This document shows positions 1 to 64,000 of a DNA stretch of 64,000 nucleotides, piece by piece. The notes under the pieces were generated by a model, which saw only the letters and a list, made by a program, of their open reading frames with translations, had not been told where the DNA came from and searched no databases. How positions within the stretch are numbered: the stretch's first letter is position 1; the number at the start of each line of letters is the position of its first letter. The DNA is from Lachnospiraceae bacterium (GTDB lineage Bacteria; Bacillota; Clostridia; Lachnospirales; Lachnospiraceae). The DNA lies in contig JAILHF010000051.1 in the NCBI GenBank assembly GCA_024696005.1, forward strand, positions 310,001 to 374,000, given 5' to 3'. The translations under genes and the position numbers were made by a program.

Positions 1-1575
1 GCGTGCGATGGCGCCTTCCACGATGGGTCTCGTCAGTCCGTGGATCTTGATGTCCATCTGGATCGCGGTGATGCCGTCCTTGGTACCGGTAACCTTGAAG
101 TCCATGTCGCCGAAGAAATCTTCGAGGCCCTGGATATCCGTGAGCAGAACGAAATCTTCGTCGGTATCACCCGTTACCAGTCCGCAGGAAATGCCTGCAA
201 CCATCTTCTTGATGGGCACGCCCGCAGCCATCAGGGACATGCAGGATGCGCAAGTGCTGGCCATGGAGGTGGAACCGTTGGATTCAAAGGTTTCACTCAC
301 CGTACGGATCGAGTAAGGGAATTCCTCCTCGCTGGGCAGGACAGGCAGAAGAGCTCTCTCTGCCAGTGCGCCGTGACCGATCTCACGACGTCCGGGTCCG
401 CGGCTGACCTTGGTCTCACCGACGGAGTAGGACGGGAAATTATAATGATGGATGTAACGCTTCGTCTTTACGTTGTCGTCAAGGCCGTCCACCTTCTGCG
501 CCTCGGAAAGAGGTGCAAGCGTGGTCACGTTGCAGATCTGGGTCTGTCCGCGGGTAAACATCGCGGAGCCGTGCACGCGGGGAATGATATCCACTTCGGC
601 AGCCAGCTTGCGGATCTGGGTGATCTCACGGCCGTCGGGACGCTTGTGATCCTTGAGGATCATCTTGCGGACCGTCTTCTTCTCATACTGATACAGTGCC
701 TCGCCGAGGATGGCAAGCCACTCCTCGTTATCCGCGAGAGCTTCCTCCAGGCGGGTGCGGATCGCGGAGATATTGTCCTCACGCTTCTGCTTCTCGTCGG
801 TAAAGACCGCCACTTCCATCTCTGCGGGAGGAACGATCTCTTTCATCTTTGCAAACAGCTCCTCGGGGATCGCGCAGCTCTCGTAGCTGTGCTTGGGCTT
901 TCCTACCTCTGCCACGATGCCGTTGATCCATGCGATGATCTGCTGGTTGATGTCGTGTGCCTTGTAGATCGCTTCGAGCATGCGGGACTCGGGAATCTCG
1001 TTCGCGCCCGCCTCGATCATGATCACCTTCTGTGCGGTGGATGCAACGGTAAGCTTCAGATCGCCGGCTGCCCACTGCTCCTGGCCGGGGTTAACGATCA
1101 GCTCTCCGTCGATCATGCCGATCTGCGTCATGGCGCAGGGGCCGTCAAAGGGAATGTCGGAAATGCAGGTTGCGATCGCGCTGCCCAGCATGGCCACCAG
1201 CTCGGGACGGCATGCGGGATCAACGCTCATGACGAGGTTGTCCAGCGTCACGTCGTTACGGTAATCCTTCGGGAACAGCGGACGCATGGGACGGTCGATC
1301 ACACGGCTGGTAAGAATGGCATTCTCGCTCGCCTTGCCTTCACGCTTGTTGAATCCGCCGGGGATCTTTCCCACGGCATACATCTTCTCTTCATACTCCA
1401 CGGACAGGGGGAAGAAATCGATCCCGTCCCTGGGCTTCTCGGAAGCCGTTGCGGTTGCGAGCACGGTGGTGTCTCCATAGTGCATGAAGGCTGCACCGTT
1501 TGCCTGTGCGGACACTCTTCCGATGTCTACGGAAAGCGTACGACCGCCGATCTCAATGCTGTAAGTCTTGTACAT
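1..1575 (-). CDS. pnp: Polyribonucleotide nucleotidyltransferase (PNPase), 3' part outside window
   Basis: Phosphorolytic 3'-5' exoribonuclease that turns over mRNA. The frame begins MYKTYSIEIGGR and gives 525 of the usual ~700 residues: the first RNase PH core, the alpha-helical linker, and most of the second core (FTRGQTQIC, then FGDMDFKVTGTKDG near the edge). The KH and S1 RNA-binding domains would lie beyond base 1. The ATG at 1573-1575 is preceded by GAGAGG four bases upstream. It follows rpsO, the usual order, with a 200-bp gap that holds a strong hairpin, so expression probably depends on readthrough or processing of the rpsO transcript; I see no clear separate promoter in the gap. Identity is secure. 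Confidence 0.97.
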   Translation of the reverse strand, partial: MYKTYSIEIGGRTLSVDIGRVSAQANGAAFMHYGDTTVLATATASEKPRDGIDFFPLSVEYEEKMYAVGKIPGGFNKREGKASENAILTSRVIDRPMRPLFPKDYRNDVTLDNLVMSVDPACRPELVAMLGSAIATCISDIPFDGPCAMTQIGMIDGELIVNPGQEQWAAGDLKLTVASTAQKVIMIEAGANEIPESRMLEAIYKAHDINQQIIAWINGIVAEVGKPKHSYESCAIPEELFAKMKEIVPPAEMEVAVFTDEKQKREDNISAIRTRLEEALADNEEWLAILGEALYQYEKKTVRKMILKDHKRPDGREITQIRKLAAEVDIIPRVHGSAMFTRGQTQICNVTTLAPLSEAQKVDGLDDNVKTKRYIHHYNFPSYSVGETKVSRGPGRREIGHGALAERALLPVLPSEEEFPYSIRTVSETFESNGSTSMASTCASCMSLMAAGVPIKKMVAGISCGLVTGDTDEDFVLLTDIQGLEDFFGDMDFKVTGTKDGITAIQMDIKIHGLTRPIVEGAIAR

Positions 1576-1726
1576 ATTGCCTCTCTTTCCTGGCTTATCG
1601 CCAAAATGCGGCCCTGGGGCCATTGAATGGTTCCCCTCCGGAAAGATGGCCCCGAAAACACTGAACAACGCTGCACTTTGCAGCCCTCTTCAGTGGTCTC
1701 GCTGACGATCTTCCCTTCGGTCATAA

Positions 1727-1764
1727 AAGCAAAAACGGATACGGGAAGCACTCCCCGCATCCGT
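1727..1764 (-). terminator. Intrinsic terminator/attenuator between rpsO and pnp
   Basis: Inverted repeat 1735-1745 with 1754-1764 (ACGGATGCGGG-type stem with one G-U pair), followed on the minus strand by TTTTTGCTTTT. It lies just after the rpsO stop. It may cut transcription before pnp or be a processing site as in other rpsO-pnp operons. Confidence 0.85.
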
Positions 1765-1775
1765 CTTCCTTTTTC

Positions 1776-2042
1776 TTACTTACGAAGCCCGAGCTTCTCG
1801 ATCAGTGCACGGTATCTTTCGATATCCTTGTCCATCAGATAATCCAGCAGGCCGCGACGCTTACCGATCAGCATGTACATGCCGCGACGGCTGTGATGAT
1901 CCAGAGGATGGCTCTTGAGGTGAGCGGTCAGCTCCTCGATGCGGGCGCTCAGCACCGCTACCTGTACCTCAGGGGATCCGGTGTCTCCCTCACTGCGGGC
2001 ATACTCTTTCATGATTGCCTGCTTCTTCTCTGCAGAGATCAT
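1776..2042 (-). CDS. rpsO: 30S ribosomal protein S15
   Basis: 88-residue primary binder of 16S rRNA in the small subunit platform. Begins [16 protein letters not shown] and carries [24 protein letters not shown] and the C-terminal LGLRK. The ATG at 2040-2042 was chosen because AAGGAGG (2051-2057) sits 8 bases upstream and this gives the family's standard length; an in-frame upstream extension has no support. It is the first gene of the rpsO-pnp unit, with its own promoter and a folded leader. Confidence 0.98.
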
Positions 2043-2134
2043 TTTGTTTTCCTCCTTAATGAATGATTTAGGCCGCATCCGAGCTTATGGTCGGAGTGTC
2101 CGATACCCCAGACACGGTCAGCTTTTACACAACA
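2043..2134 (-). promoter_or_regulatory. rpsO 5' leader with two adjacent hairpins; possible S15 autoregulatory RNA
   Basis: About 90 nt lie between the predicted transcription start and the rpsO ATG. Two short inverted repeats abut each other: GTGTC/GACAC (2096-2100 with 2111-2115) and TCCGA/TCGGA (2078-2082 with 2091-2095), just upstream of the ribosome site. S15 represses its own synthesis through varied leader structures in many bacteria; that this leader does so is inference. Confidence 0.5.
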
Positions 2135-2140
2135 AATGGA

Positions 2141-2169
2141 ATTTTATCACAAGTATCTTCCGTTGTAAA
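2141..2169 (-). promoter_or_regulatory. Promoter of rpsO
   Basis: -35 TTTACA (2164-2169), 17-bp spacer, -10 TAAAAT (2141-2146) on the minus strand, in the gap between the GT61 gene and rpsO. Predicted start near 2134. Confidence 0.85.
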
Positions 2170-2214
2170 GAACTTTTCTGTCCGCTTTTCCCGTAAAAGC
2201 TTTCCAGCCACGCA

Positions 2215-3495
2215 TCAATACCCAATCTTCTCGGTCAGGCGGAAAAGGAAGCGGTCCCAGCCGGTTTCCAGATATGCCCTGAAGTGTTCGTAGCTTTCAT
2301 CGTTTACTTCGGAAAAGACTTCCGCCCAGTCGGAAACACGATCGATCTCGTCCCCCCAGAAAAAACGTTTCCCGAAGAGGTGACGGTACAGCCGCATGAA
2401 CCACTTTACCGAGGCCCGTTCATACGCTTCGGTCAGGAAGCGTGCATCCGGCGCCTGATAGGAAAACGCCTCGCTGAAACGTTTCATCTGTTCGCTGTAC
2501 ATCAAAAGATAAGGTCCCCCGAAATCCGCCGTGGGATAAAGTGCGTAGTAGGAATCCACGTACCGGCAGTCGAGATCGCGCATCCTGTCGATCTCGGCCT
2601 GGAAGCGGTTCGGAAGGGCCTGCCGCTCCATGATCAGCGTCGAAGCCCCCTTCGGCGCAAGGAGCATGTTATGGGCACAGCTGCCGGACTCGGAGGCCAG
2701 AAGCTTTGCCCCGCGCATGAGCCTGAGCTGCTCACGCAGCTCTGTCCTTTCCGGATAGACGATCGCAAAGCCGTTTCGCGCAAAATAATCGTCCAGCATG
2801 TCCAGCCCGCGTTCCCGCGAACGGCGCCGTCCGTAAAAATGCTTCTTGTCATAGAGATGGGCACGCGAGAAAAAGACGCGTTCGGGGCTGTCCTTTTCCG
2901 CTTCCGGAGCATTCCGGATCACCGCATCGATCAACTCGTTGTATTCGTCGGAGCAATGGGATGCGGACACATAGGCGCGCTCGGGGAGTATCACCTCACG
3001 GAAGTGTGCCGGACTGTCCAGGAGAACGGTACGGTCATAAATGCCCAGAAGCTCCAGGAAACTCCGGAAATTCCCGCTGATGCGGCTTCCCGCATTCTCC
3101 ACGTTCACAAACACATAGGAATCAACGCCCTCTTCTTCCCGGAGCGCATACCAGAGCCTTGTGACGGACTCCACTAAAAAATGCCCCCAGCCGGCGGCCA
3201 GATAGCCGCAGAAAACCACTTTCCGGTCTGTAAGGGGCGGTATTTCGGACGGATAGGCACCGCCCACGCGTCCCGGAATGCCGGAGGCCTCAACAAAATC
3301 GCCGGCCTCGTCGATCAGGCATCCGCGTCCGAACAAAAGCGCTTCGTTATCTTCCGCAAATTTCCTGATCGGAAGGATCAGCGCATTCCGGAAGCTCTCA
3401 TACCGAAGCTCCGTTTTCTTTTCAAACGGGGCTTCATGAAGCTTCCGGACCGCTTTTGCTTTTTCGGGCCGCATGAAACGGTAATCTATCTTCAT
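2215..3495 (-). CDS. Glycosyltransferase family 61 (DUF563) protein
   Basis: About 426 residues. Matches the GT61/DUF563 capsular-polysaccharide type: GYLAAGWGHFLVES (around residues 90-110) and ESGSCAHNMLLAPKGA (around 265-280) are the conserved core blocks. No signal peptide or membrane segment is obvious, so it is probably a cytoplasmic sugar transferase; donor and acceptor cannot be read from sequence. The ATG at 3493-3495 was taken; a TTG at 3505-3507 overlapping the glyQS stop would add four residues. It ends the era-recO-lipoprotein-glyQS run and has no polysaccharide genes beside it, so its pathway is unknown. Confidence 0.8.
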   Translation of the reverse strand: MKIDYRFMRPEKAKAVRKLHEAPFEKKTELRYESFRNALILPIRKFAEDNEALLFGRGCLIDEAGDFVEASGIPGRVGGAYPSEIPPLTDRKVVFCGYLAAGWGHFLVESVTRLWYALREEEGVDSYVFVNVENAGSRISGNFRSFLELLGIYDRTVLLDSPAHFREVILPERAYVSASHCSDEYNELIDAVIRNAPEAEKDSPERVFFSRAHLYDKKHFYGRRRSRERGLDMLDDYFARNGFAIVYPERTELREQLRLMRGAKLLASESGSCAHNMLLAPKGASTLIMERQALPNRFQAEIDRMRDLDCRYVDSYYALYPTADFGGPYLLMYSEQMKRFSEAFSYQAPDARFLTEAYERASVKWFMRLYRHLFGKRFFWGDEIDRVSDWAEVFSEVNDESYEHFRAYLETGWDRFLFRLTEKIGY

Positions 3496-3503
3496 CTTAT
3501 CGA

Positions 3504-4904
3504 TCAAAAGCTGAACTTATCGGCAAAAAACGCATCCAGTTCGTCGATCGCCACACGTTCCTGCTCCATGGAATCGCGGAAACGCACGGTCACCTTGTGA
3601 TCTTCTTCGGAATCAAAATCGTAGGTCACGCAGAAAGGCGTTCCGATCTCATCCTGGCGGCGGTAACGCTTGCCGATCGCGCCGCGGTCGTCAAATTCGC
3701 AGTTGTACTTCTTGGAAAGCTCGGCAAAGATCTTCTCGGCCCCCTCATTCAGTTTCTTGGACAGAGGCAGCACACCGATCTTGACGGGCGCGATCGCCGG
3801 ATGGAAATGCATGACAACGCGGATATCCGGAGCCTCTTCGGTACCGAGGTTTTCCTCATCGTAAGCCGCGCAGAGGAAAGCCAGAACCATGCGGTCGGCA
3901 CCCAGGGAAGGCTCGATCACGTAAGGGATGTATTTCTCGTTCTTTCCCTCGTCGAAATAGCTCATGTCCTGCTTGGACACGTTCTGATGCTGCGTCAGGT
4001 CGTAATCGGTCCTGTCCGCGATGCCCCACAGTTCGCCCCAGCCGATCGTCGGGAAGAGATACTCGATGTCCTGCGTTCCCTTGGAATAGAACGCAAGCTC
4101 TTCGGGATCGTGCTCGCGGAAACGGAGCTCCTCCTCCTTCATGCCGAGCGACAGAAGCCAGTCCTTGCAGAACTTCTTCCAATAATCATACCACTCCAGA
4201 TCCGTGCCGGGCTCGCAGAAGAACTCCAACTCCATCTGCTCGAACTCACGGGTACGGAAGGTGAAGTTACCGGGCGTGATCTCGTTTCGGAACGACTTGC
4301 CGATCTGTCCGATCCCGAAGGGGATCTTCTTTCTGGAAGTACGAGCCACGTTCTTGAAGTTCACGAAGATGCCCTGTGCGGTCTCGGGACGCAGATAAAC
4401 GGTCGCCGACGCATCCTCCGTCACACCCTGGAAGGTCTTGAACATCAGATTGAACTGACGGATATCGGTAAAATCATGTTTTCCGCAGGAAGGACAGGGA
4501 ATGCTCTTTTCCTTGATGAAATTCATCATCTTTTCGCCGTCCCAGCCGTCAACGCTGCTCTCAAGGGTAACACCGTTCTCGTGTGCCCAGTCTTCGATCA
4601 CCTTGTCTGCGCGGAAACGCTCATGGCAGGCACGGCAGTCCATCAGAGGATCGGAAAAGCTTCCCAGATGACCGGAAGCCACCCAGGTCTGGGGATTCAT
4701 CAGGATCGCGCAGTCCACACCCACATTGTAGGGATTTTCCTGCACGAACTTCTGCCACCAGGCACGTTTTACGTTATTCTTCAATTCCACGCCGAGATTG
4801 CCGTAATCCCAGGTATTTGCCAGACCTCCGTAAATCTCGGAACCCGGATAGATGAAGCCGCGCCCTTTGCAGAGATTTTTGATCTTGTCAAGTGTCTTTT
4901 CCAT
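3504..4904 (-). CDS. glyQS: Glycyl-tRNA synthetase, class II dimeric type
   Basis: Charges tRNA-Gly. 466 residues, normal for the single-chain Firmicutes enzyme. Begins [27 protein letters not shown]; motif 2 is in [14 protein letters not shown], motif 3 in [10 protein letters not shown], with the anticodon-binding domain at the C-terminus ([27 protein letters not shown]). CRACHERF and CPSCGKHDF form likely metal-binding Cys pairs in the insertion. AGGAGG precedes the ATG. It starts 9 bases after the lipoprotein gene; I see no T-box leader. Confidence 0.97.
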
Positions 4905-4913
4905 ATCGTCCTC

Positions 4914-5534
4914 CTATTGATAAATAATAAAATATTCTCCTTCTTCCGTCGGCTGGAGCGTGTCCGCCGCCGTCCGTTCCATCCCCTGGGTGTAATAGAG
5001 GATCTTCCCGGGGACCGAGACTCTCATTTTCCCCTTCAGGATAAGGATCTTTTCATCCGCCATATTCATCAGCTCATTCTTGCCGATCACATGCCGCGGC
5101 TCATCCGCATAGGCCAGAGCCTGGTCAAAGGAAAAGCCGGCATCAAAAGCGCCCTGGACGTTCCCGCCGAAAAGTTCCTCCGGCATGTAGGCATCGAAAG
5201 CTTCCGCATCCCGAAAGGACAGTTGAACATGCATCTCGCTGCCGGAGAGGCCATGCCCCTCAAGAGACGCCGCGCCTTCCCCCTGTGCTTCGTTAAACTG
5301 CCCGAGCTCCTGTGCAATGCGCCCTTCCAGCTCCTCTTCACTGTAATACGCCTCGCCGAATTCATCGACCAGCTCGGCGCTGACACTGCCGTCCTTATGA
5401 AGCGCCAGGCTGCTCATGTGCGGATCCGTCTCCGAAAACGGGCTCTCACTGCCGCAGCCGCCCAAAACGAACAGTCCGAGGAACAGTCCGATGCAGGCTC
5501 TCTTCGTATTCTTTTTTTTCGTTTCCGAAACCAT
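4914..5534 (-). CDS. Putative lipoprotein of unknown function
   Basis: 206 residues. N-terminus has a basic stretch (KKKNTKR), a hydrophobic core and the lipobox VLGGC with Cys27, so it should be a lipid-anchored surface protein. The mature part is acidic and contains a Tyr-rich C-terminus (EGEYFIIYQ); I recognise no domain. The ATG at 5532-5534 is the only start that keeps the signal peptide, but it has no Shine-Dalgarno: a good promoter -10 ends 7 nt before the ATG (5542-5547), so the message may be leaderless. Lies between recO and glyQS. Confidence 0.8.
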   Translation of the reverse strand: MVSETKKKNTKRACIGLFLGLFVLGGCGSESPFSETDPHMSSLALHKDGSVSAELVDEFGEAYYSEEELEGRIAQELGQFNEAQGEGAASLEGHGLSGSEMHVQLSFRDAEAFDAYMPEELFGGNVQGAFDAGFSFDQALAYADEPRHVIGKNELMNMADEKILILKGKMRVSVPGKILYYTQGMERTAADTLQPTEEGEYFIIYQ

Positions 5535-5541
5535 ACGTGAT

Positions 5542-5570
5542 ATTTTAGCAAAAACCCCCGGGCTTTTCAA
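5542..5570 (-). promoter_or_regulatory. Promoter at the start codon of the lipoprotein gene
   Basis: -35 TTGAAA (5565-5570), 17-bp spacer ending TGC (extended -10), -10 TAAAAT (5542-5547). The predicted transcription start (~5535) falls one base before the A of the ATG at 5534. Confidence 0.75.
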
Positions 5571-5578
5571 TGGACTTT

Positions 5579-6232
5579 TCAGAGCATGCCTTTCAGCATT
5601 TCTTCGCTCTTGAAGACGTGGCCGTCCCCGTAGGCTCTCCGCTCCCTGGCGGCGATCGCAAGCAGCTCCGCCACGATCTCCTGCTTTACCCGGAAAGAAA
5701 AACACTTTTCGGGCGGGGTGCGGAGCAGGAAATCCAGCGTATACAGCGTTGTGTCCGCATATCCTTCCCGGTAATCCGCTCGGTGGAAACTACCGCCTAT
5801 CATCTCGCTCTTGAGTTCAAAGATCGCGCGTACCAGGCCCTTCTCATAGGCAGGGTGTACCACGGCACGGCAGGACTGGTACAAAAGCACGAGCATATCC
5901 TGCTCGTCGTTTTCCTCACGCGTCCGGTATTCGGCCGACTCGAGAAAATACATCCCGTAGAGCACAGCCTCAAAATCATTCCGCAGTTCCGTAAAGTAAT
6001 CCGTCACATTCGCGTCGATCAGGGAATAAGAGGAACGTCCCGGAAAAAGCTTGAAATCGGCAAAAACAAAATGATCGGTCGCCGCCATCAGATGATTGGT
6101 CTGACGCCTGGCTCCTTTTGCAAAGGCACTGATCTTTCCGTGGTCGCGCGTCAGAATGACGACGCGTTTGTCGTATTCGTTGGCCGGCGACGTCCGAAGC
6201 ACCATGCCCGGAGTCCATATCAGCTCCTGCAT
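5579..6232 (-). CDS. recO: DNA repair protein RecO
   Basis: Loads RecA with RecFR in recombinational repair. 217 residues: N-terminal OB fold (MQELIWTPGMVLRTSPANEY, DKRVVILTRDHGKISAFAKGAR) and a helical C-terminal domain. Firmicutes RecO is usually about 240-255 residues with a Cys4 zinc finger in the C-terminal part; here no CxxC pair is present and the only Cys residues are isolated, so that loop appears deleted. Starts two bases after the era stop, as in many Firmicutes. Confidence 0.88.
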   Translation of the reverse strand: MQELIWTPGMVLRTSPANEYDKRVVILTRDHGKISAFAKGARRQTNHLMAATDHFVFADFKLFPGRSSYSLIDANVTDYFTELRNDFEAVLYGMYFLESAEYRTREENDEQDMLVLLYQSCRAVVHPAYEKGLVRAIFELKSEMIGGSFHRADYREGYADTTLYTLDFLLRTPPEKCFSFRVKQEIVAELLAIAARERRAYGDGHVFKSEEMLKGML

Positions 6233-6233
6233 C

Positions 6234-7154
6234 TCAGTCCTCGCTGCGGTAACCGAAGTTTGCCACCAGGAAATCGCTGTCCCTCCAGTTTTCTTTCACT
6301 TTGACAAAGAGTTTGAGGTTCACAGCCTCCTGCAGCATGTCCTCCATCTCGGGGCGGGCAGACGCGCCTATCCTTTTAAGCGTGCTCCCTCCCTTTCCGA
6401 TGATGATCCCCTTGTGGGAATTCTTCTCACAGACGATCGTGGCATCGATATCATAGATCCCCCCGCGTCCCCGTTCACGGTACTCCATGCGGTCGATCAT
6501 CACGGCGATTCCGTGCGGCACCTCCTGATCCAGGCAGTAAAGCGCCTTCTCGCGTATCAGTTCCGCCACGATGGAACGCTGCGTCTGATCCGTCAGCTCA
6601 TCCTCGCCGTAATAGAACGGACCTTCCGGCAGGCAGTCAAAGATGCAATCCAGCAGGGTATCCACATTATCCCCTTTCAGGGCCGAAAGCGGAATGACTT
6701 CGCGGAAATCACACAGATCCTTGTATGCCGCGATCACGGCAAGAAGCTCTGCGGGTTTCACCGTATCGGTCTTGTTGATCACCAGGATCAGCGGGATCTT
6801 AAGCCCGGCCAGCTCCTTCGCGATGAAGCGGTCGCCTTCGGGTACCCTGCTCCTCGGTTCCACAAGCCAGAGGATCAGATCCGCATCCTTTAAGCTTTTC
6901 TTTGCGACAGAGAGCATGTAATCCCCGAGCCGGTTCTTGGACTCATGGATGCCCGGCGTATCCACAAAGACCGCCTGCCCCCTTTCATCGGTAAATACCG
7001 TCTGTATCCGCATGCGCGTTGTCTGCGGCTTGGGCGATGTGATCGCGATCTTCTGGCCGATGATACGGTTCATCAGCGTGGACTTTCCGACATTCGGCCG
7101 GCCGATCAGGGCACAAAAGCCGCTCTTTTTTGTTTTTTCACTCATTTCGGGCAT
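6234..7154 (-). CDS. era: GTPase Era
   Basis: GTPase that helps mature 16S rRNA and the 30S subunit. 306 residues: G1 GRPNVGKST, G3 DTPGIHE, G4 NKTD, and a C-terminal KH domain with GKGGSTLKRIG. The ATG at 7152-7154 follows GAGG by 9 bases and lies 11 bases after the M16C stop; an in-frame ATG three codons later is possible. Followed directly by recO. Confidence 0.96.
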   Translation of the reverse strand: MPEMSEKTKKSGFCALIGRPNVGKSTLMNRIIGQKIAITSPKPQTTRMRIQTVFTDERGQAVFVDTPGIHESKNRLGDYMLSVAKKSLKDADLILWLVEPRSRVPEGDRFIAKELAGLKIPLILVINKTDTVKPAELLAVIAAYKDLCDFREVIPLSALKGDNVDTLLDCIFDCLPEGPFYYGEDELTDQTQRSIVAELIREKALYCLDQEVPHGIAVMIDRMEYRERGRGGIYDIDATIVCEKNSHKGIIIGKGGSTLKRIGASARPEMEDMLQEAVNLKLFVKVKENWRDSDFLVANFGYRSED

Positions 7155-7165
7155 GTCCGTTTTCC

Positions 7166-10087
7166 TCAATTTCTGAACAAAGGCAGCACGGCACCGAACC
7201 TCTCCTTCGAGGAGCGGATCTTTTCCTCGTTTCCGACCACGCACCATGCTTCGTCGGAAAGAGCCGCCTCCACATGCGCCGCCAGAGCACGGATATCCTC
7301 CTGCGTGGCATCCAGCACCTGGTCACGCATCTCCTGCCGTTTCCGCTCGTCCAATTGGTCAAGCCAGGCATGCAGGGATGCCGACCCTGTCGTCCGGGGC
7401 GTGCGCGGGACATCGATGTCGCTCAATGTTCCGATGATGTACTTCGTCATCTTCTTTTCATCCGCCTTAAAGTTCCGGATGAATTCCACCGCCTTTTCAT
7501 AGGTCTCCATGGTCTGCTCCAGATTGGGATCCCGATAGGATACAAAGCTCAGCTCGCCGCTCGTGGAAAACGAGCTCATGCAGCCGTATGCTCCGCCCTT
7601 GACCCGCACCTCATTCCAGAGATACTCATAACCCATGATCGTCTTCAGCACCCGGAGCGCGCCGGTAAATTCCAGGCCGTGCTCCTTGAAGTTCCCGACC
7701 CTGGCGACATACTGTACCTGCGCCGAGGTTGTGAACGCTTCGTTCTTCTTTTCCGGGATCAGCCTGCCCTTTTCCTCCGAAGGCGCAGAATCGTTCAGCG
7801 CACCGATCAGCTCCGTAAGCTGTCCTTTCAGGGCATCCAGCTCCTGCTGCGAGCCGGTAACGTCGATCAGAAGATTGTCCTTTCGGAAGATGAATTTCCT
7901 GATCTCCTTGAGGCCGCTGATGATCTCGTCCTTTCTCTCATCAAAATGCTCTTCGGCATCCTCCAAAAAGCGGAACAGCCCCAGTCCGCTGATCGTCTCT
8001 TTCCCCAATCCCGTTTCGGAAAGGTAGGACAGCGCATGCGCGGCTGCGACCGTATGTCCCGACCTCATCATGAAACCGGCAAGAGCCGATCTGCCTTCGG
8101 CGACCAGTTCCTTCAGGCGGCGGGGATCGTCGAATTTCGTCGTGAGCAGAACCTCTTTGAGCAGCGCGACCGCATTATTGATGCCGGGACGGAGCACACT
8201 GAGCTGCATCGACAGGTAGCGTTTGTAATTCTTCAGATCCTGGCCGGGCAACGCGCTGTCCAGGATCGGACCGAAGGAACCTGTCGTTTTATCGATCTCG
8301 TAGCCGAGCTGCTCATAAGCGTAATGCTCGGTATCCATCGCGCAGAGGCAACGCCCGAAAAGCCCGAAATAGGGATAAAGCCTGATCGGCAGAGCCTCGC
8401 AGTCAAACAGAAGATTCAGGTAGAGGATCCCGTTCGTATCGACCTCATGGTACAGAAGCTTCGCCCCGTCCATTTCCATCTCCCTGTTATAGAGCGGCAG
8501 GACTTCTCTTCTCAGATCCGAACGCTTCAGGATCGGAAGGCAGGCGAGCTTCTCCTCGCTGTCTTCGGTCTCCTGGAAAGTCTTGAGGGCCAGTGCCTCT
8601 TCCTTCAATGCCTTGAACTTTTCCTCTCCGAGCGAATCCTTGTATTTCGCCAGCTTTTCGGCAAGAGCCTTTTCACGCTCTGCCGTAAGCCCCCGCTTCG
8701 GTGCCACGACCAGGACGGAACGGTGGGGATTGTCAAGCAGATATTTCTTTACCAGGTCACGGTAATAAGAGGTCCCGATCTTCTGCCTGAGCTTTTCAAA
8801 CAGGCTGAGACTCTCCAGATGGATCAGCGGACGTTCCTTGTCGTAAAGCCAGCTGTCCAGAGCTTTGAGGCCCCAGATCAGCCCGCGCGGATAACTGCCC
8901 ATGTCCGCTTCCCGGAAACGGAATTCCATGGAATTGATGCTGGCAAGGAGCGCATCGTGGTCAAAATCCTCCTCCGTGATGCGTTTCAGTTCCGAAGCCA
9001 CGATCTCTTCAAAGCGCGGCAGGTCTGCTTCATCCGCGTTCTTGGCCACCACGCTGTAATAGGGCTGAAGGATGCCGTTCTCATAAGTGGAGCTGATCTC
9101 CGTTCCGATCCCTGCCTGCAGAAGCGCCCTTCGCAGCGGCGTCCCGTCCGCATCCACGAGAGCATAATCAATGACCTGGAAGGCAAGATAGAGCTCGGGA
9201 TCCATCACGTCACCGATCACCGCATTATAACTTAAGTAAGTCTGTTTTTCTTCCCGCTCCTCATCCGTGATCGGGAATTCCTTCCTCATTTTCCGCGGCT
9301 CGGCGAAAGGCGCCTGCCGCTTCGGAAGGGAATCGACTTCGATCCGGTCATAAGCGGAAAGGTATTCGGAATCCAGCCAGTTCAGGCGTTCCTCCATGTC
9401 GGCGTTCCCGTAAAGATAGATAAAGGAATTCGCCGGATGGTAAAAGCTTTTGTGAAACTCCAGAAACTCCTCGTAGCTCAGATCCGGAATAAACTGAGGA
9501 TTGCCGCCGCTCTCGACGCCGTAGGTCGTATCGGGATACAGGGAAGAAAAGATCTCGCGCGCGACCACATCATCCGGAGAGGAAAACGCTCCCTTCATTT
9601 CATTGTAGACAACACCGTTGATCACGATATTGTCGTTTTCATCGGTCTCATAATGCCAGCCCTCCTGGAGAAAGATCTTCTTTTCCCGGTAGATGTTGGG
9701 ATGAAGGACCGCATCCATGTATACATGCATCAGATTCCGGAAATCCTGATCGTTGCAGGAAGCAACGGGATACACCGTCTTGTCCGAATACGTCATGGCA
9801 TTCAGGAAGGTATTCAGGGAACCTTTGGCAAGTTCCACAAAGGGATCTTTGAGCGGAAAGGCCTCGGAACCGCAGAGCACGGAATGCTCCAGGATGTGCG
9901 CCACGCCCGTGGAATCCTTCGGCGGCGTGCGGAAGGCTATATAAAAGACCTTGTTCTCCTCGTCGTTCTCAAGCACCGTGATATGGGCACCGCTCTTCTT
10001 ATGCTCCAGTATCCAGGCGTCGCTTCTGACATCCTCCGAGTAATGGTGGTCGATCAGTCGGTATGCCGGCAGATTTTCGATCTTCAT
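7166..10087 (-). CDS. M16C family metallopeptidase (presequence-protease/insulinase type)
   Basis: 973 residues. Inverted zinc motif HILEH (HxxEH) near residue 66-70 followed by SVLCGSEAFPLKDPF, then the downstream conserved block NEMKGAFSSPD that supplies the third ligand region. The length and four-domain layout fit the PreP-like M16C clade, which degrades peptides inside a closed chamber. No signal peptide, so cytoplasmic. The ATG at 10085-10087 has GGAG 10 bases upstream; a TTG two codons earlier was rejected. Probably transcribed with the upstream 128-residue gene and era downstream. Confidence 0.92.
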   Translation of the reverse strand: MKIENLPAYRLIDHHYSEDVRSDAWILEHKKSGAHITVLENDEENKVFYIAFRTPPKDSTGVAHILEHSVLCGSEAFPLKDPFVELAKGSLNTFLNAMTYSDKTVYPVASCNDQDFRNLMHVYMDAVLHPNIYREKKIFLQEGWHYETDENDNIVINGVVYNEMKGAFSSPDDVVAREIFSSLYPDTTYGVESGGNPQFIPDLSYEEFLEFHKSFYHPANSFIYLYGNADMEERLNWLDSEYLSAYDRIEVDSLPKRQAPFAEPRKMRKEFPITDEEREEKQTYLSYNAVIGDVMDPELYLAFQVIDYALVDADGTPLRRALLQAGIGTEISSTYENGILQPYYSVVAKNADEADLPRFEEIVASELKRITEEDFDHDALLASINSMEFRFREADMGSYPRGLIWGLKALDSWLYDKERPLIHLESLSLFEKLRQKIGTSYYRDLVKKYLLDNPHRSVLVVAPKRGLTAEREKALAEKLAKYKDSLGEEKFKALKEEALALKTFQETEDSEEKLACLPILKRSDLRREVLPLYNREMEMDGAKLLYHEVDTNGILYLNLLFDCEALPIRLYPYFGLFGRCLCAMDTEHYAYEQLGYEIDKTTGSFGPILDSALPGQDLKNYKRYLSMQLSVLRPGINNAVALLKEVLLTTKFDDPRRLKELVAEGRSALAGFMMRSGHTVAAAHALSYLSETGLGKETISGLGLFRFLEDAEEHFDERKDEIISGLKEIRKFIFRKDNLLIDVTGSQQELDALKGQLTELIGALNDSAPSEEKGRLIPEKKNEAFTTSAQVQYVARVGNFKEHGLEFTGALRVLKTIMGYEYLWNEVRVKGGAYGCMSSFSTSGELSFVSYRDPNLEQTMETYEKAVEFIRNFKADEKKMTKYIIGTLSDIDVPRTPRTTGSASLHAWLDQLDERKRQEMRDQVLDATQEDIRALAAHVEAALSDEAWCVVGNEEKIRSSKERFGAVLPLFRN

Positions 10088-10104
10088 TCGCAAAATTCTC
10101 CTTT

Positions 10105-10491
10105 TTACAGCTTAAAGCCCATCAGGGCCATGTTGGACAGAATGACCTCCTGCAGGACATTCCGTTCATCCCAGTGCTCCGCCTCAGCCGCCAGACCGGA
10201 CAGATTCACAACCTTTTCCTTAAACCCGCCGTCTGCGGAAGGCGTGAAAAACTTGATCTTCGTCTTCAGGTTTTCGTAGATCCTGTAATTCTTGTCCGCG
10301 GGAGTCAGATGAAGCAGATGTTCTCCGATCATGACATCCGAAGAAGAATAAGGCAGGATCAGCCTGTCGATGATGGTCTGGAACTTGAACGGCACGCGCT
10401 CCGCCCCGAGCAGCTCGCCGTAAGTATAGCGGGCCCCTATCATCGTTCGGGAAAACTCCTGCAGCACATATTTAAAATCTTCGGGATTCAT
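10105..10491 (-). CDS. Conserved-looking hypothetical protein, 128 aa
   Basis: Begins MNPEDFKYVLQEFSRTMIGA and ends MALMGFKL. No membrane segment or motif I can name. The ATG overlaps the stop of the sigma-like gene (ATGA), which argues for translational coupling and a shared function with it. Unknown role. Confidence 0.75.
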   Translation of the reverse strand: MNPEDFKYVLQEFSRTMIGARYTYGELLGAERVPFKFQTIIDRLILPYSSSDVMIGEHLLHLTPADKNYRIYENLKTKIKFFTPSADGGFKEKVVNLSGLAAEAEHWDERNVLQEVILSNMALMGFKL

Positions 10492-11216
10492 AAGGCAACA
10501 TACTCCAGAAGGTCCTTTGACAGCGAAACAGCCCGGCGCAGCTCATCCTCGCTCATCCCCGTCTCTTCCAGAGCCTCCTCCAAAGTAAGCTTACGGCGCA
10601 ACTCATCCGAAAGGCTCTTGACCTTTCCGAGCACCTTGAGGACCAATGCCATGGTCCTCTCCTGCTTCTCCGTTTCCGCATTCTCGGAACGGATCAGCTC
10701 CTCCATCGCGTTCATCACGCTGCGCGCGACCATCTCATCGCATTCCGACGGGTCCTCGATGCTGCCGAGCATGTTCATTGCCGCCGTAAGCGCCACGTTT
10801 CCTTCGCCGATCAGGTCGGCCGCCTCCACTCCCTGTCCGGAATAGAGCTTGGCCATGTCAACGACCGAGCGCAGATAGGATCTCGTAAGCTCTTCCTTCG
10901 CGTTAAGATCACCGTTCAGCGCCGCCATCACCAGGCTGCGTTTCAGCGCTTCGTCCGCTTCCGCAAGTTCCTCGAGCTCTTCCATGTAAAGCCGGATCAT
11001 CTTTCCGTCTTCCTCGCTCAGGATCTCTTCATCCGGAAGCTTTTCGCCGATGCCGATGTTCTGCTCGCGAAAATAGCGCAGCAGAGCTTCCTTCTGTTCC
11101 CTTGTAAGCGCCGGAAACTCCTCTCCGACCTGTTCTTCCGTCAGATACCCGCCCTGCAGGATCGCCATGTCCCTGAGAGACGAGATCTTTTCCAGAAAGT
11201 TTTCCTCTTCCATCAT
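10488..11216 (-). CDS. Sigma-70-like protein lacking a recognisable region 4
   Basis: 242 residues. The middle part SYLRSVVDMAKLYSGQ...ADLIGEGNVALTAAM resembles sigma-70 regions 2.1-2.2 (core RNA polymerase contact), and the C-terminal LTLEEALEETGMSEDELRRA resembles the region 3 helical repeat. The aromatic, basic region 2.3-2.4 that melts and reads the -10 element is replaced by an acidic stretch, and there is no helix-turn-helix region 4. It may bind core polymerase without normal promoter recognition; that is inference. ATGA overlap with the rhomboid-like gene upstream and with the 128-residue gene downstream. Confidence 0.65.
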   Translation of the reverse strand: MMEEENFLEKISSLRDMAILQGGYLTEEQVGEEFPALTREQKEALLRYFREQNIGIGEKLPDEEILSEEDGKMIRLYMEELEELAEADEALKRSLVMAALNGDLNAKEELTRSYLRSVVDMAKLYSGQGVEAADLIGEGNVALTAAMNMLGSIEDPSECDEMVARSVMNAMEELIRSENAETEKQERTMALVLKVLGKVKSLSDELRRKLTLEEALEETGMSEDELRRAVSLSKDLLEYVAL

Positions 11217-12160
11217 TCGCCGTTCCTCACAAAATGCTTATGCGTAAACAGATGATCCTGGCAGAACTCGTAATTGCCTTCGCACTTGGAGCAGAAACGG
11301 AATTCCAGTTCCGGATACTCCTCGCTCGTCCTTCCGCAGATCGCGCATTTGTGCCGTGCCACCGCCCGGGCATTTCCGCTGCTGACCTGCTGCTTGAACT
11401 GCCGCTGTCTCGCCCGCATCTTCGGACTGATCCGCAGGCCTTTGCGCGTGGCAAGGAAGAAAAACACAAAGTTCAGAAGGGAGGCCCCTATGACAAAGAG
11501 CCCCAGCGGACTGTTCGTGCTCTTGCAAAGATTGATCGCATCCGCAAGGAGCAGCAGCCCGTAAATGATGCCGAGGATCTTTACCTTGATCGGTATCAAA
11601 AACATCAAAAGCACCTGCATGTCCGGATAGGTGACCGCAAATGCCAGGAATATGGACATGTTGATATAATAGGTCGAAAACAGCCCAGCGTATTCCGCGA
11701 AATAGTAACTTCCGCCGTACAGAAGCGGGAAGCTTTCCCCTCTCGCCAGCTCATAGACCGAATTGGCCAGCGAGATCGCCTCCGCGTCAAAGACGGACGC
11801 GTAGGCAAACATGCAGAAAGAGCCGATCAGCGTAAAGAGCATGCCGGAAAAGATATAGAAATTAAAGAAAAAGCTGCCCCATGTCCGTTCCAGCGTGGTT
11901 CCGAGCGAAAAGTAAAAATACAGCATGATCAGCGTGAAAAACAGATTGCTGCTTTCCGGCGGGATCAGCACCCAGGAAATGAGGCGCCAAACCTGCCCGT
12001 GCAGGATCGCATAAGGATTCAGCGAGATCACATACATGATCTCGGGGTTGATCATCTGCATCAGATAGCCGATCGCGTAGATCACAAGCATCACGAGCGG
12101 CAGTTTCGGGATCGCGTAGCGTCCCAGTTTCCGTTCCAGTTTATTTAACAGATTGCCCAT
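11213..12160 (-). CDS. Rhomboid-like multi-pass membrane protein with C-terminal zinc-ribbon-like tail
   Basis: 315 residues, about six membrane segments (for example LPLVMLVIYAIGYLMQMI and LFFTLIMLYFYFSLG). The blocks WRLISWVLIPPES and LERTWGSFFFNFYIF are typical of rhomboid-fold proteins. The catalytic GxSG motif of rhomboid proteases is not visible, so it is probably a non-proteolytic member. The cytoplasmic C-terminus has CAICGRT then CSKCEGNYEFC and HLFTHKH, a likely metal site. ATG at 12158-12160 after GAAAGGAACGG. Confidence 0.7.
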   Translation of the reverse strand: MGNLLNKLERKLGRYAIPKLPLVMLVIYAIGYLMQMINPEIMYVISLNPYAILHGQVWRLISWVLIPPESSNLFFTLIMLYFYFSLGTTLERTWGSFFFNFYIFSGMLFTLIGSFCMFAYASVFDAEAISLANSVYELARGESFPLLYGGSYYFAEYAGLFSTYYINMSIFLAFAVTYPDMQVLLMFLIPIKVKILGIIYGLLLLADAINLCKSTNSPLGLFVIGASLLNFVFFFLATRKGLRISPKMRARQRQFKQQVSSGNARAVARHKCAICGRTSEEYPELEFRFCSKCEGNYEFCQDHLFTHKHFVRNGE

Positions 12161-12197
12161 CCGTTCCTTTCTCCTCCCGGCCTGTCAGGAAATCCCG

Positions 12198-13415
12198 TCA
12201 GATCTCCCCGGCATCATCCTCTTTCTTCTCGAGCTTCTCCAGCTTCTCGAGCTGGTCTGCCGCAAATTTACGTCCGCCCACACCGAAAGCGATCGCGAAC
12301 GCGATCCCGAGCGCGGCCAGGATGATCACAAAAGCCGCATTGACGATCTCGGCCGCGATCCCCAGCTGGTTCAGAGCCATGAACGCGGCAACCACGATGA
12401 TGACGCCACGCACAAACACCGAGTAATCGCGCATTCCGCCTTTAGCCATCGCTCTGCCGGCTGCCGCCGAGCACAGGAAAGCCGCCACCATGATCAGTAC
12501 CGCCGCAAGCACATTGGGCAGATAGGCGATCAGCCTGCTCCCGATCCCGCTCAGCACGGAAAGGTTCAGCACATTCAGACCTTCCACGATAAAGAAGATA
12601 TCCAGAACGATCGTCACCACCAGGCCGATCGTGCGGGAAAGCACAAACTTTTCGCCCTTTTCGCCGATCAGGCCCCTGACTTTCTCATCCGCTCCGGTCG
12701 AAGCGATCAGCCTGCACACGATCTGTCCCGTAAAGCGGCCGATCAGAACGCCTACCCAGATCAGGACCAGCGCAACAATGAACTGCGGGATATAACGGAA
12801 TACCACGGCCAGCATCTCGACGGCCGGCTCGGAAACGGCTGTGATGTTCAGAGCCTGCAGTGCGACGATCACGACCGGGATCATGATCAGCACATATACG
12901 ATATAGGCAAGGGTCCTGGAAAACTTCGCGTCATCCACGACTTCGATCCCCGCCTTTTCCTGAAGCTTGTCCACATGCAGCTTCTGAAAGACCGGTATCA
13001 GCAGTTCCTGCGCCAGTCTGGCGATCAGCGAACCGACGATCACCACGATCAGGCAGGCCAGCACATTGGGAGCATAGCCCCAGACCACGTTCAGAAGCTG
13101 CGTGATCGGCGCGGCAATGGATCCCACGCCGAGCGCCGTAAAGATCCCCGGCACAAAAAGAAGGAATACCAGCAGATAGACCAGCTTTCCTATGTAGCTG
13201 ATCAGACTCTCACCGCTTCCGGGAACAGGGTTTCCTTCCTCCGTCTTCTGATCCTTCTTGAGCGCGGCAAGCTTTGTCCGTTTCAGTATCCCCGTGATCA
13301 TCGCTTTCACGATCGCGCTTACGACGAAAGCAAGGATCAGAAGCAGCATGGCAGCGAGCACACCTCCCATGACTGCGATCATTTTAGCAAGCAGATTGTT
13401 CAAATGCTCTATCAC
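12198..13415 (-). CDS. MscS-like/CmpX-type membrane protein with repeated conserved TM helices
   Basis: 405 residues with many hydrophobic segments. Repeated blocks such as YAPNVLACLIVVIVG, YIPQFIVALVLIWVGVLIGR and YLPNVLAAVLIMVAAFL match the 'conserved TM helix' repeat found in CmpX-like relatives of mechanosensitive channels. No beta-domain of classic MscS is evident; it ends in an acidic coiled segment (LEKLEKLEKKEDD). GTG start at 13413-13415 preceded by AGAGG. Role in osmotic or envelope stress is inferred. Confidence 0.72.
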   Translation of the reverse strand: MIEHLNNLLAKMIAVMGGVLAAMLLLILAFVVSAIVKAMITGILKRTKLAALKKDQKTEEGNPVPGSGESLISYIGKLVYLLVFLLFVPGIFTALGVGSIAAPITQLLNVVWGYAPNVLACLIVVIVGSLIARLAQELLIPVFQKLHVDKLQEKAGIEVVDDAKFSRTLAYIVYVLIMIPVVIVALQALNITAVSEPAVEMLAVVFRYIPQFIVALVLIWVGVLIGRFTGQIVCRLIASTGADEKVRGLIGEKGEKFVLSRTIGLVVTIVLDIFFIVEGLNVLNLSVLSGIGSRLIAYLPNVLAAVLIMVAAFLCSAAAGRAMAKGGMRDYSVFVRGVIIVVAAFMALNQLGIAAEIVNAAFVIILAALGIAFAIAFGVGGRKFAADQLEKLEKLEKKEDDAGEI

Positions 13416-13517
13416 GATACCCGCACCTCTCTTTCAATTCCGCGAAAATGGGAAACCTTTCCGGCTCCCCATTCTGAAGGATAAGTCTGTTTGTTACGTT
13501 CAGCGGCTTACAGCGCT

Positions 13518-14282
13518 TTACTTCTTATACTTTTGCTCCACAAAGAACTTATCAAGCGTGTCCAGAAGACTGGCACGGTCGATCGTTTTTAACAGGTAGC
13601 CGGCGGGTTTCAGAGCCAGCACTTCCATGATCGCTTCCTTGTCGCTCTTTCCCGTAAGGAACATGACGGGTATCGTGGAGGAATTCGCTTCGGACTTGAG
13701 CAACTCCAATACTTTTGAGCCCTTGATCGTGGGCATTTCATAGTCCAGAAGGACAAGATCCGCCGAATTGTTCGCCAGCCAGGTGATGGCCTGCATCCCG
13801 GAATTCGCCATTCCGACACGGTAATCGTCTTTCAGCCATTCCTTGATCAGCTTCAGATAAGTCGGGTCATCATCCACGACAAGGATCATCTTTTTCCGCT
13901 GCTGGATCTGCAGTTCATCAAGGAACTCCCCGACGTTCTCCATGATGCGCCCCATATCAAAGGGCCGCTCGTAGACGCCCTCGATCAGCTCCCTCGGGAT
14001 GATCTTTTCCACCTCGTCGAGCTCATTCTGGCCGCCGCAGATGATAAGTTCCTTTTCCTCTTCCAGCAAAAGGTCTTTGATGTAGACCAGGGAATCCCTC
14101 GCTTCCCCGATGCTGTCATCCACATAAAGGATGAGCAGGGTAACATCATCTTTATGCCGGCTGATCTCCTTTACGGAGAGTCCGGATTCGATAAAACGGT
14201 AATCATTCTTTTTCAGCTGTGTTTTGATCGTATTGACCAGGAAGGTTTCCTCCCTGCGCAGCAACAAAACCTGATTTGCCAT
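13518..14282 (-). CDS. Double-receiver response regulator (degenerate REC + REC)
   Basis: 254 residues. Residues 1-~120 have a receiver-like pattern (MANQVLLLRREETFLVNTI, LLILYVDD) without a full acidic pocket; residues ~131-250 are a complete receiver: VVDDDP, LLDYEMP with the phospho-accepting Asp, LTGKSD and LLKTI with the conserved Lys. There is no output domain, so it probably relays phosphate or acts by protein contact. GGAGG six bases before the ATG. It lies 10 bases after the hybrid kinase at 14293-18084, whose HPt domain is an obvious phosphate source. Confidence 0.88.
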   Translation of the reverse strand: MANQVLLLRREETFLVNTIKTQLKKNDYRFIESGLSVKEISRHKDDVTLLILYVDDSIGEARDSLVYIKDLLLEEEKELIICGGQNELDEVEKIIPRELIEGVYERPFDMGRIMENVGEFLDELQIQQRKKMILVVDDDPTYLKLIKEWLKDDYRVGMANSGMQAITWLANNSADLVLLDYEMPTIKGSKVLELLKSEANSSTIPVMFLTGKSDKEAIMEVLALKPAGYLLKTIDRASLLDTLDKFFVEQKYKK

Positions 14283-14292
14283 AAAACCTCCG

Positions 14293-17200
14293 TTATCCGA
14301 GCAGTTCCGTCATGTTTTCCCAGCGAAGGGCTTCCGTATATTCCCGTAACCTGGCGATCTTTTCCGCGTCTTCTTCCGGGAGCCGGTATTCCTTCAGGGA
14401 ATCCAATACGTCGATCATGCTGTCATAATCATACATCTTGACGAAATCCTTCATCGTGTCATATGCATCCTTCAGCATCGCTCCGCTGATCTCGGGCAGA
14501 TCATCCGCTTTCTTCGCTTCCTCTTCGGTGACCTCAAACAAAGCAGCTAATATATTACCATAAGATCTGTATTTTGCCAATAGCGCCCCCGTATCCTCCC
14601 GGATACGATCCAGATTGCCTTCGTTCCCTGCTTTCTCGAGTTCCGCAGCCATCGAAGACAGCTCACTCGCCCCGATCACGCGCGAGGAGCTCTTCAGGGC
14701 GTGCACCTGTATCGTATAGTTGTCCCAGTCCCCGGCGTCATAATACGACTCGATCTCGTTCGCCTTGGCCTGCAGGCCGTCATAATAGATCTTCAGCACA
14801 TTCCGGTAGCCTTCGACGGAACCGCAGTTCTTCAGTCCGATCGAAGTGTCGATGTCACCGAGATCCCCAAGCATCTCCTCTTCTCCGCCGGCCTCTTCCC
14901 TGTCCGGTGTCATTTCGGAAAGAAATACTTTTTCGTGAGGGAGCATCCTGATCAGCATCTCCTCCAGCTTCGGTCCGTCCACCGGCTTGATCATGTACTC
15001 ATCAAAGCCCTCCGAGAGGAAACGCTCCCGCGCACCCGTCACGGCATTTGCCGTCAGCGCGATCACAGGAGTCGCCTCATTCGGACAGCAGGATAAGGTT
15101 CTCATGATATGAAGCGTTTCGATGCCGTCCATTTCGGGCATGCGGAAATCCAGAAAGATCAGATCATACCTCTTGTTCTGGACCATTTCCAGGCATTCCT
15201 TGCCGCTCATGGCCGTATCGATGCGGATCTTCGTCTTCTTGAGCAGCTCCCGGATCACCATGTGATTGACCGGTGTATCATCCACGATCAGGATATTGGC
15301 ATCGGGCGCGGTAAAGCTCTCCCTGTATTCCTCATGATCTCTCACGCCGGCCTCGTATTTGCGCCTGAAGTCTCCGATCGCGTCATTTCGCAGGATCTTC
15401 TGCGGAAGCCGCACGATGAATTCCGAGCCTTTTCCGTATTCGGACTTTGCCTCGATCTCGCCGTGCATCAGCTGAAGCAGGCTGTTCGTGATGGCCAGGC
15501 CCAGGCCGCTCCCTTCGATATTGCGGTTCTGACTCTCATCCAGACGCTGGAACTTTTCAAACAGCTTTCCGAGATCTTCTTCACGGATGCCGATACCGGT
15601 ATCCCGCACCTTCACGATCAGGATCAGGGTATCCCTGACGGGGATGCGGCCGTCAACCTCCAGCTCCACTTTCCCCTTCTGGGTGTACTTTACAGCATTG
15701 TTCAGGATATTGACCATGATCTGTCTGAGGCGCATGCCGTCCCCGAAAAGATTGTCGGGCAGCTTCGGATTCACCTGAATGTTAAACTCCAGCTTCTTGT
15801 CTTTTGCCCTGATCTGCACCATGTTGACCACATCGTTGATCACGCTGCTCAGATCGTATTCCGATTCGAGGATCTCCATGCTTCCCGACTCGATCTTGGA
15901 GAAATCCAGGATATCGTTGATCAGGCTGACCAGCGTGCGTCCGGCTCCTTCGATATTCTGTGCATATTCCCGGATCTGCGGCCTTCTGGTCTCCCGCAGG
16001 ATCATCTCGTTCATTCCGAGGATCGCATTGATGGGCGTCCGTATCTCATGGGACATGTTCGCGAGGAAGTTGGACTTGGCCTCGCTGGCCGCCCGCGCGC
16101 GCTGCTCTTCCATGCGCGCCAGTTCGGTAACGCGCAGGATGCCGAGCAGTTCATTCTTGCTCACGGGCCGCGAGAAATAAAATCCCTGCAGATAATCAAT
16201 ATCCATCGTCTCGAGCAGTTCGAGCTGTTCCTGCGTCTCCACGCCTTCGACGAGGATCTTGAGCTGCATCTCACGTATCATGCGGACGCTGTTTTCCAGG
16301 ATCACCCGGCCCTTGTTCTTGCCGCCGTTTTCCTCATCATTCCCGCGCACTTCCCACAGAATGGACTTATCGATCTTGACCAGGTCGAAATCCAGCGAGA
16401 AAACGCTTCGCACATTGGAATAGCCGATGCCGTAATCATCGAGACTGAGCAAAAAGCCGGACGCCTTCAGATCGTTCAGCACCGCATCCAGCTCCGAATA
16501 GTCACTGGCAGCCGCGGATTCCGTCACCTCAAAATTGATGAAACGGGGCGGAATGTCATACTTTCGGACCGTGTCCCTTACACGCTTCACGAAACCGGGC
16601 TGCAGGCACTGCACAACGGAAAGGTTGATCTCGATGCAGTCGAGCCCCATCTCCATCGGGATGCCGCTCGAAAGGAAGAGGCACACCTCCTCCAGAACAT
16701 AATCACCAAGGCGGTCTATGAGACCGTTCTGCTCGGCAATGGGAATGAACTCATCGGGCATGATATTTCCGATCTTGCTGTCCCGCAGACGCAGGAGTGC
16801 CTCCGCCGAATAGATCGACAGTCCCTGTATGCGGTAGACCGGCTGGTAATAGACTTCAAAACGATGCTCGGCAAGACCGCGGTGCAGCGCAAGCTCCACT
16901 TCGGCCCGCCTGACCAGATATTCCAGGTTTTCCCCGGTAAAGAGCTTGTCGCGCTCTTTGTTGGGAAGGGGTCCGTCGCACAGAAGCATCAGTTCATCCA
17001 CCGTTTCAAAATCCCCGGGCACGCAGGCACACATGACCACCGCCTGCAGCATGATGCTGGTATCCTGGAACTCGAAGCTCTCATCAAAGCGCTCGGCAAT
17101 GCGGTCTGCCAGATCCTCCGCCTCCTCTATGCTGCCGGGACGGATCATGATGAAGGAATCCGGTGATGTGCGGTAGATATACTGTCTGGATTGCACACTG

Positions 17201-18084
17201 CGCAGATATTCGGAGACCAGATGGATCATGGAGTCCGTATCCGATGCACCGAGCAGACGCTGCAGGGTATCCGCGTTCGTGATGCGCACGCAGATCGCAT
17301 TCAGATTCTCGATCAGATGCAGGCTGGTCTTCAGGTCGGCAAGAAAAGCCGCACGGTTATATACGCCCGAAGAGGAATCCACGCGGTCATCCTCGTTCTC
17401 GACCAGCGCCATCGCGCCAAGAAGAGCCAGCATCTCGGCGAAGAGCTCGGCCCGAATGGACGCACTCTCGATCTGCAGGAAGACACCCACTCCCATGAAG
17501 ATCAGGAAGATCATCATCATCCATTTTTTGGCTTTGCTGATCGAGCGCCAGTTGCTCAGGATCAGGATCAGCGCAAGAACAAAATAGATGATGGAGTTGA
17601 TGTAGATGACCGTTTCGCCCCCTCCCCGGAGGATCGCACCTGTATTCGCATCTACCGAGTAAACGACATTCGTAAAGGGATTGGAAAGAACAAGGATCAC
17701 GGACAGCGCCTGCGGCAGGACCGAAAGATAGATCCAGATCCTTCCGACCTTTTCGAGCATCACTTCCGCAATGCCGCTGATCAGCAGAACATAATTCAAA
17801 AACAGGACGCCGACAAAGCAATGCGTAAGGAAATACAGGAAACGGTTGACCAGAAGGAAGCGTTCGGCAATGGCGTATTCCGGGTAAAAGCCCATGGAAA
17901 AAACGATGGCGATCTCGTTCAGGGAATTGAACATGACCAGCGCCACCAGCCATATGAACGCCCGGTTCTGCTTTTTATCCGTCCTGCGCTGGATAAACGT
18001 GCACGCCAAAATGGCAACCCCCAGAAGGAAGGTCGCGATCACGATGCCGGCCGTATGCAAAAGTGTGATCCAGACTTCGCTCAT
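14293..18084 (-). CDS. Membrane hybrid histidine kinase: 7TM-degenerate GGDEF-EAL-HisKA-HATPase-REC-HPt
   Basis: 1263 residues. About seven membrane helices (1-225), a GGDEF-like fold without the GGDEF signature (235-365; the motif position reads SPDSFIMI), EAL domain (390-650), HisKA with SHEIRTP (His679), HATPase (NNAVKYT, DTGIGI, GSGLGLA), REC (phospho-Asp979, Lys1033) and HPt with VHALKSSSRV (His1128), then a 90-residue helical tail. The EAL catalytic set looks complete: EALLR (Glu428), NLS (Asn487), FEVTE (Glu519), DDYG (Asp549/550), KID (Lys570), EGVE, LQG (Gln633). It should therefore be able to hydrolyse cyclic di-GMP while the kinase half feeds a phosphorelay. Third gene of a four-gene signalling operon. 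Confidence 0.93.
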   Translation of the reverse strand: MSEVWITLLHTAGIVIATFLLGVAILACTFIQRRTDKKQNRAFIWLVALVMFNSLNEIAIVFSMGFYPEYAIAERFLLVNRFLYFLTHCFVGVLFLNYVLLISGIAEVMLEKVGRIWIYLSVLPQALSVILVLSNPFTNVVYSVDANTGAILRGGGETVIYINSIIYFVLALILILSNWRSISKAKKWMMMIFLIFMGVGVFLQIESASIRAELFAEMLALLGAMALVENEDDRVDSSSGVYNRAAFLADLKTSLHLIENLNAICVRITNADTLQRLLGASDTDSMIHLVSEYLRSVQSRQYIYRTSPDSFIMIRPGSIEEAEDLADRIAERFDESFEFQDTSIMLQAVVMCACVPGDFETVDELMLLCDGPLPNKERDKLFTGENLEYLVRRAEVELALHRGLAEHRFEVYYQPVYRIQGLSIYSAEALLRLRDSKIGNIMPDEFIPIAEQNGLIDRLGDYVLEEVCLFLSSGIPMEMGLDCIEINLSVVQCLQPGFVKRVRDTVRKYDIPPRFINFEVTESAAASDYSELDAVLNDLKASGFLLSLDDYGIGYSNVRSVFSLDFDLVKIDKSILWEVRGNDEENGGKNKGRVILENSVRMIREMQLKILVEGVETQEQLELLETMDIDYLQGFYFSRPVSKNELLGILRVTELARMEEQRARAASEAKSNFLANMSHEIRTPINAILGMNEMILRETRRPQIREYAQNIEGAGRTLVSLINDILDFSKIESGSMEILESEYDLSSVINDVVNMVQIRAKDKKLEFNIQVNPKLPDNLFGDGMRLRQIMVNILNNAVKYTQKGKVELEVDGRIPVRDTLILIVKVRDTGIGIREEDLGKLFEKFQRLDESQNRNIEGSGLGLAITNSLLQLMHGEIEAKSEYGKGSEFIVRLPQKILRNDAIGDFRRKYEAGVRDHEEYRESFTAPDANILIVDDTPVNHMVIRELLKKTKIRIDTAMSGKECLEMVQNKRYDLIFLDFRMPEMDGIETLHIMRTLSCCPNEATPVIALTANAVTGARERFLSEGFDEYMIKPVDGPKLEEMLIRMLPHEKVFLSEMTPDREEAGGEEEMLGDLGDIDTSIGLKNCGSVEGYRNVLKIYYDGLQAKANEIESYYDAGDWDNYTIQVHALKSSSRVIGASELSSMAAELEKAGNEGNLDRIREDTGALLAKYRSYGNILAALFEVTEEEAKKADDLPEISGAMLKDAYDTMKDFVKMYDYDSMIDVLDSLKEYRLPEEDAEKIARLREYTEALRWENMTELLG

Positions 18085-18093
18085 CCTGCTTTC

Positions 18094-20019
18094 CTACATG
18101 TCCTCCAGCATGGCCATCTGTTCCATCTGTTCCCTGGTGACGGGACGCGAGAAATAATAGCCCTGAAGATAATCCACATCCAGCTCATTCAAAAGATCGA
18201 TATGCCGCTGGTCCTCAACGCCTTCCACCAGGATCTTCTTTTTCAGCTGCTTGATCATGCGGACGGAATTATCGAGAACGATGCGCCCCATCTCATTCCT
18301 GGTCGCCTCCCAGAGAATGTTGCGGTCGATCTTGACCACATCAAAGCCCAGTTCCACGATCGCCTCCGCATTGGAATAACCGGTTCCGAAATCCTCCATC
18401 GAAAAACCGAAGCCCTTTTTCCTGAGCGTCCCCATGACGCGTTCGAGCACTTCATAATCCTCCTTGTTCACGGGCTTTGTGATCTCGAAATTGATCTTGT
18501 CCGGACTCACTCCGAATTCCTCCACAAGCTTCATCACATGCTCGGAAAAATCCTGCTGCATGCACTGCACAAAGGAAAGATTCACGCTCACGTGGGAATA
18601 GCCCAGCTTTTCCGGCACTCCGCTGCGCAAAAAGCGGCACACATCCTTGAGGACCATGTCCCCCATCTGATGGATGTGCCCGGTACGCTCGGCCTGCGGG
18701 ATGAATTCGCCCGGCATCAGGTCTCCAAGCTGCGGATCGTGCAGACGAACAAGCGCTTTCAGCGCAAAAGGCCTGAGCCCTCTGAGCGCATGGACCGGCA
18801 GATAACGCAGGGAAAAGCTTTCATTCTCGATCCCCCTCCTGAGAGCTTCCTCAAGGTCCGTGGATCTGGTGAGCCACGACAGCTCTTCGCCGTGCAATAT
18901 CCCGACACCCCTCGCCTGATCGAGCGGGGAATCCGCCATCAGCATCACGTCTTCCACACTGAAGAGTTCCTCGGGTATGTCGGCGCGGATGAACTGCGCT
19001 TCGATGGGAGTGTCTACACCCTTCACAAAAAGCCCCTCCTCAAAACGGACATAGATGCGTTCGGACAGGCGGATGTTCTCTTCCTTCGAAAGGTCGTTCA
19101 GGATCAGGAACGTCGTCGGCGATGCGCGGTAGATCCTGTACCAGTAGTATTCTTCCTTCAGGTATTCGGAAACACGCTGCATCACCGGATCCACGCCGCT
19201 CTGACCCGAAAGCCGCATCAGGATATCGTAATTGCTCAAACGGATCGCGATCGCGTGAAAAGGCGTCTCGAGGCGGAAAAGGTTGGCCAGCGTGCGTCTC
19301 AGCTCGCCGCGGTTGTATACCCCGGTCACGGTATCCTTCCTGTCATCCTCATTTTCCATCGTGAGCATGATCCCCAGAAGGATCAGCGATACCGCAAACA
19401 GTTCGCTCTTAACCCCGTTAAAGAAGAGCTGGGTAAAGATGCCCGCTATCACGACCGGGAAAAAGAAAAGCATGCCGTACAGGCGGTTGCGGCTGATCGC
19501 CTTTCTGTGGATGATCAGATTGACGGTCCCGAAGAGGATGTAGATCCCGGCAAGCGCATACGAAAGGGCCATCCCCCAGCCGCCGTGGAACTGGAGCCTG
19601 CTGTCATGATAATACACCTGACGGTGAATGGGATTCGTCAGGATCAGGAATTCCACGATCACCGCCGGCATTGCAAAAAGGATCACCCTGATCCGCCGCA
19701 TCTGCCGGTAGGAGCCGTTCGCCTGGATGATATAGACGCAGAAGAACAGGGGTATCAGGATATGGCTCACCGAATGGATGTATTCCAGGCCGTCCAGGAG
19801 CACGATCGTGGCCGTCGTGGCTTTCCCGGAGAGTATGCGGACAAGCGCCTTGTTCATCTCGCAAAGCGTGCAGAGCGAATTCAGAACAAGCAGCATGACA
19901 AAGATCTTGTTCCGGACACGTTCCGTCCGCTTCAGCACAAGCGTATAGGCCAGCGTTGCCACGCTGATCATAAGCGATGCCAGCAAAAATGCAGTTTGAT
20001 TAAAATACGCAACGACCAT
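18094..20019 (-). CDS. Membrane 7TM-degenerate GGDEF-EAL protein, probably non-catalytic
   Basis: 641 residues, same N-terminal seven-helix and degenerate GGDEF layout as its two neighbours (GVYNRGELRRT marks the GGDEF start), then an EAL domain, but no kinase part. Key EAL residues are altered: KAL replaces EAL (Lys421), FEITK replaces FExTE, and EDFG replaces DDFG (Glu542). Asn480, Lys563 and LQG are kept. It may bind cyclic di-GMP or a partner rather than cleave it. The ATG at 20017-20019 has GAGAGG four bases upstream overlapping the previous stop; an earlier TTG was rejected. Confidence 0.9.
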   Translation of the reverse strand: MVVAYFNQTAFLLASLMISVATLAYTLVLKRTERVRNKIFVMLLVLNSLCTLCEMNKALVRILSGKATTATIVLLDGLEYIHSVSHILIPLFFCVYIIQANGSYRQMRRIRVILFAMPAVIVEFLILTNPIHRQVYYHDSRLQFHGGWGMALSYALAGIYILFGTVNLIIHRKAISRNRLYGMLFFFPVVIAGIFTQLFFNGVKSELFAVSLILLGIMLTMENEDDRKDTVTGVYNRGELRRTLANLFRLETPFHAIAIRLSNYDILMRLSGQSGVDPVMQRVSEYLKEEYYWYRIYRASPTTFLILNDLSKEENIRLSERIYVRFEEGLFVKGVDTPIEAQFIRADIPEELFSVEDVMLMADSPLDQARGVGILHGEELSWLTRSTDLEEALRRGIENESFSLRYLPVHALRGLRPFALKALVRLHDPQLGDLMPGEFIPQAERTGHIHQMGDMVLKDVCRFLRSGVPEKLGYSHVSVNLSFVQCMQQDFSEHVMKLVEEFGVSPDKINFEITKPVNKEDYEVLERVMGTLRKKGFGFSMEDFGTGYSNAEAIVELGFDVVKIDRNILWEATRNEMGRIVLDNSVRMIKQLKKKILVEGVEDQRHIDLLNELDVDYLQGYYFSRPVTREQMEQMAMLEDM

Positions 20020-20027
20020 GTTACCTC

Positions 20028-23000
20028 TCAACCATAGCGGATCTTGTTTTCCGGAAGATATTCCAAAAGCAGTTCCGAAAGCTTTCTGCTGTCCACGGGT
20101 TTCCCGATGTAATCGTCAAAGCCCGCTTTCCTTTCATCTTCAAGGATGCCGGGATAAGCATTCGCCGTCATGGAGATCACAGCCGTGCCGCTGCTCTTCG
20201 CTTCGGCGTTTTCACGCAGCCGCCTGAGCGTTTCGCGTCCGCTCAGGCCCGGCATGCGTTCATCCAGAAAGATCATGTCATATTTCACTCCGGCCGCCAT
20301 GTTCAGGCCTTCTTCGCCGGAAAGCGCCGTTTCGATCTGCACGCCCGACGCCTTCAGGAGTTCCTTCATCACCACGTGGTTCATCGGGGTATCATCAACG
20401 ATGAGGATCTTTGCCGCAGGCGCCGCAAAAGGCTTCGGCCCGTCGAGGCCGCTGTAGATCGACCGGAGCTCATCCGGCCTGAAGGGCGTGATCTTTTCCT
20501 TTCCGACCGTCTTTTGCAAAAGCTGGACCGTAAAGCGCGATCCGCGGCCGTATTCGCTCTGTACCTCGATCTCGCCCTGCATCATCTGCAGCAGATGATA
20601 GCTGATCGCCAGCCCCAGGCCGGTCCCTTCGACCGTACGGTTCCGTTCCATGTCGAGACGCTGGAACATCTCATAAAGCTTGCTCTGATCCTCTTCCCGG
20701 ATGCCGCAGCCCGTATCTTCGACGCTGATCCGAAGCAGCACCTCTTCCTCCGAATAGTATTCCCCTTCCACGGTAAGCTGAACGCTTCCCTTGTCGGTAT
20801 ACTTGACAGCATTGTTCAGCAGGTTTGTCATGACCTGCTTTAGGCGGAATTCATCTCCGTGCAGAACAGCCGGCAGGTCCTCGCTGACATAAACCCTGAA
20901 ATTCAGCTGTTTCAGCGTCGTCTTGCGGTAGATATCCTTGATGACGTCCCCGAGGGTCTGTTTCAGATCGTAATTTTCCTCTACGATCTCCATTTCACCG
21001 GCCTCGATCTTGGAATAATCGAGGATATTGTTGATCAGCGCCAGCAGATTGCGCCCCGCCGTTTCGATCTCTTTCGCGTAACGCATGACCTCCGGCTCGT
21101 CGCATTCCCGCAGTATCACCTCGTTCATGCCGAGAACGGCATTGATCGGCGTGCGGATCTCGTGCGACATGTTCGCAAGGAAGCTTGATTTCGCCTCGCT
21201 GGCCGCGATCGCACGGCGCTCTTCCATCCTGGCCAGCTCGGTCACACGCAGGATGCCCAGGAGCTCGTTCTTGGTGATCGGCCTCGAAGAATAGTATCCC
21301 TGCACATAGTCCACATCCAGCTTCTTGAGCATTTCGATCTGTTCCCTGGTCTCCACGCCCTCGACCAGGATGCGGCGCCGCATCTGCCGTATCATGCGCA
21401 CACAGCTTTCCAGAACGATGCGCCCCACTTCGCCCGTGCCGGCCCGGTTCAGGATGACACGGTCGATCTTGATCACCTCAAAATCAAGGGTATACAGGGC
21501 TTTCATGTCCGAAAAGCCCGTGCCGTATCCGTCCATGGAAAAACGGAAGCCGAATTCGCGCAGCTCGGTGATCATGTCCTGCAGGATCGAGAAGTCTGTT
21601 GCAGCCGCCTCTTCCTTGATCTCGAAGCAGATCAGTGAGGGCGAGATATCGTAGTGCTCCGTCAGTTCCCTGGCGTATTTCGTAAAGCCCGGTCTCATGC
21701 ATTGGAGGATGGATAGATTCACGCTGATGTATTCGATGCCCATTTCAACCGGAAGTCCGCTGCTCAGGAACAGGCATGCTTCCTCCAGCACGAAATTTCC
21801 GATCTCGTCGATGATGCCGTCGTGTTCGGCGACCGGAATGAATTCCGCGGGCGATACATCACCGAGCACGGGATCGTGCAGACGGATCAGCGCTTCCGCC
21901 GAATGGATGCTCAGATTATCGAGAAAATAGACGGGCTGGTAATAGACTTCAAAGTAATGTCCGGCAAAACCGCGGCGGATTGCCTGCTCCACCTGCGCAC
22001 TGCGCTTGAGCGCATTCACGCCGGCTTCCTTGCGGACCTTGCCTGCCGCATCCGTGGGCACGGGCGTATCCGTCATCAAAAAGACTTCCTCCGCGCTGGA
22101 GATGTCGCTCGGATAGCCGGCCTGCATCACAAGCGCTCCGAGCTGTACTTCAACCTCTTCACTCTGCCAGGGCTTTGTAAAACGCTCGCGGATCCGCTCC
22201 ACCTGTTCTCTTGTCTCTTCACGGCTCATGTTGAGACCGACAAGCGCAAAACAGGTGGGGCTCGTCTTGTAAATGTGATAATAGGGCATGATCGTGCGAA
22301 GATACGCAGCCACCTCTCCCACCAGCCCCTCGGCCCGGACGCTTCCGGTAAGCCTGTTGAGGACATCCGCATTGACCACATAGACGACGGTCACCGAAAA
22401 CTCCTGTTCCATGCGGATGTAATTGTTCAGATCCAGGTTGAGCGCGCTGCGGTTAAAGAGACCGCTGGTCACATCCATGCGGTCTTCATCGCTTTCGATA
22501 AAGACCATCACGCACATGAGCGCCATGGCCTCGGCAAAATTTTCCACCGGCAGATCGGGCAAAAGCAGCTGAACGGCGATCCCGAGGAACGTGACACCGA
22601 AAAGATAGAGCAGCCCCTTGCGGCATTTCGGGGTAACGGCGTTCCAATAGCGCATCAGATCAGCAATCGTATAAACATAATAGAATCCGGCGATCAGATA
22701 AAGCAGCGGCATCAGCATGCCGCGGCGGTAACCGTCCTGCGCATCCACCGTAAAGATCAGCCTGGTGAACGGATTGCTGAGGACAACAAGTTCATTCAGG
22801 ATGAACGGGATCATGAGCCGGACAAAGCGTTCTCTCCGCTTTCTGTGATGATGGATCGTCCCGTTGATGTAGATCACGTAGGTAAAGATCAGCGGCCCGA
22901 GCGCAGCATGCGTGAGAAAATACAGAAGCGAGACCGCTTCTTCGGCAAAAGCCGCGACCGGCGACACCGCACGGTAAGCCCCTGCATAAACGCTGGCCGC

Positions 23001-23165
23001 ACTTGTCGCCGCACCGGTCATCACGATGAGCGTAATCGAGATATAAAGCTTGTTTTGCGGCATCTTGGTCCTGCCCTGCAAAAAAGTGTACACAAGAGAA
23101 GACAGGCATATGAAGACCCCTGCCAGATAGAACGAAGAATTGTAAAAAAGCTGAAGATGATCCAT
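20028..23165 (-). CDS. Membrane hybrid histidine kinase: 7TM-degenerate GGDEF-EAL-HisKA-HATPase-REC
   Basis: 1045 residues, paralogue of 14293-18084: membrane helices (1-225), degenerate GGDEF (~230-370), EAL (~395-645), HisKA (His668 in NMSHEIRTP), HATPase (NNAVKYT, EGTGLGLA), REC (Asp968, Lys1022), no HPt. The EAL domain keeps Glu424, Asn483 and Glu515 but DDFG has become DGYG (Gly546), removing one metal-binding Asp, so phosphodiesterase activity is doubtful. The HPt of the paralogue could accept its phosphate. First gene of the operon; the ATG has no Shine-Dalgarno and sits 7 nt after a TATACT -10. Confidence 0.92.
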   Translation of the reverse strand: MDHLQLFYNSSFYLAGVFICLSSLVYTFLQGRTKMPQNKLYISITLIVMTGAATSAASVYAGAYRAVSPVAAFAEEAVSLLYFLTHAALGPLIFTYVIYINGTIHHHRKRRERFVRLMIPFILNELVVLSNPFTRLIFTVDAQDGYRRGMLMPLLYLIAGFYYVYTIADLMRYWNAVTPKCRKGLLYLFGVTFLGIAVQLLLPDLPVENFAEAMALMCVMVFIESDEDRMDVTSGLFNRSALNLDLNNYIRMEQEFSVTVVYVVNADVLNRLTGSVRAEGLVGEVAAYLRTIMPYYHIYKTSPTCFALVGLNMSREETREQVERIRERFTKPWQSEEVEVQLGALVMQAGYPSDISSAEEVFLMTDTPVPTDAAGKVRKEAGVNALKRSAQVEQAIRRGFAGHYFEVYYQPVYFLDNLSIHSAEALIRLHDPVLGDVSPAEFIPVAEHDGIIDEIGNFVLEEACLFLSSGLPVEMGIEYISVNLSILQCMRPGFTKYARELTEHYDISPSLICFEIKEEAAATDFSILQDMITELREFGFRFSMDGYGTGFSDMKALYTLDFEVIKIDRVILNRAGTGEVGRIVLESCVRMIRQMRRRILVEGVETREQIEMLKKLDVDYVQGYYSSRPITKNELLGILRVTELARMEERRAIAASEAKSSFLANMSHEIRTPINAVLGMNEVILRECDEPEVMRYAKEIETAGRNLLALINNILDYSKIEAGEMEIVEENYDLKQTLGDVIKDIYRKTTLKQLNFRVYVSEDLPAVLHGDEFRLKQVMTNLLNNAVKYTDKGSVQLTVEGEYYSEEEVLLRISVEDTGCGIREEDQSKLYEMFQRLDMERNRTVEGTGLGLAISYHLLQMMQGEIEVQSEYGRGSRFTVQLLQKTVGKEKITPFRPDELRSIYSGLDGPKPFAAPAAKILIVDDTPMNHVVMKELLKASGVQIETALSGEEGLNMAAGVKYDMIFLDERMPGLSGRETLRRLRENAEAKSSGTAVISMTANAYPGILEDERKAGFDDYIGKPVDSRKLSELLLEYLPENKIRYG

Positions 23166-23172
23166 CTGTATC

Positions 23173-23181
23173 AGTATATCA
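23173..23181 (-). promoter_or_regulatory. Extended -10 promoter abutting the start of the signalling operon
   Basis: TGATATACT on the minus strand (-10 TATACT at 23173-23178 with TG extension); no good -35 at 17 bp. The predicted start (~23166) is one base before the ATG at 23165. The surrounding ATCTGT/ACAGAT dyad could be an operator. Confidence 0.5.
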
Positions 23182-23185
23182 TATA

Positions 23186-25255
23186 TTACAGACAGATACT
23201 ATGAAATTCTGTATAGGAAATATCCTCACGCTGCCGTAGCGCGTCCCTGAGAGCGGCCAGATGTTCCGGTGTATCCCTGAGCATCCCCTTGAGCGTCTGA
23301 CCGGCAGCAGCAAGCATGTCCGAATCCCCGTAGAGATCGGCCACACGGAAGTACGGAAGGCCCGACTGGCGCAGTCCGAAGAAATCCCCGGGGCCCCTCT
23401 GCTTCAGGTCCTCCTCGGCGATCCGGAATCCGTCGTTCGTTTCCGCCAGGATGTTCAGGCGCTCCCTGGTCTTTTTGCTCAGGGTCTCGTCTTCCCCGCC
23501 GGCCATGAAAAGGCAATAGGACTGGTGTTTGCCGCGTCCCACACGTCCGCGGAGCTGGTGAAGCTGCGACAACCCGAAGCGCTCGGCATTCTCCACGAGC
23601 ATCACCGTCGCGTTCGGAACATTCACTCCCACCTCGACCACGGTCGTGGAAACAAGGATGTCCGTTTCCCCTGCCGAAAAACGACCCATGACTTCGCTTT
23701 TTTCTGCTGCTTTCATCCGGCCGTGGAGCATGTCGATCCTGACATGGGGAGGAAGAAGCTCCCGCAGGCTCTCCGCATAATCCGTCACGTTGGAAAGATC
23801 CTCCATCGCTCCCTCTTCGACCATGGGGCAGATGATATAGACCTGCCTGCCCTCCGCGATCTGGCTGAGCATGAACTGATAGGTCTTTTTTCTCCAGCTT
23901 TCATCGACCACGGCATTTTTGATCGGAAGCCGGTCTCCGGGGAGCTCGTCGATCAGTGAAACATCAAGATCCCCGTACAGGATCAGCCCAAGGGTACGCG
24001 GGATCGGTGTGGCGCTCATGACAAGCACGTGGGGTGCCTTTCCTTTCTCCGCCAGATTCATGCGCTGCCGCACCCCGAAACGATGCTGTTCATCCGTGAT
24101 GATCAGCGCAAGCTCCTTCGCCTCCACATCCTCCTGGATCAGGGCATGCGTCCCGATGACGAGATCCGCCTCCCCCGATGCGATCCGTTTTTTCGCTTCC
24201 CGTTTTTCCTTCGCCGTCATCGAGCCGACAAGGAGCTGCGGATGAAACGGCAGGCCTTTGTCCCGGGCCAGGGCGCAGGCATCTTCATGATGCTGCCTGG
24301 CGAGCACCTCGGTCGGCGCCATCAGGGCGGCCTGCTTGCCCTCCAGTATCACGGACAGCGCCGCCGTAAAAGCGACAACGGTCTTTCCGCTGCCCACATC
24401 GCCCTGGACCAGACGGTTCATGCAAAATCCGCTCTCCATGTCTTTTCTGATGTCCTCGATCGCACGCTCCTGCGCTCCGGTCAGTCGGTACGGCAGCGCG
24501 GCGCGCATCAGCTCCGCGGCTTTCATGCCGCTTTCGATCCGGTGCAGGCTCTGCTCCTTTTCCCCGCCTGCTTTCAAAAGCTCCATGCGGGCCAGGAAAA
24601 GGAAGAATTCATCAAACGCAAGACGTCTTCTGGCCAGAAAGACCTCCTCACGGTCCTTCGGGGCGTGGATCATCCGTATCGCTTCCGCGATGCTTAAAAG
24701 CTTTCGTTCTTCCCTGACCGCTTCCGGCAGGTATTCGGTGATGTCTTCCGCCAGCGGAAGCGCTGATCTCACGGCTTTCCGGACGGCAGCGTTCGTCACG
24801 CTCCCGCTCAGGGGATAGACCGCCTGCAGCTGATGCAGGGAGCTTTCGTATTCCTCCTGCGTAAGGATCCTGGGCTGCGAAAGAAAAAGCTGCATGCCCT
24901 TTCTTTTGACAGTAACGTTCAGGATCATCTCCCTTCCGGGAAAGACGGACTTTTTCAGGTAAGGCATCCCGAACACGGTCACCTTTGCCTGGGCAGTTCC
25001 GTCCGAAAAACCAAACTGCAAAAGGGATCGTCCGTTCTTCCGGAAAACGGAGGCTCCTCCTGTCACTTTCCCGTGCAGGGTATAACGCCCGTCTGTCCGG
25101 ATGGCCGCCATGGGCGTGATCTCGCTTATACTGTCATAATCGCGCGGAAAATAATGCAGCAGGTCATTGATGCAAAAAAGGCCCAGGGCATGAAAGCCCT
25201 GCGCCGTTTTTTCTCCTATTCCTTTCAGGCTTGTAAGCGGATCCGAAAGAAGCAT
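23186..25255 (-). CDS. recG: ATP-dependent DNA helicase RecG
   Basis: Remodels stalled forks and branched DNA. 689 residues: N-terminal wedge/OB domain (LTSLKGIGEKTAQGFHALGL), Walker A VQGDVGSGKT, DEQH box (IITDEQHRFGVRQR), SATPIPRTL, and helicase motif VI HQLRGRVGRG. The ATG at 25253-25255 overlaps nothing and lies 1 base after the fakA stop; the longer in-frame extension would run into fakA. Order yloU-fakA-recG is conserved in Firmicutes. Confidence 0.97.
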   Translation of the reverse strand: MLLSDPLTSLKGIGEKTAQGFHALGLFCINDLLHYFPRDYDSISEITPMAAIRTDGRYTLHGKVTGGASVFRKNGRSLLQFGFSDGTAQAKVTVFGMPYLKKSVFPGREMILNVTVKRKGMQLFLSQPRILTQEEYESSLHQLQAVYPLSGSVTNAAVRKAVRSALPLAEDITEYLPEAVREERKLLSIAEAIRMIHAPKDREEVFLARRRLAFDEFFLFLARMELLKAGGEKEQSLHRIESGMKAAELMRAALPYRLTGAQERAIEDIRKDMESGFCMNRLVQGDVGSGKTVVAFTAALSVILEGKQAALMAPTEVLARQHHEDACALARDKGLPFHPQLLVGSMTAKEKREAKKRIASGEADLVIGTHALIQEDVEAKELALIITDEQHRFGVRQRMNLAEKGKAPHVLVMSATPIPRTLGLILYGDLDVSLIDELPGDRLPIKNAVVDESWRKKTYQFMLSQIAEGRQVYIICPMVEEGAMEDLSNVTDYAESLRELLPPHVRIDMLHGRMKAAEKSEVMGRFSAGETDILVSTTVVEVGVNVPNATVMLVENAERFGLSQLHQLRGRVGRGKHQSYCLFMAGGEDETLSKKTRERLNILAETNDGFRIAEEDLKQRGPGDFFGLRQSGLPYFRVADLYGDSDMLAAAGQTLKGMLRDTPEHLAALRDALRQREDISYTEFHSICL

Positions 25256-25256
25256 C

Positions 25257-26930
25257 TTATTCCACGGAAATGATGTAATAGTACACCGGCTGCCCGCCGC
25301 TCTGGAACTCAACGTCAAGATCCGGGAATTTTCCGGCTACCGCCTTACGGATTGCCTCAGCGTCCGCTTCTTTCACGTCTGCACCGTAATAGATGCTGAT
25401 CAGCTCGGAGGAATCCTGCACCATCTTGTCAAGCATCCTGAGCACCACGTCCTCCAGATCCTTTCCGTTGGAAAGGATGCCCTTGTCGCCGATGCCCATG
25501 TAATCATCCTGGTGGATCTGCACGCCGTCGATCGAAGTATCACGGACCGCATACGTAACCTGCCCCGTCTGCACTGCCGAAAGGGCATCCTTCATGGCAG
25601 CTTCATTCTCTTCGTCAGAGAGGTTCGGCACATAGGCGACCATGGCCGCGATCCCCTGCGGTACCGTTTTGGTCGGGATCACAACGATCTTCTTGTCCTT
25701 GGTCATGTCCCGTGCCTGGTTGGCTGCAAGGATGATGTTCTTGTTATTCGGGAAGATAAAGATGCAGTCGGCATTGATCTGCGCGATCGCATTGAGCATG
25801 TCTTCGGTGCTGGGATTCATGGTCTGACCGCCTTCGATCAGGTGATCCACTCCCAGATTTCGGAAGATCTCTCCGATCCCTTCCCCCGCGGATACCGCAA
25901 CAAAGCCCACGGGTTTCTTGGGCATATCGGGCGCCTTCTTTTCGGGCTGCGCTTTTGCCTCGCCCACGCCGGCATTCTCAGCGGCCGCTTTCAGCTTGCG
26001 GTTTACCACCTGCACATCCACCAGCTCACCGTAACGGATCGCTTTCTGCAGGACCATTCCGGGATCGTTGGTGTTAACGCTCACATTGACGATGCTCTCG
26101 TCCACGGCGATGGCAACACCGTCGCCGACGCTTTCCAGATAACGGCGCACTTCCTGCTCATGCTGGAAATGGAAGGTCTTGTCCAGTTCCAGGGAAAGCG
26201 TGGTATGATAAAGATAACGGAACTCCGCCTGCTTTACCGTCTCTCCGCCGAACAGCCGCACTTCACCGGCTGCCTGCGAAGTTTCCTCGTCCATCTCAAA
26301 CGGAATGCCCTTGCCGAGATATCCATCATAAAAGCCCTCCAGCACAGCCAGAAGACCTGCTCCGCCGGAATCGACCACACCCGCTTCCTTCAAAACCGGA
26401 AGCATCTCAGGTGTGCGGTCCAGAACTTTTTTCGCGTAGGCAAGCACTTCCTTGAAGAGCACGTCGATGTCCTCTTCGCCGCGCTCGAAGATCTCGTTCA
26501 CCTTGGTCGAAACGGCTTTCGCAACCGTGAGGATCGTTCCTTCCTTGGGCTGCATCACCGCTTTGTAAGCCGACTCCACGGCCTTGTCGCAGCCGGCGCT
26601 GATCACAGCAACGTCGATCACGTCATAGGTCTTGATCACCTTGGTAAAGCCACGGAAAAGCTGGCTCAGGATCACGCCGGAGTTACCTCTCGCGCCGCGC
26701 AGGGAGCCCGAGGAGATGCTCTTGCAGAGCGTCGCCATGTCGGGATCCTCCAGGGCATAAACATCTTTTGCCGCCGACATGATGGTCAGCGTCATATTGG
26801 TACCCGTATCACCATCCGGAACGGGGAAAACGTTCAATTCATTGATATGTTCTTTCTGGGATTCCAGTTTCTTGGCGCCCGCGAGGAACATTGCCGCGAG
26901 CTGCTTCGTATCCAGAGTTTTTGCCGCCAC
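25257..26930 (-). CDS. fakA: Fatty acid kinase ATP-binding subunit (DAK2/DegV-like, YloV family)
   Basis: With a FakB partner it phosphorylates exogenous fatty acids for membrane lipid synthesis. 557 residues: N-terminal DhaL/DAK2 domain with NVFPVPDGDTGTNM and SLRGARGNSGVILSQ, VVDSGGAGL, and the C-terminal Fak domain (FIFPNNKNI, VIPTKTVPQGIAAM). GTG start at 26928-26930 with AGGAGG 12 bases upstream; no other start fits. No fakB is in this window. Co-transcribed with the Asp23 gene and recG. Confidence 0.92.
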   Translation of the reverse strand: MAAKTLDTKQLAAMFLAGAKKLESQKEHINELNVFPVPDGDTGTNMTLTIMSAAKDVYALEDPDMATLCKSISSGSLRGARGNSGVILSQLFRGFTKVIKTYDVIDVAVISAGCDKAVESAYKAVMQPKEGTILTVAKAVSTKVNEIFERGEEDIDVLFKEVLAYAKKVLDRTPEMLPVLKEAGVVDSGGAGLLAVLEGFYDGYLGKGIPFEMDEETSQAAGEVRLFGGETVKQAEFRYLYHTTLSLELDKTFHFQHEQEVRRYLESVGDGVAIAVDESIVNVSVNTNDPGMVLQKAIRYGELVDVQVVNRKLKAAAENAGVGEAKAQPEKKAPDMPKKPVGFVAVSAGEGIGEIFRNLGVDHLIEGGQTMNPSTEDMLNAIAQINADCIFIFPNNKNIILAANQARDMTKDKKIVVIPTKTVPQGIAAMVAYVPNLSDEENEAAMKDALSAVQTGQVTYAVRDTSIDGVQIHQDDYMGIGDKGILSNGKDLEDVVLRMLDKMVQDSSELISIYYGADVKEADAEAIRKAVAGKFPDLDVEFQSGGQPVYYYIISVE

Positions 26931-26945
26931 TTTCGTACGCCCTCC

Positions 26946-27302
26946 TTAATCGATCACACGTACGCCTTCGACGTAGATGTTGATCTTTTCGACTTCCAGT
27001 CCCGTATAATTTTCAAGCTGATATTTCACCGTGGTGATCAGATTCTCGGAAACCGCGAGAATGCTGACGCCGTAAGCGATGATCACATGAAAATCCAGAG
27101 CCAGACGCCCGCCGCTGCTCTTAACAGAGATGCCGCGGCTTACGCTTTCTTTTTTCAGGATACGTACAAGCCCTTCCTTCGCGTTCACGCTGGCCATGCC
27201 GACGATCCCCGCGCACTCGTTCGCGATCGTGCCCGCATACTGCGCGATCACCGACTTGTCGATCTGTATGCTTCCCAAATGGGTATCAACAGAATTATTC
27301 AT
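26946..27302 (-). CDS. Asp23/Gls24 family envelope protein (YloU)
   Basis: 118 residues with the DUF322/Asp23 pattern (LGSIQIDKSVIAQYAGTIA near the start, VEKINIYVEGVRV at the end). Members are associated with the cell envelope and alkaline or wall stress. AGGAGGGCG 7 bases before the ATG. First gene of the yloU-fakA-recG unit, which has its own promoter just after the rpmB terminator. Confidence 0.92.
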   Translation of the reverse strand: MNNSVDTHLGSIQIDKSVIAQYAGTIANECAGIVGMASVNAKEGLVRILKKESVSRGISVKSSGGRLALDFHVIIAYGVSILAVSENLITTVKYQLENYTGLEVEKINIYVEGVRVID

Positions 27303-27337
27303 AGTCCGCCCTCCTGTCAGATCTTTTTATCGAAATG

Positions 27338-27366
27338 ATTATATACGAACTTGCCGTTTAACGCAA
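27338..27366 (-). promoter_or_regulatory. Promoter of the yloU-fakA-recG operon
   Basis: -35 TTGCGT (27361-27366), 17-bp spacer, -10 TATAAT (27338-27343). The -35 begins directly at the end of the rpmB terminator U-tract. Confidence 0.8.
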
Positions 27367-27395
27367 GAAAACCACCTTTAAGCCGCAAAGGTGGT
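27364..27395 (-). terminator. Intrinsic terminator of rpmB
   Basis: Perfect 9-bp stem ACCACCTTT/AAAGGTGGT (27371-27379 with 27387-27395), loop of 7, followed on the minus strand by TTTTCTTG. Confidence 0.9.
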
Positions 27396-27423
27396 CTTGA
27401 ATGCATTCGGTTCCGAACCTGTC

Positions 27424-27609
27424 TCACGCACGCTCTACAGCGTTGGACTTCAGGCAGGTCGTGCAGATGTGCAGTCTCCTGGGAGTTCCGTTCACCTTGC
27501 ACTTGACACTCTTTATATTGGCATTCCACACATGATTGGATCTTCTGTGGGAGTGGCTTACATTATTTCCAAAATGTGCACCTTTGCCGCAAACATCGCA
27601 TCTTGCCAT
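27424..27609 (-). CDS. rpmB: 50S ribosomal protein L28
   Basis: 61 residues, zinc-binding form: MARCDVCGKGAHFGNNVSH with CxxC near the start and ICTTCLKS with the second CxxC near the end. The ATG at 27607-27609 has AAGGAGG 9 bases upstream; in-frame upstream Met codons are not preceded by a ribosome site. It is a single-gene unit with its own promoter and terminator. Confidence 0.97.
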   Translation of the reverse strand: MARCDVCGKGAHFGNNVSHSHRRSNHVWNANIKSVKCKVNGTPRRLHICTTCLKSNAVERA

Positions 27610-27645
27610 CGTTATACACCTCCTTTTCAAACACACAACGTGCTT

Positions 27646-27674
27646 ATATTAGCAGATAGTTCTAAAAAATGCAA
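27646..27674 (-). promoter_or_regulatory. Promoter of rpmB
   Basis: -35 TTGCAT (27669-27674), 17-bp spacer ending TGC, -10 TAATAT (27646-27651). Overlaps the inverted repeat at 27664-27683. Confidence 0.85.
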
Positions 27675-27683
27675 GCATTTTTT
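27664..27683 (-). terminator. AT-rich inverted repeat, possible terminator of the J-domain operon
   Basis: Palindrome AAAAAATGC/GCATTTTTT right after the J-domain gene stop, giving an RNA hairpin that ends in six U. It is low in GC, so termination strength is uncertain; it also contains the -35 of rpmB. Confidence 0.5.
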
Positions 27684-27689
27684 GTAAAC

Positions 27690-28274
27690 TCATACCGCAT
27701 ATCCGAAGCGTTCCTTCAATTCCTCGTATTCTTCGTTGATCTTGATCAGGATCTCCTGATCCCCGCAGCTGTTATCCGGATGATAGATCTTCATGAGTTC
27801 CTTGTATCTCTTTTTCAGGGCTATCACATTGTCGACGCCCCGGAAGAACAGGCCGGTCGCGTATACCTCTTTCCTGGCGCTGGCCGTGGCCCTGCGCAGT
27901 CTCGCACGCTCCTCTTCGATCCTTGCATATTCCTGTTTCAGATGCGCCCTGTCTTCGTCAAAAAGGGAATAGGAACGCTGGATGATCTTCTGTTTCTTGT
28001 CCAGCATGCGCTCATCATCCTTGAGCCGTTTGCGTTCATATTCCACGGCCTCGCGAAGCTGGTTCATCTCGATCGACAGCTGCCTCTTTTCCCGCTGCAG
28101 CTGTTTTCTCTCACTGGCAAGCGCTTTGCGTTCCCGGTGCAGCTCGTCCTCATCGGCCTCAAGCTGGGCCCGTTCCGCCTGAATGCGCACATTCTCACGG
28201 AAAAGCTGGTGCTTCAGCTCTTCCAGTTCCGCGGGATTATTCACATGTTCCAGACGCTCCGCAAAACGATCCAT
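27690..28274 (-). CDS. Coiled-coil protein with C-terminal J-domain
   Basis: 194 residues. Residues ~1-140 are almost continuous charged coiled coil (repeats of Glu/Arg/Lys/Gln such as ERKALASERKQLQREKRQL). The C-terminal ~50 residues match a DnaJ-type J-domain: ALKKRYKELMKIYHPD with the HPD motif, then INEEYEELKERFG. It could recruit DnaK to an unknown client held by the coil. GGAGGAAAGG before the ATG. Last gene of the Nudix-...-gerW operon. Confidence 0.8.
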   Translation of the reverse strand: MDRFAERLEHVNNPAELEELKHQLFRENVRIQAERAQLEADEDELHRERKALASERKQLQREKRQLSIEMNQLREAVEYERKRLKDDERMLDKKQKIIQRSYSLFDEDRAHLKQEYARIEEERARLRRATASARKEVYATGLFFRGVDNVIALKKRYKELMKIYHPDNSCGDQEILIKINEEYEELKERFGYAV

Positions 28275-28289
28275 GCCCTTTCCTCCGTA

Positions 28290-28727
28290 TTATTTTGCGT
28301 TGAAGCTCTCCGACTCCGAAGGATCCTTCCCATCCGGGAAAGCGGCTTCCTCCGCTTTATCCTCGTCCAGATCGACCGCCTTGCGCGCCTTGAACTTGTC
28401 GATCAGCTCGGGGATCAGGTCAGCGATCTTCGAGATGCTGCTGGTATCCTTGACACTGATCATGCGCGCATGCCCATCCTGAAGGATCAGGATGGCCGAG
28501 GGGGTGAGCTTGGCGTTCATGCCGCCCATTCCGCTGCTCTTGTTCACGCCGTTCTTGCGGTTGCCCGCTCCGGCCGCAACGCCGAAGGATACATCCACCA
28601 GCGGGATGATCGTCGTGTCGCCCACCTTAACGGGCTCGCCGATCACCGTTTTGGACCCGACCAGATGCTCCATGTTCTGCATCAGCGAGTCCATCACATT
28701 TTTGATATTGTTGTCGCCTTCCGCCAT
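28290..28727 (-). CDS. gerW: GerW family sporulation protein (YtfJ)
   Basis: 145 residues: IGEPVKVGDTTIIPLVDVSFG and the Gly-rich AGAGNRKNG...GMGGMNAKLTPSAILI are the YtfJ family core. In Bacillus the protein sits in the spore and supports germination. The acidic C-terminus is not conserved in the family. Preceded by the DUF2953 gene, the ytfI-ytfJ order of Bacillus. GGAGG before the ATG. Confidence 0.93.
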   Translation of the reverse strand: MAEGDNNIKNVMDSLMQNMEHLVGSKTVIGEPVKVGDTTIIPLVDVSFGVAAGAGNRKNGVNKSSGMGGMNAKLTPSAILILQDGHARMISVKDTSSISKIADLIPELIDKFKARKAVDLDEDKAEEAAFPDGKDPSESESFNAK

Positions 28728-28742
28728 TTCCGTATCCTCCCT

Positions 28743-29801
28743 TTATTCTTCCCTTTTGAGTCTCTTCCAAAAGGCTTTGACTTTTTTATTCAGTACCAGG
28801 CATCCGCCGTGAACGGCCACCGCCCACAAAAGAATGCGTCCCGACAGCTTTGCGTGAAAACGCAGTTCTTTTTCTCCCTGCATCGCGTCGATCCGGATAT
28901 CGTTCTTCAACAGATCGGTAAACGGCATGGACCATACCCGGTATTCATAGATCTTCGCCACATTGCCGGGATCATCGTCCCGGTAGAGCAGATCCGCATC
29001 CAGGCGCGTCGGCCGGATCGCTTTCAGCAGGGCAACGCCGTGTTTTTTGACATAATCGTAAACCCAATGCGCACCTTCGCTGTTCAGCAGCCGGTCATAA
29101 TATTCAATGGTCTCGAAGACGCCTTCGACCTTGTCACATCCCTTTTCCAGGATCCCCAGAAAAGCTTCCCCGCCTTCTTCGATCGTATCGGGCATCTTTC
29201 CGAGCGTATCCTCGAGCTGGTCGAGCAGATCCGAGATCCGCTCATCAAGAGGGATCTTTTCCTTCCGTCCGCTCTTGTTTCCGTCCTCCTCCTTTTCCGC
29301 GTCCTTCTTTTCGGAATCCCGGTCCTTTCCGGCAGACGTTCCGGCTTTTTCTTCCGCGTTGTCCTTCTTATTATCTTCCGCAGCGCTCTGCGCAGAAGGC
29401 TCATTGCTTTCAGGCTCTTCTGCCTTCTCTTCCGGGGACGGTTTTGCGGCATCCTCTTTCTTTTTCCGCTTTTCTTCCTCGACCTTCCGCTTCTTTCTCC
29501 TGCGCTCTTCTTCCTTCGCTTCGGCGGCTTCGGCCTTTCTGCGCTTGCGCTCCCTGTCGTAGAACGGGATCCCGAGAATGCGGATCACAAGATTCATCCC
29601 ACCCGCGTAGCTCAAGTCGGCCACAATGAGATGAAGGAACCAGTACAGCTTAAAGCGCCCCGTAAATGCATCTTCCTTTGAAACCATGACTATATAGCGC
29701 CAGGGCACGAACAGCAGCAGAAGCAGTACCAGCAGGATAAATGCCAGGATCGAGCCCAGCACAATGCCGGTGATCGCAAGGATCTTGAGAAAAAGTTCCA
29801 T
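28743..29801 (-). CDS. DUF2953 membrane protein (YtfI-like)
   Basis: 352 residues. One or two N-terminal membrane helices (residues ~5-35), the DUF2953 block FTGRFKLYWFLHLIVADLSYAGG, a long Lys/Glu-rich low-complexity insert (~80-180), then a conserved C-terminal part (AVAVHGGCLVLNKKV). Function unknown; co-occurrence with gerW points to sporulation. The insert is much longer than in Bacillus YtfI. Confidence 0.82.
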   Translation of the reverse strand: MELFLKILAITGIVLGSILAFILLVLLLLLFVPWRYIVMVSKEDAFTGRFKLYWFLHLIVADLSYAGGMNLVIRILGIPFYDRERKRRKAEAAEAKEEERRRKKRKVEEEKRKKKEDAAKPSPEEKAEEPESNEPSAQSAAEDNKKDNAEEKAGTSAGKDRDSEKKDAEKEEDGNKSGRKEKIPLDERISDLLDQLEDTLGKMPDTIEEGGEAFLGILEKGCDKVEGVFETIEYYDRLLNSEGAHWVYDYVKKHGVALLKAIRPTRLDADLLYRDDDPGNVAKIYEYRVWSMPFTDLLKNDIRIDAMQGEKELRFHAKLSGRILLWAVAVHGGCLVLNKKVKAFWKRLKREE

Positions 29802-29804
29802 GGC

Positions 29805-30077
29805 TTAAGCACCTGCCAATTCTGCCGCGTAATATGCAAGATACAGCAAAGCTTTGTCATAATCTTCCGCCAGCCCCAGGACATAAAGATCCCGTCCGGC
29901 GTAATAGCGCTGTTTCAACTGACGGCTTTTGACGAATTCGGCTTTTCCGCTCGTTTCATTCCGGTAGATCACATAGATCCCCGGAACAACTTCGCCCTTC
30001 ATGAACGCTTCAACAAGCTGCCTTTTCTTTTCTTTGAGGCCGCTGCTCACATAAAGCCCCGGATCAAAGCTCACCAT
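29805..30077 (-). CDS. Hypothetical protein, 90 aa
   Basis: Begins MVSFDPGLYVSSGLKEKK. Small soluble protein rich in Tyr and Leu, with no motif I recognise. The ATG at 30075-30077 comes four bases after the Nudix stop and has GGGTGAG upstream; longer in-frame starts would overlap the Nudix gene heavily. Sits three bases before ytfI, so it is part of the operon. Confidence 0.7.
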   Translation of the reverse strand: MVSFDPGLYVSSGLKEKKRQLVEAFMKGEVVPGIYVIYRNETSGKAEFVKSRQLKQRYYAGRDLYVLGLAEDYDKALLYLAYYAAELAGA

Positions 30078-30081
30078 ATAC

Positions 30082-30522
30082 TCACCCGTTCCAGAGATGC
30101 GCGCGGTACAGACTCTGGTACGCCTCATAGGCGTGCTCAAGGATCTGTTTTTCATTCGCAAATTTCAGAAGGTGCCAGGCCTCGTGGTATTTATAGTAGC
30201 CGGAATCGCAGAAAAATTCTTCGCGCTGCGGTCTGGAATAATAACTCCCGGCCTTCATCAGATACCAGTGCACTTCCTTTTCCACTACGTCCTCAGGCAC
30301 ATTGAAGGTGTAATCGCTCTTGCCGATATATTTGACGATCCTCGCTTTTGCGCCGGTCTCCTCTTCCACCTCACGCAGAGCCGTCTGCGGAAACTCTTCT
30401 CCGTTCTCAACGGTACCCTTGGGCAGCACCCAGCCCTCATACCTGTTCCTGTAATTCTTGTACAGCAACAGTATCTTGCCACGAAAGATCACCACACCAC
30501 CACAGCTGACTGCTTCAATCAT
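30082..30522 (-). CDS. Nudix hydrolase
   Basis: 146 residues. Nudix box in GTVENGEEFPQTALREVEEE (GX5EX7REUXEE pattern) after GWVLPK. Resembles the diadenosine-polyphosphate/NTP-cleaning type; the substrate cannot be told. The ATG at 30520-30522 follows GGAGG by 8 bases; the longer frame has no support. First gene of the operon to the J-domain gene. Confidence 0.9.
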   Translation of the reverse strand: MIEAVSCGGVVIFRGKILLLYKNYRNRYEGWVLPKGTVENGEEFPQTALREVEEETGAKARIVKYIGKSDYTFNVPEDVVEKEVHWYLMKAGSYYSRPQREEFFCDSGYYKYHEAWHLLKFANEKQILEHAYEAYQSLYRAHLWNG

Positions 30523-30559
30523 CACGTAGTCCTCCTGTCGATGTGAAAACTTGGCAATA

Positions 30560-30588
30560 AGTATACCGTATCCGGGGCATTTGTGCAA
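30560..30588 (-). promoter_or_regulatory. Promoter of the Nudix-ytfI-gerW-J-domain operon
   Basis: -35 TTGCAC (30583-30588), 17-bp spacer, -10 TATACT (30560-30565). Confidence 0.78.
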
Positions 30589-30619
30589 GCCTGTCGGGCA
30601 AATCATTTGTTACGGTTAA

Positions 30620-30642
30620 GCGTCCGGCCGGCCGCCGGACGC
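30620..30642 (-). repeat. Perfect GC-rich inverted repeat after gltX
   Basis: GCGTCCGGC/GCCGGACGC (30620-30628 with 30634-30642), 5-base loop. On the minus strand it is followed by TTAACCG rather than a U-tract, so it is a weak terminator at best; a second hairpin (TTGCCG/CGGCAA) lies between it and the gltX stop. Confidence 0.6.
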
Positions 30643-30692
30643 AAGGCGCTCGCCGATGCAAAAGCGTTTTTGCCGTTTAGCGGCAACGCGCA

Positions 30693-32147
30693 TCAGCCTC
30701 CGAGAAGGCTGATCCCCTTGCGGATGCGCTCCAGGCTCTCCTCTTTCCCGATCAGCTCCATGATCTCGGTGGCACCGGCCGGCGTCATCTGCTTTCCGGA
30801 AACCGCCGTACGCACCGGCCAGAGCACATAACCGTTCTTATACTCGTGCTCCGCGGCAAAATTCTGGAAGAGAGCATAAAGAGCATCGTTCGAATAGTCG
30901 TCCTGCGCCTCCAGAACCGGAAGGAGCTGTTTCAGCACTTCCAGCGAGCTCTCCTTCGTCGTCTTCATCTTTTTGTGCACATACATTTCCGTATCGTATT
31001 CGGGCAATTCATTGAAGAAATCGACCATCTCCTCGATATCGGGGAACACCTCGATGCGGGTCTTCACCATGGCTGCGACTTTCTTCAGATCCATGTCTTT
31101 CGTGATGGCTTTCTTCAGGAAAGGCTCTGCCATCTCGTAGAAACGCTCCGGATCCATGGCCTTCAGATATTCGCCGTTCATCCAGCGCAGCTTCACGATG
31201 TCAAATACCGCGGGAGACTTGCTGATCCTGTGGTAATCAAACTCTTTGATCAGCTCATCCAGCGAAAAGATCTCGCGGTTATCCTCCGGGCTCCAGCCCA
31301 GGAGCGCAATAAAGTTCACGATCGCTTCGCTGACAAAGCCCTGTTCGATCAGGTCCTCAAAGGAGGAATGTCCGCAGCGCTTGGAGAGCTTCTTGTGGTT
31401 CTCATCGGTGATGAGCGGCAGATGGATATACACGGGGCTCTTCCAGCCGAATGCATCGTAAAGCCGCTGATACTTGGGCGAAGAAGAAATGTACTCGTTT
31501 CCTCTCACCACATGGGTGATGTTCATGGTATGATCATCAACCACATTGGCAAAATTATAGGTAGGATAGCCGTCGGATTTGATCAGGATCATGTCGTCCA
31601 GTTCCGCGTTATCCACGGTGATGTCTCCGTAAAGCTCGTCCGTAAAGGTCGTGGTCCCTTCGTTCGGGATGTTCTGACGGATGACAAAAGGCTTGCCGGC
31701 AGCCAGGTTTGCTTCGACCTCTTCTTTGGAAAGGGAAAGACAGTGCTTGTCATAGATGCTGATCTCCTTGCCTTCCACCACTTCCGTCTTGAGCGTTTCC
31801 AGGCGCGCCTTGTCACAGAAGCAATAGTATGCCTCCCCTTTTTCCACCAGCTCCTTGGCATATTTCATGTAGATGCCGGTCTTTACACGCTCGCTCTGCA
31901 CATAGGGGCCGTAACCGCCGTCCTTGTCGGGACCTTCGTCATGATACAGACCGGTCTGCTCGAGCGTATGATTGATGATATCGATGGCGCCTTCCACAAA
32001 ACGTTCCTGATCGGTATCCTCGATGCGCAGCATGAAGTCACCGCCCGCATGCTTCGCCACCAGGAACTCGTAAAGAGCCGTTCTCAGATTCCCCACATGC
32101 ATCTTGCCCGTGGGGCTGGGCGCGTACCTTGTTCTGATCTTTTCCAT
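30693..32147 (-). CDS. gltX: Glutamyl-tRNA synthetase
   Basis: 484 residues, class I. HIGH-type motif HVGN in [19 protein letters not shown], the KMSKS-type motif KLSKR, and TFRT-like [10 protein letters not shown]. Charges tRNA-Glu (possibly also tRNA-Gln; the gatCAB genes are not here). AGGAGG precedes the ATG at 32145-32147. It follows the ABC permease gene by 15 bases, so it may be co-transcribed. Confidence 0.97.
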
Positions 32148-32162
32148 TATGTTATCCTCCTC

Positions 32163-34277
32163 TTAATTTTTCCTTCTGTAATACCAGATCCCGATCCCGA
32201 CCAAAAGGATCGCGCCGGGAATGACGCCGATCAGCAAAAACGAAAAGATATCCCTCGCCGTCGGGCCCACCAGGATCGGGTCGTAACGGTAGGGCTTTAC
32301 GGGCACATCCGTCAGTTCGTCGGTCTCGCTGACCTTCGAGAGCAGCTTCATGAAGAGCTCGTAATTGCTCCCGTTCGCCGCAAGGTTGATATCCGGGTAG
32401 AGAAAATAGTCCGCCGAAAAGACAGCCATCCTGACGGTCCCTCCCTCTCCGTGACGCTCGGTATACACGCCAAGCGAGAAAGGTCCCTTTTCGATGTCAC
32501 GTCCGGTCTTTACATAAGCCCCTTCCGTTGTGCGCAGGAAGGTCGTGCCCGTGACATCCGCGGTTTCCTTCAGGCGTATCCCCCTTGCGAAGGGCATGTA
32601 GATGAAACGCGTGCGTCCTTCGGTATAGATATTGCCCGTATAAGGCGTCTGCACGATCTCGGGCAGAAGGAACTCTTCCTTCTCGTTATAATAGGCCGGA
32701 TCCGTTTCCATGACAAGACCCGGCAGGACTTCCATTCCGAAATCGGAAAGCAGCGCGTCGTAATTCGGCGTATCCGTCCCTTCCGTATACCCCGTGATCA
32801 GAATAGCGCCCTTCCCCTGACCAAGGAAGGCACGGATCTTTTCCAGGTCCGCATCATTCAGGTCTTCCACGGGCGCAAGCAGAAACAGGATGTCCCCGTC
32901 CTCGGGAAGTGCCGGATGCTTCAGAAGGTTCAGGCTTTCCAGGTCATAGCCGGCGTTGGCGATCCTGCCTTTCAGCTCATCCTCCATCTCGTATTCCTGA
33001 TGCCCGCCGATGCAGAGGATCTTCATGACATCCCCGCTGGTCACGTGACGGATCGCGCTCATGATCCTGCCTTCCCCGTCATAGCCCGAAACGCGGTATT
33101 CCGTCGGCACATAGCTGCCAACACTCACATCGTAGGCGTAATCATAGCTCACCTGGTAGCAGTCGTAATAATTCACCACACGGCTGTTGTCCCCGCTGAC
33201 AACGATGAGGCTTCCCGCCGTCGGTTCCTCTTCGACATAATCAAGATAAAAATACGGCTGCTCCTTCGGATCGATATAGTCCACCTTGAGAAGTCCCGAA
33301 CACTCGCGCATGCGCTCGAGCGTGGTCGCAAGCGTTTCATCCGCATCCTCCCGCTTCGAGAGCACATGGATCTGCACACCGCGGTCAAGGGCATGCAGCG
33401 TCTGTTTGCTCTCTTCCGTGATCGAGCGTATGCCGTTGTAGGTAAGGTCCGCATTCCGGTATTCCGCCGGAACCAGACGGCAGAGTGCATTGAGGGCGAT
33501 CACCGCCGCAAAGGCCAGCACCACCTTTGCCACCCCCGAGAACACACCGATCGCGACTCCGCGGCTGCCTTTGCTGCGCCTGACGGTCAGCGACTGCACG
33601 GTAAGGAACAGCGCAAGCGCAATGATCGAAAGATAATAAACGTAATCCGACCAGACAAACGTGCCGTAAAGGCTGTCCTCAAAAGGTGCCGTCAGATCCA
33701 GGAAGCTCAGTGCCCTGGTCAGCAGGTTCCCTTCGCGGCTGATCATTGCATTGATCGCGCCCGTCATGGCACTCAGCAGCAAAACGAAAAACGTCAGCAC
33801 CGCCGCGATGATCTGGTTCTCCGTCAGAGCCGAGATCAGCACGCCGATGGCGAGCGCGGTCAGCCCAAAGAAGCAGAACGAAAAAAGGGCAAGCAGGTTC
33901 TCGGCCAGCGGCACCTCACCGTAGATCCGCATCAGGAGCGGATAGATCAAAAGCACGGTAAAAACCGGCAGGAACACACATACGGATGCCAGATACTTTC
34001 CGAGAACGATCTTCACCACGGGAACAGGCGACGTGAACAGAAGCTGGTCCGTGCGGTGTCTTTTCTCTTCCGAAAAACAGCGCATCGTGATCAGCGGCAT
34101 CGTGAACAAAAAGATGAACAGCGCCGCATCCAGGATATAGGAAAGGTACGGCAGGCCGCTCTGCAGGCCGTAATAGCGGAAATACCAGCCCAGGAAAAAG
34201 ATCGTCACCGCCAGAAAGATCCAGCCCGTCATCGTGCGGAAATTTGAAAGCCATTCTTTTTTAAAGATTGCCCACAT
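32163..34277 (-). CDS. ABC-2 type permease fused to a GldG-like domain
   Basis: 704 residues. Residues ~1-240 form an ABC-2 permease (FKKEWLSNFRTMTGWIF, KYLASVCVFLPVFTVLL, TENQIIAAVLTFFVLLL); ~250-670 form the extracytoplasmic GldG/ABC-aux type domain (SKQTLHALDRGVQIHVLSKR, ILITGYTEGTDTPNYDALL), and a last membrane helix ends the chain (FLLIGVIPGAILLVGIGIWYY). GldF and GldG are separate in Bacteroidetes; the fusion is common in Clostridia. Works with the ATPase encoded one base upstream. Substrate unknown. The ATG at 34275-34277 was preferred over an upstream TTG. Confidence 0.88.
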   Translation of the reverse strand: MWAIFKKEWLSNFRTMTGWIFLAVTIFFLGWYFRYYGLQSGLPYLSYILDAALFIFLFTMPLITMRCFSEEKRHRTDQLLFTSPVPVVKIVLGKYLASVCVFLPVFTVLLIYPLLMRIYGEVPLAENLLALFSFCFFGLTALAIGVLISALTENQIIAAVLTFFVLLLSAMTGAINAMISREGNLLTRALSFLDLTAPFEDSLYGTFVWSDYVYYLSIIALALFLTVQSLTVRRSKGSRGVAIGVFSGVAKVVLAFAAVIALNALCRLVPAEYRNADLTYNGIRSITEESKQTLHALDRGVQIHVLSKREDADETLATTLERMRECSGLLKVDYIDPKEQPYFYLDYVEEEPTAGSLIVVSGDNSRVVNYYDCYQVSYDYAYDVSVGSYVPTEYRVSGYDGEGRIMSAIRHVTSGDVMKILCIGGHQEYEMEDELKGRIANAGYDLESLNLLKHPALPEDGDILFLLAPVEDLNDADLEKIRAFLGQGKGAILITGYTEGTDTPNYDALLSDFGMEVLPGLVMETDPAYYNEKEEFLLPEIVQTPYTGNIYTEGRTRFIYMPFARGIRLKETADVTGTTFLRTTEGAYVKTGRDIEKGPFSLGVYTERHGEGGTVRMAVFSADYFLYPDINLAANGSNYELFMKLLSKVSETDELTDVPVKPYRYDPILVGPTARDIFSFLLIGVIPGAILLVGIGIWYYRRKN

Positions 34278-34278
34278 C

Positions 34279-35271
34279 CTACAATTCCTCAAACGTCAGC
34301 GGTTTGCTGATGATCCTTTCTCTTTCCTTTTCCCGCATCGGACGCAGGAAAGTCAGCTCCAGATAAACCTCTTCCAGCGTTACTTTGCGGTTCATCATCT
34401 CCAATATCGTATAACCTGCTCCGATGCAGGCCTTCGAGATCTTCTCCCGTATGTCTTCCCCGCGTTTCGCGTTCACTTCTATCGTGCAGGAATCCGCATC
34501 CTCGCTTACAACGCGGTGGCTCTCGATCCCTTCCAGCTTGTCCATGGCCTGCTCCGCCGCGGTGGCGCTGCCTTTGAGCACCAGCGTGAGGCGCTGCTGT
34601 TCGTTATAATCCAGCACCAGGTGCTCGGGCGTGTCATCCGCAACGAGCTTTCCTCCGGAGAGGATCAGCACATGGTCGCATACACTGGCCGCCTCTCCCA
34701 GAATGTGCGTGGAAAAGATCACGGTATGGTCTTCCTTGAGCCCCCGTATCAGCTCACGCATCTCCACGATCTGCTTGGGATCCAGGCCCGAGGAAGGCTC
34801 ATCCAGGATGATGAGACCGGGATCCGCGATCAGCGCCTGGGCCAGCCCCACACGCTGGCGGTAGCCCTTCGAGATCTGGCGGATCAGATGCTGCTTGACA
34901 TAGTTCAGGCTCGTCAGCTCACTGACACGCTCCACCTCTTTTTTTCGTTCCTTCCCGAAAAGACCGCGAAGCTCCGCGACAAAACCGAGGTATTCCGTAA
35001 CGGTCATGTCCGGATAGAGTGGCGGCACTTCGGGCAGGTATCCGATCTTCTTTTTCGCGCGCTGCGGTTCTTTGCAGAGCGAGATATCATCGATCAGGAT
35101 GTCGCCGCCGTCCGGAGCCAGATACCCGGTGATCATGTTCATCGTGGTACTCTTTCCCACGCCGTTCGGCCCGAGAAAAGCGTAAACCTTTCCCTTCTCC
35201 GCCGTAAAGGACAGATCCTCAATGATCTGCCGGCTCCCGTAACTTTTCCGAAGCTGCTCCACTCTAAGCAA
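34279..35271 (-). CDS. ABC transporter ATP-binding protein (GldA-like)
   Basis: 330 residues: Walker A GPNGVGKST, signature SKGYRQR, Walker B LIILDEPSSGLD, switch His in STHILGEA, then a C-terminal ~100-residue accessory domain. Energises the permease downstream. The start is TTG at 35269-35271, 10 bases after GGAGG; an ATG directly abutting that GGAGG opens only a five-codon frame ending inside the gene. Follows the glycosyltransferase-like gene by 18 bases. Confidence 0.92.
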   Translation of the reverse strand: MLRVEQLRKSYGSRQIIEDLSFTAEKGKVYAFLGPNGVGKSTTMNMITGYLAPDGGDILIDDISLCKEPQRAKKKIGYLPEVPPLYPDMTVTEYLGFVAELRGLFGKERKKEVERVSELTSLNYVKQHLIRQISKGYRQRVGLAQALIADPGLIILDEPSSGLDPKQIVEMRELIRGLKEDHTVIFSTHILGEAASVCDHVLILSGGKLVADDTPEHLVLDYNEQQRLTLVLKGSATAAEQAMDKLEGIESHRVVSEDADSCTIEVNAKRGEDIREKISKACIGAGYTILEMMNRKVTLEEVYLELTFLRPMREKERERIISKPLTFEEL

Positions 35272-35289
35272 AGACTTCCATCCTCCGTT

Positions 35290-36141
35290 TCATCGATCCG
35301 TGCCGGTCGCATAAAGCTCCAGCTCCGGCACCTTCACCGCTCTTTCATGCATTTCGGGAAACTCCCTCTTCATGCGGTCCATGCAGCGGCGCACAAATAT
35401 CCTTCGTTCGTCCATGTTGAACTTCAAAACATTCTTATGTCCCCAGAGATGCGTGAAACGATCCTGCTCACGCAGCTCCTCCATGCGGGCACAAAATGCA
35501 TGCAGGCTGAGACCTCTCTCCTGCGCGACCATCGGAAGGATGCGCTGCTCCGCAAAGACCATGGGACGAAGCCTGTCTTCCTTTTCGAGACAGTTTTCCA
35601 TGAAGCGGAGCGCCTCTTTCACATAGGCCTGCCGGAAATCGTTGTCGCGTATATAGAGGAGCGCCGTATTCGCGGGGCGTGTCCGGAAATCCCATCCCGC
35701 GGGATAATGATAATCCGCTTTCATCCGGAAAATGCCGGGATCCGGGTAAATCTCGGGATTCAATTCCTCCCTGTGGATCACGGCTAGCTTTGTCTCGCGC
35801 AGCTCTTTTGTGATCCCCCGCCAGACGATCAGATCCGTGTCGATCATCACGGACGGCTCTTCCTCACGCGCAAGCGCGCAAAGCTTTCCCGCCGCCCAGA
35901 ACACAACGGGGTCGATCCCCTCGGGTACCGAAAAGCGCTCCACTCCGCGTCCGAAGACTTCATCCAGCCCCCTGCGTACAAAAAAATCCTCCGCGGGGGC
36001 ATCCGCGTAGAGCTTTGCCTTGCCGTTATGCCGTTCCCAGGCAGCCACGCTCAGAAGCAGACAGGCAAGGTCGTAATCCTGCATCACAAAAGCCCTGCCG
36101 CCGGCAGCCGGTGCTGTCCACAAAGAATAAAACGCGTTCAT
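35290..36141 (-). CDS. Glycosyltransferase-like protein of unknown function (DUF6734-like)
   Basis: 283 residues. Begins MNAFYSLWTAPAAGGR. VMIDTDLIVW gives a DxD-type motif as in GT-A fold transferases, and AEQRILPMVAQERGL and THLWGHKN resemble the C-terminal half of such enzymes. I think it fits the DUF6734 group but cannot confirm this. No membrane segment. The ATG overlaps the GSY-repeat gene stop by one base (TGATG), so the two are translationally coupled and probably act together. Confidence 0.6.
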   Translation of the reverse strand: MNAFYSLWTAPAAGGRAFVMQDYDLACLLLSVAAWERHNGKAKLYADAPAEDFFVRRGLDEVFGRGVERFSVPEGIDPVVFWAAGKLCALAREEEPSVMIDTDLIVWRGITKELRETKLAVIHREELNPEIYPDPGIFRMKADYHYPAGWDFRTRPANTALLYIRDNDFRQAYVKEALRFMENCLEKEDRLRPMVFAEQRILPMVAQERGLSLHAFCARMEELREQDRFTHLWGHKNVLKFNMDERRIFVRRCMDRMKREFPEMHERAVKVPELELYATGTDR

Positions 36142-37211
36142 CAGATCAGATCCAAACCGTAGCCGAGTTCCCAGGTAAGACGGCGCAGACGGTATTCCTG
36201 CGGCAGCATCATCCCGCCTTCCGGCTCCGTCCCCTGCGGGGCGGCAGGCTCTGCGCCGGAAGGCTTTTCCCCCGCAAAGCCTCCGTACAGAAAGCTCCCC
36301 CGATGGTAGCTTCCTGCATAATAGCTCCCGTTCATGAACAGGCTGCGGTAGGAGCCAGCCCAATAGCCGCTCCCGAAAAACGCACTGCCCGCCAGCCGGG
36401 ACGAGGCAATAGCCTGCATGCGGTAAGACGAGGCAAATGAGCTTCCGAAAGCCGAAAAATAGCTTCCACCTCCGAAGAGACGCATGAGGTAACTGCCCGA
36501 AAGCCCCTGCCGGAAGCTCCCGGCGCCGAAGCGTGTTTCAAGAAAGCTGCCGAAACGGTAACTGCCGGAAAGATAGCTGCCCCACACACGGCTGCCCGAT
36601 GCACTGCCGAAAGAGATGAAGCTTCCGCCCGAAGCACGAAAGCTTCCGGCATGATAACTCCCTGCAGCAAAGCGGTAGCTTCCGCCTGCCCCTCCCATGC
36701 GATAGCTCCCTTTGAGAGGAGCAGCTGAAGAGACCGCCCCGCCCGCGGAAGGTGCCTGCGCATCCGTCCGCTGCATAAGCAAGCCGCGCTCCGGTTCCTC
36801 CCAGCCGTAAAAGACAAGGCCTTCCGGCCGTACAACCTCACAGCCGTTAAAATACAGATCATAAAGACGGTCACGGTCCGCAAGCACGAGCTGCTCCGCA
36901 TAAAGCTGCCCGAGCCGTGCATACAGACGGATAAAGACCGGAAACGCGTGGCCGAGTGCACACATCTCCTCTGCCACATCCCGCCCGCAATGCATCATGA
37001 ATCCGCCGTCCGGCAGCGCCGCACTGAGGTGCGCGTTGAACTCTCCGTTCCAGACCGCATATACGGAAAACGCTTCGTATTCTTCGCAGTAATTTGGCAA
37101 CGTCAAAAAGGCATATCCAGCATGGAATGCCTCCAATCCGTTTATGCGCCTGTCATAGGCTTCCACAGATTCTTTCTTTCCTCTGTCAAGCCAGCCGAAA
37201 CGCCTTGCCAT
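36141..37211 (-). CDS. GSY/GSF-repeat low-complexity protein
   Basis: 356 residues. Residues 1-150 are a mixed, apparently folded domain (GYAFLTLPNYCEEYEAFSVY, FNGCEVVRPEGLVFYGWEEP) that I do not recognise. Residues 168-310 are a low-complexity region with 15 GSY or GSF tripeptides, often 5 or 10 residues apart (GSYLSGSYRFGSF; GSYYAGSYHRGSF). A Pro/Glu/Gly linker and a conserved-looking tail (EYRLRRLTWELGYGLDLI) follow. No signal peptide or sortase motif. A regular 5-residue register with an aromatic could form a beta-solenoid, or the Ser residues could be glycosylated by the coupled downstream gene; both are inference. Confidence 0.8.
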   Translation of the reverse strand: MARRFGWLDRGKKESVEAYDRRINGLEAFHAGYAFLTLPNYCEEYEAFSVYAVWNGEFNAHLSAALPDGGFMMHCGRDVAEEMCALGHAFPVFIRLYARLGQLYAEQLVLADRDRLYDLYFNGCEVVRPEGLVFYGWEEPERGLLMQRTDAQAPSAGGAVSSAAPLKGSYRMGGAGGSYRFAAGSYHAGSFRASGGSFISFGSASGSRVWGSYLSGSYRFGSFLETRFGAGSFRQGLSGSYLMRLFGGGSYFSAFGSSFASSYRMQAIASSRLAGSAFFGSGYWAGSYRSLFMNGSYYAGSYHRGSFLYGGFAGEKPSGAEPAAPQGTEPEGGMMLPQEYRLRRLTWELGYGLDLI

Positions 37212-37266
37212 CTTCCGCCTTTCCCGTGTTGTCCGTCAGCGTCGAAAAATAAGCATACACTGAAAT

Positions 37267-37295
37267 ATTGTATCACAAAAGGGAGCGTTTTCCAA
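37267..37295 (-). promoter_or_regulatory. Promoter of the GSY-repeat operon
   Basis: -35 TTGGAA (37290-37295), 17-bp spacer, -10 TACAAT (37267-37272). The -35 and spacer lie in the 3' half of the dut terminator hairpin. Confidence 0.75.
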
Positions 37296-37317
37296 CAAAT
37301 TTGCTGAAAAAGCTCCC
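37277..37317 (-). terminator. Intrinsic terminator of the nrdD-nrdG-dut unit
   Basis: Stem GGGAGC/GCTCCC (37312-37317 with 37281-37286) extended inside by TTTTTC/GGAAAA pairing, then TTTT. Directly after the dut stop. Confidence 0.8.
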
Positions 37318-37345
37318 CCTCAAAATCCTTTGTCCCTTAACGCGA

Positions 37346-37783
37346 TCAGGCCCTGCCGGTACTCCCGAAACCGCCGCGGTCGGCCCCGTCAAGGTGATCG
37401 CATTCCTCAAACCCGATCGCCGGCTGATGCTCGAAGATGCGGAACTGGCAGATGCGGTCGTTCACATGGATCTCGGTATCCCTGATCGCCAGCACCGGCA
37501 TGTACCACTGGTCGTTGTCACCGCAATAGCTCTCATCGATCACGCCGCAGTGATTTGTCTGGATCACACCGAAATTCTTGAAGGTCGAACTGCGCGGGAC
37601 CACATGAGCCTCATATCCCTTCGGAAGCTCCATGGCCACCCCGAGCGGGATGAGCTTGAACTCCCCCTTCTTCAGCACAATATCCTCCGCGCAGCGCAGA
37701 TCGATCCAGTCCGATCTGCCGTCGATATAGCAAAGTTTTTCTATCCTGTCACTGAAATATTTGATCCTGATCTTTTCCTTCAT
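37346..37783 (-). CDS. dut: dUTP diphosphatase
   Basis: 145 residues, trimeric dUTPase fold. Motif 2 [11 protein letters not shown], motif 3 [14 protein letters not shown], motif 4 DRICQFRI and the C-terminal Gly-rich arm [13 protein letters not shown] are all present. It removes dUTP and supplies dUMP. ATGA overlap with nrdG, so coupled to deoxynucleotide synthesis. Start ATG at 37781-37783. Confidence 0.93.
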
Positions 37784-38289
37784 TTGTAATCTCCGCAATA
37801 CAATGCCACAGCGGCATCTTCTCCCGCTGCCCTGGTTTTCTTCACATCGATGACTCGCTGGTTTTTGCTTCCCTTCCAAAGAAGGTTCACATCCTTCTGC
37901 GCCTCAACGAACTCTCCGTCCACCAGCACATCCACCTGTTCCATCACCGGATCCTTCCGCACTTCCTCCCAGTCATAGCCGGTATAAAGCCAGATCGTCT
38001 TATCCGGGTAACGCTCCTTAACTTCCGCGGCAAAAGTCCTCACATCGCGCCGGTTTCCCGGGAATAACGGGTCCCCGCCGGAAAAGGTCAGGCCGCTGAT
38101 ATAGCTTTTGTCAAGCTGTTCAAAGATTTCCTGCTTAGCTTCCTCATCAAAAAGCAATCCGCCTTCGGGATCCCAGGTCTGGGGGTTCTGGCAGCCTTTG
38201 CAGCAATGCTCGCAGCCGGCCACCCACAGCACCACCCGCAGTCCGTCACCGTTCAGCATGTCATCGTGGGTAATATTATGATAACGCAT
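37780..38289 (-). CDS. nrdG: Anaerobic ribonucleotide reductase activating protein (radical SAM)
   Basis: 169 residues. CX3CX2C cluster motif in [12 protein letters not shown] binds the [4Fe-4S] for SAM cleavage; FSGGDPL follows. Generates the glycyl radical on NrdD. Ribosome site is weak (AGAGAAG). It lies 349 bases after nrdD, an unusually long gap for this pair, with an odd small frame inside it. Confidence 0.95.
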
Positions 38290-38367
38290 CTTTTTCTTCT
38301 CTTTTCTGCATTTATATTTTTCTCGTTTTGCAGGCAGAGATATAGTCCGTGGCGCTCGATTCCGTCG

Positions 38368-38625
38368 CTAAGCCACTTTGCGAAACTGCCTTGACTTGAT
38401 CCAAAAAGTACGAAACCGGTCAACATTCGGCATCCATGCCTCATGTTTCCCTCGCTCAGCCATCCGGGCTTCGCGTTCCTGATCATTCATGCAGTTTCGA
38501 GAGTGGCTAAGCTCCTCCATAGGCGCCCACGTCCTATATCCTGCCTTCCGTAACAACTCTGTCATTTGTAGGTAATCGGCTTTGCCAAAAAGTAACTGCG
38601 TGTCCGCTTGTCGAACGCACATCAT
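38368..38625 (-). CDS. Orphan 85-aa reading frame between nrdD and nrdG
   Basis: Begins MMCVRQADTQLLFGKADYLQ and ends WIKSRQFRKVA. Charged and protein-like, with no membrane segment or motif I know. Codons (CTA, TTA, AGG, CGA) differ from neighbouring genes, and there is no clear ribosome site. AGCGACG occurs at both ends of the segment (just before its ATG and just after its stop), which could be a remnant target duplication. If it is not a gene, 38290-38638 is a 349-bp gap with nothing else I can name. Confidence 0.4.
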   Translation of the reverse strand: MMCVRQADTQLLFGKADYLQMTELLRKAGYRTWAPMEELSHSRNCMNDQEREARMAERGKHEAWMPNVDRFRTFWIKSRQFRKVA

Positions 38626-38638
38626 CGTCGCTTATCGC

Positions 38639-40801
38639 TCACATGCTCTTTCTCTCCGCGATCTCGGCCATCTTGGCGTCGTTTAAGCGGGAATCCCCGT
38701 GCACACGGGAATAGGAAAGGTATCCGTTCATGCGGTCGATCTTGGTGAGATTGCGGCTGCCGCAGACCGGGCAGACGTCCATTTCCAGCTCTTCATGACC
38801 GCAGTCATCGCAATAAGCAAGGCTTAAGTTCACGCCCTCGTAAAAGCCCATTTCCATCGCACGGCGGACCAGCGTTCTCACCGCGCCGATGTTGTAGGAA
38901 ACCGGATATTTCACATACTGGATCTTGCCGCCGTTGCAAAGATCCCAGAAACGGTCCTCCAGATCCTGCTTCTGGATCGGCGTGATCTCTTCGGACACGT
39001 GGCAATGGAAGGAATTGCTGACATATTCCCTGTCGCTCACGCCTTCGATGATGCCGTATTTCTTCCTGAACTGCTGAACCTGAAGCCCGCAAAGGCTCTC
39101 GGCCGGCGTCCCGTAGATCGCATAGAGATTCCCGTCCGCTTCCTTGTATTCGGAAATGCGTTTGTTGATATGCTCCATCACCTGCAGAGCGAATTCCCCG
39201 TCCTCGACCAGGGATTTCCGGTTAAAGAGCATCTGCAGCTCGTTGAGGGCTGTGATCCCGAACGAAGCCGTCGCATATTTCAGCAGCGGCTTGATCTTGT
39301 CGTGGAGCCCGAGATGCCCGTGCAGGAAGCCGCCTTCACAATAGGCCAGCGGATTTGTCGATGCCCGCATCTCTCCCAGATAGGCGTAGGTACGGATATG
39401 AAGCTGGCGGATCAGGTTCAGGTAGTAATCCAGGACCTCAAAGAAATCCTTGCTCTCCTGCCGAGCCTTGGCCAGGATCATCGGCAGATGAAGCGAAACC
39501 GCTCCGATATTGAAACGTCCCACAAAGATGGGCTCATCCTTGTCGTCCGCGGGATGCATCCCGCCCCTCTCATACCAGGGAGAAAGGAAAGCCCTGCAGC
39601 CCATGGGCGAGATCACCTTTCCGTACTGCTTATAGATGCTGGCGACATAGCCCTTTCCGGTAAGGGAAAGCCAGTCGGGATACATGGTCTTGGCCGAGCA
39701 CTCCACACCGGCTTCAAAGACATCCTCCAGCTCACAGCCCGGGCCGTGAAGCTTCTCATCGTAAAGGAATACGATCTTGGGGAAGAGCACGGGCTTTTTA
39801 TGGTCCGCCTTTCCCTGGCCGATCCGGCGCACCTTGAGCATGCTGATCGTGGCCTGCTTTGCAAAACGTCCGGTGCCGATCCCGGCCGTGACCGTGATGA
39901 AGGGATAATCGCCACGGCTGCTCGCCACGGTATTGAACTTGTACTCCCAGCCCTGGAAGCCCTGCTCAAAATCCCTGGTCACGTCGTTCCAGGCTTCCTC
40001 TTCGGCGCGCTCTCTCGAAACGCCCATAGCTTCGTATTTGCGGATATATTTATCATAGCTCTTCTGTGCATAAGGCTCGAGGATCTTGTCCACCTCCGGC
40101 ACCGTAAAGCCGCCGTACTGCTGCGACGCCGCGCTCAACACGATATCGCCGATCACGTCGAATGCCACATCCAGGCTCTTGGGCTCGTTGTACCAGATGT
40201 TGCCCATCTCAAAACCGCCGCTCAGCACGTTCTGCACGTCGAAAAGACAGCAGTTCATCGTATCGCGGCGAGCACTCATGTCATGAACATAGATATAGCC
40301 GTCCCTGCAGGCCTGCAGCTCTTCCGTGGTGAGAAAGAACTTCTGGTAGAGCTCCTTGTTCAGCTGGTTAAAGATCAGGCTGCGTTTCGTGGAAACCAGG
40401 GCCGAATCCGTATTGGCGTTTTCCTTGTCGCCGATATACATGATGGACTGGCTCTTCTTGTATACGTCATCGAGCATGCGGACAAAGTCCTGCTTATAAT
40501 TGCGGTAATCCCGGTAGCTCTTTGCCACGATGGGCTTCACTTCTTCCAGGGCGCTCTCCACGATGTTGTGCATGACGGGGATGGGGATCTCCGTCACTCC
40601 CATCTCATCAACCTTTTCCACCACGAACTGACAGATCCGGCGCTTTTCATCCTCGGTAAACTCCGTCAGGGCACGGTAGGCGCTCTTGCCGACCGCATTG
40701 ATGACCTTCTGTACGTTGAATTCCTCACGGGTATTGTCTTTCTTGATCACCCGTACATCCTTCTTCGGGCGGTATTCCTTTCCGTAATCGATCTCGCTCA
40801 T
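38639..40801 (-). CDS. nrdD: Anaerobic (class III) ribonucleoside-triphosphate reductase
   Basis: 720 residues. N-terminal ATP-cone (IKKDNTREEFNVQKVINAVG), 10-stranded barrel with DTMNCCLFDV and conserved Cys, a C-terminal zinc site (CDDCGHEE, CPVCGSRN) and the glycyl-radical loop RMNGYLS. Makes dNTPs without oxygen; activated by NrdG. GGAGAGAGC precedes the ATG. Expression is probably set by NrdR through two boxes in the leader. Confidence 0.97.
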   Translation of the reverse strand: MSEIDYGKEYRPKKDVRVIKKDNTREEFNVQKVINAVGKSAYRALTEFTEDEKRRICQFVVEKVDEMGVTEIPIPVMHNIVESALEEVKPIVAKSYRDYRNYKQDFVRMLDDVYKKSQSIMYIGDKENANTDSALVSTKRSLIFNQLNKELYQKFFLTTEELQACRDGYIYVHDMSARRDTMNCCLFDVQNVLSGGFEMGNIWYNEPKSLDVAFDVIGDIVLSAASQQYGGFTVPEVDKILEPYAQKSYDKYIRKYEAMGVSRERAEEEAWNDVTRDFEQGFQGWEYKFNTVASSRGDYPFITVTAGIGTGRFAKQATISMLKVRRIGQGKADHKKPVLFPKIVFLYDEKLHGPGCELEDVFEAGVECSAKTMYPDWLSLTGKGYVASIYKQYGKVISPMGCRAFLSPWYERGGMHPADDKDEPIFVGRFNIGAVSLHLPMILAKARQESKDFFEVLDYYLNLIRQLHIRTYAYLGEMRASTNPLAYCEGGFLHGHLGLHDKIKPLLKYATASFGITALNELQMLFNRKSLVEDGEFALQVMEHINKRISEYKEADGNLYAIYGTPAESLCGLQVQQFRKKYGIIEGVSDREYVSNSFHCHVSEEITPIQKQDLEDRFWDLCNGGKIQYVKYPVSYNIGAVRTLVRRAMEMGFYEGVNLSLAYCDDCGHEELEMDVCPVCGSRNLTKIDRMNGYLSYSRVHGDSRLNDAKMAEIAERKSM

Positions 40802-40823
40802 GCTCTCTCCTTCGGTTCCATTC

Positions 40824-40870
40824 CCACTTTATCTGGTGTTCGTTTTATTTTCCGGCACAATATCTTGTGC
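40824..40870 (-). promoter_or_regulatory. Tandem NrdR-like boxes in the nrdD leader
   Basis: Box 1 GCACAAGATATTGTGC (40855-40870) is a palindrome apart from its centre; box 2 ACACCAGATAAAGTGG (40824-40839) is weaker. Their centres are 31 bp apart, the spacing known for NrdR pairs (consensus ACACWATATATWGTGT-like). Box 1 starts at the predicted transcription start. Confidence 0.78.
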
Positions 40871-40876
40871 TTTGAT

Positions 40877-40905
40877 ATTATAAAGAAAGCCGGCGGAATT
40901 GTCAA
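40877..40905 (-). promoter_or_regulatory. Perfect-consensus promoter of nrdD
   Basis: -35 TTGACA (40900-40905), exactly 17 bp, -10 TATAAT (40877-40882). The -35 is in the loop and the spacer in the 3' arm of the fba terminator. Confidence 0.9.
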
Positions 40906-40919
40906 CGCTCCGCCGGCTT
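40877..40919 (-). terminator. Intrinsic terminator of fba
   Basis: Perfect 11-bp stem AAGCCGGCGGA/TCCGCCGGCTT (40909-40919 with 40887-40897), 11-base loop, then TCTTTATAAT on the minus strand. Confidence 0.9.
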
Positions 40920-40945
40920 GTTCTTATTTATTTTTTCGTTATTGC

Positions 40946-41914
40946 TCAGGCCTTTCCGTCAGAACCCAGAACGTTCTTGATCTTGTGAGCAACCATGTCC
41001 TTGACCGCCTGACGAGCGGGCTTCAGATACTGTCTCGGATCAAAGTGATCGGGATGCTCGTCAAAGTACTTGCGGATGTTACCGGTCATCGCAAGACGGA
41101 TATCGGAGTCGATGTTGATCTTGCAGACTGCAAGCTTTGCTGCCTGTCTGAGCTGCTCCTCGGGGATACCAACCGCATCCGGCATCTTTCCGCCGTGCTC
41201 GTTCACCATCTTAACGAATTCCTGCGGAACGGAAGAAGATCCGTGCAGAACGATGGGGAAACCGGGCAGACGCTTGATGCACTCCTCGAGAACGTCAAAA
41301 CGCAGGGGAGGGGGAACCAGGATGCCGTCGGCATTTCTGGTGCACTGTTCGGGAGTGAACTTGTATGCGCCGTGGGAAGTTCCGATGGCGATCGCCAGGG
41401 AATCGCAGCCCGTTCTGGAAACGAACTCCTCAACCTCTTCGGGACGGGTGTAGCTCTCTTTGCCGGCTTCCACAACAACCTCATCCTCGATGCCTGCAAG
41501 AGTACCAAGCTCAGCCTCTACCACTACGCCGTGCTCGTGCGCATATTCCACAACCTGCTTCGTAAGAGCCACATTGTCATCAAAGCTCTTGGAGGAAGCG
41601 TCGATCATGACGGAAGTGAATCCGCCGTCGATGCAGTCCTTGCAAAGCTCAAAAGTATCGCCGTGATCCAGGTGAAGCGCGATGGGGATATCGGGATTCA
41701 GCTCAACCGCAGCCTTGACCATGGCAACAAGATACTTATGATTGGCATAAGCTCTTGCTCCCTTCGAAACCTGAAGGATAACCGGGCTCTTCAGTTCTCC
41801 CGCTGCTTCCGTGATACCCTGCACGATCTCCATGTTGTTCACGTTGAACGCGCCGATGGCATAACCGCCATCATAGGCTTTCTTGAACATGTCTTTCGTT
41901 GTTACAAGTGCCAT
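40946..41914 (-). CDS. fba: Class II fructose-bisphosphate aldolase
   Basis: 322 residues. Zinc-site blocks HLDHGDTFE and HGSSSVP, VEAELGTLAGIED, and the phosphate-binding KINIDSDIR are present. Splits fructose-1,6-bisphosphate in glycolysis. Monocistronic: own promoter (41987-42015) and terminator. Confidence 0.97.
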   Translation of the reverse strand: MALVTTKDMFKKAYDGGYAIGAFNVNNMEIVQGITEAAGELKSPVILQVSKGARAYANHKYLVAMVKAAVELNPDIPIALHLDHGDTFELCKDCIDGGFTSVMIDASSKSFDDNVALTKQVVEYAHEHGVVVEAELGTLAGIEDEVVVEAGKESYTRPEEVEEFVSRTGCDSLAIAIGTSHGAYKFTPEQCTRNADGILVPPPLRFDVLEECIKRLPGFPIVLHGSSSVPQEFVKMVNEHGGKMPDAVGIPEEQLRQAAKLAVCKINIDSDIRLAMTGNIRKYFDEHPDHFDPRQYLKPARQAVKDMVAHKIKNVLGSDGKA

Positions 41915-41986
41915 AATCCTACCATCCTTTCTGAAATGTAATTATTTGTATCTGTCCTTATTTGGGCAGCTACCTCACGTTTGTCA

Positions 41987-42015
41987 ATTCTAACAGTTTT
42001 TAAGCGATTTTACAA
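41987..42015 (-). promoter_or_regulatory. Promoter of fba
   Basis: -35 TTGTAA (42010-42015), 17-bp spacer, -10 TAGAAT (41987-41992). Leader of about 65 nt. Confidence 0.8.
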
Positions 42016-42047
42016 GATGCCGTAAAAGTATTTTTTTCGGGCTATTC

Positions 42048-43037
42048 CTAAACGGAATCGTCCAGAAGTTTCTGCAGGTACTCCCGGTACGCATCCGCCT
42101 CCTTCTTCGGAGACGCGATCACGATCTCGCCTCCGAGCCCCGCCAGCCAGCCGTAAAACTGCCTGCTCACCGAAACCGTCACATTCACCCGGAAACGATC
42201 CTCGCCTTCCCTGCGGAGGATGATATCATCCCCGAAACGGTCCACGATCACGGAAGCCAGGGAATTGGCGCACTCCAGCGTGAGCTTCCGTTCCTTTCCG
42301 TCAAACATGTTGAACGCCTGCTTGGAATAAGATGCAATGTCAAAGCCTGCGAAAGCATTCCCGCCCATGCGGGCCGTCTCTGCCTCCTTCAGCTCTTTCA
42401 TGCGGTCCACCCGGTAGTGACGTATCTCTTCGCGCTGCTCGTCAAATCCGATCAGGTAATAGTTTTCGTTATTCCACATCAGATACCAGGGGCTCACACG
42501 ATAGATCCCGCCGCCTCGCTTCAGCTGCCAGGCCTTGTCAACGGTATATTCCATGTAGCGGAAGGTGATCCCCTTGCGATGCGAGATCGCGCGGTGGATG
42601 GCATCCACTGCGTAATAGATGCTCTCGTTGCTGCTCTTGGCGCGCTCCGCAACATAAACGCTGCGCTGCATCTCACCTGCTTCGTAACGCCCGGCCATGC
42701 CCTCGAGCTTTTTGATCAGTTCCCTGGATTTTTTGACACTTAAAAAACGGGAGGCCTGTACCATGTCAACAAGCATTTTGAGCTCTGCCAGCTCAAAATC
42801 CCTGGAGGCAAGGTAATACCCCCCGTTCTGTCTGGACGGATCCTGCAGGATATCGTAACCGAAATCGCACAGAGCCTGGATATCGCTGTAGATCGTCTTG
42901 CGTTCCACTGCGATCCCATCTGCCGCAAGCTTTTCGATCAGCACCCTGGTGCTGAGAGGATGCTGTTCATCCGATTCTTCCGATAGATATTTCAGAAGAT
43001 AGAGAAGCTTGAGCTTCTGGTTCTCCGATCTGGCCAT
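42048..43037 (-). CDS. WYL-domain transcriptional regulator
   Basis: 329 residues: N-terminal winged helix-turn-helix (KLLYLLKYLSEESDEQHPLS, VERKTIYSDIQALCDFGYDI), central WYL domain with YRVSPWYLMWNNENYYLIGF, and a C-terminal WCX segment. WYL proteins sense nucleic-acid-derived or other ligands. Starts three bases after the 47-residue membrane protein gene, with GGAG 10 bases before the ATG, so the two form an operon. Confidence 0.9.
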   Translation of the reverse strand: MARSENQKLKLLYLLKYLSEESDEQHPLSTRVLIEKLAADGIAVERKTIYSDIQALCDFGYDILQDPSRQNGGYYLASRDFELAELKMLVDMVQASRFLSVKKSRELIKKLEGMAGRYEAGEMQRSVYVAERAKSSNESIYYAVDAIHRAISHRKGITFRYMEYTVDKAWQLKRGGGIYRVSPWYLMWNNENYYLIGFDEQREEIRHYRVDRMKELKEAETARMGGNAFAGFDIASYSKQAFNMFDGKERKLTLECANSLASVIVDRFGDDIILRREGEDRFRVNVTVSVSRQFYGWLAGLGGEIVIASPKKEADAYREYLQKLLDDSV

Positions 43038-43040
43038 GTC

Positions 43041-43184
43041 TTACTGCTCCGCCGCTTCTTCTTTCTTATTCTTGTTCTTGCGCAGACCGAAACCGATCAG
43101 GAAAGCGATCAGGATCGTCACGGCAAAAACAGCAAATACCAGACCGTATGATAAAAATGCACTTAAAAACAACTGAAGATTCAT
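43041..43184 (-). CDS. Small single-pass membrane protein, 47 aa
   Basis: Frame MNLQLFLSAFLSYGLVFAVF...LRKNKNKKEEAAEQ: one hydrophobic helix (about residues 8-33) and a charged Lys/Glu tail that should face the cytoplasm. GAGGTGG sits 5 bases before the ATG and a good promoter lies 24 bases further up, so it is very likely translated. Function unknown; linked to the WYL regulator. Confidence 0.8.
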   Translation of the reverse strand: MNLQLFLSAFLSYGLVFAVFAVTILIAFLIGFGLRKNKNKKEEAAEQ

Positions 43185-43214
43185 TGTTCCACCTCATTGT
43201 TCACATAATGTAAG

Positions 43215-43243
43215 ATTATAGCACATTCATCCCGTGCGGGCAA
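43215..43243 (-). promoter_or_regulatory. Promoter of the 47-aa protein-WYL operon
   Basis: -35 TTGCCC (43238-43243), 17-bp spacer ending TGC, -10 TATAAT (43215-43220). Confidence 0.78.
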
Positions 43244-43248
43244 GAGCA

Positions 43249-43674
43249 TCAGCTTTCGATCCGGAACATGTTGACGATGCCGTCTGCCAGATCCTTTCCT
43301 CCCGGCGTATAGACCCTCACGTGAACGGCCACGATCGTCTTTCCCCGGCGGATCACATCGGATTCGGCATAGATCCGCTCTTCCTCCGCGGAATTGCTCA
43401 GAAAGTTCACATAGGAATCCTGCGTGACATAGGGATTGCCGTCCGCCCGCGCGGTAATGCCGGCCACGCAGTCGATCATCGTGCAGATCAGTCCGCCGTG
43501 TATCATTCCGTAGGGATTTTCGGAATTCTTTCCGATCGTCGCGCAAAGAACGCTTTTTTCGGTCGAAACGCTCTGCACTTCGATCCCGTTGTATTCCATG
43601 AACGGATTCCAGCCTTTTTCAAAGTTCATTTTCTGCTTTCCTTCTTTTTCGGGTTTTGCTGCGGGGGCTGCCAT
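43249..43674 (-). CDS. PaaI-type hotdog-fold thioesterase
   Basis: 141 residues. Hotdog core YGMIHGGLICTMIDCVAGI followed by QDSYVNFLSN and the edge strand RGKTIVAVHVRVY. Likely cleaves a small acyl- or aryl-CoA; substrate unknown. The ATG at 43672-43674 overlaps the rnhA stop (TGATG) and follows GGAAGGA by 8 bases; a second ATG 15 codons later (43629) also has AAGGA. Last gene of the pepF operon. Confidence 0.85.
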   Translation of the reverse strand: MAAPAAKPEKEGKQKMNFEKGWNPFMEYNGIEVQSVSTEKSVLCATIGKNSENPYGMIHGGLICTMIDCVAGITARADGNPYVTQDSYVNFLSNSAEEERIYAESDVIRRGKTIVAVHVRVYTPGGKDLADGIVNMFRIES

Positions 43675-44156
43675 CAATACATTCCTTCCGTGTCTTCCAA
43701 AAGCTCATTCCCGTCCGCTGCGGAGGTTGCAAGCCTGTCGCAGCGCTCATTCTCGGGATGGCCGGCATGTCCGCGCACCCAGATGAAGTTGACCCTGTGC
43801 TGCTCCTTCGCTTTCAGAAGGCGCTTCCAGAGGTCCACGTTCTTGACCTCTTCGTTCCTGCCGCGTTTCCAGCCTTTGCTGATCCAGGATTCGATCCAGT
43901 GTTCGTTAAAGGCCTTCACAAGATACTGCGAATCCGAATACAGGTCCACCTCACAGGGAAAACGCAGTTCTTCGAGTCCGACGATCGCCGCCATCAGCTC
44001 CATGCGGTTATTCGTGGTCTTCCGATAGCCGGCGCTGAGTTCCTGCTCATGCAGCGTGCCGCTTTTGTCCACAAACTGCAGCACCACGCCATATCCGCCG
44101 GGCCCGTCCGGGTTTCCCCGAGCCGCGCCGTCGGTAAAGATCGTCACCTTTGTCAT
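43674..44156 (-). CDS. rnhA: Ribonuclease HI
   Basis: 160 residues. Catalytic carboxylates in FTDGAARGNP, NNRMELMAA, YSDSQYL and NERCDRLA, with His in RGHAGHPENE. Cleaves RNA in RNA-DNA hybrids. ATGA overlap with the MutS-like gene. Confidence 0.95.
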   Translation of the reverse strand: MTKVTIFTDGAARGNPDGPGGYGVVLQFVDKSGTLHEQELSAGYRKTTNNRMELMAAIVGLEELRFPCEVDLYSDSQYLVKAFNEHWIESWISKGWKRGRNEEVKNVDLWKRLLKAKEQHRVNFIWVRGHAGHPENERCDRLATSAADGNELLEDTEGMY

Positions 44157-45823
44157 GTCCAGCAGCCCTCCTTCAGGAAATGCTCGGCCAGTTTTTCCGC
44201 GTTCTCCACGATGCCCGGTTCATAGCCCATCACACTCAGCAGCCGGATCGCATTGCGGGAAGTGGCCTTTCCGTTCTGAAGCCTGTAATTGAAGAGCACG
44301 TCCCCGTCTTTGATCTCTTCCTCGAAATGATGGTTCTCGTATTGGTCTTCCAGCAGATCGGTAAGTTCGATGTCATGCGTCGCCGCCGCGCAGAAGATGT
44401 TTTTGTCCGCCATGTGCCGAAGGATCTGCGTGGACGCGGCGATGCGCTCCACCGTATTGGTCCCCCGCAGCACCTCGTCAACAAAGCAGGCGATCCTGGC
44501 GCCCGGTTGTTCCGCCGCCTTCAGGATACGCTGCATGGCCTTGATCTCGACCATGAAATAACTCTCCTGCTGCTCGAGATTGTCCCTGAGCGACATGGAG
44601 GTATAGATGCGGTGGAACTCCGTATGGAATTCGTCCGCACAGGCAAAATAGAAATCCTGTGCCAGAAGCTGGTTCAGCGCGATCGTCTTTAAGAAGGTGG
44701 ATTTTCCCGAAGCGTTGGACCCCGTAAGCAGCATGCAGCCCGAGAGTTGATAGCTGTTCTTCACGGGTTCCTCGATCAGGGGATGATAAAGCTGCCCTGC
44801 GGCTTCGGTCTTATCAAAGACCGGCACGCAGACATCCTCCAGGGCATCCATGTAGGAACCGACCGCGATCAGCGCCTCGATGTATCCCAGTTTCCCGTGC
44901 ACGGTATCAACTTCTTCCCGATGCTCCTGCATCTGCCGGATCATGTTGTAAAAAAAGATCAGGTCAAAATGCAGGATCATCTTGAGGTAATCCGCCAGAA
45001 TCCCCATCGGGTCTCCGGTCTGCGCATCTCCGGAAAAGACGGCACCGGAACCGCGCTTAAAGCCGCGAAGCTTCTTTAACGCCGCTTTCAGCTCGCCGCA
45101 TTCTTCCGAAAAGGGTCCCGGATCCATCGCTGCGATCTTCTCACCGGCCCTGATGTCCCGCATCACGTGCTTCAAGGTCACGAAATAGGCCTGCACCTTT
45201 CCTTTGGTGCGGTAGTACCAGGCGATGTTGAATACCATCACCAGGATCAGAAAGGGGATCCCCGCGTCCGGCTTCAGAAGGATCAGTGCTACGGCGGCCG
45301 CCAGAAGGATCGGCGCCACAAAATGATAACGGAGGGTCGGGTCCTCCTTCAGCGTATCAGCGAAATGCAGATAATCATAAAGGGAATAGCGTTCGTTCTT
45401 TCCCATCATGGCAAAGAAGAGCCGGAGCTTATCACGCAGCTCTCCGTTTTCCCGTAAAAAGGAAATCTGCTCCGCGCGCTTCTTCAGTTCCTCCTCCGAA
45501 AACAGCGGGCTGCGCAGCAGATGATAGAGAAGTTCCTCGCCCGCGGAGGACCGGCAAAGGTTCATCTCTGCAAAGAGCCGTCCCAGTTCCAGATCCGAAG
45601 CCGTGATGTCATCGATGGAATCGTCGTTTCTGTGTTCCCGGAAATAGGCGGGGATGCACTCGGCCCGAACCGCACTGATCTCCTGCGTGCAACGCTTCCC
45701 GTATGTTCTTTTCAGCTCCGCCCTCATGTCACGGATGAAACGTTTTTTCTCAAAGAACCCCAGAACGGCGACAATGGCCGCGACAGCCGCAAACAGCAAA
45801 AAAACCGTTATTATTTCTTCCAT
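44153..45823 (-). CDS. Membrane-anchored MutS-family ATPase
   Basis: 556 residues. N-terminal membrane helix (residues ~3-23) and two central ones (~168-203: FVAPILLAAAVALILL, FLILVMVFNIAWYY), a helical lever-like middle, and a C-terminal MutS domain V ATPase: Walker A TGSNASGKST, Walker B CFVDEVLRGTN, THDIEL. The mismatch-recognition and connector domains of MutS are absent. It groups with uncharacterised membrane MutS-like proteins rather than repair MutS. Overlaps rnhA by ATGA. Confidence 0.88.
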   Translation of the reverse strand: MEEIITVFLLFAAVAAIVAVLGFFEKKRFIRDMRAELKRTYGKRCTQEISAVRAECIPAYFREHRNDDSIDDITASDLELGRLFAEMNLCRSSAGEELLYHLLRSPLFSEEELKKRAEQISFLRENGELRDKLRLFFAMMGKNERYSLYDYLHFADTLKEDPTLRYHFVAPILLAAAVALILLKPDAGIPFLILVMVFNIAWYYRTKGKVQAYFVTLKHVMRDIRAGEKIAAMDPGPFSEECGELKAALKKLRGFKRGSGAVFSGDAQTGDPMGILADYLKMILHFDLIFFYNMIRQMQEHREEVDTVHGKLGYIEALIAVGSYMDALEDVCVPVFDKTEAAGQLYHPLIEEPVKNSYQLSGCMLLTGSNASGKSTFLKTIALNQLLAQDFYFACADEFHTEFHRIYTSMSLRDNLEQQESYFMVEIKAMQRILKAAEQPGARIACFVDEVLRGTNTVERIAASTQILRHMADKNIFCAAATHDIELTDLLEDQYENHHFEEEIKDGDVLFNYRLQNGKATSRNAIRLLSVMGYEPGIVENAEKLAEHFLKEGCWT

Positions 45824-45826
45824 CTG

Positions 45827-46234
45827 TTACCCCTTGAAATCCGGCCCGAAGCTCTTCGGCAGAAGCTCTTCGAGGGTATATGCCTCAAAATCATCAACGG
45901 ATGTCCCCACAAGGACGCGCATTTCGGAGGGTTCCGAAAACTCCCGAAGCACCTGCCTGCATACACCGCAGGGATATGCCATGTTGAGACGCTCCCCGCT
46001 GCCGCCGGTGATCGCGATCGCCGTAAAACGCTTCTTGCCTTCACTGACCGCCTTGAACACGGCCGTCCGCTCCGCACAGCAGGTAGCGCCGTATGAGGCG
46101 TTTTCCACATTGCAGCCGAGTGTCACACTCTCATCTTCCCCGAGCAGGGCTGCCCCTACCTGATAATCCGAATAAGGCGCGTATGACATTCTTCTGGCCG
46201 CCAGAGCAAGCCGCATCAGATCCTTATCTTTCAT
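45827..46234 (-). CDS. cdd: Cytidine deaminase
   Basis: 135 residues. Zinc site CAERTA (Cys and catalytic Glu) and PCGVCRQVL, with NVENASYGATC. Converts cytidine or deoxycytidine to uridine forms. The ATG at 46232-46234 overlaps the end of surE by 11 bases. Confidence 0.95.
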   Translation of the reverse strand: MKDKDLMRLALAARRMSYAPYSDYQVGAALLGEDESVTLGCNVENASYGATCCAERTAVFKAVSEGKKRFTAIAITGGSGERLNMAYPCGVCRQVLREFSEPSEMRVLVGTSVDDFEAYTLEELLPKSFGPDFKG

Positions 46235-46964
46235 AATCCACCCCCGATACCATGTTCTGAACCCTTCCGATCGAAATATAACCCGCAAGCAATGCCTCGA
46301 TATCCGATCCTTCCGGGACCCCCTCTCTTATGGGAATGCCGTTTACGGTAAGCCATTCCCCTTCCGGCGCAGCTTCCGCGGTATAATTGTCCCTGTAAAA
46401 CTGCACGGCCGCCGGCTTCCGGTCCCAAAGGATTCCTTTGCACTCCGATGGCGCACAGCCCGGGATGTTCACATTCCAGATCCCGCTCGTATCCGGCTCT
46501 TTGGCAAGCAGAAGCCGCATGATCTCCGGCAGGCGTTCCACCGCCAGCTCATTCGATATGTATGCTTCGTTGGAAAACGCGAAGGACGGGATCCCGTTCA
46601 TCGCTCCCTCCATCGCCGCGCCTACCGTCCCCGAATAGATGATGTCAAAGCCGCTGTTGAAGCCCCAGTTCATCCCGGAGAAAAGCACATCCGGACGCCT
46701 GTCCTTCATCAGATGCGCCAATGCGATCTTTACGCAGTCGGCGGGCGTTCCTCCAATCGAATACGCTTTGGTGACCTTTGCGGCAAAAGTCTCTTCCTTT
46801 ACCGCGATCTTTTCGTTCAGGGTGATCCTCTGGCTCATGGCGCTGCACTGCTCTGCCGGCGCGACCACCCATATCTCGTTATTCCCGAGCGATCCGGCCG
46901 CCTCTGCGAGCAGCCGTATCCCTTCCGCCCGGATCCCGTCGTCATTCGTGATCAGAATCCGCAT
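46224..46964 (-). CDS. surE: 5'/3'-nucleotidase SurE
   Basis: 246 residues. MRILITNDDGIRAEGI supplies the metal-binding Asp pair; VVAPAEQCSAMS, FSGMNWGFNSGFDIIYSGTVGAA are the family core. Hydrolyses nucleoside monophosphates. GGAGTGAGG before the ATG; overlaps cdd downstream, forming a nucleotide-salvage pair. Confidence 0.95.
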   Translation of the reverse strand: MRILITNDDGIRAEGIRLLAEAAGSLGNNEIWVVAPAEQCSAMSQRITLNEKIAVKEETFAAKVTKAYSIGGTPADCVKIALAHLMKDRRPDVLFSGMNWGFNSGFDIIYSGTVGAAMEGAMNGIPSFAFSNEAYISNELAVERLPEIMRLLLAKEPDTSGIWNVNIPGCAPSECKGILWDRKPAAVQFYRDNYTAEAAPEGEWLTVNGIPIREGVPEGSDIEALLAGYISIGRVQNMVSGVDYER

Positions 46965-46992
46965 TCCTCACTCCTTTTCGAATCCGCATCCG

Positions 46993-47520
46993 TCAGGATC
47001 TGTTTTCCATGACGGCACGGTAGTATTCCATGTCCTCCGGACTGAAGCAGACGATCATAACCTCCATCTCGTAATCCGCATGGGCATCCAGCCAGTTCAC
47101 GATGGCCTTCAGCGCCACCACCGCCGCCTTGTCTTTCGGATAGCCATACACCCCGGTCGAGATGCAGGGAAAAGCGACACGGTGCAGATCATTCTCCGCC
47201 GCAAGATCGAGAGAGGCATTGTAACAGCTGTACAAAAGGGCTGCGTCCTCCGCTTTTCCCGAATAGACCGGGCCCACCGTATGGATCACGTGTTTTGCCG
47301 CAAGCCGGTATCCCTTCGTGATCTTGGCCTTTCCGGTCTCACAGCCGCCAAGCGTCTTGCACTCTGCAAGTAGCTCCGGCCCGGCCGCCCTGTGGATCGC
47401 TCCGTCCACGCCGCCCCCGCCGAGCAGGGAAGAATTTGCCGCGTTAACGATCGCATCCGCCGGAACAAGGGTGATATCCCCCACGGAAAACAAGATGCGG
47501 TTCTTTCTTTTTTCGCTCAT
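46993..47520 (-). CDS. Macro-domain O-acetyl-ADP-ribose deacetylase
   Basis: 175 residues. [20 protein letters not shown] and [10 protein letters not shown] are the two ADP-ribose loops of the YmdB/MacroD type. Removes O-acetyl-ADP-ribose or ADP-ribose marks. GAGAGGTGGCGG before the ATG. Second gene of the pepF operon. Confidence 0.94.
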
Positions 47521-47531
47521 TCCGCCACCTC

Positions 47532-49202
47532 TCAGAGAAGCTTTTTCATTCCCGCAACCAGCTCACTGATGCAGTTTTCGTCAAAAGGCGAACGAAGCCC
47601 CACCGCATGCAGCTCATTCTCATAGAAATCGCTGACGGAAAGAGCGCAGAGCTTCAGATAACGCTGCCATGCATCCTTTCGGTCCTGTTCCATCAAAAGC
47701 CTGAACTGCATTGCGCAGACACTGGCCAGTACATAATCGATGTAATAGAAGGGCATGTCGAAGATATGGCTCTGCCTCTGCCACCAGCCGCCTTCCCCAA
47801 AGAAAGGATCGGCGTCATAATCCAGCCAGGGACGGTATTGCGCTTCCAGCTCCTTCCACACCGCCTTGCGCTCCGCAGGCGTAAGCTCCGGCTTTTCGTA
47901 CACGATATGCTGGAATTCATCGACCATGCAGCCGTAGGGGAGAAAGGTCATGGAATCTTCCAGGTGCATGAGCATGTAATCCTCCGAACGATCCCCGAAG
48001 AAATTTTTCATCCAGCCGTAGGTAAAGTATTCCATGGACATGGAATGGATCTCGGCCGTTTCCATCGTGAGGTCGTTATGCTCCCGGATGGGATCGTTCC
48101 TTGTCAGATACCCCTGGAACGCATGCCCGCACTCGTGCGTGATCACATCCACATCCCCGGAGGTGCCGTTGAAATTCGCAAAGATGAAAGGCGCCTTGTA
48201 ATCCGGGATGAAAGTCATGTAACCGCCGGCCTGTTTGTTTTTTCTTCCGAGCACATCAAAGAGCTCGTGTTCCTGCATGAAATCAAAGAACTCCGCCGTC
48301 TCGGGAGAAAGCTCGTGATACATCTTCCGTCCGGCCTCGAGGATCTCTTCGGGGCTTCCGGAAGGTCTGGGATTACCCTGCGTGAAAAAGACGTCATTAT
48401 CGTAACACAAAAGCTTTTCCACGCCGATGCGTGCGCGGCGCCTCTCCTGAAGTTCGCAAACAAGCGGCACAAATTCCTCCTTGACCCGTTTGCGGAATCC
48501 TTCGACCATCTCCCGGTCGTAACTGTTGCGGTTCATCCGGTAATAGCCCAGCTCCACATAGTCCTTGTAACCCATCACGCGGGCCTGCTCCGTGCGGTTC
48601 TTGACCATCTTGTCATAGATCTCGTCGATCTCGGCGGTCACGCTTTGGAAATAAGCACTGAGTGCTTTCCAGGCACGCTTTCTGTGCTCGCGGTCCTCAT
48701 GCGTCAGATGCGGACGCAGAAGGCTGATGTTATAGATCTCGCCTTCGAACTCGATCTTTGCGGTCGCGATCAGCTTGTCATAACGGCTGATCAGTTTGTT
48801 TTCCTCCTCCACGAGCGGAATGATCTTTTCATCCATGGCCTTCAGGGCGATCTCGATATTTTTGAATGCGACCGGCCCGATCTTCTCTTCCAGATACGCA
48901 CGGAAGGGCGACTCAAAAAGCGCCTTCTTGTATTGATTATCCGTTTCATAAAACACGGCGCGGAAACCGTTATAATATTCATCCTCTGCTTCGTAGAACG
49001 GATCGGTCGTGTCAATGCTGTGACGGACCTCGGACAGGACCATCGACGTTATGATCCGGTCCGTAAAGGCATAATAGTCCTGATGGATGGCGAACTGTTC
49101 CTCTCCGCTTTTTGCGTTCCGGAGTTTATCCGTGAGCTCCGCCATGCGCTCTTTCATTTCTTCGGTTTTGATCCGTTCATACGGCATTTCGTTAAATTTC
49201 AT
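47532..49202 (-). CDS. M3 family oligoendopeptidase (PepF-like)
   Basis: 556 residues. Zinc site HECGHAFQ (HExxH) in [16 protein letters not shown], with the third-ligand Glu in [11 protein letters not shown]. Cytoplasmic peptide degradation. The ATG at 49200-49202 begins [15 protein letters not shown]; upstream in-frame codons lie in the promoter region. First gene of the operon running to 43249. Confidence 0.92.
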
Positions 49203-49301
49203 CCGTCTCTTTCCTCCTCCTGCAGCCTTCCCTGAAACATCCGAAAGCGCGCATCCGCTCGACTCCCGACGATGCAAAAGGCACAGGCCGCACTGTTGTT
49301 C

Positions 49302-49331
49302 ATTATACCGCAATTGCAAGTCAAAAAGCAA
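49302..49331 (-). promoter_or_regulatory. Promoter of the pepF operon
   Basis: -35 TTGCTT (49326-49331), 18-bp spacer, -10 TATAAT (49302-49307). Leader of about 95 nt. Confidence 0.7.
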
Positions 49332-49358
49332 GAAAGCCAGCCCAAGCGTCGGCCCGTA

Positions 49359-49380
49359 GCCACGCAGCGAAGTGCGTGGC
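49359..49380 (-). repeat. Inverted repeat between the pseudogene and pepF
   Basis: GCCACGCA/TGCGTGGC (49359-49366 with 49373-49380) with a CTTCGC-type loop and no following U-tract. A similar GTGC-GAA-GCAC hairpin occurs at 52220-52230. Confidence 0.6.
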
Positions 49381-49406
49381 TCGGGACTGAACAGTAACCA
49401 AGTCAC

Positions 49407-50939
49407 TTACAACGGCTTCAACTCCCCGTTTTCCACCAGACAGGGGCCGATACCGGGCATGTAGAGGACCAGGATATGTGCCTCATAGGGCCAGGTATTT
49501 GGCCTGTACCAGGTTCCGTCCTGGTATTCCGGATAGTAGGTTGTCATGTAGTGTATCAGTGCATTGTAAAACTGCATGTCGTCATTATTGATGTAGCTGT
49601 TGTAATATCCTGGCACATCATAATCCCTGACGAAATCTTCAAGATTGGCAATCCCATAATCAAAGTAACCCTCCATATATTCGTCAATGCCTATCGCAAA
49701 ACCATAACTGTAAATGACCTTTGAGGGATCCTTTCCGCTACCGAGGCATTTCGTTTTTTTCATGTACCGGTAGCAGGCATCATACAGCTCCCTGCCGACC
49801 CGGACCAGTTCTCTTGTTCCGCCTATGCTATCGTAAACATTTCCGTATCCGAAATCCTCCTCGCCAAAGGGAACATCCAGGATCGGCACGCCGGGGTCAT
49901 CTCCATCCACGGTATGTATCGCCCAGCAGATCTCCGTGCGGTCTCCGTTGTCGGTGATCACGACATTGAATTCCCCGATATCCTCATATCCTTTCGCCGC
50001 TCCGTGGTAAGCCACGCTGTGTCCGTTGCTGTTATCTTCCCCGCTGTATTTCAGGCCCAGCTTTTTCAGCCTCTTCTCGAAGTCCGTTGTATCGATGCTG
50101 TCAAAGGACATGAAGGCCAGCTGGCTGTAAAACTCCTCATCCGGCACCCCCCAGGTCGGCCACGCCGAACGCTGCGGCCACCTCTTCAAACAGCCCGGCA
50201 TGACCCACGCGCTGTGCGATCTCTTCGAAATCATCCCGGTACTTCTCCTGTTCCATCTCGTAATCGGATACATCGACGGGTGCAGGATCGTCCTGCTGAG
50301 CGGAAGGAGTCGGGGTCGGTTTGGCAGTCTGCCCGTTCCCGCTGCCCGAAGAAGGCGTCTGCGCCGAGGCCAGTGCAGCATCCGCATCCGGATACTGCTG
50401 CGTTGCCAGCTTGTACTGCCCCGTCACATAGACCGGCTTCGTAAAGTTATAAAACCTGCAAAGTTCCTCAAAAACAGAAGTGACGTTCTCTCCCAGATCG
50501 GAATGTGTGCTGCCTCCGGCTTCCACAATGGCGTCCGTGCTCTCGATCTCCGATTCAACGCCGGCCCAGTTGATGCTTCCGCTTCCTCGGGCGTCACCTC
50601 CTGGATCTGCAGAACGGTACCCTCGTTATCATAGATATACTGCGGATATCCGTTACCGTCCGTTGTCTGCGAGACCGCTTCGATCGGGGCTACCCAAAGA
50701 TTTCCCGCATGCACGCCTTCTTCGTCCTCGTCGTCCTCATCGTCTTTTTCTCTCTCTTCCTGCTGCTCCTCTCCGTCTTCCACGGGCTCGCCCCCGTCGA
50801 TCAGGACCCAGAGCAGGCCGAACAGTACAAAAAGCACACCGAATACAATGGCGACGATCGGAAGCGCTTTCTTTTTCTTTTTTATGAGAAAAAAGATCCC
50901 GATACCCTGTAACAAAATTCAGATGATCAAAAACAGCAT
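49407..50939 (-). pseudogene. Broken gene for a membrane-anchored acidic protein of unknown function
   Basis: Three lesions interrupt one gene of about 510 codons. A strong GGAGG lies 8 bases before the ATG at 50937-50939, but the seventh codon is TGA (50919-50921), where a Trp codon would continue the hydrophobic N-terminus. The frame then runs through a membrane helix and an Asp/Glu-rich linker to EVTPEEA, shifts near 50573-50582 (continuing SINWAGVESEIES), and shifts again at a run of six G (50147-50152; five would restore DLGVPDEEFYSQLAF). The last part ends at 49407. No domain recognised. Either decay or assembly errors explain this. Confidence 0.8.
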
Positions 50940-51060
50940 TTGGGTTCCTCCGATCCCGAATGGTTTGTCGTATGCAACATTGAGAGTATATCACAAAGTG
51001 ACGGCTCATACCACAACGTTTTTCAGATGTGACTGACCACGGGAACGTGATCGGCACAGC

Positions 51061-51089
51061 AAAAAGGGCAGTCCGCAAGGGACTGCCCT
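51061..51089 (-). terminator. Intrinsic terminator of the butyrate operon
   Basis: 10-bp stem AGGGCAGTCC/GGACTGCCCT (51080-51089 with 51065-51074), small loop, then TTTTT. 28 bases after the etfA stop. Confidence 0.93.
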
Positions 51090-51117
51090 GAAAGAAATGT
51101 ACTTAGGAAGCTGCGGC

Positions 51118-52176
51118 TCAGCCCGCTGCTTTCTTGGCCTTCTCAGCCTTGATCGCTGCGGTAAGCTGGGGAACGATCTTGTTCAGGTCGCCTACCACGC
51201 CGTAGTCAGCCACATCAAAGATCGGAGCATCCTCGTCCTTGTTGATGGCAACGATGATGTCGCTCTCTTCCATGCCGGCCACGTGCTGGATCGCACCGGA
51301 GATGCCGATCGCGAAATACAGGTTCGGACGAACGGTCTTGCCGGTCTGGCCTACCTGAAGGTCCTTGGGCTTCCAGCCCGCATCCACTACCGCACGGGAG
51401 CAGGAAACGGTTCCGCCCAGAGCCTCTGCCAGCTCTTCGAGGATCTTGAAGTTCTCGGGAGAGCCTACACCACGGCCGCCGGAAACCAGGATCTTGGCAT
51501 CCATGATATCCACGGTATCGGAAACAGCCTTGACAACCTCCTTGATCGTTACATAACGGTCATTGGCGGTAAAGCCGGGGTTGAACTCGATGATCTCTGC
51601 CTTTTTGCCGGCAATGGGATCGATCTTCTGCATAACACCGGGACGCACGGTAGCCATCTGGGGACGGTTGTCCGGGCAGGCGATCGTTGCGATGGTGTTG
51701 CCGCCGAATGCGGGACGGGTCATCAGAAGCTGATTGTGCTTCTGCTCATTCTCCTTGCCGGGAATGGGATTCAGAGGGAAGTCTCCGATATCCAGCTGCG
51801 TGCAGTCAGCGGTAAGACCGGTAGCAACACGTGCGGAAACGGTAGGTCCCAGGTCACGTCCGATCGCGGTAGCACCCACGAGAACGATCTCGGGCTTGTA
51901 CTCATTGATGACGCTGCTCAGAGCATGTGCATAAGGCTCGGTACGATACTCCTTCAGTTCGGGATCGTCCACAACGATGACCTTGTCTGCGCCGTACTCG
52001 GCAAGACGGTCTGCCAGTCCCTTGATGCCGGAACCGATCAGAACAGCGGTAACCTCGGTCTTCAAAGGCTCAGCGAGGTCTCTCGCCTTGCCCAGCAGTT
52101 CAAAAGCAATAGGGCTGATTTCATTGTCTACCTGCTGTGCGAAGACATATACGCCCTTGTAATCTTCTAATGCCAT
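51118..52176 (-). CDS. etfA: Electron transfer flavoprotein subunit alpha
   Basis: 352 residues. C-terminal FAD domain with [31 protein letters not shown] and [17 protein letters not shown]. With EtfB and Bcd it should couple crotonyl-CoA reduction to ferredoxin reduction by electron bifurcation, as shown for clostridial homologues. The ATG at 52174-52176 begins [15 protein letters not shown], after AAGGAG. Separated from etfB by an unusual 187-base structured gap. Confidence 0.96.
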
Positions 52177-52363
52177 TTTGTTCTTTTTCTCCTTTCGACT
52201 TTTTGAAAATGATCGTTCCGTGCTTCGCACTCTCACGATCACTGCCGATATTCGCAATCCGGCCTGTCGGCCTACTTGCTCATATCGTCAGGGCCGTCTG
52301 ATGTCTGAACGAAAACGCATGTAAACATGCATTTTGTTCAGCCGTCATCCGGCTTTTTCATCA
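52177..52363 (-). other. Structured gap between etfB and etfA
   Basis: No gene seen. It holds at least two strong inverted repeats: GAACAAAATGCATG with CATGCGTTTTCGTTC (52307-52339, 4-base loop) and GATCGT..GTGC-GAA-GCAC..ACGATC (52211-52240). Neither is followed by a U-tract. They may stabilise or process the operon mRNA or set the EtfB:EtfA ratio. Confidence 0.55.
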
Positions 52364-53155
52364 TTAGATGACATGCTTCTCATTCAGCTTCTCAACGATG
52401 TAAGAAACCGACTCTTCGGGTGAATCGAATGCCTTCTTCTCGCCGGCACCCTTGCGCACCTTATCGGAAGCCTTTGCGATCTTGGTAGGAGAACCTGCCA
52501 GACCGATATTGGAATCATCAACATCCTTCAGGTCGTCACGGCCCCAGGTGGTGATCTCTGCCTTGACTGCATCGAAGATGCCGCCGACGCTCATGTAGCG
52601 GGGCTCATTCAGCTCGGACAGAGCCGTGATCAGGCAGGGCATCTTTGCTTCGATCACATGATAGCGATCGTCATACTGACGCTTTACGGTCACCTTCTTG
52701 GCCGCCTCGTCAACCTTGATGTCCATGGCGTAGGAGATCACGGGAAGCTGCAGGTGCTCGGCGATCTGAGGTCCTACCTGTGCGGTATCACCGTCGATAG
52801 CCTGACGGCCGGTGATGATCAGATCATACTCGAGGTTGCGGATGGCACCCGCGATCGTGGTGGAAGTAGCCCAGGTATCAGCGCCGCCGAGTCTGCGGTC
52901 GGTAACGAGCACTGCCTTGTCGGCACCCATTGCCAGTGCTTCCTGAAGCACATCCGTAGCCTTGGGAAGCCCCATGGTAAGCACGGTCACTTCTGCGCCG
53001 TACTGATCCTTCAGACGAAGGGCTGCCTCCAGACCGGCCTTGTCATCCGGGTTCATGATGGTGAGCATTGCTGCTCTGTTCAGAGTACCGTCGGGATTGA
53101 ACTCAACGCCGCCCTTGGTATCCGGAACCTGTTTGATACATACGATTATCTTCAA
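52364..53155 (-). CDS. etfB: Electron transfer flavoprotein subunit beta
   Basis: 263 residues, beginning MKIIVCIKQVPDT; LIITGRQAIDGDTAQVGP is the AMP/FAD-binding block of the beta subunit. The start codon is TTG (53153-53155), fixed by AGGAGG 8 bases upstream and the conserved N-terminus. Lies 15 bases after bcd. Confidence 0.95.
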   Translation of the reverse strand: MKIIVCIKQVPDTKGGVEFNPDGTLNRAAMLTIMNPDDKAGLEAALRLKDQYGAEVTVLTMGLPKATDVLQEALAMGADKAVLVTDRRLGGADTWATSTTIAGAIRNLEYDLIITGRQAIDGDTAQVGPQIAEHLQLPVISYAMDIKVDEAAKKVTVKRQYDDRYHVIEAKMPCLITALSELNEPRYMSVGGIFDAVKAEITTWGRDDLKDVDDSNIGLAGSPTKIAKASDKVRKGAGEKKAFDSPEESVSYIVEKLNEKHVI

Positions 53156-53170
53156 TGTCCTGTCCTCCTA

Positions 53171-54337
53171 TCACTTCAAAATGTTCGCGGAAATGACCAT
53201 ACGCTGTACCTCGGAGGTACCCTCGTAGATCTCGGTGATCTTGGCATCACGCATCATGCGCTCCACGTCGTACTCACGGATGTAACCGTAACCGCCGTGC
53301 AGCTGAACCGCCTTGGTGGTCACTTCCATGGCAACCTCTGCAGCGTAAAGCTTAGCCATGGCTGCTTCCACGGAATAGGAGATCTTCGGGTTCTTCTGGT
53401 ACTCAGCCTTCTTCATTGCAGCCGCATATACCAGATACTGGGCAGCCTGAACCTTGGTGGCCATGTCTGCCAGCTGGAACTGGGTGTTCTGGAAAGCGCC
53501 GATGGCGCGGCCGAACTGCTTGCGCTCCTTGACATAGTTGATCGTGGTCTCAAGAGCGCCCTCTGCAAGACCCAGAGCCTGTGCAGCGATACCGATACGG
53601 CCGCCGTCCAGGGTATGCATTGCGATGTTGAAGCCCTTGCCCTGCTGGCCAAGGAGGTTCTCCTTGGGGATGCGGCAATCCGTGAAGATCAGCTCATAGG
53701 TAGAGGATCCGCGGATACCCATCTTGTTTTCCTTCGTTCCGAAGGTGAAGCCCGGCGTACCCTTCTCAACGATGAAAGCACTGATCTCCTTCATCATCTT
53801 GCCGCGCTTTTCGATCTTGCCGGTCACGGCGAAGATCACATATACATCAGCTTCCTTACCGTTGGTAATGAAGCACTTGGAGCCGTTGAGCACCCACTCG
53901 TCGCCGTCCAGGACAGCCTTGGTCTGCTGGCCCTGTGCATCGGTACCGGCACCGGGCTCGGTCAGGCCGAAAGCACCCAGCTTCTCGCCCTTTGCAAGGG
54001 GGATCAGGTACTTCTGCTTCTGCTCGTCCGTACCGAAGGTCATGATGGGATCCACACACAGAGAGGTGTGTGCGGAAACGATAACGCCTGTCGTGCCGCA
54101 GACCTTGGAAAGTTCCTCGACACACATTGCATAGGTCAGAGGATCTGCGCCCTGTCCGCCCCATTCCTTTGCAACGGGGATTCCCAGGAATCCGTATCTG
54201 GCCATCTTCTCCACCGTCTCGCGGGGGAAGCGCTCTTCCTCATCCACTTCCTGCGCAAGAGGCTTTACCTCGTTCTGCGCGAAATCGCGGAAGAGCTGTC
54301 TTGCCATTTCATGTTCTTTGCTTAAGCTGAATTCCAT
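53171..54337 (-). CDS. bcd: Butyryl-CoA dehydrogenase (acyl-CoA dehydrogenase family)
   Basis: 388 residues. FAD/substrate blocks GAFGLTEPGAGTDA and MGIRGSSTYEL, ERKQFG, and the C-terminal GGYGYIREYDVERMMRDAKITE including the catalytic-base region. Reduces crotonyl-CoA to butyryl-CoA with EtfAB. AGGAGG 12 bases before the ATG. Preceded by a 170-base gap after hbd. Confidence 0.95.
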   Translation of the reverse strand: MEFSLSKEHEMARQLFRDFAQNEVKPLAQEVDEEERFPRETVEKMARYGFLGIPVAKEWGGQGADPLTYAMCVEELSKVCGTTGVIVSAHTSLCVDPIMTFGTDEQKQKYLIPLAKGEKLGAFGLTEPGAGTDAQGQQTKAVLDGDEWVLNGSKCFITNGKEADVYVIFAVTGKIEKRGKMMKEISAFIVEKGTPGFTFGTKENKMGIRGSSTYELIFTDCRIPKENLLGQQGKGFNIAMHTLDGGRIGIAAQALGLAEGALETTINYVKERKQFGRAIGAFQNTQFQLADMATKVQAAQYLVYAAAMKKAEYQKNPKISYSVEAAMAKLYAAEVAMEVTTKAVQLHGGYGYIREYDVERMMRDAKITEIYEGTSEVQRMVISANILK

Positions 54338-54507
54338 GATATTGTTAAACCTCCTTTAATATTTTCACATTTAGTTCGGTCAGCCCGAAGCACTTGCTGC
54401 TGAGGGCGTGGATACCGCCCCGCCCAGCGAGCGCAGCCCGCCTTTTGCGAAGCAAAACTCCCATGCGGGCTGCGAAAAGTTCCGAACCCGAAGGGATCGA
54501 ACTTTTC
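54338..54507 (-). other. Gap between hbd and bcd with hairpins
   Basis: Directly after the hbd stop lies AAAAGTTC/GAACTTTT (54499-54506 with 54475-54482) with an inner CCC-TTC-GGG stem, then AGCCCGC/GCGGGCT (about 54434-54471). The first ends in four U and could be a partial terminator, lowering bcd-etfBA relative to the upstream genes. I see no clear promoter. Confidence 0.5.
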
Positions 54508-55380
54508 TTATTTATCAGTAGGCACCTTGCCGCCGTCCGCATAGTTGTAGAAGCCGATGCCGGTCTTTACGCCCAGCTTCTTTGCGCGTACCATCTTGCG
54601 CAGAAGCGGGCAAGCGCGGTACTTCGGATCACCGGTCTCTTTGTAGATGACATCCATGATCGCCAGAACGATATCCAGTCCGACATAGTCGCCCAGCTCC
54701 AGGGGACCCATGGGATGATTGCAGCCCAGCTTCATGGCCGTATCGATGCCCTCGATATCGGAAACGCCCTCAGCATAAACGCAGATACCCTCGTTGATCA
54801 GAGGGATCAGGATGCGGTTAACAACAAAGCCGGGAGCCTCGTTCACCTGAACGGGAGTCTTGCCCAGATCGCGGGAGATCTCGTTCACCTTCTCCACCAG
54901 CTCCTTGGGAGTGTTCGCGCCTGCGATGACCTCGATGAGCTTCATCACGGGTGCGGGATTGAAGAAGTGCATTCCTACCACGGGCTTGGGCAGGCCTGCG
55001 CCTATCTCGGTGATGGAAAGGGAAGAAGTATTGGATGCGAAGATGCAATCCGGGTTCTTCACGATGTTCTCCATCAGGTTCTTGAAACATTCCTTCTTGA
55101 TATCCATTACTTCAAGAGCTGCTTCCACGATCAGATCCGCGTCAACGCAGATTTCGTTCAGGCCGGTCTTGAACTTTGCCATGATGGCGTCTGCTTCGCT
55201 CTGCTCTTTCTTTCCCTTTGCCACCAGCTTGTCCATGGCCTTCTGAACCTTAGCCTTGCCGCCGTCGGCAAACTCCTGCTTGATGTCACACAGATATACG
55301 GTATCTACCTTGTCACACTGTGCGAATGCCTGCGCGATACCGCTTCCCATGGTACCTGCACCGATAACACCTACCTTCAT
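54508..55380 (-). CDS. hbd: 3-hydroxybutyryl-CoA dehydrogenase
   Basis: 290 residues. Rossmann motif GVIGAGTMGSGIAQ, SSLSITEIG, MHFFNPAPVMKLIEV and NRILIPLINE. Oxidises/reduces acetoacetyl-CoA and 3-hydroxybutyryl-CoA, the second step of the pathway. AAGGAGG before the ATG. Confidence 0.96.
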   Translation of the reverse strand: MKVGVIGAGTMGSGIAQAFAQCDKVDTVYLCDIKQEFADGGKAKVQKAMDKLVAKGKKEQSEADAIMAKFKTGLNEICVDADLIVEAALEVMDIKKECFKNLMENIVKNPDCIFASNTSSLSITEIGAGLPKPVVGMHFFNPAPVMKLIEVIAGANTPKELVEKVNEISRDLGKTPVQVNEAPGFVVNRILIPLINEGICVYAEGVSDIEGIDTAMKLGCNHPMGPLELGDYVGLDIVLAIMDVIYKETGDPKYRACPLLRKMVRAKKLGVKTGIGFYNYADGGKVPTDK

Positions 55381-55393
55381 TTATCATTCCTCC

Positions 55394-55627
55394 TTAATTA
55401 TTTTGAACGTTTGAATCTCTTGTCTGCCGATACGGATCCGACGGGTCGGACGGCTGTTGCTGCAACAGGCGGTCATTCTCGATCTTGAGCTGCATCTCGA
55501 GCTGTGCCTGTCCGTTCTTCTTTTTCACGAGGACCGTGATCCCGATGACGATGAGCGCCAGCAGCGCGATCACACCGATCGCTGCGACCACGACGATCAC
55601 TACGGCAATCCCTCCGAGCACTACCAT
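55394..55627 (-). CDS. Small membrane protein in the butyrate operon, 77 aa
   Basis: MVVLGGIAVVIVVVAAIGVI... gives one long hydrophobic helix (residues ~2-33), then KKKNGQ and a Gln-rich helix, ending PYRQTRDSNVQNN. Lys after the helix predicts the tail in the cytoplasm. AAGG lies 8 bases before the ATG. Between crt and hbd with gaps of 9 and 13 bases, so it is co-transcribed. No family recognised; it could anchor pathway enzymes to the membrane, which is speculation. Confidence 0.7.
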   Translation of the reverse strand: MVVLGGIAVVIVVVAAIGVIALLALIVIGITVLVKKKNGQAQLEMQLKIENDRLLQQQPSDPSDPYRQTRDSNVQNN

Positions 55628-55636
55628 GGCAGCGCC

Positions 55637-56431
55637 TTACTTGTTCTGGAAGGCTACGACCTTGACTTTGGTGGGGTCGTCTTTCTTCTTCAGGAAGTTC
55701 CCCATGCCTGCCTTCTGGTCCTCGGTCTCGAAGCAGTCTCCGAAGAGCTTTTCTTCGATGGCAACGCCTTCGTCGATGGAAACCTGCAGACCTTCGTTGA
55801 TGGCCTTCTTGCAGTTGCGAACGGCAATGGGAGCCTGTGCGGCAATGCCGTTTGCCATCTTGAGTGCCGCATCCATCAGCTCAGCCTGCGGATAAACCGC
55901 ATTCACAAGACCGATGCGCAGAGCTTCGTCCGCCTTGATGTTGCGGGCCGTGTAGATCATCTGCTTTGCCATGCCTGCGCCTACCAGACGTGCCAGTCTC
56001 TGGGTACCGCCGAAACCGGGCGTGATGCCAAGCCCCACTTCAGGCTGACCGAACATTGCGTTGTCCGAGCAGATGCGGATGTCACAGCTCATGGAGATCT
56101 CGCAGCCGCCGCCCAGTGCAAAGCCGTTTACCGCAGCGATCACGGGGATCGGGAACTTCTCGAGCTTCAGGAACACATCGTTGCCCTTCTTGCCGAATGC
56201 CTCGCCCTCTGCCTTGGTAAGGGTGCTCATCTCGCCGATGTCCGCTCCGGCCACGAAGCTCTTCTCGCCGGCGCCGGTCAGGATCAGGCAGCGTACTGCA
56301 TTCAGATCCACAGCGTCGAGAGTGGCATTCAGCTCATCCAGAACCTGGGAATTGAGCGCGTTCAGCGCCTTCTCACGGTTGATGGTGATGATCCCTACGG
56401 CATCCTTTACTTCATACAAAATAAATTCCAT
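55637..56431 (-). CDS. crt: 3-hydroxybutyryl-CoA dehydratase (crotonase)
   Basis: 264 residues. Crotonase fold: oxyanion blocks AGADIGEM and NGFALGGGCE with catalytic Glu, and PEVGLGITPGFGGTQRL with the second Glu. Makes crotonyl-CoA. AGGAGG before the ATG. Follows thl across a 60-base gap with a terminator-like hairpin. Confidence 0.95.
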   Translation of the reverse strand: MEFILYEVKDAVGIITINREKALNALNSQVLDELNATLDAVDLNAVRCLILTGAGEKSFVAGADIGEMSTLTKAEGEAFGKKGNDVFLKLEKFPIPVIAAVNGFALGGGCEISMSCDIRICSDNAMFGQPEVGLGITPGFGGTQRLARLVGAGMAKQMIYTARNIKADEALRIGLVNAVYPQAELMDAALKMANGIAAQAPIAVRNCKKAINEGLQVSIDEGVAIEEKLFGDCFETEDQKAGMGNFLKKKDDPTKVKVVAFQNK

Positions 56432-56452
56432 TCCAAACCTCCTGTATGGTTT

Positions 56453-56484
56453 ACATAAAGAAGGGGGAGTGTTTGCACTCCCCC
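56453..56484 (-). terminator. Hairpin between thl and crt, probable attenuator
   Basis: 9-bp stem GGGGGAGTG/CACTCCCCC (56476-56484 with 56463-56471), 4-base loop, then TTCTTTATG. It lies within the operon, so partial termination would give more thiolase than downstream enzymes. Confidence 0.7.
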
Positions 56485-56491
56485 CTCCGTC

Positions 56492-57694
56492 TTACCCTTC
56501 GTATCTCTCTACTATGGTTGCGCAGCCCATGCCGCCGCCGATGCACAGCGTGGCCAGACCCTTCTTCGCTCCCTTTGCTTCCATCTCGTGGAGCAGCGTA
56601 ACCAGGATGCGCGCACCGGATGCGCCTACCGGATGACCCAGGGCGATGGCACCGCCGTTGGGGTTCAGCTGCTTGTCAACATCGATGCCCAGATCCTTGC
56701 CTACCGCAACAGACTGAGCCGCAAATGCCTCGTTGGCCTCGATGATGTCGAAGTCCTCGATCTTGTAGCCGCACTTGGCCATTGCCTTGCGGGTAGCTGC
56801 AACGGGACCGATGCCCATCACCTCGGGACGAACGCCTGCAAGAGCGCCTGCCACGAAAGTAGCCATGGGCTTCACACCCAGCTCCTTCGCCTTCTCCTCG
56901 GTCATTACCACAACGGCTGCTGCGCCGTCGTTGATGCCGGAAGCATTACCCGCAGTGACCACACCGTCGGGATTGAGGGGCTTAAGCTTCTGCAGTCCCT
57001 CGATGGTGCTGCCGGGACGGGGTCCCTCATCCTTATTGAAGAGGATGGTCTCCTTCTTCTTCTTGATCTCGACGGGAACGATCTCCTTGTCGAATGCACC
57101 GTTCTCCTGTGCGGCACAAGCCTTCAGCTGGCTCTTGAGAGCGAACTCATCGAGCTCTTCTCTGGTAAGGCCGTATTCCTTGGCTACGTTGTCCGCAGTC
57201 GTGATCATGTGATAATCGTTGAATGCATCCCACAGAGCATCCTTGACCATGGTATCCACCAGGCCGCCCTGGCTCTGGGAAGGCCACATCATGCGATAGC
57301 CGTAACGGCCGTTGGGGATCGCGAAAGGTGCCATGGACATGTTCTCCATGCCGCCTGCAACCACGATGTCGGCATCGCCCGCAGCGATCATCTGTGCAGC
57401 CATATTCACGCAGTTCAGACCGGAACCGCATACAACATTTATGGTGACGGCAGGCACTTCGATCGGAAGGCCTGCTTTGATGGAAGCCTGACGGGCCACA
57501 TTCTGCCCCTGGCCCGCCTGGATCACGCAGCCCATATAGACCTGATCTACCTTTTCGGGAGCCACACCCGCACGGTTCAGCGCTTCCTTGATGACGATCG
57601 CACCCAGCTGGGCTGCCGGCGTTGTGGAAAGCCCCCCACCCATCGTACCGATCGCGGTACGGCAGGCACCTGCTAAAACAATTTTCTTTGACAT
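56492..57694 (-). CDS. thl: Acetyl-CoA acetyltransferase (thiolase)
   Basis: 400 residues. Active-site Cys in [12 protein letters not shown], His in [11 protein letters not shown], Cys in CIGGGMG. Condenses two acetyl-CoA to start butyrate synthesis. The ATG at 57692-57694 ([13 protein letters not shown]) follows GGAGG; the longer frame extends into the leader. First gene of the operon. Confidence 0.96.
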
Positions 57695-57758
57695 TGTTCT
57701 TCCTCCATAAATGATATCTTGTAGATTGTTCCCCGGCACACAGGCCGAGCCGTTTTCT

Positions 57759-57787
57759 ATCTTATCATACTGTCCTTTAATTTGCAA
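57759..57787 (-). promoter_or_regulatory. Promoter of the butyrate operon
   Basis: -35 TTGCAA (57782-57787), 17-bp spacer, -10 TAAGAT (57759-57764). Leader of about 58 nt. Confidence 0.75.
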
Positions 57788-57861
57788 AGGAAAACTCTCT
57801 TAGTTTTTGCTTTTTTCCCTGCCCGGTGCCCCGGGCTTACGGACCTGCGTTTTTCTTCCGC

Positions 57862-58956
57862 TCATTCCGAAAAAGCGATCTGTGCAAAGTTGTAAAAGCC
57901 CAGATACCAGATGTCGAAATCGTGCCTTCCCGGAAGCTCCTGCCAGCGGAAGTTCTTTCCCTCCTCAAACAGCGGACATGCGGCCGGAAGCTCCTTTGCC
58001 GCTGCAGCCGCACTGGCATAGGCGATCTCGTCCTCCGTCCCGCAGATATTATAGAAGTAATGAATGTCCAGATCCGTATTTCCGAGAAGCTCGGCCGTGC
58101 GCTGCGCCGTATTGCTGGTAGGCGCGGCAGAAAAAGCCCCGAACCAGGCAAACAGGTCGAGGCATTCCCCGATCCCGATGTTGATGGTCTGCATCCCGCC
58201 CATGGAAAGCCCGGCCATTGCCCGGTGATCCCGGGAGGCCGACAGATCGGCGCCTTCTTCCGCATACGTGGAATAGTGGCTTTCCACATAGGGGATCAGG
58301 TCATTCCGCAGTTCCTCGCCGAAGCAGTAAAAGGAATTAAAATCCGAACCGTTTGCGGCATGATTGGCCGCCGAACGCCCGTTGGGCGTCACCACGATGA
58401 ACGGCTCGATGTCCCCGTAATAAGCCAGATTGTCCATGATGCACTTTACGCGGGATGCATTGGATGTCATGCCCCATTCGTTCTCGTCACCGCCGATCCC
58501 GTGCATGAGATACAGTACATTATATTTTTTGCTTTCATCGTAGCCGGCCGGCAGATAAACATTTGCCTCTTTCTCCACTTCGGCACCATCACCGAAGTAA
58601 TCCCGGGACGTGTAGCTGATCTTTTCGATCCTTCCGGCTTCATCCGAACGGATGGCCGTATATTTGGGCGGGATCTTCTCCGCGATCTCCGCGGTCGGGA
58701 TGCGCTCCTCCCCTTCCTCGGCTTCCACGGCTTCCACTTCCATCTTGCTGTGTTCCTGCGCGATCACTTCTTCAAACGGATCACTCATCGCTGCATCCTC
58801 CTTTATCTGATCGTTTTCAACAGCCGCATCGTCTGCGGGAGGGGCTTCCGCCACTGTTCCGTCCGCCGTCTCTTTCGGCTGCAAGTCTGTCCCGGAACAG
58901 CCCGCAAGAAAAAACAGACCGAACGCAAGACCCAGGCATCGTTTCCTCATTTTCAT
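57862..58956 (-). CDS. CE1-type esterase lipoprotein (feruloyl-esterase-like)
   Basis: 364 residues. Lipobox FLAGC near residue 20 after KMRKRC, an acidic Ala/Glu-rich linker (~25-90), then an alpha/beta hydrolase: NVYLPAGYDESKKYNVLYLMHG, nucleophile elbow GLSMGG, and late His in GRHDFDIW. This is the layout of surface esterases that remove ferulic or acetyl groups from plant polysaccharide. The second ATG (58954-58956) is 9 bases after GAGGAG; the first directly abuts it. An extended -10 (TGCTATGCT) lies at 58990-58998, divergent from the CNNM gene. Confidence 0.88.
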   Translation of the reverse strand: MKMRKRCLGLAFGLFFLAGCSGTDLQPKETADGTVAEAPPADDAAVENDQIKEDAAMSDPFEEVIAQEHSKMEVEAVEAEEGEERIPTAEIAEKIPPKYTAIRSDEAGRIEKISYTSRDYFGDGAEVEKEANVYLPAGYDESKKYNVLYLMHGIGGDENEWGMTSNASRVKCIMDNLAYYGDIEPFIVVTPNGRSAANHAANGSDFNSFYCFGEELRNDLIPYVESHYSTYAEEGADLSASRDHRAMAGLSMGGMQTINIGIGECLDLFAWFGAFSAAPTSNTAQRTAELLGNTDLDIHYFYNICGTEDEIAYASAAAAAKELPAACPLFEEGKNFRWQELPGRHDFDIWYLGFYNFAQIAFSE

Positions 58957-59037
58957 ATGATTCATCTCCTCAAAACATGATCAGACGGTAGCATAGCACG
59001 AAAAGAGGACTGCCGCTATGCATCGTTTGAGCCGGAC

Positions 59038-59069
59038 TTGCATATCTTTGCGCTATTTGCTATCATAAT
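59038..59069 (+). promoter_or_regulatory. Promoter at the start codon of the CNNM gene
   Basis: -35 TTGCAT (59038-59043), 17-bp spacer ending TGC, -10 TATCAT (59061-59066), or CATAAT at 59064-59069. The predicted start (59073-59076) is 1-4 bases before the ATG at 59077. Confidence 0.65.
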
Positions 59070-59076
59070 CGTCAAT

Positions 59077-60369
59077 ATGAGCACATCCGAGGTCATAAAA
59101 CTGATCGTTCTTGTCGTGCTGCTGATCCTGTCAGCCTTTTTTTCTTCTGCCGAAACGGCCTTTACCACGGTCAAGAAGATGCGCATGAAAGTTCTGGCCG
59201 AAGAGGGGGACAAACGCGCGGCCCTGGTAATGAAGATCCTGGAGAATCCCGGCAAGATGCTTACCGCCATCCTGATCGGCAACAATATCGTAAACATCTC
59301 CGCTTCCGCTCTCACCACCCTGCTGGCGGAGGAGCTCTGGGGGAACATGGCCGTCAGCGTTGCCACCGGCCTGCTGACGATACTCGTGCTGCTCTTCGGC
59401 GAGATCACGCCCAAGACCCTTGCCCTGCTGAAAAACGAACGCTATGCAAAGAACTATGCCCCGCTGATCCGCGTGCTGACCGTGCTGCTCACGCCCATCA
59501 TCTTTCTGGTGGACAAGCTCTCCAACGGCATCCTGCGCCTGCTGGGCGTCGATCCCCACACCAAGGTGATACGGATCACCGAGAGTGAACTGCTCGGTTA
59601 CGTGGATGTAAGCCATGAGGACGGCGTGATCGAGAGCGAAGAACGCGAGATGATCCACAATGTGTTCGATTTTTCGGACGCCGTGGCCAGGGACATCATG
59701 ATCCCGCGCGTCAACATGATCACCGCGGATGTCCACGCCAGCTACGAGGAGCTGCGCGAGCTCTTTAGCGAGCACATGTACACGCGCATCCCCATCTACG
59801 AAGATACACCCGACAACATCATCGGCATGGTCAACATCAAGGACTTTCTTTTCCTGAAGGAGCCCGAGCATTTTCATCTGCAGAAGCTCCTGCGGGAGAC
59901 CTATTATACCTATGAGCAGAAAAAAGTCGCGGACCTCCTGAATGAGATGCGCGAAAAGAACATGTCCGTCACCATCGTGCTGAACGAATACGGGACCGCG
60001 GAAGGCATGATCACCATGGAGGATCTGCTGGAAGAGATCATCGGCCAGATCCGGGACGAATACGATTCCGATGAAGCCGAGCTGATCAAAGTGGTAAGTG
60101 ACGGAGAATATCTGGTGGACGGCACCATGAATCTGGACGACATCAACGAAAGGCTGGAAACCGATTTCTCGAGCGAAGATTACGATTCCATCAGCGGCAT
60201 CATCATTGAGCAGCTGGACGACCGCCTTCCAAAGGAAGGTGAAAGTGTGACTCTTGCGGACGGCACACAGCTCAAGGTCGAAAAACTGGACAACAACCGC
60301 ATCGAAAGCGTGAGGATCATGCTCCCCAAGCCGCAAAAAACGGGAGACAATGCTCCCGTTTCCGATTAA
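59077..60369 (+). CDS. CNNM/CBS-domain transporter (HlyC/CorC family)
   Basis: 430 residues; the only plus-strand gene. N-terminal DUF21/CNNM membrane domain (FSSAETAFTTVKK, ILIGNNIVNISAS, FGEITPKTLAL), two CBS domains (~205-325; DIMIPRVNMI, VLNEYGTAEGMITMEDLLEEI) and a C-terminal CorC_HlyC domain (VDGTMNLDDIN). Members export Mg2+ or Co2+. The ATG has no Shine-Dalgarno. The end of the gene carries the terminator of the convergent CPBP gene. Confidence 0.92.
   Translation: MSTSEVIKLIVLVVLLILSAFFSSAETAFTTVKKMRMKVLAEEGDKRAALVMKILENPGKMLTAILIGNNIVNISASALTTLLAEELWGNMAVSVATGLLTILVLLFGEITPKTLALLKNERYAKNYAPLIRVLTVLLTPIIFLVDKLSNGILRLLGVDPHTKVIRITESELLGYVDVSHEDGVIESEEREMIHNVFDFSDAVARDIMIPRVNMITADVHASYEELRELFSEHMYTRIPIYEDTPDNIIGMVNIKDFLFLKEPEHFHLQKLLRETYYTYEQKKVADLLNEMREKNMSVTIVLNEYGTAEGMITMEDLLEEIIGQIRDEYDSDEAELIKVVSDGEYLVDGTMNLDDINERLETDFSSEDYDSISGIIIEQLDDRLPKEGESVTLADGTQLKVEKLDNNRIESVRIMLPKPQKTGDNAPVSD
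60335..60360 (-). terminator. Terminator of the CPBP gene, located inside the CNNM coding end
   Basis: 8-bp stem AACGGGAG/CTCCCGTT (60339-60346 with 60353-60360), followed on the minus strand by further T (TTTTTTGC in total). On the plus strand the T-run is short, so it mainly serves the minus-strand gene. Confidence 0.8.
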
Positions 60370-60386
60370 AGCTCACTCATTCCCCT

Positions 60387-61055
60387 TCACACAGCGAATA
60401 CCGCAAGCCAGACGCTGATCATGGCATCATATACGCCGTGGGCCAGGATCAGGGATAAAGTGCTGCAACCCTTGATCTTTGAGCGGAGCAGGCAGAAGAT
60501 CATTCCGAGCCCCGCCGTCAGGATCACCTGGATGACATTTCCGCCAAAGATGTGAAACACTCCAAACAGTACAGAGGATACGATAATTGCGGCCAGATCC
60601 GAATCCGCGATCCTTCTGATCTTTTCGTACAGGATCCCCCGGAACACAAATTCTTCCACAGCACCGACGGATACGATGAAGTAGACAAATTCAAAGAGGA
60701 ACTGCCACCAGAAGCGGTATCTGGTACCGTTGTCCACATACGCGCCGAAGCCGGCAATGTGCGGGATCAGGGTAAACACCACCGACATTCCAAGCCCCGC
60801 CAGGATCCCGACAAGGATCTGTCTTCCGATCCCTTCCCTGCAGAAGCCGTAATCCGTCAGCTTATCTTTGCAAAGCAGCATCACGATCACGGGGATCAGG
60901 GCGATCAGCCAGTATGTCAGGATCATGCAGACCATTCTCGCCGCCAGAGGCAGGGACGGCATCACATAAAGGTTAAAGCAAACCACCACGTAGCAGCCGA
61001 GCATTGCTCCCAGAAACGCGATCACCAAAAGGATAACTTCTTTCTTCTTGCTCAT
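60387..61055 (-). CDS. CPBP family intramembrane metalloprotease
   Basis: 222 residues, about seven membrane helices. Abi/CAAX-protease motifs: EEFVFRG (EExxxR), FGVFHIF and AHGVYD. Substrate unknown. The second of two adjacent ATGs (61053-61055) is 6 bases after AGGAG. Monogenic unit with its own terminator. Confidence 0.9.
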   Translation of the reverse strand: MSKKKEVILLVIAFLGAMLGCYVVVCFNLYVMPSLPLAARMVCMILTYWLIALIPVIVMLLCKDKLTDYGFCREGIGRQILVGILAGLGMSVVFTLIPHIAGFGAYVDNGTRYRFWWQFLFEFVYFIVSVGAVEEFVFRGILYEKIRRIADSDLAAIIVSSVLFGVFHIFGGNVIQVILTAGLGMIFCLLRSKIKGCSTLSLILAHGVYDAMISVWLAVFAV

Positions 61056-61127
61056 CATACTCTCCTTTTCTTGGCTCAAAACAGCTTTCCTTTGTTCATG
61101 CTCTCATGATAGGAGATAAAGCCGAAC

Positions 61128-61170
61128 AAAAAAAGTGACCGCGGTCATGTCTGTCCATGACCACAGTCAC
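61128..61170 (-). terminator. Strong terminator of cysS-mrnC-rlmB
   Basis: 15-bp stem with one or two mismatches (61156-61170 with 61135-61149; GTGACTGTGGTCATG pairs with CATGACCGCGGTCAC), 6-base loop, then seven T. The plus strand also has a T-rich tail, but no gene reads into it. Confidence 0.93.
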
Positions 61171-61218
61171 ATTTTTCTTTTCAAAGCAAAACCGCGAATT
61201 CAGCTGTGCATGTAACGC

Positions 61219-61962
61219 TTACTGATAGTCCCTCTGCCGCACGATCTCGTAAGCCAGGACGCCGGCCGCAACAGAAGCGTTCAGGGAATCCAGTTTTCCC
61301 AGCATCGGAATGGATACTTTGTAATCACATTTTTCCTTTACCAGGCGGCTTACGCCTTCGCCCTCGGAACCGATCACCAGTCCGATGGAGCCGGTAAGAT
61401 CTGCGCGGTACATGACTTCCCCGTCCATGTCCGCACAGGCAAACCACATGCCTTCCTTCTTGAGCGCCTCGATCGTCTGCACCAGATTGGTGACCTTGGC
61501 CACCGGCAGAAAGTTGAGCGCGCCTGCCGAAGTCCTTGCCACGGTAGGGGTAAGCCCCACGGCGCGGTTCTTGGGGATCACCACGCCATGCGCGCCGGCC
61601 TGGTAAGCTGTGCGGATGATGGCGCCCAGATTATGCGGATCCTCGATCCCGTCCAGGAAAAAGAGAAACGGCGCTCTTCCGCTCTCTGCCGCATCCTTCA
61701 TGATCTCTTCCAGAGGCGTATACTCATAGGCGGCCGCAAAGGCGATCACACCCTGATGCTTTCCGGTCTCGGAGATCTGGTCCAGTCTCTCTTTCGTCAC
61801 ATATTTGATCAGGCACTCCTGCTTGCGTGCCTCGCGCTTGATCGTAAGCACCGGCCCGTCCTGACACCCGTCCAGAATGAACAGCTTGTCCACGCTCTTT
61901 CCCGAGCGGAAGGCCTCCAGCACGGCATTTCTGCCTTCGATCTGCGATTCCTTTATTTCCAT
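61219..61962 (-). CDS. rlmB: 23S rRNA (guanosine-2'-O-)-methyltransferase RlmB
   Basis: 247 residues. SPOUT (TrmH) knot: LDGIEDPHNLGAIIRTA, VIGSEGEGVSRLV and SIPMLGKLDSLNASVAAG. N-terminal substrate domain IEGRNAVLEAFRSG. Methylates the peptidyl-transferase region of 23S rRNA. Third gene of the conserved cysS-mrnC-rlmB unit. Confidence 0.94.
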   Translation of the reverse strand: MEIKESQIEGRNAVLEAFRSGKSVDKLFILDGCQDGPVLTIKREARKQECLIKYVTKERLDQISETGKHQGVIAFAAAYEYTPLEEIMKDAAESGRAPFLFFLDGIEDPHNLGAIIRTAYQAGAHGVVIPKNRAVGLTPTVARTSAGALNFLPVAKVTNLVQTIEALKKEGMWFACADMDGEVMYRADLTGSIGLVIGSEGEGVSRLVKEKCDYKVSIPMLGKLDSLNASVAAGVLAYEIVRQRDYQ

Positions 61963-62023
61963 TCTTCCCTCTTTCCCGCAGTGTGCAAACGGAAAACGGA
62001 CACTGCCTGCAGCCTCCGCCTCC

Positions 62024-62425
62024 TCACACCGCTGCCTCCTGCTTTTCCAGATACGCGATAGCCCGGTTCATCAGTTCTTCGGCCCGTTCCCTTCTGTCCT
62101 GAAGCCAAAGCCAGCCGATCAGCGTCTCAAAGCCCGTGGCCTTGCGATAGTCGGCCGTCTTGGCATTCTTCGGGGCCGCATGCGCCTTGGCATTGCGCCC
62201 GCGCCTGAACTGTTCCGCTTCTTCCTCGTCAAAGCCATCCTTCAGTGCTTCCGCCGCAGCCGCCTGTGCCGCCGCGCAGACAAAACGCAGGGCGATCTTG
62301 TGGTATTTCTCCACCTGGGTATTCCCGCGGCTTTTCAGGATGTATTCCCGGACATGGCGCTCATAGACCGCATCCCCGAGGTACGCGCAGGCAAGCGCGG
62401 AATAATTCTTCAGATCTTCTCCCAC
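62024..62425 (-). CDS. mrnC: Mini-ribonuclease III
   Basis: 133 residues. RNase III catalytic fold without the dsRNA-binding domain: ALACAYLGDAVYERHVREY near the N-terminus and YRKATGFETLIGWLWL near the end. Matures 23S rRNA. GTG start at 62423-62425, 16 bases inside cysS, after AAGGTG. Confidence 0.93.
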   Translation of the reverse strand: MGEDLKNYSALACAYLGDAVYERHVREYILKSRGNTQVEKYHKIALRFVCAAAQAAAAEALKDGFDEEEAEQFRRGRNAKAHAAPKNAKTADYRKATGFETLIGWLWLQDRRERAEELMNRAIAYLEKQEAAV

Positions 62426-63810
62426 TTCACACCTTCCCTGGTATCCTTGATGGCGATGCCCTTTGCAAGCAGCTCGTCACGGATCGCATCCGCTATCGCA
62501 AAATCCTTTGCCTTCTTTGCTTCTGCACGCTCCGCGATCTTTTCCTGCACAAAGGCTTCCAGCTCGCTGTCCACTTCCTCCGCAGCCGGTGCTTCCAGGA
62601 GCTTGAGCGACAGCACTTCATCGAAGCTCTCTACCAGCTTCCGCTTGGTCGCCTCGCTAAGCTCTGCCTTCAGCACATCATAAAGGACCGTAAATGCGCT
62701 GGATGTATTCAGGTCATCCGTCAGCGCTTCCTCAAACTTCTTTCTGTACTCTTCAAACGCCGCAGCATCCACCTCTCCGTCCGCTTTAAGCTCCGAAGTG
62801 CGCTTGCGAAGCTTCTTGTAGGCATCGCTCATCTGATCGAGCACATCGTAGGAAAACTCAAGAGGCTTGCGGTAATGGGACTGGAGGCAGAAGTAACGGT
62901 AAGCCAGAGGATCATACCCCTTCTCTTCCAGCAGCGATACCGTGAGGAACTCCCCGCTGGACTTGCTCATCTTGCCATGGCCTTTCTCTACCAGATGGTG
63001 CACATGGAACCAGTAACGGCACCAGGGATGTCCCAGGAATGCCTCGCTCTGTGCGATCTCGTTGGTATGATGGGGGAAGATGTTGTCCACGCCGCCGCAG
63101 TGAATGTCCATGTATTCGCCCAGGTGCTTGATCCCGATGCAGGAGCACTCGATGTGCCAGCCGGGATATCCTTTTCCCCAGGGGCTCTCCCACTTCAGCT
63201 CCTGGTCGTCAAATTTCGACTTGGTGAACCACAGGACAAAGTCCGTTTTATTGCGCTTGTTCGTATCCTCATCCACATCATCACGGACACCGACCTTCAG
63301 GTCTTCTTCGTTCATGTTGGAAAGCCTGTAATACTTTTCCAGCTTCGAGGTGTCAAAGTAAACGTTCTCACCCGCCTGATAGGCATAGCCCTTTTCCAGC
63401 AGCACCTCGATCATGTGGATGAATTCCGGGATGCAGTGTGTCGCAGGCTCGACCACATCCGGCATGCGCATGTTCAGCTTGTTGAAATCACTGAAGAACG
63501 CTTTCGTATAACGCTCCGCGATATCCAGCACCGTGGTATGCTCGCGCTTCGCGCCTTTGAGCATCTTGTCCTCGCCGGTATCGGCATCCGAAGAAAGATG
63601 CCCAACATCCGTGATGTTCATCACGCGTTTCACGTCATATCCCGCATAAAGCAGGGTCTTGACCAGAATGTCCTCGCAGATATAGCTGCGCAGATTCCCG
63701 ATATGCGCAAAATGATAGACCGTGGGTCCGCAGGTATAGACCGCTGCCTTCCCTTCTTCGTGCGGCTTGAACTCCTCCACCATTCTGCTTGCTGTATTGT
63801 AGATCCTCAT
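62410..63810 (-). CDS. cysS: Cysteinyl-tRNA synthetase
   Basis: 466 residues. TCGPTVYHFAHIGNLRSY holds the zinc Cys and the HIGH-type motif; KMSKSSGE is the KMSKS loop; HCGGVDNIFPHHTNEIAQ is the zinc region. The ATG at 63808-63810 follows AAGGGAG. I see no T-box upstream (81 bases to the next gene). Confidence 0.97.
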   Translation of the reverse strand: MRIYNTASRMVEEFKPHEEGKAAVYTCGPTVYHFAHIGNLRSYICEDILVKTLLYAGYDVKRVMNITDVGHLSSDADTGEDKMLKGAKREHTTVLDIAERYTKAFFSDFNKLNMRMPDVVEPATHCIPEFIHMIEVLLEKGYAYQAGENVYFDTSKLEKYYRLSNMNEEDLKVGVRDDVDEDTNKRNKTDFVLWFTKSKFDDQELKWESPWGKGYPGWHIECSCIGIKHLGEYMDIHCGGVDNIFPHHTNEIAQSEAFLGHPWCRYWFHVHHLVEKGHGKMSKSSGEFLTVSLLEEKGYDPLAYRYFCLQSHYRKPLEFSYDVLDQMSDAYKKLRKRTSELKADGEVDAAAFEEYRKKFEEALTDDLNTSSAFTVLYDVLKAELSEATKRKLVESFDEVLSLKLLEAPAAEEVDSELEAFVQEKIAERAEAKKAKDFAIADAIRDELLAKGIAIKDTREGVKWEKI

Positions 63811-63891
63811 CTTTCTGTCTCCCTTATCTTTATTTCGATCTGCGGCACTCAAGGTGCGAGATCGATCATGATTATTCAAATACTTAAGTCT

Positions 63892-64000
63892 CTAATCCCC
63901 TTCAACAACGATCTTTTCCAGTTCAGGCCAATAACTGAACCAGTCTACCCTCATGGCATCCGCTTTATCCTGTATTGCTTTGTCAACATGAAGAACTTTT
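63892..64000 (-). CDS. Partial gene, C-terminal end only
   Basis: An open frame enters from the window edge and stops at 63892-63894 (TAG); visible end VDWFSYWPELEKIVVEGD. About 36 codons, no motif. Probably the last part of a real upstream gene, but this cannot be proven here. Confidence 0.4.
   Translation of the reverse strand, partial: KVLHVDKAIQDKADAMRVDWFSYWPELEKIVVEGD

Follow-up and report, generated by a model that had tools for sequence, protein, structure and literature searches.

The GSY/GSF-repeat protein encoded in the window (the whole stretch of DNA that we analysed, 64,000 nucleotides), which ends in a conserved seven-residue tail, is paired with an enzyme candidate from the Pfam family DUF6734, and this pairing of tail protein and DUF6734 is well supported. 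Judging from sequence, we consider it somewhat probable that the two genes form a substrate-enzyme module in which the tail serves as a tag and sugar is placed on the serines of the repeat. The module comprises the following features:

36141..37211, minus strand: GSY/GSF-repeat protein, putative acceptor with tail tag (ORF of 356 aa, ATG at 37211)
36768..37211, minus strand: genus-restricted N-terminal domain, residues 1-148 (alignment A1)
36267..36761, minus strand: GS[YF] repeat region, residues 151-315 (15 GS[YF], shuffle test, codon diversity)
36144..36164, minus strand: C-terminal tail GYGLDLI, residues 350-356 (genus-wide and class-wide conservation)
35290..36141, minus strand: DUF6734 (PF20508) partner, putative glycosyltransferase (283 aa; Pfam E 2.1e-7)

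The DUF6734 gene lies directly downstream of the repeat gene, its ATG overlapping the repeat-gene stop codon by one base (TGATG), and it follows immediately in 30 of 33 loci of the genus, with the other three (L024, L033 and L046) reaching the end of their contig. With 31.1 bits against a curated Pfam cut-off of 27, the window partner is a member of DUF6734, a family of unknown function, and this score marks the window type as a divergent branch that is defined by the tail-protein partner. Among 391 genomes of the class, DUF6734 is present in 20 (10 of 223 genera), and all 20 encode a protein ending in GYG[LI]x[LI]I; 19 of these proteins were found by DNA pattern and one by ORF, the latter being that of G698, which ends in GYGIHLI and was missed by the DNA scan. 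An independent DNA scan of the same 391 genomes for the tail matched 22, namely 19 of the 20 with DUF6734 (own genome included) and three of the 371 without it (Fisher p 3e-28, genomes of one genus not being independent). The three matches without DUF6734 fall in frames of 15, 20 and 16 residues that are unconvincing as genes, and the reversed tail pattern, used as a control, was matched in one genome of 391. Counted by genus, the tail is found in 10 of 10 with DUF6734 versus 3 of 213 without, the weak frames still being counted, and in the window's own genome the pattern has a single match, at this gene. Moreover, when neighbourhood ORFs of at least 90 aa were compared (E 1e-10, eight window genes included), DUF6734 was the only family common to all 11 genera, the next best reaching 3.

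For 14 of the 19 class genomes other than the window's own, the tail gene lies just upstream of DUF6734. Seven of these adjoining tail proteins are S[YF]-rich (L079, L081, L087, L091, L093, L094 and L095), six from one genus are (GS)n proteins almost without aromatics (L080, L082, L083, L085, L088 and L090), and L078 encodes about 60 residues with few serines. Tail gene and DUF6734 are on different contigs in five class genomes of one genus, where the unlinked genes still encode GS/S[YF] repeats and the tail, L121 being cut by the contig end. At L077, L084, L086, L089 and L092, all from one genus, the DUF6734 gene stands apart from the tail gene, behind a gene that we take to be O-methyltransferase-like.

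Four of the 398 genomes in a phylum sample carry DUF6734, two of them new (G1183 and G1119), and the family was not found in plasmids, phages or viral contigs. G1183 is the only one of 61 genomes of its order with DUF6734, and its upstream protein of 350 aa, which has little repeat, ends in SGSGFGGYGLELI plus three residues. The DUF6734 match at this locus (L128) is in two pieces, C1:788455-789147 and C1:787256-787354, about 1.1 kb apart, and the pair is probably a decaying or transferred copy. G1119 (L127) carries a canonical DUF6734 (E 4.3e-60) that differs from the window partner in its setting, and no tail protein was seen up to about 6 kb away. Genes resembling, by eye, phage-tail or contractile-injection parts adjoin it, and DUF6734 may have a second role at this locus. 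Overall, a clear serine repeat is present in 19 of the 21 tail proteins from the 21 genomes with the pair. The absence of a tail protein near the L127 enzyme counts against the module reading, as do the exceptions L078 and L128, which are almost repeat-free.

Further features surround the module:

34279..35271, minus strand: ABC transporter ATPase, a common but dispensable neighbour (PF00005 E 4.2e-30)
32163..34292, minus strand: ABC-2 permease with an ABC_transp_aux domain, common but dispensable (PF12698 E 3.4e-16, PF09822 E 6.7e-12)
37267..37295, minus strand: promoter-like site TTGGAA-17-TACAAT of vegetative type (consensus scan; not evidence of function)

The ATPase/permease pair is missing beside the module in six loci of the genus (L022, L047, L048, L051, L052 and L053) and therefore falls outside the core. 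Upstream of the repeat gene are matches to dUTPase, an activase of the 4Fe-4S/radical-SAM type and anaerobic ribonucleotide reductase. The promoter-like site is located 56 bases ahead of the ATG, the scan giving 2 overlapping matches against a shuffle mean of 0.1.

The tail, which the initial annotation had described only as conserved-looking, proves to be the most informative part of the protein. Each of the 30 complete C-termini from the genus carries GYG[LI][DNG]LI, three of them with one extra residue, W; L024, L033, L035 and L046 were left out of this count as incomplete or broken by N. The 19 matches to the tail correspond to 18 distinct DNA strings and 6 peptides, and synonymous codons differ at every position, so the tail is conserved at the protein level. 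It is therefore extremely improbable, and largely refuted, that the tail is kept merely as DNA, serving as a ribosome-binding site or coupling signal for DUF6734. Many loci do have a start and stop that are overlapping or near each other, which favours such a signal, but gaps of 175-178 nt occur at L035 and L042, and the tail is retained in the five genomes that have DUF6734 elsewhere.

The repeat region was confirmed to hold exactly 15 GSY/GSF tripeptides, spanning residues 168-307 of the 356-aa protein (starts at 168, 177, 184, 189, 196, 211, 216, 221, 231, 239, 249, 286, 295, 300 and 305), and the looser motif [GAST]S[YF] has 17 copies. The observed 15 in residues 151-315 is far above the values from 10,000 shuffles (mean 1.36, sd 1.10, maximum 7). 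At the DNA level, Tandem Repeats Finder gives a single weak array (36540-36581, 2.8 copies, 70% matches). The 20 [GATS]S[YFG] units past residue 140 comprise 17 distinct 9-mers and draw on both serine codon families (15 AGY, 5 TCN), and this diversity and mixing imply that the motif is kept at the protein level.

Of 34 other genomes of the genus, 31 contain an orthologue of the repeat protein, and the three that lack one are only 72, 72 and 81% complete; none was found in 63 genomes of other genera. In the orthologues the commonest S[YF] spacing is variously 5, 6, 7, 10, 13 or 14, and values of 2 or 4 are included among the commonest S[YF] or GS spacings of the other tail proteins. Among 13 close pairs of relatives, which overlap and are not independent, and with gapped positions left out, the motif serine agrees in 238 of 261 aligned cases, as does the residue preceding it in 229 of 262, and the aromatic class is retained in 245 of 259; for spacer residues, identity is 980 of 1535, and for serines that are not part of the motif it is 80 of 126. 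We read selection as acting on the GS[YF] sites and not on a fold. Runs of the (YE)n type (YEYEYEYE), or similar ones, occur inside the serine repeat of L032, L079, L091, L094, L095, L118 and L120, proteins that come from several genera, one being an orthologue of the window protein.

These data bear on the two suggestions of the initial annotation, a beta-solenoid with an aromatic ladder and a modified polypeptide. Support for a pentapeptide-like right-handed beta-solenoid with stacked Tyr/Phe, to which DUF6734 would be merely a co-transcribed neighbour, is provided by the window protein, where 8 of the 14 spacings are multiples of five, and by the match of L030 to Pentapeptide_2. In the orthologues L030 and L031 the repeat has turned into a near-perfect GSFNx pentapeptide array. 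The 5-residue register noted in the window repeat is real in part, but it is not kept in orthologues that use 6, 7 or 14. Similarly, the window repeat does differ from standard pentapeptide repeats, in that neither the Pentapeptide_2 profile nor a constant five-residue register is found and Pfam (up to E 1) and NCBIfam searches return no match, whereas the strict 5-residue GSFNx repeat of its relative L030 matches Pentapeptide_2 with E 1.9e-34. Because spacing varies across the family (2, 4, 5, 6, 7, 14) and one genus has aromatic-free (GS)n proteins, a conserved solenoid fits poorly, and the co-occurrence of tail and DUF6734 even where the genes are unlinked argues against a mere neighbour. 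As a general answer we consider the solenoid quite unlikely, although some family members, such as L030, may form one. Structure prediction, which the initial annotation had proposed, proved uninformative either way, the AlphaFold2 model of the window protein (mean pLDDT 27.9, built from two sequences) being neutral on the fold. The repeat might instead be a low-complexity "sticker" chain, in which Tyr/Phe (with Arg) in a Gly/Ser background leads to condensation or fibres, as in eukaryotic low-complexity domains, with DUF6734 tuning the process or acting as a scaffold partner. Such a role would suit the composition of residues 151-315 (S 35, G 34, A 22, F 17, Y 14, R 12), the conservation of the aromatic class and the predominance of GSYR units in L025, L026 and L028; we regard it as unlikely, however, given that tail and enzyme are kept in the six (GS)n proteins without aromatics.

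Two other readings take the gene pair itself as their starting point. A RiPP-type natural product, with the tail as C-terminal recognition sequence and the repeat as a core that is cleaved and exported, is compatible with the single dedicated enzyme and with the length of L118 and L078 (about 60 residues, counted from the likely ATG). The window protein, however, is no small precursor, having 356 aa and a large N-terminal domain conserved in the genus, and the genera share neither a transporter nor a protease nor a second maturation gene, so that we give this reading a low probability. A spore coat or exosporium protein with its modifying enzyme is very unlikely: 19 of the 21 pair-bearing genomes, the set in which this was counted, have a SpoIVA match, but the window's own genome, which is 99.94% complete, has none, nor has G1183, and the promoter-like site before the gene is of vegetative type.

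The N-terminal domain, which the initial annotation could not recognise, remains without a named family. Alignment A1 (31 sequences) has 10 invariant columns, the best Pfam E among its members is just 0.052, and solved-structure searches with alignments A1, A2, A5 and A8 gave no credible match. A profile search, as had been suggested for this part of the protein, located the domain in 2 of 392 genomes of the order, both from its own genus. A second N-terminal family (A8, consensus IVFxQxELDxAL..LCDGxFxLP; members L079, L081, L091, L094, L117, L119 and L120) bears repeat and tail in other genera, and a comparison of the own-genus domains with the A8 group showed no relation (p 0.12). Pfam searches of ten tail proteins gave, beyond Pentapeptide_2 (L030) and NigD_N (L032), weak chance-level matches alone. 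The NigD_N match (E 7.8e-8) was rejected as low complexity, since no single stretch of it passes alone.

DUF6734 is most likely, on the basis of its motifs, a GT-A-like, DxD-dependent sugar transferase. All 36 sequences of alignment A5 match DUF6734 at E up to 1, and D101, D103, E198, Q199, H231 and G234 are invariant in the 36, with K236 nearly so; the DxD expected of a GT-A glycosyltransferase is thus present as D101 and D103. The motif order DxD ... D/E-Q ... HxxGxxK is reminiscent of GT8 enzymes, and in alignment A7, used for the GT8 comparison, D102, D104, D187, Q188 and H235 are invariant. A local profile comparison placed DxD on DxD with p 0.092 for GT8 and 0.099 for GT32, a weak test in which the scores of reversed profiles were 19.6 and 23.2 and those of the real ones 19.5 and 18.9, and the positive control, GT8 versus GT32, reached p 0.0033 only, hence the low power. 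Pfam Nucleotid_trans was matched by 3 of 30 DUF6734 proteins (best E 0.077). PHROGs and NCBIfam searches with A5 returned scattered single-member matches (NleB-type 0.072, galactokinase 0.0083), which we dismissed as chance.

In the substrate-enzyme module that we favour, the tail GYG[LI]x[LI]I would be the tag recognised by the DUF6734 enzyme, as their co-occurrence suggests, and the repeat would be a flexible chain whose numerous serines serve as acceptors, each within the GS or S-[YF] context that is seen to be conserved. The putative GT-A-like transferase would then decorate these serines with sugar. The idea of a modified polypeptide thereby acquires an enzyme candidate, together with motif serines that are kept while spacers change, and it is the modification itself that we infer. 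Serine is the presumed acceptor because it is what the (GS)n and GS[YF] proteins have in common, the aromatic residue not being shared; tyrosine may nevertheless be modified, since aromatics match serine in conservation inside the genus. The N-terminal domain, varying by genus, could determine where the decorated protein is located or with what it associates. In what is the weakest step, the decorated protein probably remains intracellular, where it would be a scaffold, coat or polymer primer, because inspection of the repeat protein by eye shows no signal peptide and the genera have neither a transporter nor a protease in common. A more speculative extension, which we put forward tentatively and regard as rather doubtful, is a proteoglycan-like intracellular system, in which unrelated N-terminal domains share an address tag and DUF6734 densely glycosylates a fast-changing Ser/aromatic chain to give a soluble glycan-coated scaffold or condensate.

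Taken together, a DUF and an orphan repeat protein that each lacked an interpretation become a testable combination of substrate and enzyme, with a portable tag of seven residues. Should the tag recruit the enzyme, the module would offer a simple route to directing multi-site serine modification, and gut Clostridia may harbour a class of cytoplasmic proteins decorated in this way. More generally, a structural-looking repeat can be a field of sites in which density, not register, is under selection.

Literature searches for DUF6734 and for GYGLDLI found no paper, subscription articles being mostly outside their coverage. One likeness is to the serine-rich repeat glycoproteins (GspB, Fap1), which also have repeated serines in a low-complexity chain and a dedicated enzyme adjoining. 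These proteins are described as glycosylated intracellularly before export (PMC5578698) and as surface adhesins exported via SecA2/SecY2 (PMC6973325, PMC5578698). The window protein, in contrast, has no signal peptide visible by eye, its enzyme is a DUF6734 protein, and accessory Sec genes, a trait of the serine-rich repeat glycoproteins, were not seen among the annotated genes beside the pair. Glycocins and other RiPPs likewise combine a dedicated enzyme with a recognition sequence lying outside the modified part, but the window system has a C-terminal tag, large N-terminal domains and no common transporter or protease. In serglycin-type proteoglycan cores, Ser-Gly repeats serve as the acceptor tract, and a similar (SG)n tract is seen in the six one-genus tail proteins; the window system is bacterial and uses a different enzyme. 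Pentapeptide_2 resembles the family through L030 and in that part of the window repeat follows a 5-residue register, which is not kept among orthologues. Serine-rich repeat glycoproteins and RiPPs thus already exemplify the general idea that a repeat substrate bearing a tag has its own dedicated enzyme, and the DUF6734/tail-protein pair looks like an undescribed protein-modification system.
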